From Flavobacteriales bacterium (lineage in GTDB: Bacteria > Bacteroidota > Bacteroidia > Flavobacteriales_D > Sanyastnellaceae), in the NCBI GenBank assembly GCA_947465255.1, contig CANIAA010000005.1:1-35779 (forward strand): a stretch of 35,779 nt of DNA. Direction: 5' to 3'. Shown one piece after another: positions 1 through 35,779 of the stretch. How positions within the stretch are numbered: position 1 is the stretch's first letter; every line of letters begins with the position of its first letter. The notes under the pieces are model-generated. The model had not been told where the DNA came from and ran no database searches. It saw only the letters and a program-made list of their open reading frames with translations. The translations under genes were made by a program, and so were the position numbers.

Positions 1-63
1 AAAGCTCCGCTGGTGCCGGTAAACCACCCGTATTTGAACGAAAGTGAGAACCATTCGATATAA
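1..63 (+). CDS. C-terminal end of a probable quinol:cytochrome c oxidoreductase quinone-binding subunit (ActF-like), partial
   Basis: Frame 1 is open from the first base and stops at TAA (61-63). It encodes about 20 residues ending in LVPVNHPYLNESENHSI. As I recall the family, ActF proteins of the Bacteroidota alternative complex III end in a similar VPV-(N)-x-PY-x-NES tail, and the act genes usually sit directly before coxB and coxA, as here. ActF is a multi-pass membrane subunit that oxidises menaquinol and passes electrons towards the cytochrome oxidase. The gene begins outside the window, so the call rests on a short tail plus context. It could be another upstream gene. Confidence 0.55.
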   Translation, partial: KAPLVPVNHPYLNESENHSI

Positions 64-103
64 GAAATTGTTGTTTTAGAGAACAGGAGTAAAACGAAGA
101 GAA

Positions 104-1366
104 ATGAAACTACTGATCATTCTGGTAATTGTTTTAGCGATCATCGCCATCGTACAATTGACCAAAGTCTATGAATTTACGCGTGCATTGCGTAAATCAA
201 AGGAAGAAGAAATTTCACCGGCCGACAACAAGCTCAATGCGAACTTGATGGTGGTGTGGATGCTTGTATTCTTTATTGGAACGCTCTACCTGTATGGCCG
301 TTATGGCGATTATTTGCCTGAGCCTGCGTCGGAACACGGAAAAGATGTGGATTGGTTGATGAGCGTAAACATCTGGATGATAACCGTGATGTTCTTCATC
401 ATGAATGCCATGCTTTTCTTGGTTGCATGGAAATATCAGTACAAGAAGGATCGCAAAGCCCGCTTCTTCGCTCATGACAATCGCTTGGAAATGGTTTGGA
501 CCTTAATTCCAGGTGTTGCTATGGCCTTCATTATTGTATTCGGTTTGATTACTTGGAATAAGATTACAGGCCCAGCATCTAAAGACGCTATGCAGGTTGA
601 ATTGTATTCAAAGCAATTCGGCTGGATTGCTCGCTATTCCGGTGCGGATGGAGAGTTTGGCGCAGCCAATTACAACCTCATCAGCTCTGCAAACGAAATG
701 GGTCTTGTTTCGAAGGATTTGATTGCAGCGAAAATTCAAGAGCTTGACAAAGACATAGAAGCATTGAAGGCTCAATTGGATGAGAATGAGAAGCTTCCTG
801 TTATGCCCGAGAGCTACGTGGAAACATTGGAAGACAAAATCTACCGACTCGAGCGCCACAAGCAGCGTATCCTTGACTTGGGAGAGTTCAAAGAACCAAG
901 CGGAAAGAGCAACTGGGAGACCGGTGCTGATGACCAGATTGTGAAAGGTGAAATGCACATACCGGTGGGAAAAGAAGTTGAGTTCGTGTTCCGTTCACAA
1001 GACGTAATTCACTCTGCCTATATGCCGCACTTCCGTGCTCAAATGAACACCGTTCCCGGTGTACCTACTCGCTTCAAAATGACTCCAACCATTACAACTA
1101 AGGAGATGCGTGGTAAGTTGGGCGACGATAAGTTTGACTACATATTGCTTTGTAACAAAGTTTGTGGTAACGCCCACTTTAACATGCAGATGAAAATTGT
1201 TGTTGAATCGCAGGAAGAATATCTTGCATGGATAGAAAAGCAAAAAACTTTCGCAGGGGAGCCTGCAACGGAAGCCGCGCCGGCAGAAGGAACTGAGGCT
1301 CCAGCCGACACTACCAAGAATGCTATGATGCCTGCTGCTCAGGCTAGTTTAAAGACGACTCGTTAA
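104..1366 (+). CDS. coxB: cytochrome c oxidase subunit II
   Basis: This is the CuA-bearing subunit of an aa3-type haem-copper oxidase, which accepts electrons from cytochrome c on the periplasmic side. Hydrophobic stretches lie near residues 2-20, 48-65, 88-108 and 129-150. A cupredoxin domain follows, with the first CuA histidine in DVIHSAYMPHF and the remaining ligands in CNKVCGNAHFNM (C, C, H and M all present). Between the membrane part and the CuA domain, about residues 198-262, there is a charged helical, coiled-coil-like insertion (QELDKDIEALKAQLDENEK). The C-terminus is an Ala/Pro/Glu-rich tail. At 420 residues it is long for the family, although such insertions are common in Bacteroidota as far as I recall. 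A weak AGGAG lies 14 bases before the ATG. It precedes coxA by 30 bases and probably shares its transcript. Confidence 0.95.
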   Translation: MKLLIILVIVLAIIAIVQLTKVYEFTRALRKSKEEEISPADNKLNANLMVVWMLVFFIGTLYLYGRYGDYLPEPASEHGKDVDWLMSVNIWMITVMFFIMNAMLFLVAWKYQYKKDRKARFFAHDNRLEMVWTLIPGVAMAFIIVFGLITWNKITGPASKDAMQVELYSKQFGWIARYSGADGEFGAANYNLISSANEMGLVSKDLIAAKIQELDKDIEALKAQLDENEKLPVMPESYVETLEDKIYRLERHKQRILDLGEFKEPSGKSNWETGADDQIVKGEMHIPVGKEVEFVFRSQDVIHSAYMPHFRAQMNTVPGVPTRFKMTPTITTKEMRGKLGDDKFDYILLCNKVCGNAHFNMQMKIVVESQEEYLAWIEKQKTFAGEPATEAAPAEGTEAPADTTKNAMMPAAQASLKTTR

Positions 1367-1396
1367 ACAAGAGATAAAATTTAAAGTACAAGAACG

Positions 1397-3196
1397 ATGG
1401 GAAATGCAGAACACACCGCTCATGATCACAGCCACGATCACGGGCACGCACATCACCACGAAGAATCATGGGTTTCGAAATACATCTTCTCGCAAGACCA
1501 TAAGATGATTTCCAAGCAGTTCCTGATCACAGCCATTGTTATGGGTGTTATTGCGGTTATGCTTTCCATATTCTTCCGTTTGCAGTTGGGTTGGCCGGGC
1601 GAGAAGTTTCAGATTCTGAACTTCTTCTTGGGTGACAAGTGGGCGCCGGACGGATTGCTTGACAAGAATGCTTATCTCGCTATGGTGACCATCCACGGTA
1701 CTATCATGGTGTTCTTTGTATTGACAGGTGGATTGTCAGGGACCTTTGCGAACCTTCTCATTCCATTGCAAGTAGGAGCCCGCGATATGGCAAGTGGCTT
1801 CCTGAACATGTTGTCATATTGGTTTTTCTTGTTGTCAAGCATGATCATGGTGGCATCTCTCTTCGTTGAAGGTGGAGCTGCCAGTGGTGGTTGGACAATT
1901 TATCCTCCGCTTTCAGCACTCCCTCAAGCAATGCCAGGCTCAGGAACGGGTATGACACTTTGGTTGATTTCAATGGTGTTCTTCATTGCTTCTTCTTTGT
2001 TGGGGGGCTTGAACTATATCGTTACCATCATCAACCTTCGTACAAAGGGAATGAAGATGACGCGTCTGCCATTGACCATGTGGGCATTATTTGTAACCGC
2101 AATCCTCGGTGTATTGTCATTCCCGGTATTGGTTTCAGCAGCAGTGTTGTTGTTGATGGACCGTAGCTTCGGAACAGCGTTCTACTTGTCTGATATATTC
2201 ATTCAAGGCGAAGCTCTCGACGTAACAGGAGGTTCACCATTGTTGTTCCAGCACTTGTTCTGGTTCTTGGGTCACCCTGAAGTTTACATCGTACTCTTAC
2301 CTGCTTTGGGTATCTCTTCAGAAGTGATTTCAACCAATTCACGTAAGCCGATTTTCGGATACAAGGCGATGGTGGGATCTATCCTTGCAATCGGTTTCTT
2401 GTCGTTCATCGTGTGGGGTCACCACATGTACATCACCGGAATGAATCCCTTCCTCGGTTCTGTATTCGTGTTCACTACGCTGTTGATTGCCATTCCTTCT
2501 GCAGTGAAGGCCTTCAATTACATCACAACATTGTATCAGGGTAACATTCGCTTCACCCCTGCGATGTTGTTCTCGATTGGTCTTGTATCGACCTTCGTAA
2601 CTGGTGGTTTGACGGGTATCATCCTCGCTGACTCAGCACTTGATGTGAACGTGCACGACACTTACTTCGTAGTAGCTCACTTCCACATTGTAATGGGTAT
2701 GTCGGCTATCTTCGGTATGCTCGCCGGTATTTATCACTGGTTCCCGAAAATGTATGGCCGTATGATGAATACCAAGCTCGGGTATGTTCACTTCTGGTTT
2801 ACCCTTGTGTGTGGTTTCGGTGTATTCTTCCCGATGCACTTTGTGGGTATGGCTGGTGCGCCTCGTCGTTATTACGATTATTCAGAGTTCCCATTCTTGG
2901 ATTGGGTTATGGATTTGAATCCGATTATTTCAGTTTTTGCTATCGTAGGTGGAGCAGCTCAATTGCTCTTCTTGTTCAACTTCTTCCATAGCATGAAGTA
3001 TGGCCAGGTTGCAACACAGAACCCATGGGCTTCTAACACGCTCGAATGGACAACTCCGGTGAAGCACATTCACGGTAACTGGCCGGGTGCAATTCCGGAG
3101 GTACACCGCTGGGCTTACGACTACAGCAATCCGGATCATGAAGAGGATTTTGTGCCTCAAGTGGTTCCAATGAAACCAGGTGAACACGCGCATTAA
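1397..3196 (+). CDS. coxA: cytochrome c oxidase subunit I
   Basis: This is the catalytic subunit of the terminal oxidase. It carries low-spin haem a and the haem a3-CuB centre, reduces O2 to water and pumps protons across the inner membrane. About twelve membrane helices are visible. The CuB and crosslink motif is WFLGHPEVYIVLLPALG, followed by the histidine pair in VWGHHMYITGMNP and the haem-ligand region HDTYFVVAHFHIVMG. The 599-residue length fits the family. The N-terminus before the first helix is unusually histidine-rich (HDHSHDHGHAHHHEES) and could bind metal, perhaps copper during assembly; that is inference. A strong terminator follows the stop, so coxA is probably the last gene of the respiratory operon. 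Confidence 0.97.
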   Translation: MGNAEHTAHDHSHDHGHAHHHEESWVSKYIFSQDHKMISKQFLITAIVMGVIAVMLSIFFRLQLGWPGEKFQILNFFLGDKWAPDGLLDKNAYLAMVTIHGTIMVFFVLTGGLSGTFANLLIPLQVGARDMASGFLNMLSYWFFLLSSMIMVASLFVEGGAASGGWTIYPPLSALPQAMPGSGTGMTLWLISMVFFIASSLLGGLNYIVTIINLRTKGMKMTRLPLTMWALFVTAILGVLSFPVLVSAAVLLLMDRSFGTAFYLSDIFIQGEALDVTGGSPLLFQHLFWFLGHPEVYIVLLPALGISSEVISTNSRKPIFGYKAMVGSILAIGFLSFIVWGHHMYITGMNPFLGSVFVFTTLLIAIPSAVKAFNYITTLYQGNIRFTPAMLFSIGLVSTFVTGGLTGIILADSALDVNVHDTYFVVAHFHIVMGMSAIFGMLAGIYHWFPKMYGRMMNTKLGYVHFWFTLVCGFGVFFPMHFVGMAGAPRRYYDYSEFPFLDWVMDLNPIISVFAIVGGAAQLLFLFNFFHSMKYGQVATQNPWASNTLEWTTPVKHIHGNWPGAIPEVHRWAYDYSNPDHEEDFVPQVVPMKPGEHAH

Positions 3197-3214
3197 TAAG
3201 ATGCATATAAATAC

Positions 3215-3245
3215 AAGACCCGCTCTCGCAGCGGGTCTTTTTTTT
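3215..3245 (+). terminator. rho-independent terminator after coxA
   Basis: A perfect 10-base-pair stem, AAGACCCGCT / AGCGGGTCTT with a CTCGC loop, is followed by a run of six or more T. It lies 18 bases after the coxA stop and ends the cytochrome oxidase transcript. Confidence 0.93.
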
Positions 3246-3250
3246 AACCA

Positions 3251-3258
3251 TAACTTTG
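3251..3258 (+). promoter_or_regulatory. Bacteroidota -7 promoter element (TAACTTTG)
   Basis: TAACTTTG matches the Bacteroidota -7 consensus TAnnTTTG exactly. It sits directly after the coxA terminator and only four bases before the ATG at 3263. No good -33 TTTG is seen at the usual spacing, because that position falls in the terminator hairpin and T-run. If used, it would give an almost leaderless mRNA. Confidence 0.55.
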
Positions 3259-3262
3259 CTAC

Positions 3263-3916
3263 ATGCGGTTTTCTGTATTTGTGATTGTGTTCGTTTTACT
3301 GAGTGTTTGCGCATCGTCACAAACATTTAATCTCAGTGATTCGCTGCGGCATGTTTTCAGACAACGTGTTACACCTAGCTTCAAATTCGACACACGCAAT
3401 TCATTTATCACCGGCAACGCAACAAAGGTTTATGGAATAAAGGCCGGAGTCAATTTTGGCAAGCGCCTTAGCGTGGGGCTTGGCTATAATTTTATTGGCA
3501 CTGAATTGCAGGAGACTATCGTAGTTAATGAGAAGTATGTATCGGCTGATATAAGAATGAATTATCTAGCTCCGTTTATTGAATACAGCTTTTATCAGCG
3601 AGGTCCTTGGGAGCTAGTCACTCCCATACAGATTGGTGTTGGAAATAGTTTTCTCCAGTACTCGACAGAAGAAGGTCAGCGAGTGCTCAATAAAAGTAGG
3701 GTCATCCTGTATGAACCGGGAATGGCCTTCGAATATAAAATAATGAAAATGCTTGGGGTGGGCGTAGGTTTAGGATACCGCATTATGCTCAAGAACAACC
3801 GTGGCATAGAGCAACAATTCACTTCTCCTGTGTATGCGTTGCGCGTAAGGTTGATATTTGACGAACTTTATCGGCGTTATAAGGATTATAGTGAGACCGA
3901 AGAGACTAAGCAGTAA
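3263..3916 (+). CDS. hypothetical outer-membrane beta-barrel-like protein
   Basis: I do not recognise a named family. The protein has 217 residues and a clear signal peptide ([20 protein letters not shown]). The mature part has alternating hydrophobic and polar strands with many glycines and aromatics, for example [20 protein letters not shown] and [14 protein letters not shown]. This pattern is typical of small eight-strand outer-membrane barrels in Bacteroidota. The charged tail ([14 protein letters not shown]) lacks the usual terminal aromatic residue. The stop is 5 bases before ruvB, so it is probably co-transcribed with ruvB without an obvious functional link. The start is the only one that leaves an intact signal peptide. 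Confidence 0.75.
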
Positions 3917-3921
3917 TCATC

Positions 3922-4941
3922 ATGAGCGACTCATTTAACATACACGAAGAGGCCGAGAGCCCCGAGAGGGATTATGATCGTGTGTTGCGACCGAAAACCT
4001 TCGACGATTTTACGGGTCAGCGACAGGTTCTCGAGAATCTCGAAATTTTTGTCAAGGCAGCAAAGCTCCGCGAAGAGTCGCTAGATCACGTTTTATTGCA
4101 TGGCCCTCCCGGTTTGGGAAAAACCACGCTGGGGTATATCATTTCTAACGAAATGGGAGTCAACATTAAAACGACCTCAGGACCGGTTCTTGATAAGCCG
4201 GCTGATTTGGCCGGGTTGCTAACAAATCTCGAGAATAACGACATTCTTTTTATTGATGAGATACATCGCTTAAGTCCTGTGGTGGAGGAATACCTCTACT
4301 CAGCCATGGAAGACTTCTGTATAGACCTGGTGATCGATACGGGTCCTAACGCACGTTCTGTACAAATCAAGTTGAATCCGTTTACGTTGATTGGTGCAAC
4401 CACGCGGAGTGGTTTGCTGACAGCCCCGCTGCGCGCGCGATTCGGTATTAATGCCCGTCTTTCCTACTACGATTCTCGCACGCTCACAGATATTGTTCAG
4501 CGCAGCGCCGACATCTTGAATATGGAAATTCTGGAGGACGCAGCTTTCGAAATTGCTCGCAGAAGTCGCGGTACTCCGCGTATTGCGAATGCTTTATTAC
4601 GACGTGTTCGTGATTTCGCGCAGATCAAGGGAAATGGAAAGTGCGACTTGGAGATTACTCAATTTGCATTGAATGCGCTGAATGTCGATACGCACGGTTT
4701 GGATGAAATGGACCACAAGATTTTGTTTACCATTATCGATAAATTTAATGGCGGACCGGTTGGCTTGAATACAGTGGCTACCGCTGTAGGTGAAGACTCC
4801 GGAACCATCGAAGAAGTGTATGAGCCATACCTTATTCAAGAGGGATTCATCATGCGCACTCCACGCGGGCGTCAGGTTACGGAACAGGCCTACAAGCATC
4901 TTGGCAAGTTGAAAGGAAGTCGTTCTGGAGAATTGTTCTGA
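3922..4941 (+). CDS. ruvB: Holliday junction branch migration ATPase RuvB
   Basis: RuvB is the AAA+ motor that, with RuvA, drives branch migration of Holliday junctions during recombinational repair. The sequence shows the Walker A motif [11 protein letters not shown] (about residues 61-71), the Walker B motif LFIDEIHRL, and the RuvB signature [18 protein letters not shown] with sensor and arginine-finger residues. A C-terminal winged-helix region follows, including [13 protein letters not shown]-like sequence and [16 protein letters not shown]. The 339-residue length is standard. The TGA stop overlaps the ATG of queG by one base, indicating translational coupling. No ruvA or ruvC lies in the window. 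Confidence 0.97.
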
Positions 4942-5903
4942 TGGCTACGCAGTTGGATTTGCGCGCGTCAGAAAATGCGCAACTGATTAAGAAACTCGCA
5001 GTGGATTTAGGGTTTTCTTTTTGCGGCATCTCAAAGGCTGATTTTCTGCGGGAAGAAGCTCCGCACCTCGAAACATGGCTGAACAAGGGGATGCATGGCG
5101 AAATGGCTTACATGGAAAACCATTTCGACATGCGTCTCGACCCCAGGCTGCTTGTGCCCGGAGCGAAATCGGTTGTTTCTTTTCTTTTCAATTATTTTCC
5201 GGATCCTCAACACTCTATTGCAGCCGGTGCATTGAAGGTTTCGAAGTATGCGTGGGGCGAAGACTACCATTACGTTGTGAAAGACAAACTGAAGTTGCTC
5301 ATGGAGCAATTGACTGAACAAATTGGCGATGTTGAAGGCCGTGCTTTTGTTGATTCGGCTCCGGTGCTCGATAAGTCCTGGGCCAAGAAAAGCGGTTTGG
5401 GATGGATAGGAAAAAATGCAAACCTGATCAACAAGAAACAGGGGTCTTTTTTCTTCATCGCTGAATTGATTATTGACTTGGAACTGGAGCCTGATGGCCC
5501 GGTTACGGACCATTGTGGAACGTGTCGCGCATGCATAGATGCTTGTCCAACCGATGCGATTGTGGAGCCCTATGTGGTGGATGGCAGCAAGTGTATTTCG
5601 TATTTCACCATTGAGTTGAAGAAGGAATTGCCTGCGGAGTGGATTTCGAAAATGGACGGCTGGCTTTTCGGATGCGATGTTTGCCAAAATGTTTGTCCAT
5701 GGAATCGATTTTCAGTAGTGAATACCGAGCAGCGTTTTGCTCCGCGACAACAATTGCTCAACATGTCGTCGGGAGAATGGCAAGACTTAACCGAAGATGT
5801 CTTTTCACACGTAGCAAAGCGATCTCCGCTCAAGAGAAAGGGCCTCGATGGTTTGCGAAGAAATGCCGGCTTGCTTCACTCAGATAACATTGGTGGTAAA
5901 TGA
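4941..5903 (+). CDS. queG: epoxyqueuosine reductase QueG
   Basis: QueG is the cobalamin-dependent enzyme that reduces epoxyqueuosine to queuosine in tRNA, the last step of queuosine synthesis. Two [4Fe-4S] cluster motifs are visible: [16 protein letters not shown] and [15 protein letters not shown]. The N-terminal half carries the family regions [13 protein letters not shown] and [20 protein letters not shown]. The protein is 320 residues, normal for the shorter form without extra HEAT repeats. It overlaps ruvB by one base, and a ruvB-queG pairing recurs in this phylum as far as I recall. No other queuosine gene is present in the window. Confidence 0.95.
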
Positions 5904-5939
5904 TTGCTTGTGGTCATGAAAAATGCGGGTCGCTCTAAT

Positions 5940-5947
5940 TACCTTTG
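5940..5947 (+). promoter_or_regulatory. Bacteroidota -7 promoter element (TACCTTTG) before the aminopeptidase
   Basis: TACCTTTG is an exact TAnnTTTG match, 23 bases before the ATG at 5971. It lies inside the N-terminal extension that the upstream ATG (5923) would add, which favours the later start. No convincing -33 element is seen. Confidence 0.45.
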
Positions 5948-5970
5948 AGCAGTTAATTGACCAAGCAAGG

Positions 5971-7407
5971 ATGACACAGATAAAATCAGCCAAGAGCACA
6001 TTGCTCAATGCATCAGGCATTACCATTTTTTACAACGATGAGCTTTCCAAGCTTACAGACCTCGATAAACAGCAACTATCGTTTTTCAAGAAAGAAATTG
6101 AACAGGAGAAGGATGTAATAACCCTGCAAGAGCTGGGTTTGTACAACTACTATCTGCCTCTCAAAAAGGAAGCAGCAACTCCCGAAGTACTTGAAAAACT
6201 ACGCATGAAGGGAGCTTCCTTGCTTTCTTCATTGAATGGCGCTAAGTCGGCAGAAGTATGTATCACGAACCTTACAGGTGAAAAGGAATTGTCGCTTGCG
6301 CTGGCGGAGGGAATAGCCTTGGCGAATTATCAGTTTTTGAAGTACTTCAAAGACAAAAAGAAGCGACAGAATTCTCTCAACACCATTCACATTGCTGACA
6401 AGTATGTGTCGGCCAAGGAAGCAGAAGCTCTGCAGAACGTTGTAGAGGCAACCCTTGTAGCTCGCACTTTGATAAATGAACCTGTTTCTTATCTCTCAGC
6501 TGTACAGTTTTCGAAGGATATGCAGAAGGTTGGAAAGGAGTCTGGTTTCAGCGTGAAAGTGCTTGGCAAGAAAGAAATTGAAGCCAAGAAGATGGGCGGA
6601 TTGCTTGCGGTGAATGCAGGAAGTATTGATCCGCCAACCTTCACCATTATGGAATACAAGCCTGAGAAGGCTCGCAATAAAAAGCCAATCGTGCTGGTTG
6701 GAAAAGGTGTAGTGTTCGACACCGGAGGCTTGAGTTTAAAGCCAACACCCAACAGCATGGATGAAATGAAGTGCGACATGAGCGGTGGTGCTGCGGTTGT
6801 AGGCGCTATGATGGCCATTGCGAAGAATCAGTTGCCGGTGCACGTCATCGGTTTGGTTCCGGCCACCGACAATCGTCCCGGAATGAATGCGGTTTGTCCG
6901 CAAGATGTAATTACCATAAGCGACGGAACAACTGTAGAAGTGCTGAATACCGATGCCGAAGGCCGACTCATTTTAGCTGACGCTCTTGTCTGGGCGAAGC
7001 AATACAATCCGGAAGTGTGTATCGATTTGGCAACACTCACGGGTGCTGCCGTACGTGCCATCGGAACGTATGCGAGCGCAGTGATGGGCACCGCCGAGCG
7101 CAACGTGATGGATCAGCTTGCCGAAAGCGGCATGCATGTGTGGGAACGCACCGTGCAGTTTCCGCTTTGGAAAGATTATGGCGACGAAATGAAGAGCGAT
7201 ATAGCGGACTTGAAAAACCTGGGCGGTGCATACGCCGGACAAATTTCAGCCGCTAAGTTTTTAGAGCATTTTACGGATTATCCGTGGATACATATAGACA
7301 TTGCAGGACCGGCCTATAGCAACGGAGCGAGCGGCTATCGCACCAAAGGCGGATCGGGAGTAGGTGTGCGCATGTTGTACGATTTCATACACAAGAATTA
7401 CTGTTAA
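5971..7407 (+). CDS. pepA: M17 leucyl aminopeptidase
   Basis: This is a cytosolic two-metal aminopeptidase that removes N-terminal residues during peptide turnover. The metal and active-site motifs are present: VGKGVVFDTGGLSLKP, MKCDMSGGAAVVGAM and the signature NTDAEGRLILADAL. The catalytic C-terminal domain occupies roughly the last 300 residues, and the N-terminal domain is divergent. The ORF opens at 5923, but the first 16 residues (MRVALITFEQLIDQAR) look unlike the family. A -7 promoter element lies within them, so I place the start at the ATG at 5971 (478 residues). The ATG at 5923 remains possible. pdxA follows after 13 bases. Confidence 0.92.
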   Translation: MTQIKSAKSTLLNASGITIFYNDELSKLTDLDKQQLSFFKKEIEQEKDVITLQELGLYNYYLPLKKEAATPEVLEKLRMKGASLLSSLNGAKSAEVCITNLTGEKELSLALAEGIALANYQFLKYFKDKKKRQNSLNTIHIADKYVSAKEAEALQNVVEATLVARTLINEPVSYLSAVQFSKDMQKVGKESGFSVKVLGKKEIEAKKMGGLLAVNAGSIDPPTFTIMEYKPEKARNKKPIVLVGKGVVFDTGGLSLKPTPNSMDEMKCDMSGGAAVVGAMMAIAKNQLPVHVIGLVPATDNRPGMNAVCPQDVITISDGTTVEVLNTDAEGRLILADALVWAKQYNPEVCIDLATLTGAAVRAIGTYASAVMGTAERNVMDQLAESGMHVWERTVQFPLWKDYGDEMKSDIADLKNLGGAYAGQISAAKFLEHFTDYPWIHIDIAGPAYSNGASGYRTKGGSGVGVRMLYDFIHKNYC

Positions 7408-7420
7408 GCCAATCAATCAA

Positions 7421-8494
7421 ATGAGTGAGCAAAGAATACGCGTTGCCGTGACAAGCGGCGACATAAATGGTGTCGGATTGGAAACCGTAATAAAGGTTTT
7501 TGCAGACCCCCGCATGGCCGAATCTATTACGCCTATCATCTATGCGCATCCTGAGGTTATCAAAGCGCACCGCAAAGGGCTCGATGTAGAAGACTTCCAG
7601 TATAACACCATTGCAAATGCGGGCGAAGCAATTGCAAAGAAGGTGAACCTTGTGAACGTTTGGAAAGACTTTAAAGGTGTTGTCGAGTTTGGTAAGCCAA
7701 CCAAAGACGCCGGTATGTTTGCTTTTAAAAGCCTGGAAGCAGCCGTTGCTGATTTGGCAAGCAATAAAGTCGATGTGATTGTTACTTCTCCAATTAATAA
7801 GGATACTATTCAAAGCGAGTCATTCAAGTTTCCGGGCCATACCGAGTATTTGGCCAAGTTCGCCAACACGGAAAAGGTACTTATGTTTTTGGTTAGCGAT
7901 ACGTTGCGTGTCGGAATTGTTACCGGTCACCTTCCCTTGAAAGATGTTTCGCAGCACATAACAAAGGAGCGCATTCTGGAGAAATTGCAACTCATGAATG
8001 AAAGCCTCGTGAAGGACTTTGGTGTAAACCGGCCGCGTATCGCAGTGTTGGGATTGAATCCACATGCCGGCGACAACGGGCTATTGGGTACAGAAGAAAA
8101 GGAAGTGATTATACCTGCTGTGCGCGAAGCATTCGAAAAAGGAATGATGGTATATGGTCCGTATGGCGCTGACGGCTTCTTCGGTAGCGGTGGTTACAAG
8201 CGATTTGACGCGGTGCTGGCTATGTATCACGACCAAGGCTTGGCTCCTTTTAAAGCACTGGCATTTGAGCATGGTGTGAACTTTACAGCCGGACTGCCGG
8301 TAGTGCGCACATCGCCTGATCATGGCACCTGCTTCGATATTGCTGGACAAGGCATCGCCGATGAGTCATCGTTGCGCGCGGCCATTTTCACAGCGTGCGA
8401 CGTGTATAAGCAGCGGAAGCATTATCGCGAATATGGATTGAATCCGCTTCGCAGACAAGATATACGCGACTCCAAGGACGATCAGCGCGAGTGA
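7421..8494 (+). CDS. pdxA: 4-hydroxythreonine-4-phosphate dehydrogenase PdxA
   Basis: PdxA oxidises 4-phosphohydroxy-L-threonine in the DXP-dependent pathway to pyridoxal 5'-phosphate. Family regions include VAVTSGDINGVGLE at the N-terminus, the metal-binding histidines in FPGHTEYLAKFA, VTGHLPLKDV and MYHDQGLAPFK, and LNPHAGDNGLLG. The end, SPDHGTCFDIAGQG, is also typical. The ORF track starts at 7364 inside pepA. The family N-terminus begins at MSEQRIRVAV, so I use the ATG at 7421 (357 residues). It lies 13 bases after pepA and 17 bases before rlmH and is probably co-transcribed with them. Confidence 0.95.
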   Translation: MSEQRIRVAVTSGDINGVGLETVIKVFADPRMAESITPIIYAHPEVIKAHRKGLDVEDFQYNTIANAGEAIAKKVNLVNVWKDFKGVVEFGKPTKDAGMFAFKSLEAAVADLASNKVDVIVTSPINKDTIQSESFKFPGHTEYLAKFANTEKVLMFLVSDTLRVGIVTGHLPLKDVSQHITKERILEKLQLMNESLVKDFGVNRPRIAVLGLNPHAGDNGLLGTEEKEVIIPAVREAFEKGMMVYGPYGADGFFGSGGYKRFDAVLAMYHDQGLAPFKALAFEHGVNFTAGLPVVRTSPDHGTCFDIAGQGIADESSLRAAIFTACDVYKQRKHYREYGLNPLRRQDIRDSKDDQRE

Positions 8495-8511
8495 TTCAAT
8501 TCTGATTCTGC

Positions 8512-8982
8512 TTGAAGATTGTTATTCTAACATTGGGCAAAACAAGCGCTTCGTATTTGCGCGAAGGCATTGCTGTTTATCAAGACCGTCTCAAGCATTA
8601 CGCAAAGGTTGAATACAAGGAATTGCCCGACGTTCCCGCAAAGGGAATTTCGTCTGAAATCTTAAAAGAGCGCGAATGTGAAGTGCTCATGAAGCAAATC
8701 AAGCCGGATGATTTCGTGTTGTTGCTGGATGAAAATGGCGATCATTTTTCCTCTCGTGGTTTCGCCGAGATGCTTCAGCGCCGCATGAACAGCGGAGTGA
8801 AGCAACTTGTGCTTATCATCGGCGGAGCGTTTGGTTTTTCAACGGCCATGTATGCCCGCGCCAATGGAAAGATCTCATTTTCTAAAATGACCTATTCGCA
8901 TGAGATGATTCGCCTCTTGCTTGTGGAGCAGCTGTATCGCGCACACACGATTTTGAAGGGCGAGAGTTATCATCATGATTGA
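8512..8982 (+). CDS. rlmH: 23S rRNA pseudouridine1915 N3-methyltransferase RlmH
   Basis: RlmH is a SPOUT methyltransferase that uses S-adenosylmethionine to methylate pseudouridine 1915 in helix 69 of 23S rRNA on the assembled ribosome. The product has 156 residues, the family's usual length. It has the SAM-binding knot motif LIIGGAFGFS and the conserved end YRAHTILKGESYHH. Translation begins at TTG (8512); this gives the canonical start MKIVILTLGKT, and no nearby ATG fits. The TGA stop overlaps the first unit of a heptamer repeat array, so the end of the gene coincides with the start of an unusual repeat. Confidence 0.95.
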   Translation: MKIVILTLGKTSASYLREGIAVYQDRLKHYAKVEYKELPDVPAKGISSEILKERECEVLMKQIKPDDFVLLLDENGDHFSSRGFAEMLQRRMNSGVKQLVLIIGGAFGFSTAMYARANGKISFSKMTYSHEMIRLLLVEQLYRAHTILKGESYHHD

Positions 8983-9015
8983 GTGGCGAGTGGCTAATGG
9001 CGAGTGACGAATGGA
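8981..9015 (+). repeat. five-unit degenerate heptamer array at the rlmH stop
   Basis: The sequence reads as five consecutive 7-base units: GAGTGGC, GAGTGGC, TAATGGC, GAGTGAC, GAATGGA. The consensus is close to (G/T)A(G/A)TG(G/A)C, related to the TAGTGAC/TAGTGAA units at the sdhA stop. The first unit shares its GA with the rlmH TGA stop. Read in antisense the units encode the PLATRHS-type string seen in a spurious ORF. No four-helix-bundle gene or inverted partner array follows here. Confidence 0.8.
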
Positions 9016-9039
9016 TGGTCCCTGACTCTTTGGCGGTAA

Positions 9040-9059
9040 GGACGCATTGTCATGCGTCC
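9040..9059. repeat. REP-like palindrome (GGACGCAT-TGTC-ATGCGTCC)
   Basis: An 8-base-pair perfect stem closes a TGTC loop in the gap between rlmH and the convergent endonuclease gene. There is no T-run, so it is not a standard terminator. It resembles a second palindrome at 23241 in core layout (GGAC..GC / GC..GTCC). Both look like members of a dispersed intergenic palindrome family. Confidence 0.65.
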
Positions 9060-9118
9060 GGCTAACGAAAAATAATCCTTTCCTTTTAATGGGCCGCGTC
9101 TCGACAAACGAACAAAAA

Positions 9119-9147
9119 AAAACCGCCCCCAAACGGAAGGCGGTTTT
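9119..9147. terminator. bidirectional terminator between rlmH and the endonuclease gene
   Basis: A 9-base-pair stem, AAAACCGCC / GGCGGTTTT with an 11-base loop, has a T-run on both strands: five T after the stem on the plus strand and about nine on the minus strand. It lies between convergent genes and can end both the rlmH transcript and the reverse-strand endonuclease transcript. Confidence 0.88.
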
Positions 9148-9167
9148 TATGATTAGTAATTTTCTTC

Positions 9168-11564
9168 CTAGCGAATAACCAAGCGCGTAGTTTGCGCTGA
9201 TTCACCACTGCGAATTTCTACTGTGTAAACACCCGCGCTGATTTCCTCGTCGATGGCAATCAAATTCAAACCACCGTTCAGATTTTCATTGGAAGTGAAT
9301 ACCACTTTACCCGTCATGTCGAGCACGTTCAATTGTGCCGCAGTTGGACGTGATGCGTGTGTCTTCACTACCACACGTCCTTCAGATGGGTTTGGGAAAA
9401 CAGAAAGATCGAATTGAACGCCCATTCTTTCTTCTACTGCGGTGCCTACCAGTGAGACTTCAGAAGTGAATGAAGGACACTGATCGAATTGCTGAATTTC
9501 TACACTGTAGTTGCCTGCCGTTGTCCAATCGTAGGTGGCTGATGTAGCACCGGCAATTGGGTTGCCATCCAAATACCACTGGTAGCTTTGAGCAGGGTCG
9601 ATGCATGTAAGTGTTGTGTTGTTGAATATAAACTCCGGAGTGAATGGAGTTAAATCAGCAAAACGGACATAACAAGGGTACGTAACCTGGTCAATAAATG
9701 CATTGCGGTTGCGCTGCTCGGATTGGATGTATTCGTTGCGCGTAATTTCCCAGCTGTCCGGCAAATCCTGGAAGTGCCACTGCTTCAGCAAGTGCTCATT
9801 TTGACCATACTGAATGATGATTGAAATCTGTTCAGGAAGGCTGAAATCGTTGGTAGCTGAGTTGTTTTTGGTTGCCTGATACATCACGGCTCTTGCTGCA
9901 TTTCCTTTGAAGCTGTCGCGCACTTCATAGACAGTTTGACCGAGCTCGTTTGTGCCTCGAAGACATTCTTCGTAGGTGCTTGTTGGGTTTACCACTTCAC
10001 CATAAGGATAATTGCTGCGCACAGCATTTACTTCGTTTTGCCAAACAGGTGAAAGGTTGTGAAGATCACTTACTTCAAACGATTGATCGAAGCCGGCATC
10101 GAAGTAAGTAGGCATCCAGCTTTGCGGATAGTGGTGTTCGCGGCTGAGGCTTGTCCACTGGAAGCCGGCTTCAAACAAATAGGGAACACCGCTGTACTGA
10201 CATTCTACCATGTTTTGAGTTACACCATTCACTACGGTATCACGCACATAGAAGTTATTGATAAGCGTACTGATGTAATTGCTATAGTACACCTGGAAAT
10301 AGTTAGAAGGATTCATCAAAGTAGTCAGATCAGTAACGAGTGATGGGCTATTCACGTTGATGCCATTGTACAACGATCCGAAGTTGGGAGCCGGAGTATC
10401 AACCGTTGATACCGTAGGATTGGTGGTCAGATAGTTTTCAAAGCCTTGTTGACCATTGAAAGCAAACGCTGCAAGGCTATACGTAAAACCAGCTTCAATA
10501 CCGCGTGCATCGAAGCTGCCGCCTTCACCTACATAAACAACTTGAGCGCTGCCAATCCACTGACCGCGAGCATATGTTGTATTGTCGGTTGGTACTTCCG
10601 TTACAGGCGCTCCTTTTTTACGCAGTACTATGTACCCTTCAGCTGGTGATGCTGATGCTGTGAGCGTCGTTTGAAAATCCCATGAGCGCACGTTGTTAAA
10701 GGAAACAGATGATGCTTGCGAGGTTGGTTCGGTTGCAGACCCTCCCGAAACAGCATATAGATTCACAACGTAAGTAGGTTCACTTGTATCGTTGCTGGAA
10801 ATCGTTACGGTGCAGAAGTGAGAACCATTCATCGTTGGTGAAAATGTGATTGTAATCACGGCTGAAGCACCTGCGGCTATAGTCGTGGGAGTAGTTCCTA
10901 CGGAAAACGCAGAAGCATCGGCTCCTGTAATGGAGATGTCAGAGATAAGCAGATCGCTTCCCAAACCAAGATTTTGGATGGTGATGGTTTCATTGGTGGC
11001 ATTGCCCATGAATAATGTGAATCCGCTTGGAATGTTGTTGGTGCCATCGGTAACATTTATTTCTTGAGCGTTGCCGGCGGTTGGTGCTATGAGTGATATT
11101 TCATCGAGTGCCACATTGTGTCCGGAAACTTTTTCGGTGAAAAACCAACGGATGAAGCGCGTGTTGGCTGCAGGGTTATCCGTAAACATGGTGAACGCTG
11201 TTGCAGGAAGCTCACCACCCATGAATGAATGAAGTGTGGTGAAGTTTACACCATCAGCACTTTCTTGAACGGTGAATGTTCCTTGGAAAGCGCCACCGCT
11301 ATTCTGTCCTTTGATATAGTAGTTTAATGCGCCCGGTTCTTCGGCAAATTCGAGAAGGACGAAATCGCCGGTGGCATCCAAACGACAAGCTTGTCCGTTT
11401 TGACCGTTGGCGTAGCGGGTGTTGCTCGCTCCGAGCGACTCCGACCAACCGGCAGGTGCATTCACATCGAAGTTCCATGAGGTTGGGAGGATGGCTTGGG
11501 CAGCGGCTACTGTGCTGTAAATAGCCATCAGCGCCGTGCAAATAAAGGTAAGTGTACTTTTCAT
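9168..11564 (-). CDS. secreted endonuclease I family protein with T9SS sorting domain
   Basis: This is probably an extracellular nuclease exported by the type IX system. A signal peptide (MKSTLTFICTALMAIYSTVAAAQ) is followed by a beta-sandwich region, about residues 25-165, and a choice-of-anchor-D/ASPM-type domain, about 170-275 (LGLGSDLLISDISITGADASAF). After a linker, the endonuclease I domain spans roughly 395-650. It has the hallmark SREHHYPQSWM with its candidate catalytic histidine, and DLHNLSPVWQNEVNAVRSNY. An Ig-like segment precedes the type A sorting domain (LSVFPNPSEGRVVVK to TTRLVIR). At 798 residues it is much longer than plain EndA enzymes because of the added domains. It starts 23 bases after the TonB receptor stop and probably shares its transcript. 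Confidence 0.9.
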   Translation of the reverse strand: MKSTLTFICTALMAIYSTVAAAQAILPTSWNFDVNAPAGWSESLGASNTRYANGQNGQACRLDATGDFVLLEFAEEPGALNYYIKGQNSGGAFQGTFTVQESADGVNFTTLHSFMGGELPATAFTMFTDNPAANTRFIRWFFTEKVSGHNVALDEISLIAPTAGNAQEINVTDGTNNIPSGFTLFMGNATNETITIQNLGLGSDLLISDISITGADASAFSVGTTPTTIAAGASAVITITFSPTMNGSHFCTVTISSNDTSEPTYVVNLYAVSGGSATEPTSQASSVSFNNVRSWDFQTTLTASASPAEGYIVLRKKGAPVTEVPTDNTTYARGQWIGSAQVVYVGEGGSFDARGIEAGFTYSLAAFAFNGQQGFENYLTTNPTVSTVDTPAPNFGSLYNGINVNSPSLVTDLTTLMNPSNYFQVYYSNYISTLINNFYVRDTVVNGVTQNMVECQYSGVPYLFEAGFQWTSLSREHHYPQSWMPTYFDAGFDQSFEVSDLHNLSPVWQNEVNAVRSNYPYGEVVNPTSTYEECLRGTNELGQTVYEVRDSFKGNAARAVMYQATKNNSATNDFSLPEQISIIIQYGQNEHLLKQWHFQDLPDSWEITRNEYIQSEQRNRNAFIDQVTYPCYVRFADLTPFTPEFIFNNTTLTCIDPAQSYQWYLDGNPIAGATSATYDWTTAGNYSVEIQQFDQCPSFTSEVSLVGTAVEERMGVQFDLSVFPNPSEGRVVVKTHASRPTAAQLNVLDMTGKVVFTSNENLNGGLNLIAIDEEISAGVYTVEIRSGESAQTTRLVIR

Positions 11565-11587
11565 TTTGGTGTACTTGGTGTTGTTTC

Positions 11588-14314
11588 TTATCGAATGGTT
11601 AGAGTTAATCCTGCTGTCCAGCGCAAGCCCATACCATAGTATACGCCTGCAGATGTTGCGTTAAAACCGGGGTTGCCTTGTGGCTTGTACTCGTTGTTAA
11701 GCGCATCGGTCACGAATACTTCGTTCGTCACGTTCAGAATATTGATGCGCAAGGCGAGGTTATAATCTTTGGATATGTCACGACCATAGCCCATGCTAAT
11801 ATCGATGGTTTGATACGCAGGCATTTTCCATGATTGCTTGCCCGCGTTTTCTCCGGATAAACCATCGGGATTGAATTCCGCAAAGTTGTTGTCGAAGTAA
11901 GTGATACGAGGCTTGATGTATAGTCCTTTGATGGGGCTATAGCGCATGGCGAAACTCGTTTGAAATTGAGCCGCATCTCCAACGCGAATATTGCGTGCAT
12001 CAAATTCAATTGGATCGCCTACTGTTACGCCGTTTTCGTCTGTGACATAAGCGGTAGCTGCGGACTTCCAGCGCCAGTCGCCTACTGAGAGAACACCTTC
12101 CATGCTCAACGATTTCAAGGCGTTCCATTCGGCATCCAACTCTACTCCTTGGTGCAACGCGCGCATTCCGGGAACATTGTAGTAGAAGTTTTCAGTACCA
12201 TTGGTGCGTGTGCCTGTTACGGGGCGGTTGTTCCAAATGGTGTAGTAGGCGTTTAATGTAATCTTGAATTCTTTGGTGTTGTAGTTCGCACCAACTTCAG
12301 CAGAAGAGATTTCTTCGTTGCGTAGGTTGTTGAAGGTTTCTAGGCTCGTGCTGTAGTAGGTGTTGGCCAGCATAGGCGCGCGCGAAAGAAATCCGGTGTT
12401 CATGAATACCGATGTGCGCTTGTTGAAGCGGTAGTTGAAGCCCGCTTTAACTGTTCCGCCATTGAAGTTTTTCCAGCCACTTTCCATTTCATTGCCGAGT
12501 GAATCGCGCATAGCAAAATGGTCGATGCGGTTGTAGCGGCTGTTCGACATGGTTGCGTTCAAGAAAGCAGTATAGCTCTCACCCGAATATTCCGCCAGCA
12601 TAAACAATCCCGATTGAAGCACATTGCTCGTGATGTTGTAGTTGATGCGGTCGCCTTCCTGGCGAACTACCTTACCTAAAAGGGTGTTTTCAAATTCAGA
12701 AGCAATGTTCTGGTCTTGGATATAACGGTTTTCTGAACTGCTCTTCTTGTCGATCAATGCATAGTCTGCTCCAAGTAAATCATACACGATTTGGTAGCGA
12801 TCTACGGTGTAATAGCGAATGTCTAATCCGCCTGAGAGCTCCAGTTGCTTATTTATTTCAGACTTGAAAGTAGAAAGAAGGCCATACCATTTGTGGTTGT
12901 TGATGCTCGATTGCAAGAAGTATGATGCAGCATATTGGTTTGGGTCATCGACGTAGTTGAGGTTTGCAGGACTTATAACGACTCCCAAAAAGTTGGTGAA
13001 TGTTTTCGTGTTCTTGTCATACATGTATTGAAAGTCGATATGACCGGTAGAGTCTTGCAAGGATGTATTCGGACGCATACCACCGCCATTTCCAAACGAT
13101 GCATACAATACGTTTGATAGTGCAAACTTTTCGCTGGGTGTCCAGAAGTGCTTGAAGTTTACAATGGGTTTGTGGTAGTAGTTGTTGCGGCCTGATTGTA
13201 CTTCAACGGGCGCATCTGCATCATAGCGATTTCTCGCCAGGTAGCCCCATTCCGAGTTAAAGCGAAGGCCGCGATCGAGTGGGACCTGTTGTGCAAAAGA
13301 ACCGGCGGTGTCCACTCCTTGCGAGAGTGCGTAGTCAACATCGTAAAACGATAAGCGGTTTCTGCCAAGGCGCTGCTCATGTTCTTGAGGGCTTCCCATG
13401 GCAGAAAGGGAGAACGAATGCTTGTCGAATTGCTTTTGAACTTTCAGGAAGTAAAACATTTGCTCGGAGTTGAGTTGCTCCACCCATCCGTCGTTGGTGC
13501 GATAGGAGAATGCTGCAGTAACTCCCCAGTTGCCGCGCAAACGACCACTGTTGATACCGAATCCCTGACGCATCATATTGTTGTTACCCAACTCAGAAGA
13601 AAGCTTTACGTTGAATTTTTCTTCCATGCCCTGCGTAAGAATGTTGATGTTTCCACCAATCGAAGGCACGGCTAGTTTAGATGCACCGAGTCCGCGCTGT
13701 ACTTGTGTCTTCTGAGTCACATTGTCTAATCCAAACCAGTTGCTCCAATACACCCAGCCATTTTCCATGTCGTTCATGGGAATACCATCGACCATCACGG
13801 AAACGTTGCGCTGATTGAATCCGCGGATGTTCACACGCGCATCGCCATCGCCACCACCCGACTGCGTGGCATATACACCCGGCGTTGTGTTGAGAATCAT
13901 GGGCAAGTCGCGCGAGGCAAGTTCTTCTTTGATTTTGATCGAAGAGATGTCGCTGAAGGCAACCGGTGTGCGGCGACCTACGGCCATATCGGAGGTCACG
14001 TTCACTTCGCTCATGGCAGCTCCTGATTGAAGCGCGAAATCGAATGTTTGATTTTCGCCGGCAACGACTACATTTATTTCCAATGGTTCCATACCTACAT
14101 AGCTTGCACGCAACGTGTATGAACCTTTTTCGAGGCGAATTGAATAGGTGCCATCTAGATCAGTAGCAACGCCATTGCCCTCTGAAGCTGTTATGACTGC
14201 ACCTGGTAAAGCTTCATTGGTAGTTGCATCGAATACTTTTCCGCTGATAGTTGCTTGAGCCCAAGTGAAAATGGAAGTATTCACCAACAAGATCAAGAAG
14301 AGAAATTGTTTCAT
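11588..14314 (-). CDS. TonB-dependent outer-membrane receptor with N-terminal carboxypeptidase-like domain
   Basis: This is a 22-strand-type receptor that takes up a ligand through the outer membrane using TonB energy. The signal peptide (MKQFLFLILLVNTSIFTWAQ) is followed by a CarboxypepD_reg-like domain, about residues 22-105 (ISGKVFDATTNEALPGAVI), and then a plug domain with VNIRGFNQRNVSVMVDGIP and IGGNINI. The rest is a long barrel ending in GLRWTAGLTLTIR. The ORF opens at 14362, but the signal peptide begins at the internal ATG at 14314 (908 residues). Its substrate is not evident from the sequence. Position directly upstream of a secreted endonuclease suggests nucleic-acid fragments or phosphate as ligand, which is inference. 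A terminator separates it from the lamin-tail gene upstream. Confidence 0.92.
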   Translation of the reverse strand: MKQFLFLILLVNTSIFTWAQATISGKVFDATTNEALPGAVITASEGNGVATDLDGTYSIRLEKGSYTLRASYVGMEPLEINVVVAGENQTFDFALQSGAAMSEVNVTSDMAVGRRTPVAFSDISSIKIKEELASRDLPMILNTTPGVYATQSGGGDGDARVNIRGFNQRNVSVMVDGIPMNDMENGWVYWSNWFGLDNVTQKTQVQRGLGASKLAVPSIGGNINILTQGMEEKFNVKLSSELGNNNMMRQGFGINSGRLRGNWGVTAAFSYRTNDGWVEQLNSEQMFYFLKVQKQFDKHSFSLSAMGSPQEHEQRLGRNRLSFYDVDYALSQGVDTAGSFAQQVPLDRGLRFNSEWGYLARNRYDADAPVEVQSGRNNYYHKPIVNFKHFWTPSEKFALSNVLYASFGNGGGMRPNTSLQDSTGHIDFQYMYDKNTKTFTNFLGVVISPANLNYVDDPNQYAASYFLQSSINNHKWYGLLSTFKSEINKQLELSGGLDIRYYTVDRYQIVYDLLGADYALIDKKSSSENRYIQDQNIASEFENTLLGKVVRQEGDRINYNITSNVLQSGLFMLAEYSGESYTAFLNATMSNSRYNRIDHFAMRDSLGNEMESGWKNFNGGTVKAGFNYRFNKRTSVFMNTGFLSRAPMLANTYYSTSLETFNNLRNEEISSAEVGANYNTKEFKITLNAYYTIWNNRPVTGTRTNGTENFYYNVPGMRALHQGVELDAEWNALKSLSMEGVLSVGDWRWKSAATAYVTDENGVTVGDPIEFDARNIRVGDAAQFQTSFAMRYSPIKGLYIKPRITYFDNNFAEFNPDGLSGENAGKQSWKMPAYQTIDISMGYGRDISKDYNLALRINILNVTNEVFVTDALNNEYKPQGNPGFNATSAGVYYGMGLRWTAGLTLTIR

Positions 14315-14333
14315 GTATGCTAAGGTTATGAGC

Positions 14334-14358
14334 AAAAGAAAGGGGTTGAAAACCCCTT
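14334..14358 (-). terminator. terminator after the lamin-tail-domain gene (minus strand)
   Basis: An 8-base-pair stem, AAGGGGTT / AACCCCTT with a three-base loop, is followed on the minus strand by TCTTTT. It lies between the lamin-tail gene and the TonB receptor start. Its T-rich end also contains TTCTTTTG, one base off the -7 consensus, so a promoter for the receptor may be overlaid on it. Confidence 0.78.
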
Positions 14359-14384
14359 CCAATGAATAGAGTCTTGTTTATGCT

Positions 14385-15305
14385 CTATCGAGCTACGATT
14401 TTTTGAGTCGATTTTTTGCCGTCCGTGTATACTACTTCAATGAAATAAACACCCGCTTCTGCCTGCGGCAAAGTGATATTCGCATAGGTAACGCCAAATA
14501 AGCTGCGACGGTCTATGATGCGGCCATCTGCGGCAAACAAGGTAATTGTCTGCATGTTGATTGAGCCTTTCACGGCAAACGCACCTTCCAAAACCGGGTT
14601 AGGGAAAATGCTGAAAGTTGCAGCAGACAAATCGTTTACTGAGTTAGGGTTGATGTTGACACAATCGCAAAGGTGTTCACCCAACTCGGTGAAGGTGTCT
14701 GAAGGCAAGCTGTCCCACTCGGCAGAAGGATCGAAAACATCAGGGTTGGTGCTAACACCCGTCAAAACCGTTTGTTTGCGAATCATGGTGTTGTCTTGTG
14801 TCCACCAGCGTGTAGCAGGGTCGCCAGGAACCCACCATCCACCGCCCGGATCTTCACCAATTTTACCAACGATATCGAGTATTTGGTTTCCGTTCTTCAC
14901 GAGAACGAAAGCGTCGTCTCCGTTGAAGTACATAGGTGAGTTTGATTGAACATAAACGGGGTTGAGGAACGTATCTGCTGCCGCAATCAGTTCGGCATCA
15001 AGAGGAATCTCTGTGCCTGTACCGCCAAGGTCACGCTTGTCGAGTGCAAATACGCGCACTTCATGAGGCATAATCACACCGGTTATAGGCAGAAGCATTG
15101 GGTTTCCGGCTCCGTCACGGTCGCGGCCCATGGAATATAACCCATCCAACACAATTGGGTTGGGGGTGGGGTTATAAAGCTCTATCGCCTTGTTGTTATT
15201 AGCACCTTCAACATATTCGGAAATGAAAATGTCGAAGCAGTTATTTTGAGCATTTACGCTCGAAGCTGTCAGGGCGACAGCAGCGCCGAATAGAAGTTTT
15301 TTCAT
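14385..15305 (-). CDS. secreted lamin-tail-domain protein with T9SS sorting domain
   Basis: The protein has 306 residues from the internal ATG at 15305, which gives the signal peptide MKKLLFGAAVALTASSVNAQ. The ORF track's 13 extra residues precede it. The first part, about residues 20-190, is a lamin tail domain (FISEYVEGANNNKAIELYNP, then ALDKRDLGG and GDDAFVLVKNGNQILDIVGKIG). The C-terminal 75 or so residues are a type A sorting domain (FSIFPNPVLEGAFAV to GKKSTQKIVAR). Bacterial lamin-tail domains are often linked to secreted nucleases and phosphoesterases, and here an endonuclease I gene is nearby. No catalytic domain is visible, so it may be a binding or cell-wall-surface partner. It is transcribed on its own promoter. 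Confidence 0.88.
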   Translation of the reverse strand: MKKLLFGAAVALTASSVNAQNNCFDIFISEYVEGANNNKAIELYNPTPNPIVLDGLYSMGRDRDGAGNPMLLPITGVIMPHEVRVFALDKRDLGGTGTEIPLDAELIAAADTFLNPVYVQSNSPMYFNGDDAFVLVKNGNQILDIVGKIGEDPGGGWWVPGDPATRWWTQDNTMIRKQTVLTGVSTNPDVFDPSAEWDSLPSDTFTELGEHLCDCVNINPNSVNDLSAATFSIFPNPVLEGAFAVKGSINMQTITLFAADGRIIDRRSLFGVTYANITLPQAEAGVYFIEVVYTDGKKSTQKIVAR

Positions 15306-15331
15306 GCGGTTTCTTGAATTAAGCAAGCGTA

Positions 15332-15339
15332 CAAAAGTA
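15332..15339 (-). promoter_or_regulatory. -7 promoter element for the lamin-tail gene (TACTTTTG, minus strand)
   Basis: On the minus strand TACTTTTG matches TAnnTTTG exactly and lies 26 bases before the ATG. No clear -33 element is seen at the expected distance. The remaining bases up to about 15499 contain no ORF I can support. Confidence 0.5.
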
Positions 15340-15499
15340 TACACAAGTGGGGTTTAAGCAAGCGTCTGCGGTAAACTTTACCGAGATTTTAACCCGTATT
15401 AAGTTTTGGTTTACACAGGCCACCATGGTGTTTTTTAAACGTCTGATAATCAAGGGTCATAAAAATAACAACGAATAGTTCGTAGAAGTAGTTAATAAC

Positions 15500-15530
15500 T
15501 TGCTGTATCGGGCTTTTCGCTTTATCTTAG
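15500..15530 (+). promoter_or_regulatory. promoter for the giant T9SS protein gene (TTG-N20-TATCTTAG)
   Basis: TTG at 15500-15502 is followed 20 bases later by TATCTTAG (15523-15530). This matches the Bacteroidota layout of TTTG/TTG, 19-21 bases, then TAnnTTTG, with one mismatch in the -7 box. It lies about 50 bases before the start codon. Confidence 0.5.
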
Positions 15531-15578
15531 CCACCCCTGAAAAACAAAAGACATACGGTGAATTTGATCAAAACTTTT

Positions 15579-18500
15579 ATGCGCATGAAAACCTTTAGAA
15601 TGCTGCTCGCGGCGAGCTTGGTAATTATTTCCATGAACGCCCATGCTGCCTGGGATATTTACAAGTCCGGACTAACTGTAAACGGTGGTTATTATGACTG
15701 CCAGCTCGATGGGATTTCTCCCAACTTTCAGCACGCGTATTTTGGAAGATACACTTCGGGAGGATCAATCGAAGTGACCTTCGCAGAGCTGCTTACATTC
15801 AAGAATGGAGCATCGAATGTGTGTTCGGCGACAATGCGCTATCGCGTCTATCGCACCTGCGATACCGCCCCATCGTTCAGCTCTCTTTCGTTGCCATTCT
15901 GCTGCAATTTTGGCGGAACAGACTGTTCAGGAGGTGGTTGTGGCCCGGATGTAAATAACACGGGCGACCAAAAATGGCGCGGCGCACCTTCTTCAACCCT
16001 GAATTTGTTGACCGGGCTAACCGCCTCAGGTATGTATGTAATTGAAGTTTACTTTGAAGCAACCGGTGATGATTCTGGTGGTTGCACGAATACGAAGTTT
16101 TCCAGCAATGGGGGAGCTAATTTCAGAGCGTATTTCGAATATGAAGTCAGCGATTATTTCAGTGATTCAAACTTTACAACTCCAACCTGGAGCGGTGATG
16201 CATCAAACTTCACGGTCGCCAATAACTCTACTACTTCGGGTCTTACAGGCAGCGAAGCTAATAGAACGCATACTGCAAAGTTGAACGTAGCTTCTGGCTC
16301 CGGATCTCAATATGTCAGCACTCAAATAGCATCTTGGGAACAACAGCAAGAATGGTATTTCTGGGTAGGCCGCGACGGTGTGGGTGGGGCTCCTTCTGAC
16401 CTGGATGCGAATAACCAGCAAGCAATTTACCTCTACGCAAATGAATCAAATTTGGAATCAGGCACTGTCGATGGTTATCGCATTTTGCTGGGGCAATCGG
16501 GTACGTCCTTCATTCGCTTGCAGCGAATCGATAATGGTGCCGCGACAACCGTTTTTACTTCAAGTAATGGTATCGCCTCCGCCCTTACAGATTATGGTAT
16601 CACCTTTAAAATAACACGATCTCAGCTTGGTGTCTGGACCATCTTTACCTCTACTCTTCCAACAAATAGTGTGAATACGCAGTCAACTCCTACACCTAAT
16701 AGCTGTCCGGAGTCGCTTTCGACCGTAAATCAGGGAAGTGTTACCGACAATACTTACGCACCTGCTGCTAATGGGTTTTTCGGCTTCATGGCTATTCACG
16801 ACAATACTGCTGAGGGTCGCGCAGCGGCTGAATTTGACAGCTTCCGATTCCGTGCTTTGCCTCCGGACACCTATGTTCAGTTGAATGGTGCTGTAATCGG
16901 TTCGTTGAGCGAAGATGCAACGCTCGCGAATAACTACGCAATCGGAGTAGACATATTCAACCCTTCTAGCACAACTGCGACCAGTATTCAAATTTCATTA
17001 ACAGGCGATGCCACTCGTGTGGGCGGGGGTCCTAATCCATCAACAGCCTATGCGGCGAGTTACACGACACAAACGTTAACTTGGGCAGCCGGTACTAGCG
17101 GTACCAAGTATATTTATGTTGACCCGTCAAATAATACGCTTTGCGACGATATCGCTGAATTGTTGTTTCGATTGCAGAACGTAAGCGGAGGAACCAATTC
17201 ATTTATTGCAGATGCCGACTCGCTGTATTTAACCGTTATCGATGATGACAAAGGTTATGAAACTCTGGTTGACGAGAACTTCAATGATGGAAACATCAAT
17301 GGCTGGAAGACCAATGGAACAGCCTGGAGTGCCAACACCACCTCGCCCATAGAAGGCACTCATTCTGCACGCCACAGCACACAAGCCGTTGCGGGTCAGT
17401 CGTCATTGGCCTATCCTATTGATGATGCAAACTTGATTGGGCTTAGTACAACTTGGAGATTCGAGGTAGCATTTTCCAATGACGCAAGCGCCAACAATAA
17501 CTTCCAGATTTTCTTGGCTGCTAACGACTCGAATTTCTACAGCGCAGGTATCGACGGATACGCTGTTGTTGTTGACCAAAGCTCACTGCCATCAGCCGGC
17601 ACCGCCGACTATATTCGCCTCTATCGTGTAACCGATGGTGCCTATGCTTCAAGCCCAATCATCAACTCTACAACAGATTGGGTTGACAACGTAAATGGTG
17701 GAACGCGCGTGGGTGTGCAGGTAACCTTGGGAGAAGATGGAACCTGGGGCTTGAGCGTTGATAATAATGGTGGATTTAATAACTTAACCTCACTTGGAAC
17801 AGGAACGGATGCGTCGGGTGGCGCAATTACTTTCCCTATCGTGAAGTTTTTCGGCGTTCGCTTCAAGTATCTCGCTGCGGCTTCAGACCTATTTAGAATC
17901 GATGACATTTCAGTAACTCAATCCGGTTGTAAGCGTTTGTGGTATAGTCAAAGCACCGGAAATTCGAACGGGTCTATTTGGGCTCCAACAGCAGTTGGCA
18001 CACCTCAAGCAGTAGTTTCAGGTCGCTACGATCGTTTCCAAATTCAGTCGGGTCACACCGTTACGGCTACAGGAACGTGGTTGCTGAACGACTTATCCAT
18101 TAATTCAGGTGCTACGCTTACAGGCGGCAGCAGCGAGATGCGTGTGCATGGAAACTGGATTAACGAAGGGACATTCACGGCGGGTACTTCAACGGTTGTG
18201 TTCAAAGGTCAGGCCGCTCAAACCGTTGGTTTTGCCGGCGGGGCATCTCAAACTACGTTCAACAATTTAACGATTGACAACGATGGTTCGAATGTGAGCT
18301 TGACACCTTCTCTGGTTTCCGTTACCGGCTTGGTTTCAATGCTTGAAGGCACATTACAAACCAATGGTAATTTGCGTCTGGTATCGAATTCAAGCGGATC
18401 TGCCTCCATTGGCGAAATCAAATCGGGTGCAGCAGTTTCCGGTAATGTGGAGCTTCAGCGATATACACCGCCTATTCCAAGTAATCAGGGATACTGGTTC

Positions 18501-20495
18501 AACCTCTCATGTCCGATTCAAGGACAGACCATTGCGTCCTGGAACGATGATATCGTGACAACGGGATTCACCGGCTCTGATTTTCCGTCCTACGGATTCA
18601 ATAATGTTCAGTACTACAACGAACCGGCTGCGGGAACCATGAATACAGGTTATGTCGGTGTTACGAATGTGACCAATGCAATAGAAACGAATCGCGGTTA
18701 TTACGTTTGGTTAGCCGGAGCCGCACAAAACCTGGATAACACCGGTTTAATTCAAAGCGGTCAGGTTTCCATTCCTCTTAGCTATACGGTTACTTCGCCG
18801 GGTGGAATCTTTGACTATGGTTGGAACCTTGTCGGAAACCCATATCCTTCTGAAGTGGACTGGAATCTTGTTTCAGCATCGCTCAGCGGACCTAAGGTAT
18901 ATTACGTGTATGACTATCAATCGAGTTCATACAAGTTCCGCAACGCAACTACGAATACAGGAACAGCGTCACGCTACATCGCACACAGCCAAGGTTTCTT
19001 GGTGAAGGTCAACGCTACCTCTCAGAACTTGGTCTTCCGGGAAACGCATAAAACCAACACAGGGGCAGCTTTTGAGCGAAGTGAAGATGCTAACGCTTCT
19101 TTCGTTGCTCTTCGTTTTTCAAAAGGGTTGCGTTCCGATGAAAGCATGCTGTTCTTTAGCGATGCAGCAAATGGAAATTACGATGAACTCGACGTAGCTG
19201 ATTTGCAGAGCTTAGCTGATGATGCAGTGGAAATGACACTGCAGGCAGCAGATGGAGCCCCTCTTGCGCAGGATGCACGTCCTTACAGCGGTGATATCGA
19301 AATTCCCGTTGTAGTAGAAATGCCTGAAGCCGGTACCTACCAGTTTATGGTGGTTGACATTCAGAATCTACCTTTGGGTGCATGCCTTACGCTGGAAGAT
19401 GTTGTGACCGGTCAGACAACCACGCTTTCTGCAGGAACAGTAATCTCCGTAACAACCAACGAGCCTTTCCAGGGTCAGCGTTTTATAATTCGATCAACTC
19501 CTTCAGCGAACACGATTGTAACAGGAAGCACTTGCTATGATGTTGCCAACGGCTCTATTGATGTGTCGGTGCCATCAAACAACTGGAACATTTCATTGAG
19601 CGCTGACAACGGATATGAATTTATGGCTCAAGGGTCGGTTACATTTGATCATTTAGAGGCCGGTCAATATTTGCTTCAGATCGAACACGCTACGTGTGGC
19701 ATTTCTTCTCAGATTATTAACGTTGAAGAGCCGGACGCTGTTCGCTCTGTAATTACAGGCACAGAAACAGTGGAGTGTAATCAGGGTAGCGCGGGCATGT
19801 TCTCTTTTGAAGTAGAAAATGCCGGTTGGTTTACTTATGAATTGCGCAATGAAGCGAATGAATTGGTCCGTTCAGCAAATGTTGAAGGCACCACGGCTAT
19901 TATAGAGGGTTTGACCGCAGATGTTTATACCCTGCACGTGTATACTACATGCAGCAACGAATCACTGGAAGTTGATCTACGCGATGAGCTTGCAAATAGC
20001 ATAGTTGTTGAACAGCAGATCGAAGCCCAGGGTGAAAACGAGTATGTGATTCAGTTGACCGCTCAGCTCGCTCAACCGGGAGTGTGCACGTGGGCTTTCT
20101 CAAACGGACTGCAGCTTTTCGGTAACACCGCAGAACTTGTTTTGCACGGAGAAGAAGTGGTAACCTACACGGTTGCTTGCTCAGGCGTTTGCGAAGTGAG
20201 TTCGCATGGCACGTTGCAGGCGTTGAGCTTGTCAAATAGTGAAGAAGCCTTCTCTCAAAACATCGTGTTCACACAATTGGCTGATGCGGTTCAACTTCAG
20301 TTTGCCGATGTGAACGCGCTTCAGGTAGAGGCCCGCATTTTCGATGCACAAGGCCGATTGGTTGAAAACACTTCGTTCAACATAACCGGAGGTTCTGTGC
20401 GCGAGTGGTCAACAAGTGCATACAGCAAAGGCGCATATACGCTGGTACTTGTTGCCGGCAATGAGACGTTGTTTACGAGAAAATTCATGAAGTAA
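15579..20495 (+). CDS. giant secreted surface protein with T9SS sorting domain
   Basis: The function is unknown; the architecture suggests a cell-surface or secreted adhesin-like protein of about 1638 residues. After the signal peptide (MKTFRMLLAASLVIISMNAHAA) comes a disulfide-rich region (CCNFGGTDCSGGGCGPD). A jelly-roll-like domain follows at about residues 190-425, and then a Calx-beta-like stretch at about 430-565. A second copy of the jelly-roll-like domain spans about 565-790 (compare VDGYRILLGQSGTSFIRLQR with IDGYAVVVDQ..DYIRLYR). A beta-helix-like region (GATLTGGSSEMRVHGNWINEG) and Ig-like segments follow, and the last 75 or so residues are a type A sorting domain. The ORF can begin at GTG 15558, but the ATGs at 15579 or 15585 give a better signal peptide. 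It stands alone between its own promoter and terminator. Confidence 0.85.
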   Translation: MRMKTFRMLLAASLVIISMNAHAAWDIYKSGLTVNGGYYDCQLDGISPNFQHAYFGRYTSGGSIEVTFAELLTFKNGASNVCSATMRYRVYRTCDTAPSFSSLSLPFCCNFGGTDCSGGGCGPDVNNTGDQKWRGAPSSTLNLLTGLTASGMYVIEVYFEATGDDSGGCTNTKFSSNGGANFRAYFEYEVSDYFSDSNFTTPTWSGDASNFTVANNSTTSGLTGSEANRTHTAKLNVASGSGSQYVSTQIASWEQQQEWYFWVGRDGVGGAPSDLDANNQQAIYLYANESNLESGTVDGYRILLGQSGTSFIRLQRIDNGAATTVFTSSNGIASALTDYGITFKITRSQLGVWTIFTSTLPTNSVNTQSTPTPNSCPESLSTVNQGSVTDNTYAPAANGFFGFMAIHDNTAEGRAAAEFDSFRFRALPPDTYVQLNGAVIGSLSEDATLANNYAIGVDIFNPSSTTATSIQISLTGDATRVGGGPNPSTAYAASYTTQTLTWAAGTSGTKYIYVDPSNNTLCDDIAELLFRLQNVSGGTNSFIADADSLYLTVIDDDKGYETLVDENFNDGNINGWKTNGTAWSANTTSPIEGTHSARHSTQAVAGQSSLAYPIDDANLIGLSTTWRFEVAFSNDASANNNFQIFLAANDSNFYSAGIDGYAVVVDQSSLPSAGTADYIRLYRVTDGAYASSPIINSTTDWVDNVNGGTRVGVQVTLGEDGTWGLSVDNNGGFNNLTSLGTGTDASGGAITFPIVKFFGVRFKYLAAASDLFRIDDISVTQSGCKRLWYSQSTGNSNGSIWAPTAVGTPQAVVSGRYDRFQIQSGHTVTATGTWLLNDLSINSGATLTGGSSEMRVHGNWINEGTFTAGTSTVVFKGQAAQTVGFAGGASQTTFNNLTIDNDGSNVSLTPSLVSVTGLVSMLEGTLQTNGNLRLVSNSSGSASIGEIKSGAAVSGNVELQRYTPPIPSNQGYWFNLSCPIQGQTIASWNDDIVTTGFTGSDFPSYGFNNVQYYNEPAAGTMNTGYVGVTNVTNAIETNRGYYVWLAGAAQNLDNTGLIQSGQVSIPLSYTVTSPGGIFDYGWNLVGNPYPSEVDWNLVSASLSGPKVYYVYDYQSSSYKFRNATTNTGTASRYIAHSQGFLVKVNATSQNLVFRETHKTNTGAAFERSEDANASFVALRFSKGLRSDESMLFFSDAANGNYDELDVADLQSLADDAVEMTLQAADGAPLAQDARPYSGDIEIPVVVEMPEAGTYQFMVVDIQNLPLGACLTLEDVVTGQTTTLSAGTVISVTTNEPFQGQRFIIRSTPSANTIVTGSTCYDVANGSIDVSVPSNNWNISLSADNGYEFMAQGSVTFDHLEAGQYLLQIEHATCGISSQIINVEEPDAVRSVITGTETVECNQGSAGMFSFEVENAGWFTYELRNEANELVRSANVEGTTAIIEGLTADVYTLHVYTTCSNESLEVDLRDELANSIVVEQQIEAQGENEYVIQLTAQLAQPGVCTWAFSNGLQLFGNTAELVLHGEEVVTYTVACSGVCEVSSHGTLQALSLSNSEEAFSQNIVFTQLADAVQLQFADVNALQVEARIFDAQGRLVENTSFNITGGSVREWSTSAYSKGAYTLVLVAGNETLFTRKFMK

Positions 20496-20510
20496 CAGAA
20501 TAAAAGAAGC

Positions 20511-20546
20511 AAGAAACCCCGTTCTTAGTGACGGGGTTTCTTTTTT
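20511..20546 (+). terminator. strong terminator after the giant secreted protein gene
   Basis: A 12-base-pair perfect stem, AAGAAACCCCGT / ACGGGGTTTCTT with an 8-base loop, is followed by a T-run. It ends only three bases before the ispD start codon. Confidence 0.93.
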
Positions 20547-20549
20547 AGG

Positions 20550-21227
20550 ATGAGATCAAATCGTTATGCCGTTATAGTGGCCGCCGGTTCGGGAAAGCGA
20601 ATGGGTGCCCCTTTGCCAAAACAGTTTTTGCCAATTGCGGATAAACCGCTCGTTATGCATACAATGGAGCGTTTGCATGCTTTCGATTCTGAAATGAATC
20701 TGTTGTTGGTGTTGCATCCGGACTATATGACCTATTGGAATGAGTGTGTCTTGCAACATGGCTTTAAGATTACCCATAGTGTAGTTGCGGGTGGCGAAGA
20801 ACGTTTTCACTCGGTGAAATGCGCCCTCAATACAATTGCCGATATGAATGCTGTGGTGGGAGTGCATGATGGTGTGCGTCCGTTTGTCAGTTTTGAAACC
20901 CTTGCACGCTGCTATGAGCAGGCAGAAACGAGTGGCACAGCTGTGCCGGTCATACCTGTGAATGATAGTTTGCGGGAAGTTATAGGAGTAACAAATCGCG
21001 CAGTTGAAAGATCTCAATTCCGCATTGTGCAAACACCACAGTGCTTTCGAATGGATATTCTTCGAAGCGCCTTTCATCAACCCTATACGACTGCATTTAC
21101 CGACGATGCTTCAGTTGTTGAGGCTGCCGGATATTCCATTCACCTTGTGGAAGGCAATCGTGATAATGTCAAGATTACTACACCGGAAGATCTTCTTCGC
21201 GCTGAGTGGTTGTTAGGCAGGGCTTGA
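20550..21227 (+). CDS. ispD: 2-C-methyl-D-erythritol 4-phosphate cytidylyltransferase IspD
   Basis: IspD transfers CMP from CTP to methylerythritol phosphate in the MEP pathway for isoprenoid precursors. The N-terminal nucleotide-binding signature is AVIVAAGSGKRMGAPLPKQF. Further family regions are GGEERFHSVKCAL, HDGVRPFVS, the IspD signature region VPVNDSLREV, and TPQCFRMDIL. The end, FTDDASVVEAAGYSIHLVEGNRDNVKITTPEDL, is typical. Its 225 residues are normal. The start codon lies directly after a strong terminator, with no room for a normal leader, so how it is transcribed is unclear. The last 15 bases overlap the end of the convergent CPBP gene. Confidence 0.95.
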   Translation: MRSNRYAVIVAAGSGKRMGAPLPKQFLPIADKPLVMHTMERLHAFDSEMNLLLVLHPDYMTYWNECVLQHGFKITHSVVAGGEERFHSVKCALNTIADMNAVVGVHDGVRPFVSFETLARCYEQAETSGTAVPVIPVNDSLREVIGVTNRAVERSQFRIVQTPQCFRMDILRSAFHQPYTTAFTDDASVVEAAGYSIHLVEGNRDNVKITTPEDLLRAEWLLGRA

Positions 21228-22169
21228 ATGCTCGGTTGGCCGAACGCCCTGTTCGTCAGGAATGCCAAGGTAAGTAAAGCTATTCCACGGCCAGACACTC
21301 TTCTTTTGCGCAAACCATAGCAAGGTAATGAAAATGGCAGACGCTCCGGTGTAAAAAAGCCAATGACTGAATAGGCTGTTTTCCGGTGTTTCCAGTGTGC
21401 CGAAGTAACGGAACATCAGAAAGGCAGACGCGTTATTGACGAAGTGTGCTAGAATCGATGCCCATAAACTACCACTCCATACAACGAAATAGCCCAGCAG
21501 AGCACCCATTATCATCCTCGGCAAAAAGCCATAGAACTGCATGTGAATGAGGCTGAAAAGAAAAGCTGTGATCCAAACGGCAGCGTGAACGTTGCGAGTC
21601 ATTTTTGCCAATAGCGGCATCATCACACCACGAAATACCAGTTCCTCACACACGGCAGGAATAATGGCAATACTGAGAAATGCCACTGCCAAAGGAACAC
21701 CCGATGATGGCTCCAGAAATAAGCGCGTCATGAGACCGGCGAGTTCTTCGGTTGGTTTGAAAGTTCGCTCAAGCCATGAATTTTCGGGTATCAGCATTTT
21801 ATTCATGAAAGCTGAAATGTCGATAAGGGGCGAAGCTGTTATAATGAGCAAAGGAGCAATCAGAAAGAAAAGACCGGCATTTTTTAGTTGAAGGTTGTGA
21901 ATGCTGTTACCGCCAAACAAAACGAAGTATACCAATACAGGAAGAGCGAATCCGACTAGCTGGGTTACATTATTCATCCAAATCAACGCATGTGCATAGC
22001 GCGCATCGGGTTGTGATAGCACCAAGGGCAGGTCTTCCAGGGGGATGCCGAAAACCGATGTGCCAATACCCATGGCCACAATTGTTCCCATCCCTATGCA
22101 CGTTAAAGTAAGAGCAATGAACAAAATGAGTTGAGGTGCGGCATTTAATCCTCGTAATAATGCATTCAT
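21213..22169 (-). CDS. CPBP family intramembrane metalloprotease
   Basis: This is a multi-pass inner-membrane protein of the CPBP (Abi/CAAX protease) family, which in bacteria ranges from prenyl-protein-type proteases to proteins of unknown role. The 318 residues contain about eight hydrophobic segments. The three active-site motifs are VCEELVFRG (EExxxR), FSLIHMQ (FxxxH) and HFVNNASAF (HxxxN/B). It is divergent from the dihydrouridine synthase gene, whose promoter lies just past its start, and it converges with ispD with a 15-base overlap of coding ends. The substrate cannot be predicted. Confidence 0.88.
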   Translation of the reverse strand: MNALLRGLNAAPQLILFIALTLTCIGMGTIVAMGIGTSVFGIPLEDLPLVLSQPDARYAHALIWMNNVTQLVGFALPVLVYFVLFGGNSIHNLQLKNAGLFFLIAPLLIITASPLIDISAFMNKMLIPENSWLERTFKPTEELAGLMTRLFLEPSSGVPLAVAFLSIAIIPAVCEELVFRGVMMPLLAKMTRNVHAAVWITAFLFSLIHMQFYGFLPRMIMGALLGYFVVWSGSLWASILAHFVNNASAFLMFRYFGTLETPENSLFSHWLFYTGASAIFITLLWFAQKKSVWPWNSFTYLGIPDEQGVRPTEHSSPA

Positions 22170-22187
22170 GCTACAAAGGAAGCAAAG

Positions 22188-22195
22188 TATCTTTG
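22188..22195 (+). promoter_or_regulatory. -7 promoter element for the dihydrouridine synthase gene (TATCTTTG)
   Basis: TATCTTTG is an exact TAnnTTTG match located 15 bases before the ATG at 22211. It lies in the 41-base gap between divergent genes. A clear -33 TTTG is not visible, and the upstream position falls inside the CPBP start region. Confidence 0.6.
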
Positions 22196-22210
22196 CACTC
22201 CCTTTTTGAA

Positions 22211-23206
22211 ATGATTAAAATTGGCAACATAGAGCTCCCGGAGTTTCCATTATTGCTCGCACCTATGGAAGATGTGAGTGATCCACCATTTCGATTGGTG
22301 TGTAAGGAAAACGGAGTAGACCTCATGTATACCGAGTTTATTAGCAGTGAAGGCCTCATCCGCGATGCTGCTAAAAGCCGAATGAAACTCGATATTTTCG
22401 AATACGAACGCCCTATTGGCGTGCAAATATTCGGAAGCGACACCGAGACCATGGTAAAGTGCGCGGAGATTATAGAAGCCACCAATCCGGATTTACTTGA
22501 CATTAATTATGGCTGCCCGGTGAGCAAGGTGACTTGCAAGGGAGCTGGAGCAGGTATTCTGAAGGACATACCGAAAATGGTTTCTATGACCGAGGCTATA
22601 GTAAAGGCTACCAAACTTCCCGTAACGGTGAAGACACGTCTGGGTTGGGATGAGGATAGCAAGAATGTAGTGGAAGTTGCCGAGCGCTTGCAGGATATAG
22701 GCATACAAGCATTAACCGTTCATGGCCGCACGCGTGTTCAGATGTACAAGGGCTTTGCCGATTGGACGCTTATCGCACGTATTAAGGAGAATCCGCGCAT
22801 GCGCATCCCGATTTTTGGTAATGGTGATATTGATTCTCCGGAAAAGGCAGTCGAATACAAAAACCGATATGGTGTGGATGGTATAATGATTGGCCGCGCC
22901 AGCATTGGTTATCCATGGATATTCAACGAAATCAAGCACTTTGTCAAAACAGGGGAGAAGCTGCCGCCACCAACTGTTGCTATGCGTGCGGAAGCATGCC
23001 GTAAACATTTTGAGTTCTCTCTTCAGTGGAAGGGGCCCGTGTTGGGTGTTCTTGAAATGAGACGCCACTATAGCAATTATTTCAAAGGCCTACCTCATTT
23101 CAAAGAAGATAGAATGGAGCTTGTAACCACTCAAGACTCAGAGGTTATACTTCGCAAACTGGAAGAGATTGTGGCCAAGTACGACGGTGTCGACTTTCTC
23201 GTATAG
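22211..23206 (+). CDS. dusB: tRNA-dihydrouridine synthase (DusB-like)
   Basis: This flavin-dependent enzyme reduces specific uridines in tRNA to dihydrouridine. The TIM-barrel family motifs are in order: LLLAPMEDVSDPPFR, the catalytic-cysteine region LDINYGCPVSKVTCKGAGAG, VTVKTRLGWDED, LTVHGRTRVQMYKG and IPIFGNGDIDSPE, with IMIGRASIGYPWIFNEI near the end. The ORF opens at 22136, but the family N-terminus is MIKIGNIELPEFPLLLAPM, giving a start at 22211 and 331 residues. The promoter element lies just before it. Which tRNA position it modifies cannot be told from sequence alone. It converges with purD across a 57-base gap containing a palindrome. Confidence 0.93.
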   Translation: MIKIGNIELPEFPLLLAPMEDVSDPPFRLVCKENGVDLMYTEFISSEGLIRDAAKSRMKLDIFEYERPIGVQIFGSDTETMVKCAEIIEATNPDLLDINYGCPVSKVTCKGAGAGILKDIPKMVSMTEAIVKATKLPVTVKTRLGWDEDSKNVVEVAERLQDIGIQALTVHGRTRVQMYKGFADWTLIARIKENPRMRIPIFGNGDIDSPEKAVEYKNRYGVDGIMIGRASIGYPWIFNEIKHFVKTGEKLPPPTVAMRAEACRKHFEFSLQWKGPVLGVLEMRRHYSNYFKGLPHFKEDRMELVTTQDSEVILRKLEEIVAKYDGVDFLV

Positions 23207-23240
23207 CCATTGTTGCATTTGAAGAATAAGGCAGTTCCGT

Positions 23241-23260
23241 GGACACGCTGCAGCGTGTCC
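23241..23260. repeat. REP-like perfect palindrome between dus and purD
   Basis: GGACACGCTG / CAGCGTGTCC is a 20-base perfect palindrome, three bases beyond the purD stop in the gap between two converging genes. It has no T-run. Its core resembles the hairpin at 9040. Similar GTAGGGACACGC..-type palindromes are dispersed in many Bacteroidota genomes as I recall. Confidence 0.75.
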
Positions 23261-23263
23261 CTA

Positions 23264-24532
23264 CTACAGGTCTTTCCCCAGATCCCGACGGTAATACTTG
23301 TCCTTCCATTCGATTTTCTGAGCGTTTTCGTAGGAAACGCGCAGCGCATCATGAATGTCATTTCCATAGGAGGTGATGGCCATAACGCGACCGCCGTTGG
23401 TGACGATATTGCCTTCAACCAATGCTGTGCCTGCATGAAAGACCATGCTTCCATTCACCTCATTGATCCCTGTGATAACGTCACCCTTTCGGTAATCTTC
23501 CGGATAGCCTCCTGCCACAAGCATAACCGTGCAAGCGGCTCGAGCATCTTTTTCTAAATGCATTCCGGCAAGTTTTCCGGAGGCAGCAGCATTCAGCAAT
23601 GGCAGAATATCGCTTGCAACACGCGGCATTACAACTTCTGTTTCGGGGTCACCCATGCGGCAGTTGTATTCGATGACAAATGGCTCACCCTTGACGTTGA
23701 TGAGTCCAAAGAACACAAATCCGGTATAGCGCATACCTTCCGCGTGAATTCCAGTCATCGTAGGTTTTACAATGCGGTCAATCACTTTTGTCATGAATGC
23801 ATCGTCGGCAAACGGCACAGGACTAACAGCACCCATGCCACCTGTATTGAGTCCTGTATCACCTTCGCCAATTCGTTTGTAGTCTTTGGCTTCGGGCAGT
23901 AATACATAGTCTTTTCCGTCAGTCAAAGCGAAAACGGACAGTTCAATTCCGGTCAGAAACTCTTCTATAACCACACGTGCGCTTGATGCACCGAATTGAC
24001 CTCCTAATAGTGTTTTCAGCGACTCTTGTGCTTCACCAAGCGTATCTAAAATAAGAACACCTTTACCGGCGGCTAGTCCGTCAGCCTTTAGAACATAAGG
24101 AGCTTCAAGTGTTTCCAGATAAGTCAATCCTTCCTCGATTGTTTCTGAAGTGAATGTCGCGTAGCGCGCCGTGGGAACCCCATGGCGATGCATGAATTGT
24201 TTGGCGAAGTCTTTACTGCCCTCGAGTTGTGCGGCATGCTTGTCGGGACCTAGAAAGCGAACGTGTTTCAAGTTCTCTTCCGAATAGAAATAATCGGCCA
24301 AGCCTTCTACCAATGGTACTTCGGGACCTACGATGATAAGGTCAATTTGATGAGTTAATGTCAGTGTGCCGATTGCGGCAAAGTCTGCAAGGGAACAGTT
24401 CAGATTGGTGGCAAAGGCTGCCGTTCCCGGATTTCCGGGCGCTACAAACAGTTTGGATAGCAAGGGGCTTTGCGCAATCTTCCAGGCAATGGCATGCTCG
24501 CGACCGCCCGAACCTAACAGGAGTACATTCAT
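23264..24532 (-). CDS. purD: phosphoribosylamine-glycine ligase PurD
   Basis: PurD joins phosphoribosylamine and glycine with ATP to form GAR, the second step of de novo purine synthesis. The protein has 422 residues from the ATG at 24532 (MNVLLLGSGGREHAIAWK). The ORF track's earlier start adds only five residues. ATP-grasp features are visible, including YVLKADGLAAGKGVLIL, the KDYKRIGEGDTGLNTGGMGAVSP signature region (only part is quoted by convention elsewhere) and EYNCRMGDPETEVVMPR. A possible weak -7 element TCGCTTTG lies just upstream. It is monocistronic here; no other pur genes are in the window. Confidence 0.95.
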   Translation of the reverse strand: MNVLLLGSGGREHAIAWKIAQSPLLSKLFVAPGNPGTAAFATNLNCSLADFAAIGTLTLTHQIDLIIVGPEVPLVEGLADYFYSEENLKHVRFLGPDKHAAQLEGSKDFAKQFMHRHGVPTARYATFTSETIEEGLTYLETLEAPYVLKADGLAAGKGVLILDTLGEAQESLKTLLGGQFGASSARVVIEEFLTGIELSVFALTDGKDYVLLPEAKDYKRIGEGDTGLNTGGMGAVSPVPFADDAFMTKVIDRIVKPTMTGIHAEGMRYTGFVFFGLINVKGEPFVIEYNCRMGDPETEVVMPRVASDILPLLNAAASGKLAGMHLEKDARAACTVMLVAGGYPEDYRKGDVITGINEVNGSMVFHAGTALVEGNIVTNGGRVMAITSYGNDIHDALRVSYENAQKIEWKDKYYRRDLGKDL

Positions 24533-24583
24533 AGGTGCAAATTTCAACGCAAAGCGAGAGTGAGGAAATCAGTTTTTACCAAC

Positions 24584-24613
24584 AAAAAACCCCGACCATA
24601 TGTGGACGGGGTT
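24584..24613 (-). terminator. terminator after the small membrane protein gene (minus strand)
   Basis: A hairpin of AACCCCG / CGGGGTT with an inner CCA/TGG stem is followed on the minus strand by a TTTTTTG run. It lies 24 bases beyond the stop of the small reverse-strand gene, which supports that gene being real. Confidence 0.85.
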
Positions 24614-24636
24614 GATATCGTGAGTTGCATAACCGA

Positions 24637-24825
24637 TTAAACGGTTGTGCCTTCTTTAATGGCTTTCGCTGTATAGGCCTTTTGACGACGCAGCCAGTAG
24701 ATAATCGCTACAAAAGCGAATACAATGCAAATCCAGTTCATGGTTGGACCTATTGGCTCAATGACGTGCTTGAAGGTCCACTGGAAGCCGTCGGCTATCG
24801 GTTGAAGGATGCTTTGAAGGTTCAT
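24637..24825 (-). CDS. small membrane protein, hypothetical (DUF6341-like by recall)
   Basis: This is a 62-residue protein with an amphipathic start (MNLQSILQPIADGFQWTFK), one strong membrane helix (MNWICIVFAFVAIIYWL) and a basic tail (RRQKAYTAKAIKEG) that suggests a cytoplasmic C-terminus. Small proteins of this shape occur near purD in many Flavobacteriales, and I recall them as a domain of unknown function. The assignment to that family is from memory. The gene has an exact -7 promoter element upstream and its own terminator, so it is a separate transcription unit. A plus-strand ORF of similar size overlaps it but lacks these signals. Its function is unknown. Confidence 0.78.
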   Translation of the reverse strand: MNLQSILQPIADGFQWTFKHVIEPIGPTMNWICIVFAFVAIIYWLRRQKAYTAKAIKEGTTV

Positions 24826-24844
24826 GGTTGAAAAAATTGTGAGG

Positions 24845-24852
24845 CAAATCTA
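24845..24852 (-). promoter_or_regulatory. -7 promoter element for the small membrane protein gene (TAGATTTG, minus strand)
   Basis: On the minus strand TAGATTTG is an exact TAnnTTTG match, 19 bases before the ATG. A TTTG occurs further upstream but only 12 bases away, which is shorter than the usual spacing. Confidence 0.55.
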
Positions 24853-24912
24853 AGCTAGGTTGTTCAAACCACCTACAGATGCCTTCATTTTTGTTGCCGC
24901 TCTTTTGTTGAT

Positions 24913-25899
24913 ATGATTTTACGCACTTACGCCTCCAACCAACCGCTCTCCCTGGCATTCTTGCCTGTTTTGACGTTCGCGGTATTGCTGTATGCAGCGG
25001 CCAAGGGTCACTTGGTAGCGTTTGATGCCGATTTTCCGGTCGACAGATATCTTATTCAGTGGTACAATAGTTCCTTTCTGCTGGCAGTCGTTGCCGGATT
25101 GCTCATCATGGCGGGTGCTTATTTATCGAACACGGTATTCAATCGTCATGAATTTTTCAACGTGCCCGTCTTTGTTCCGGCCCTCATGTACACATTGCTG
25201 GCAACGACTCTTGCCGTTATTCAGCTTTCGATGCCGGTGCTGATAGCCAACGTTTTTGTGATGTTAGGGCTGAATAGTCAGCTTAAGATATTTCATCAAC
25301 CTCGCGTGTTGGCAGAATACTTCGAGAGTGGTTTCTGGTACGGCCTTGCTGCAGTGTGTTTTCCACCCTATATCGGCCTGATTGCAGCTGTTTGGGCCGG
25401 CACTATTCTGACACGGGCATTTCACTGGCGAGAATATGTGCTGCCGGTTCTCGCCTTTGCAGTACCATTTGCTTATTGGATTTCATGGCTCTATTTCCGC
25501 GACACCATGAGTAGTATGATTCTTTTCCGAAAATGGGTAAGCTTCGATGCACAATCGTTTTTTGCTTCATGGAGCCGACCACAGGCATTTTTTGGCTTCA
25601 CTGCTTTGTTCTCTCTGCTATTTGCCCTGCCGCGTTATTTGTTCCTCTCGGAGCGATCCTCCAACAAAGCGAAAACAGTGCGCACCATTTTCTTTGTTGC
25701 AGCGCTTGCAATTGTTGCTGCCTACTTCATTGGGTATAGCCTCTTGTGGAAGTGGATTATCATGGCCTTACTGCTGCCGTTTTCCTTTCTTTTGGGTTAC
25801 TGGTTTGCCAACTATAGAGTGTCACTGGTTGCACCGTTTTTCTTTTACGCTTTGGTCATCGCCTCTTTTTGGTGCGTGTTCGCCACCATACTCTCCTGA
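24913..25899 (+). CDS. multi-pass membrane protein, hypothetical (DUF6427-like by recall)
   Basis: The protein has 328 residues and about nine or ten hydrophobic segments spread over its length, with short loops. A short conserved-looking region is MPVLIANVFVMLGLNSQLK, followed by GFWYGLAAVCFPPYIGL and a REYVLPVLAFAVPFAYW stretch. It resembles Bacteroidota integral membrane proteins annotated only as a domain of unknown function that neighbour purD and the small membrane protein; this is from memory. No catalytic motif is apparent. The start at 24913 is the first ATG, and the gap to the divergent small gene is 87 bases. A transport, glycosyltransferase-like or scaffold role cannot be distinguished. 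Confidence 0.8.
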   Translation: MILRTYASNQPLSLAFLPVLTFAVLLYAAAKGHLVAFDADFPVDRYLIQWYNSSFLLAVVAGLLIMAGAYLSNTVFNRHEFFNVPVFVPALMYTLLATTLAVIQLSMPVLIANVFVMLGLNSQLKIFHQPRVLAEYFESGFWYGLAAVCFPPYIGLIAAVWAGTILTRAFHWREYVLPVLAFAVPFAYWISWLYFRDTMSSMILFRKWVSFDAQSFFASWSRPQAFFGFTALFSLLFALPRYLFLSERSSNKAKTVRTIFFVAALAIVAAYFIGYSLLWKWIIMALLLPFSFLLGYWFANYRVSLVAPFFFYALVIASFWCVFATILS

Positions 25900-25993
25900 C
25901 GGATTAATTTCCGTTTATCCTTCTTAAAAACGATATTTGAGAAAGTAATGGGCAGGCACAACCTGTTCCCGCTTGAAAGAGTCTTTGTAACAC

Positions 25994-28900
25994 ATGCGCC
26001 TTTTATTGCAACATATCAGCGTCTGCTTCTGTTGTGTCTTGGTTGCCTTCAACGCGTTGGCTCAGGCGGAATGGATTACCAATAAAGGTCAATGGCCCGA
26101 ATCGGTTATGCTGAAAACGAGTTTGAAGGCTGGTACACTATGGACCGAGCGCAGTGGTTTTACCTATCAGCTGTATGATCCGGAAGGCTTGGCGAAACTG
26201 CATCAGGCACACGGACAACCACGGGGTGGAGTTTTGCGCGGTCATGTCTACAAGGTGAAATTTGTTGACGGCAGCGCTGCATCTGTCTCAGGCGATGAAA
26301 GGAATTCACATTACTACAACTATTACACGTCATCAGAAACATCGAAACAAGGTTCCTTCTGCGCCTCATATGGAAGAGCGCGTTTGCACGATGTCTATCC
26401 GGGAATTGACGTGCAGTTGTATAGCGCCGGGAGTAGTTTGAAGTATGATTGGATTATTGCACCGGGGGCAAACCCCGATAGTATTGTGCTTGAATTTGAA
26501 GGCGCCTCGTGTTCACTCGTACATAGGGAGCATGGAACGGACTTGCTGATCGAAACAAGTGTTCAGACAGTGGTCGAGAAGCAGCCCTATGCCTATCAAA
26601 TTCTAGATGGGGCTATGCGCGAAATTCGATGTGATTATGTGCTGGAGGGAAGCATCATTCGATTTCGAGTGGGGCGCTACGACCATAGTTTGCCGCTGGT
26701 TATTGACCCGGAAGTTGCCTTCTCGACATTCATCGGTTCTGCTGCCAATAACTGGGGATTTACAGCATGCGATGACGTTGAAGGTAATATGATTGCCGGA
26801 TCCATTGCCTTCGCACCCGGTTATCCAACAACAACGGGAGCCTTTTCTTCCACATTTAACGCTGCGGCAACGAATGAATTTGACATTGCTATTTCGAAGT
26901 TCAATACCGACGGAAGCCAGTTACTTTACAGTACATATTTCGGAGGCAGTTTTCAGGAAACGCCTCACAGCGTAATTGTTGATGGCCAGAATCGAATCAT
27001 TGTTTTCGGGGCAACAGGCAGCTCTGATTTTCCAATTTCTGCGGGTGCTTATCAATCCATGTTGCTAGGAGGGCCTGCATCGAATATTCAGTTTATCGGG
27101 GCAGAAGAATATCCTTTGGGTACGGATTTGTTTGTCTCGAAGTTTAATGAAGATGGTACGTTGTTCGCCTCCACATTCATAGGCGGATCTGAAAACGATG
27201 GGCTGAATGCGGGGAACCAGCTTTTTTACAATTACGGAGATATTTTTCGCGGAGAGGTCAATGTGGACGCATCTGATAATATCTATGTGGCAAGCGTCAC
27301 AAGGAGTTCAGATTTTCCAATAACGCAGGGAAGTTTTGGCGGAGGAGATTATGATGGTATTCTTTTCAAGCTGTCTCCGGCATTGAACACCCTTCTGCAA
27401 AGTCGGTATATCGGCGGTAATGAAAACGACGCTTGTTATGTTGTTGAATTTAATCAGGCGGGACAGGTCATAGTGGCGGGAGGTACGCAGAGTTCGAACT
27501 TCTCGTTGATAACACCAACAGCGGCCGATGCTTCTTCGAATGGCGAAACGGATGGCTTTCTTGCAATACTCGATGCTGCGACGCTAAATACATTGAGTGG
27601 AACGTATGTCGGAACATCTCTCTATGATCAAGTGTACTTCGCGCAAAGCGATGAGGCCGGGTTTATCTATGCATATGGTCAAACGAAAGGCAATATGCCT
27701 ATTACCCCGGGGCTTTATGGGCAGCCGGGCAGTGGACAGTTCATTTCCAAGTTCGCTCCGGATTTGAGCACACAGGAATGGAATACGGTTATTGGAACAG
27801 GCAACGGAATCAATATTTCCCCTACAGCTTTCCTGGTGAGCGAGTGCGGGCAGATTTATATCAGCGGTTGGGGTGGCCAAACGAATAGTAACTATGCCGG
27901 CGGATCAACTTCGGGCTTGCCTACAACTCCGGATGCCTTTCAGGGAACAACCAACGGAAGCGATTTTTACCTGTGTGTTCTCACACCCAACGCACAGGAT
28001 ATTCTGTATGGATCTTTTTTAGGTGGCAATCAAAGTGGTGAGCATGTTGATGGCGGCACTTCTCGATTTGATAAAAATGGATCCGTTTATCATGCAGTGT
28101 GTGCGGGTTGTCAAGGCAACAGTGACTTTCCCACCACTCCTGGCGCCTGGAGCAGCACCAATGAAAGTCAAAACTGTAACCTTGCCGTATTTCGTTTCGA
28201 TTTGTCTGCCATTCAAGCGGAGGTAGCCATCAATGGCCCTTCTACTGTATGTGTAGGTGAGTCGGTGAGTTTTGAGAACAGCACAATTGGTGCTGCAACT
28301 TACCTATGGGATTTTGGCGATGGAGGTACCGGCACTGTTGCAGAACCCTCTCATTCCTATGCCCAGGGTGGTTCGTATACCATTCAAATGATAGCATCTG
28401 ACAATGCGCTTTGCGTAACTGCCGATACAATTACTATTGCGATTGAGGTGGTACCTGATGTTGCACCAACCATACAATCAGGTGTAGTGATATGCGAAGG
28501 ACAAACCACACAAATCAATGCAACCGGCAGCAGCAACCTTCACTGGCTTTTTCATTCAACGCTCTCGGCCCTCGATGTGCCCAACCCAATTGCCCAACCT
28601 ACCACGACTACTACCTATTACGTTGTCGATGAAAACGTGTGCGATGCTGAAACGCTGAGTGTAGTGGTTGAAGTGAGTATACCGACAGCGTTCGCCACCA
28701 ACGACACTTCCATATGCATCGGACAATCCGTTCCCTTGACGGTTACAGGAGGAGTTTCTTATGCGTGGTCGCCAACTACATTCTTGAACACCGCCAATTC
28801 GGCAACACCAACCGCTAGTCCATCACAAACAATTCAATATACCGTCACTGTAACAGATGCGCACGGATGCACCGATGAAGATTCGCTGACGATTGATGTG

Positions 28901-29860
28901 TATGATACAGCTCCCGGTGGTTTGTCATATCCTGTGCTGAACGTTTGCCGTGGTTCGCAAGTGCAATTGCAAGCGGAGCCGGGCACAGCTTGGCAGTGGT
29001 TCCCTCCTTCCTCGCTTAGCGATGATCAGGTTCAGGCGCCTTTCGCTTCGCCAAGCGATACAACTGTTTACATCGTACAGTTAACCAACCCTTGTGGTGT
29101 TGGATTCGATACGGTTACCGTGAATGTCATTTCACCTTTTTTGCAAGTCTTTGGAGGTGGCAGCATTTGCCTTGGTGATACTATTTCTGCGTGGGCGTCG
29201 GGTGCGTTGAGCTACAGCTGGAGTCCTTCAATATGGGCGAATCCAAGCGATGAGTCACTCACTATTCTTTCGCCTGAAAACACTACTGTTTTTGAAGTTA
29301 CCGGTGTGGACGCATTCAATTGTGTCTGGACGGAAGAAGTGACGGTGTCGGTATATGAACAGGTTGATGTCGAAGCGGGACCTGATGCATTTTTTAATGT
29401 TCCGGATAGCGTCATGCTCTATGGCAACGCACTGGGTTTTGATTGTTACTGGTGGCCTTCGGAAGGGCTGGCATGCGATAGCTGTGAAATGACTCTGGCT
29501 TCTCCAACAGAGCCAACTGTATACCACCTGGCCATTGTCGATGATTACGGCTGTGTGAATGAAGATTCGGTTTTCGTCCGACCTTTTTATCCGGTGTTTG
29601 TGCCCAACACATTTACCCCTGACGGTGATGGGGTGAACGATGTATTTCTGGTTTCCGGACAACCACAGTTAGGCTTTCACCTGGTTATTTTCGATCGTTG
29701 GGGCATCACGGTTTTTGAATCGTTCGACATGAATATACCCTGGACTGGTGATGCCGGCGCAGGCTATTTCGCACCGAATGATGTCTATAACTGGGTGCTC
29801 GAATTTGACTCCCTCGATAGGCGCACAAAGCTGATCGGTCATGTGGCATTGGTGCGTTGA
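25994..29860 (+). CDS. large secreted protein with PKD/Ig domains and gliding-motility-type C-terminus
   Basis: This is a probable T9SS-exported surface protein of 1288 residues. The signal peptide (MRLLLQHISVCFCCVLVAFNALAQ) precedes an N-terminal domain, about residues 25-240, opening EWITNKGQWPESV. Residues 245-740 hold SBBP-like beta-propeller repeats with recurring (Y/F)STYFGGS, G(A/V)(T/S)xSSDFP and TT(P/G)GA(W/F) phrases. A PKD domain at about 745-830 (ATYLWDFGDGG, then GGSYTIQMIAS) is followed by several Ig-like repeats ending in TTYYV/TVYIV/TVFEV. The last 90 or so residues are the gliding-motility-associated C-terminal domain (NTFTPDGDGVNDVFLV; IFDRWG), the type B sorting signal. It stands between unrelated genes with no partner porin visible. 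Confidence 0.9.
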   Translation: MRLLLQHISVCFCCVLVAFNALAQAEWITNKGQWPESVMLKTSLKAGTLWTERSGFTYQLYDPEGLAKLHQAHGQPRGGVLRGHVYKVKFVDGSAASVSGDERNSHYYNYYTSSETSKQGSFCASYGRARLHDVYPGIDVQLYSAGSSLKYDWIIAPGANPDSIVLEFEGASCSLVHREHGTDLLIETSVQTVVEKQPYAYQILDGAMREIRCDYVLEGSIIRFRVGRYDHSLPLVIDPEVAFSTFIGSAANNWGFTACDDVEGNMIAGSIAFAPGYPTTTGAFSSTFNAAATNEFDIAISKFNTDGSQLLYSTYFGGSFQETPHSVIVDGQNRIIVFGATGSSDFPISAGAYQSMLLGGPASNIQFIGAEEYPLGTDLFVSKFNEDGTLFASTFIGGSENDGLNAGNQLFYNYGDIFRGEVNVDASDNIYVASVTRSSDFPITQGSFGGGDYDGILFKLSPALNTLLQSRYIGGNENDACYVVEFNQAGQVIVAGGTQSSNFSLITPTAADASSNGETDGFLAILDAATLNTLSGTYVGTSLYDQVYFAQSDEAGFIYAYGQTKGNMPITPGLYGQPGSGQFISKFAPDLSTQEWNTVIGTGNGINISPTAFLVSECGQIYISGWGGQTNSNYAGGSTSGLPTTPDAFQGTTNGSDFYLCVLTPNAQDILYGSFLGGNQSGEHVDGGTSRFDKNGSVYHAVCAGCQGNSDFPTTPGAWSSTNESQNCNLAVFRFDLSAIQAEVAINGPSTVCVGESVSFENSTIGAATYLWDFGDGGTGTVAEPSHSYAQGGSYTIQMIASDNALCVTADTITIAIEVVPDVAPTIQSGVVICEGQTTQINATGSSNLHWLFHSTLSALDVPNPIAQPTTTTTYYVVDENVCDAETLSVVVEVSIPTAFATNDTSICIGQSVPLTVTGGVSYAWSPTTFLNTANSATPTASPSQTIQYTVTVTDAHGCTDEDSLTIDVYDTAPGGLSYPVLNVCRGSQVQLQAEPGTAWQWFPPSSLSDDQVQAPFASPSDTTVYIVQLTNPCGVGFDTVTVNVISPFLQVFGGGSICLGDTISAWASGALSYSWSPSIWANPSDESLTILSPENTTVFEVTGVDAFNCVWTEEVTVSVYEQVDVEAGPDAFFNVPDSVMLYGNALGFDCYWWPSEGLACDSCEMTLASPTEPTVYHLAIVDDYGCVNEDSVFVRPFYPVFVPNTFTPDGDGVNDVFLVSGQPQLGFHLVIFDRWGITVFESFDMNIPWTGDAGAGYFAPNDVYNWVLEFDSLDRRTKLIGHVALVR

Positions 29861-29893
29861 TGGTTTGTTGAAACAACCGCGGCTTTCCCCGAA

Positions 29894-29901
29894 TATCTTA
29901 G
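29894..29901 (+). promoter_or_regulatory. possible -7 element before the enoyl-CoA hydratase gene (TATCTTAG)
   Basis: TATCTTAG has one mismatch to TAnnTTTG and lies 26 bases before the ATG. A TTG occurs 23 bases upstream of it. The same box sequence appears before the giant secreted protein gene. Confidence 0.35.
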
Positions 29902-29927
29902 CGCCACTTTTTAAAATCCTATATCGA

Positions 29928-30710
29928 ATGGCTTACGAAAACATTCTCGTTACCACCGAACACGCGGTGATGACCATTACCATCAATCGTCCAACGCAAC
30001 TGAATGCATTGAATAGCTCCACGATTCAAGAGTTGAACAAAGCACTGGCCTTGGCCGACATCAATAATGAAGTGCGCGTTATCGTTATCACAGGTAGCGG
30101 TGAAAAGGCTTTTGTAGCCGGAGCAGACATCAAGGAGTTTGCTGATTTCAGCGTGGAGCAAGGACGTCTTTTGAGTGCGCTGGGCCACAAGCTATTGTTT
30201 GATTTTGTGGAGAACATGAGCAAGCCTGTTATCGCGGCGGTAAATGGTTTTGCCCTTGGTGGTGGGTTGGAGTTAGCCATGTCATGTCACATGCGCATTG
30301 CATCTGACAACGCTAAGATGGGCTTGCCGGAAGTGACCTTGGGAGTGATTCCCGGATATGGAGGGACACAGCGTTTGGCGCAATTGGTAGGCAAAGGCAA
30401 AGCAATGGAAATGATTACATCGGCAGCGATGATAACCGCAACGGAAGCCCAAGAGTGGGGATTGGTTAACAAAGTTGTAGCTCAAGCTGAGTTGCTTGCA
30501 ACAGCAATGGAGCTTGCCCAAAGAATTGCGAAGAACTCTCCGACAGCGATTTCAGCTGCGATTCGCTCGGTCAATGCCGGTTACAAACCCGGTGTGAACG
30601 GCTTCAATGAAGAGATTCGTGAGTTTGGACGTTGTTTCGGAACAGCTGATTTCCGCGAGGGCACCACAGCTTTTCTCGAAAAACGGAAACCTGTTTTTGA
30701 AGGAAAATAA
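29928..30710 (+). CDS. enoyl-CoA hydratase (crotonase family)
   Basis: It probably hydrates a 2-enoyl-CoA in fatty-acid or amino-acid degradation, in the cytosol. The crotonase fold motifs are present: an oxyanion-hole segment [11 protein letters not shown], the second [21 protein letters not shown], and the catalytic-glutamate region [20 protein letters not shown]. Two glutamates in this region match those of short-chain enoyl-CoA hydratases, so hydratase rather than isomerase is favoured. The chain length it prefers is unknown. The ORF opens at 29841, but the family N-terminus [20 protein letters not shown] starts at 29928 (260 residues). Its stop overlaps the dut ATG by one base, indicating coupling. 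Confidence 0.92.
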
Positions 30711-31150
30711 TGGCAGCGAACATTCAAGTTATCAATCGTTCAAAGCATGCTCTGCCCGCTTACGAAACAGAGCAGTCGGCCGGTATGGACATGCGCGCGA
30801 ATCTAGACGAACCAATTGTGCTTGGGCCGCTAGAGCGAGCAATGGTTCCCACCGGATTATACATCGCTTTGCCGCCCGGCTTTGAAGCACAGGTGCGTCC
30901 GCGCAGCGGATTGGCAGCGAAACAGGGCATTACTGTTTTGAACTCTCCGGGTACGGTCGACGCCGATTATCGCGGCGAAATCAAGGTGATACTCGTGAAT
31001 CTTTCCAATGAAACCATTCACATCCAGGATGGTGACAGGGTTGCTCAATTGGTTATCGCACGCCACGAGCAAGCAGTTTGGCAAGTAACTGAGGTTTTGG
31101 ATGAAACTGTCCGCGGGACGGGAGGTTTCGGCAGTACCGGCAGGAAATAA
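30710..31150 (+). CDS. dut: dUTP diphosphatase
   Basis: It hydrolyses dUTP to dUMP and pyrophosphate, keeping uracil out of DNA and supplying dUMP for thymidylate synthesis. The homotrimeric dUTPase motifs are in order: AGMDMRAN (motif 1), [11 protein letters not shown] (2), [18 protein letters not shown] (3), GDRVAQLVI (4), and the C-terminal arm [12 protein letters not shown] (5). The 146-residue length is standard. It begins on the last base of the enoyl-CoA hydratase stop (TAATG). This pairing has no metabolic logic that I can see and is probably only an arrangement of convenience. Confidence 0.96.
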
Positions 31151-31213
31151 ATTCCGCTTATATCGAATGAACCTAAATTGTGGAGGTTGGTTTCTTCATT
31201 ACTTTGTCTGGTA

Positions 31214-31221
31214 TAAATTCG
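31214..31221 (+). promoter_or_regulatory. possible -7 element before sdhC (TAAATTCG)
   Basis: TAAATTCG has one mismatch to TAnnTTTG and lies 29 bases before the sdhC ATG. A TTGG is 23 bases upstream of it. This is weak evidence for the start of the sdh transcript. Confidence 0.3.
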
Positions 31222-31250
31222 CGCAACATTTTTACAATCCAAACCACGCT

Positions 31251-31943
31251 ATGGCAAAAGGTCTTTTTGGTAGCTCATTAATGAAGAAGTTCTGGATGTC
31301 GCTCACCGGTCTTTTTCTGATTTCATTTCTCTTAGTGCACTGTGCATTGAACGCACTCATTTTCGCCAACGACGGCGGTATGCTCTTCAATCAGGGAGCG
31401 CACTTCATGGGAACAAACATCATCATACGCACAATGGAAATTGTGCTGTTCGCAGGATTGATTGCGCACGTGGTGGATGGATTGATGCTCTATTTCCAAA
31501 ATCGTAAGGCACGCCCTGTGAAGTATGCATATGAAAATGCGGGCGCCAGCAGCAAGTGGTATTCGCGCAGCATGGCATTGCTGGGAACACTCATCCTACT
31601 TTTTCTCATCCTTCACTTGTACCATTTCTGGCTGAGAACACGCATCACAGGCTTGACAGTGCAGCCTACGCATGTGTTCTTCGAGGGACACAAGCTGGAA
31701 GATTTGTATGGTGAAATGAAATTCGTGTTTAGTCATTTGTGGGTTGTAATTGTGTATGTGTTGGGCTGCTTTTCGCTCTTCTGGCACTTGTTGCACGGTT
31801 TCCGAAGCGCATTTCAATCGCTTGGTTTGAATTATACGAAATACAAAAACGGAATCGCCTTCTGTGGCGACTTATTCAGCGTTTTAATCCCAACCGTTTT
31901 CGCCGCTATGCCGGTAAGCATGTACATGGGATGGGTTCATTAA
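31251..31943 (+). CDS. sdhC: succinate dehydrogenase/fumarate reductase cytochrome b subunit
   Basis: This membrane anchor is of the single-polypeptide, di-haem (type B) kind used with menaquinone. Five membrane helices are visible in 230 residues, starting with FWMSLTGLFLISFLLVHCALNAL and including AGLIAHVVDGLMLYF, LLGTLILLFLILHLYHFW and LFWHLLHGFRSAF, each with candidate haem-ligand histidines. The ORF opens at 31101, inside dut, but the family N-terminus MAKGLFGSSLMKKFW starts at 31251. No sdhD is present, as expected for this type. It heads the sdhCAB order, 30 bases before sdhA. Confidence 0.93.
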   Translation: MAKGLFGSSLMKKFWMSLTGLFLISFLLVHCALNALIFANDGGMLFNQGAHFMGTNIIIRTMEIVLFAGLIAHVVDGLMLYFQNRKARPVKYAYENAGASSKWYSRSMALLGTLILLFLILHLYHFWLRTRITGLTVQPTHVFFEGHKLEDLYGEMKFVFSHLWVVIVYVLGCFSLFWHLLHGFRSAFQSLGLNYTKYKNGIAFCGDLFSVLIPTVFAAMPVSMYMGWVH

Positions 31944-31973
31944 TGAATGTAGATTAAAGCACCTCAAAATAGA

Positions 31974-33974
31974 ATGGAGCTCAATTCGAAAATACCCGAC
32001 GGACCACTCGATCAGAAGTGGACCAAATACAAGGGAAACGTACGCCTGGTTGCCCCGGCCAACAAAAGAAGCATCGATGTGATTGTTGTAGGTACCGGTC
32101 TTGCCGGTGCGTCGGCAGCGGCATCGCTTGCTGAAATGGGCTACAGCGTGAAGGCGCTGTGCTTCCAGGATTCACCTCGTCGTGCGCACAGTATCGCTGC
32201 GCAAGGTGGTATCAACGCTGCTAAAAACTACATGAACGACGGTGACTCTACGTTCCGTTTGTTCTATGACACGATTAAAGGCGGTGACTACCGTTCGCGG
32301 GAAGCGAACGTACACCGTCTCGCAGAGGTGAGCGCCAATATCATTGACCAGTGCGTGGCACAAGGCGTTCCTTTTGCACGCGATTACGGCGGATTGCTTG
32401 ACAATCGTTCGTTTGGTGGAACACAAGTTTCTCGTACGTTCTACGCCAAAGGTCAAACCGGACAGCAATTGTTGTTGGGGGCTTATTCAGCGCTTTCGCG
32501 TCAAATCGGAAAGGGAACCGTTGAAATGCTTAATCGCCACGAAATGCTCGACGTAGTAATTGTGGACGGGAAGGCGCGAGGCATTATTGCTCGCAACTTG
32601 GTTACCGGCGAATTGGAGCGTCATTCAGCGCATGCCGTTGTGCTTTGCACCGGTGGTTACGGTAATGTGTTCTTCCTTTCTACCAATGCGATGGGTAGCA
32701 ACGTGACAGCCGCGTGGCGCGCGCACAAGCGTGGCGCTACATTCGGTAATCCGTGCTTCACGCAGATTCACCCTACATGTATTCCTGTGAGTGGTGACCA
32801 CCAATCGAAGTTGACACTCATGTCGGAGTCGTTGCGTAACGACGGTCGCATATGGGTGCCTAAGCATAAAGAAGATGTGGAAGCTATTCGCGCTAAGCGC
32901 TTGAAGCCTCAAGATATTCCAGAAGAAAGAAGAGACTATTATTTGGAAAGAAGATATCCCGCTTTCGGTAACCTCGTTCCGCGTGACATCGCATCACGCG
33001 CAGCGAAGGAGCGTTGCGACGAGGGTTTTGGTGTGAATGCTACAGGCGAAGCTGTTTACCTGGATTTCTCATCGGCCATTATCCGCTACGGAAAAGCACA
33101 AGCCAATGTGAAGGGTATTCACAATGCTACTGATCAAAAAATTATAGAACTCGGAACGAAGGTCGTTGAGCAGAAATACGGAAACCTCTTTCAGATGTAC
33201 GAGCAAATCGTTGCTGAGAATCCATACACAACGCCTATGATGATTTACCCTGCCGTGCACTACACGATGGGTGGTCTGTGGGTCGATTATGAGTTGATGA
33301 CTTCGGTGCCCGGCTTGTATGCCTGCGGTGAAGCAAACTTCAGCGATCACGGGGCTAATCGTTTGGGTGCATCTGCACTCATGCAGGGTCTTGCCGATGG
33401 TTATTTCGTGTTGCCTTACACCATCGGAAATTATTTGGCTGATGAAATTCGCACCGGAAAAATTTCTACCCAGTCACCTGAGTTCGATGAAGCAGAGAAG
33501 AATGTGCGCAAGCAAATCGACACGTTGCTCAACAACAAAGGAACGGAGCCTGTCGATCACTACCACCGCCGCTTGGGTAAGGTGATGTGGGATAAGTGCG
33601 GAATGGCACGCAATGAAAAAGGACTGAAGGAAGCCATTGCAGAAATTCAGCAGATACGCAAAGAGTTTTATGCTAATGCTCGTGTACCGAATGAATCGCA
33701 ATACATGAACACCGAACTGGCAAAAGCGTTGCGCGTTGCTGACTTTATTGACCTCGGAGAATTGATGTGCTTCGATGCCTTGAATCGTAACGAAAGTTGT
33801 GGTGGTCACTTCCGCGAAGAATTCCAAACGGAAGACGGCGAAGCGCTTCGTGATGATGAAGGTTACAAGTACGTAGCTGCCTGGGAATGGTCAGGAGATC
33901 CATCAGCACCTAAGCTGAACAAGGAGGAGCTGATTTATGAGAATATTAAGGTGCAGCAACGGAGTTATAAATAG
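31974..33974 (+). CDS. sdhA: succinate dehydrogenase/fumarate reductase flavoprotein subunit
   Basis: This is the catalytic subunit; it interconverts succinate and fumarate with covalent FAD. The dinucleotide fold is [20 protein letters not shown], and the covalent-FAD histidine is in [18 protein letters not shown]. Substrate-site regions are [35 protein letters not shown] and [12 protein letters not shown], followed by [21 protein letters not shown]. The 666-residue length and the VQQRSYK end fit the Bacteroidota family. Its TAG stop is also the first three bases of an eleven-unit heptamer array, so the gene end coincides exactly with an inserted element that separates it from sdhB. Confidence 0.96.
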
Positions 33975-34048
33975 TGACTAGTGACTAGTGACTATTGACT
34001 AGTGAATAGTGAATAGTGAATAGTGAATAGTGAATAGTGAATAGTGAA
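33972..34048 (+). repeat. eleven-unit tandem heptamer array starting on the sdhA stop
   Basis: The array reads TAGTGAC three times, TATTGAC once and TAGTGAA seven times, with no interruption (77 bases). It begins with the sdhA TAG stop codon itself. Because the unit is 7 bases and holds TAG and TGA, all three forward frames are closed. An inverted, decayed copy lies at 34534-34568. Confidence 0.97.
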
Positions 34049-34121
34049 TCAGGAATAAAATTCCACTAAGTTATTTGAAATGAGAATAGGTTAGTTGTTA
34101 TGGCGGCAGTAGCATTGCTCC

Positions 34122-34528
34122 ATGGAAACTCAGAATTTAAACACGCCTGTGAAGTCCTATAAGGACTTGATAGTTTGGAAAGCATCCATGAATTTGGTTC
34201 ATGATGTATATCGAATTAGTTCTGTGTTTCCAAAGTCAGAACAATTGATTTTGACTTCGCAAATGCGTCGGTCGGCGATTTCGGTTCCTTCCAATATTGC
34301 GGAGGGCTGAGTAGAAACAGCGCTAGAAGTTTTAATTATTTTTTGAGAATCGCGTCAGGTTCAACATCAGAACTAATGACACAAGTAGAAATAGCATTCA
34401 GATTAAACTATTTAACGCCAGAGAAGGCGAATGAATTGACACTTAAAGGGAATCAAATTTCAAAAATGCTCATTGCACTCATTAAGAAGGTTGAAATTCG
34501 CGAGAAGGCTAGCAACGCAAGCAAATGA
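34122..34528 (+). pseudogene. frameshifted four-helix-bundle protein (23S rRNA intervening-sequence protein family)
   Basis: The first part (METQNLNTPVKSYKDLIVWKA to RRSAISVPSNIAEG) ends at TGA (34308-34310). The second part continues in another frame as SRNSARSFNYFLRIASGSTSELMTQVEIAF. Joined, they give the full family layout of about 135 residues: DL.VW..A, S.P.NIAEG.GR.S, then GS..EL.TQ. A one-base deletion near 34308-34312 (TGGGGTAGA-like to TGAGTAGA) explains the break. S23/IVP proteins form pentameric helical bundles and are encoded in 23S rRNA intervening sequences; their role is unsettled. No classical slippery site is visible, so decay or a sequencing error is more likely than programmed frameshifting. 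Confidence 0.85.
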
Positions 34529-34533
34529 AACTA

Positions 34534-34568
34534 ACAACTATTCACTATTTACTAGTCACTATTTACTA
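34534..34568 (-). repeat. inverted, decayed heptamer array (right end of element)
   Basis: On the plus strand the units read ACAACTA, TTCACTA, TTTACTA, GTCACTA and TTTACTA. These are the reverse complement of the TAGTGAA/TAGTGAC family with scattered changes. The next bases (ATTACCG, ATTACGC) may be more decayed units. The array ends 36 bases before the sdhB start. Confidence 0.85.
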
Positions 34569-34604
34569 ATTACCGATTACGCTACCTTTTAAAAAGCAAA
34601 AGAG

Positions 34605-35357
34605 ATGAATCTCAAACTCAAAATATGGAGACAGAAAAGCACCTCTGACAGAGGCGCCATCGTCGACTACAATGTCAACAACGTCTCTCCGGACATGTCG
34701 TTTTTGGAAATGATCGACGTGCTCAACGATGACCTCGTGAAGAAGGGCGATGACCCTGTTGCATTCGACCACGATTGCCGTGAAGGTATTTGTGGTATGT
34801 GCAGCATGTTCATCAACGGTGAAGCTCACGGGCCGAATCGCGGTGTTACCACTTGCCAATTGCACATGCGCTCATTCAAAGATGGCGACACTGTTTATGT
34901 AGAGCCGTGGAGAAGCGAGGGCTTCCCGGTGATCAAAGATCTTATGGTGGATCGTGGAGCGTTCGATCGTATTCAGCAAGCGGGTGGCTTCGTTTCTGTA
35001 AACACCAGCGGACGTACCATGGACGCGAATGCTATTCCGATTCCTAAGGAAGACGCCGACAAAGCGTTCGATGCGGCAACCTGCATTGGTTGCGGCGCAT
35101 GCGTTGCTACGTGTCCGAATGGAAGCGCTATGCTTTTTGTCGGAGCGAAAGTTTCGCAGTTCGCTCTCCTTCCGCAAGGACAAGTGGAGCGTAAAGAGCG
35201 TGTGTTGAACATGGTAAAGCAGATGGACGAAGAAGGCTTCGGTAACTGCTCCAACATTGGCGCATGCGAAGTTCAATGCCCGAAAAATATTTCTCTGGAA
35301 GTCATTGCGCGGATGAATCGCGAGTATCTGACTGCCAACGTGAAGCCTGAGAATTAA
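34605..35357 (+). CDS. sdhB: succinate dehydrogenase/fumarate reductase iron-sulfur subunit
   Basis: This subunit carries electrons from the flavoprotein to the membrane haems and quinone through [2Fe-2S], [4Fe-4S] and [3Fe-4S] clusters. The N-terminal ferredoxin motif is [20 protein letters not shown]. The C-terminal cluster motifs are [19 protein letters not shown] and [20 protein letters not shown]. The 250-residue length is typical. It is 630 bases downstream of sdhA rather than adjacent because of the inserted element. Whether it is still read from the sdhC promoter through the heptamer stem, or from a promoter within the insert, cannot be decided here; I see no clear -7 element before it. 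Confidence 0.96.
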
Positions 35358-35358
35358 T

Positions 35359-35779
35359 ATGAACCGTCATGCTGCCGGTTTTGTCTTGTTGTTGTGCTTG
35401 CTCTTTACAGCAAGCGTTTCAAGCCAAAACTTCCACTACAGCGCTGCTTCGGGTAGTTCGAATTTCTTTGATATCGTCGAAGAAGCCAACAACTATTTTG
35501 CTGAATCAGATCTTCCTGAGGAGCAACTTTATTCGGATAACGAATACATCCGCTTTAAGCGCTGGGAGTGGTATTGGAGAGGCAGAATAAATGAGGATGG
35601 TTCCTTCCCGGATTTGATAGAGCAGAATCGTACTTATCAAAATCTTCAGCAGGAAGCTGCTCAGCGAGACTTGCAAACTCCATGGGTCAACATCAATCAA
35701 ACCTATGGTGACGGAGGTTATAATGGAATGGGTCGGGCAACGTCGATTGCTTTTCATCCAACCAATCCTGAAATTTACT
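35359..35779 (+). CDS. secreted beta-propeller (VPS10/BNR-like) protein, N-terminal part only
   Basis: This open frame is missing from the ORF track because it has no stop before the window ends. It starts one base after the sdhB stop (TAA-T-ATG), and 140 codons are visible. The signal peptide is MNRHAAGFVLLLCLLFTASVSSQ. Family-like phrases are YIRFKRWEWYWRGRINEDGSFP and GYNGMGRATSIAFHPTNPEIY, which match the start of large T9SS-exported proteins with sortilin/BNR-type propellers (FKRWE...R...G..P, then GRI/GRATSIAFHPTNP). The remainder, including any sorting domain, lies outside the window. The unusually close spacing suggests that it may be read together with sdhB. Confidence 0.78.
   Translation, partial: MNRHAAGFVLLLCLLFTASVSSQNFHYSAASGSSNFFDIVEEANNYFAESDLPEEQLYSDNEYIRFKRWEWYWRGRINEDGSFPDLIEQNRTYQNLQQEAAQRDLQTPWVNINQTYGDGGYNGMGRATSIAFHPTNPEIY

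Follow-up and report, generated by a model that had tools for sequence, protein, structure and literature searches.

What role a TonB-dependent receptor plays when it is encoded between a lamin-tail protein and a secreted nuclease is the question raised by a small locus in a Flavobacteriales genome, analyzed here within a stretch of 35,779 nucleotides (referred to as the window). The initial annotation placed a receptor, an endonuclease I (EndI) with a sorting domain, and a secreted lamin tail domain (LTD) protein together on one strand. It proposed a surface system that cuts environmental or biofilm DNA and imports either the fragments or the released phosphate. We favor the reading that the operon encodes a module for TonB-dependent scavenging of nucleic acids, in which the nuclease cuts, the LTD protein helps to capture, and the receptor imports, and we give this reading a probability of roughly two in three.

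Operon layout and encoded proteins

All three genes lie where the initial annotation put them, and they form an operon on the minus strand of the window in the order LTD protein, TonB-dependent receptor, and EndI (Table 1), with gaps of 70 bp between the first two genes and 23 bp between the receptor and EndI. The LTD open reading frame spans 14385-15344, and its likely start is the ATG at 15305; a longer GTG start would overlap the candidate promoter. The receptor starts at an ATG at 14314. The promoter element TACTTTTG is unchanged across the window and four close relatives. The terminator that ends the operon is strong, bidirectional, and common to the convergent rlmH gene. Flanking genes are the housekeeping genes rlmH and pdxA, with ispD farther out, plus a divergent gene for a large T9SS protein. 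Given these housekeeping flanks, a candidate promoter element of its own, and a strong terminator, we regard the operon as a unit complete in itself. The hairpin between the LTD and receptor genes, a consensus match, could be an attenuator giving more LTD protein than receptor.

Table 1. Coordinates of the operon and its signals in the window
Feature	Position	Strand	Details
LTD protein, T9SS type A tail, first operon gene	14385..15305	-	306 aa; PF00932, PF18962
TonB-dependent receptor, N-terminal carboxypeptidase-D-like domain and plug	11588..14314	-	908 aa; PF13715 (CarbopepD_reg_2), PF07715 (Plug)
EndI, T9SS-exported	9168..11564	-	798 aa; PF04231, PF18962
EndI catalytic domain, aa 473-626	9687..10148	-	R475-E476-H477, N513; aligned to 1oup/1ouo
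Candidate Bacteroidota-type promoter TTG-N19-TACTTTTG, upstream of LTD gene	15332..15361	-	Read directly
Terminator-like hairpin, LTD-receptor gap	14338..14360	-	10 pairs and T-tract; consensus match only
Intrinsic terminator ending operon	9118..9148	-	13-pair stem and T-tract

The divergent neighbor encodes a 1,645-aa T9SS protein of unassigned function (15558-20495), which has its intergenic promoter region in common with the operon and was found in the closest relatives only (L038, L039, L047, and L055). A second protein of unassigned function, of 1,288 aa with DUF7948, PKD, and a CHU_C type B T9SS tail, is encoded at 25994-29860. The receptors of L038, L047, L055, and L100 are 82 to 92% identical to that of the window, and several of these loci have the same gene order (rlmH, pdxA, ispD). 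These four come from MAG records titled 'Chryseobacterium gleum', and the titles of other close relatives go no further than Flavobacteriales, so the record names look doubtful.

EndI belongs to the Endonuclease I family, scoring 81.5 bits against Endonuclease_1 (PF04231; cut-off, 25). Its architecture comprises N-terminal beta domains, an ASH/HYDIN Ig-like domain, the EndI catalytic domain, and a T9SS tail. The protein can be aligned with the Vibrio Vvn/EndA structures (1oup/1ouo), and R475-E476-H477 and N513, which correspond in this alignment to Vvn E79-H80 and N127, are invariant in all 78 aligned relatives. We take the catalytic roles of these residues to be those established for Vvn. The sorting domain seen on EndI in the initial annotation was confirmed by a Por_Secre_tail score of 40.5, and the LTD protein is likewise secreted (27.2; cut-off, 27). 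TIGR04183 gave 49.0 for EndI and 30.4 for the LTD protein (cut-off, 23), and with C-terminal tails and signal peptides that were read directly, both proteins are T9SS type A substrates.

The LTD protein reaches PF00932 marginally (34.5 versus a cut-off of 34.3). We accepted the assignment despite this score because its AlphaFold (AF2) model (pLDDT, 86.5) retrieves the lamin A/C Ig fold (6rpr_B and 6ghd; Foldseek probability, 1.00), together with T9SS tails, from the PDB, and the protein thus has an LTD Ig fold. The LTD region resembles the N terminus of ExeM (NF033680; E = 6e-18). The protein is not an ExeM/NucH enzyme, in which an LTD is fused to an OB fold and an EEP nuclease, as it scored 64.2 versus 1,300 bits and matched over the N-terminal part only. 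We looked for a basic DNA-binding charge on the LTD protein and the receptor and found none in either (pI 4.6 and 5.6, respectively).

The receptor model (AF2; pLDDT, 84.6) is a TBDR barrel. In agreement with the initial annotation, which had likened the locus to a polysaccharide utilization locus without a SusD, no SusD-like lipoprotein was matched among the genes on either side, and the receptor scored 70.7 bits against SusC/RagA (TIGR04056; cut-off, 368.25), over the N-terminal part only; the locus is thus not of the SusCD type. A fold search returned generic TBDRs only, the nearest solved structures being the siderophore and PQQ receptors PqqU, FhuA, and Fiu at 12 to 15% identity, and these neighbors gave no clue to the ligand. 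In 37 aligned receptor relatives, the plug motif NDMENGWVYWSNW shows little or no variation, and by analogy with known receptors its loop would face the ligand. The fold neighbors would also suit a receptor for the uptake of a metal complex or cofactor, with the nuclease co-located only through a common response to phosphate or iron limitation, and it is general knowledge that phosphate-stress genes are often clustered. However, the association described below spans three families of nuclease and two of surface protein and recurs in many families of Bacteroidia, and among the annotated conserved neighbors none is a metal or cofactor gene, so that we regard this explanation as improbable.

Conservation of the module and exchange of its nuclease

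A scan of named genomes yielded 65 loci, most of them with LTD, receptor, and nuclease genes in one order, and roughly 80 regions taken from a sample of 200 genomes of the order, which are related by descent, agreed with this. HMM scores failed to separate two receptor groups, referred to as clades A and B, and a tree of 168 receptors was used instead, in which the relatives of the window's receptor form a fully supported clade of 132 (clade A). Within four genes of the receptor, an LTD gene is present in 124/132 clade A loci, a nuclease gene in 122/132, and both in 118/132; many of the loci outside these counts are found at the end of a contig or belong to the basal trio L085, L088, and L089. 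As controls we took 20 other receptors, all from a single complete genome of the order (G109), and none of them had either neighbor. The difference is significant by Fisher's test (p = 6e-16, with 5 duplicate loci removed and shared ancestry ignored).

Across the class, the receptor is present in 102/295 sampled Bacteroidia genomes. Among the best 30 loci, which include that of the window's own genome, the LTD gene lies upstream in all 30, and the short flank holds EndI in 17 and the PLD nuclease in 6. The co-occurrence across Bacteroidota that the initial annotation proposed to look for is therefore present, and the adjacency of the three genes is class-wide in Bacteroidia rather than peculiar to this genome. 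Nor does the receptor fall with one of known, unrelated ligand; it lies in a clade of its own, which contains no receptor of known ligand that has been solved or named.

Some relatives depart from this pattern. In two of the 30 best loci (L289 and L290), the LTD and receptor genes are kept but the short flank holds no nuclease. Unrelated neighbors are seen in members of the superfamily that are basal or Bacteroidaceae-like. Superfamily receptors of the Bacteroidaceae-like loci L293, L295-L298, L300, and L301 have no nuclease neighbors in the short flank and are accompanied by phosphoglucose isomerase, a DPBB lytic transglycolase, and unknowns; the cargo of these receptors may differ. A Rhodothermia genome encodes a type I phosphodiesterase/nucleotide pyrophosphatase after the receptor in the place of the nuclease (L085:10609-11889). 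Near a receptor outside the superfamily, a 611-aa T9SS protein fuses LTD-like and OB (DUF5689-like) regions (L184:9003-10835).

The nuclease slot of clade A is occupied by EndI in 73 loci and by an unrelated OB-fold/PLD nuclease in 48, and the tree requires at least three switches between them; L083 carries both. In two branches, the third gene encodes a T9SS protein of about 731 aa with an OB fold (DUF5689-like), an fn3-like domain, and two PLD-like domains, weakly similar to the nuclease NucT. That two nuclease families with no relation to each other can replace one another is good evidence for nucleic acid as what matters, not some other role specific to EndI.

In the large family f9, the operon extends into a split 5'-nucleotidase, made up of a 5'-nucleotidase C-terminal domain protein of 236 aa and a UshA-type metallophosphoesterase of 300 aa. 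The split enzyme is encoded downstream of EndI in 41 clade A members, and in two genomes (G058 and G109) the operon's 5_nucleotid_C gene is the sole one found genome-wide. The catalytic half has a twin-arginine-like start, and the C-terminal half has a lipobox in 35/49 cases. The genes for this periplasmic nucleotidase accompany those for a receptor and a surface nuclease, which implies that nucleotides gain access to the periplasm. No 5_nucleotid_C gene was found in the window's own genome (77% complete) or in close relatives. This absence, the acidic LTD protein and receptor, and the relatives with no nuclease or with unrelated neighbors count against the scavenging reading.

Sister receptor clade and a possible link to natural transformation

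The sister receptor clade (clade B) was sampled at 18 loci, and DUF5689/DUF5017 proteins and an EEP nuclease are encoded alongside the receptor in every one of them. The EEP nuclease has no T9SS tail and is periplasmic, and the split 5'-nucleotidase adjoins the receptor in 8/18. Loci of the clade B form are L222-L241, and also L304 and L305 from Bacteroidaceae-like genomes (family f65). A Pfam search for DUF5017 in 28 genomes returned few members, and a protein query led to 113 genomes. In the genus g34, either module A (G064) or module B (G019 and G103) fills one and the same slot, between DPP-IV and the 5'-nucleotidase pair (loci L137, L226, and L230). Among these three loci the flanks are 67 to 71% identical for DPP-IV and 56 to 64% for the metallophosphoesterase half of the 5'-nucleotidase, which suggests an in-place exchange of equivalent systems.

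Together, the unrelated nuclease in the slot, the 5'-nucleotidase in the operon, and a sister receptor with another nuclease uphold the initial annotation's reading of a nucleic-acid system. One part of it is less likely: phosphate passes porins, and released phosphate is therefore an unlikely cargo for the receptor. The same neighbors bear on a role of the receptor in signaling or on the export side, for example in T9SS function or protein release in the manner of Oar/PopC, with the LTD protein and nuclease as surface cargo for biofilm eDNA remodeling or defense. Both proteins encoded beside the receptor are exported and carry T9SS tails, LTD-receptor pairs without a nuclease exist, and secretion of the Myxococcus protease PopC is reported to need the TBDR Oar (PMC6434023). 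However, the T9SS has its own translocon, and the recurrence of the 5'-nucleotidase, like the presence of a periplasmic EEP nuclease, is best explained if nucleotides enter the periplasm. We consider an export-side role improbable.

A different role is raised by Riemerella anatipestifer, in which the adjacent genes RA0C_RS04915-RA0C_RS04920 are both essential for natural transformation (PMC8459023). Like clade B, they encode a TonB-receptor-like protein and an adjacent DUF5689/DUF5017 surface protein, a match made by neighbor architecture only; the corresponding partners in clade A are an LTD protein and a secreted nuclease. The function reported for the Riemerella pair is transformation, not feeding. 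By extension, the receptor could be an outer-membrane DNA channel for natural transformation, with the LTD protein as a surface DNA binder and the nuclease trimming or processing incoming DNA. Transformation is also lowered in R. anatipestifer tonB mutants, but the authors ascribe the tonBB effect to iron (PMC8383284). ComEC was found in 12/12 relatives tested, but it is near universal and thus uninformative. The carboxypeptidase-like domain reported for RA0C_RS04915 (PMC8459023) is absent from the clade B receptors tested, and clade A and B receptors are only about 22% identical. A placement of clade B beside comEC and recA, suggested by the Riemerella locus-tag numbers, was looked for in L222 and not found; there, the 339-aa and 666-aa neighbors are an enolase-like protein and an Na/H exchanger. 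Secreted nucleases and a 5'-nucleotidase suit nutrition better than recombination, and we judge a transformation channel unlikely for this operon.

A broader proposal covers both clades: a TonB-dependent receptor superfamily across Bacteroidia would import nucleic acid, as oligonucleotides and perhaps long DNA, for feeding in the nuclease-linked clade and for transformation in the DUF5689-linked clade, with DNA uptake having evolved from or into a nutrient importer. We offer this tentatively, as an idea with the odds somewhat against it.

Proposed route and its place among known systems

For the scavenging reading, cutting, export, and the pathway context are well supported as predictions from sequence. 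At the cell surface, EndI, anchored or released via the T9SS, would cut DNA and perhaps RNA. The LTD protein, exported by the T9SS and located on the surface, may then help to capture the polymer or the pieces cut from it or to pass them on, and the receptor would import oligonucleotides or nucleotides into the periplasm with TonB energy. There, periplasmic nucleases and the 5'-nucleotidase would yield nucleosides and phosphate. We infer capture by the LTD protein and import by the receptor, as well as the size and ligand of the cargo, a nutritional purpose, and phosphate control.

Loci for extracellular DNA degradation have been described in "Candidatus Izemoplasma" and Lutibacter (Wasmund et al. 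2021, PMC8289736). Like Shewanella ExeM, these likewise tie secreted nucleases, LTD domains, and nucleotidases to DNA as a nutrient, whereas in the window the LTD and the nuclease are separate T9SS proteins linked to a dedicated receptor. Both PMC8289736 and PMC11495043 list nucleases and nucleotidases; TonB has 0 occurrences in the former and is named once in the accessible text of the latter, without a tie to nucleases. Polysaccharide utilization loci of the SusC/D type also combine a surface depolymerase, a surface binding protein, and a TonB-dependent importer, but the window differs in having no SusD, a receptor that is not SusC by curated score, and nucleases and nucleotidases as enzymes. 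Export of an EndI-type or other nuclease by a T9SS type A tail is likewise known from Flavobacterium johnsoniae NucA (Fjoh_4723; PMC10994853) and the Riemerella T9SS DNase family NF052644. Unlike the products of the window's operon, these are single T9SS cargos without a receptor partner in the accessible descriptions. No prior paper joining a TonB receptor with an extracellular nuclease, a nucleotidase, and DNA use was found in a search that had subscription journals and preprints outside its scope and that returned mainly PMC8289736 and PMC11495043, and the module is apparently undescribed as a nucleic-acid harvesting system. Rather than as a SusCD system, we file the operon as a variant among loci for TonB-dependent scavenging.

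Sediments, water, and biofilms contain much phosphorus, nitrogen, and carbon in the form of nucleic acids, for whose degradation Bacteroidota are leading candidates (PMC8289736). If the receptor is an importer, it would supply a missing step, the crossing of the outer membrane by pieces of nucleic acid, and would provide both a testable TonB-dependent route and a set of marker genes by which nucleic-acid users could be recognized in metagenomes. In Bacteroidota, for which no outer-membrane DNA channel has been settled on, the likely link of clade B to the Riemerella transformation genes would further tie DNA feeding to DNA uptake.
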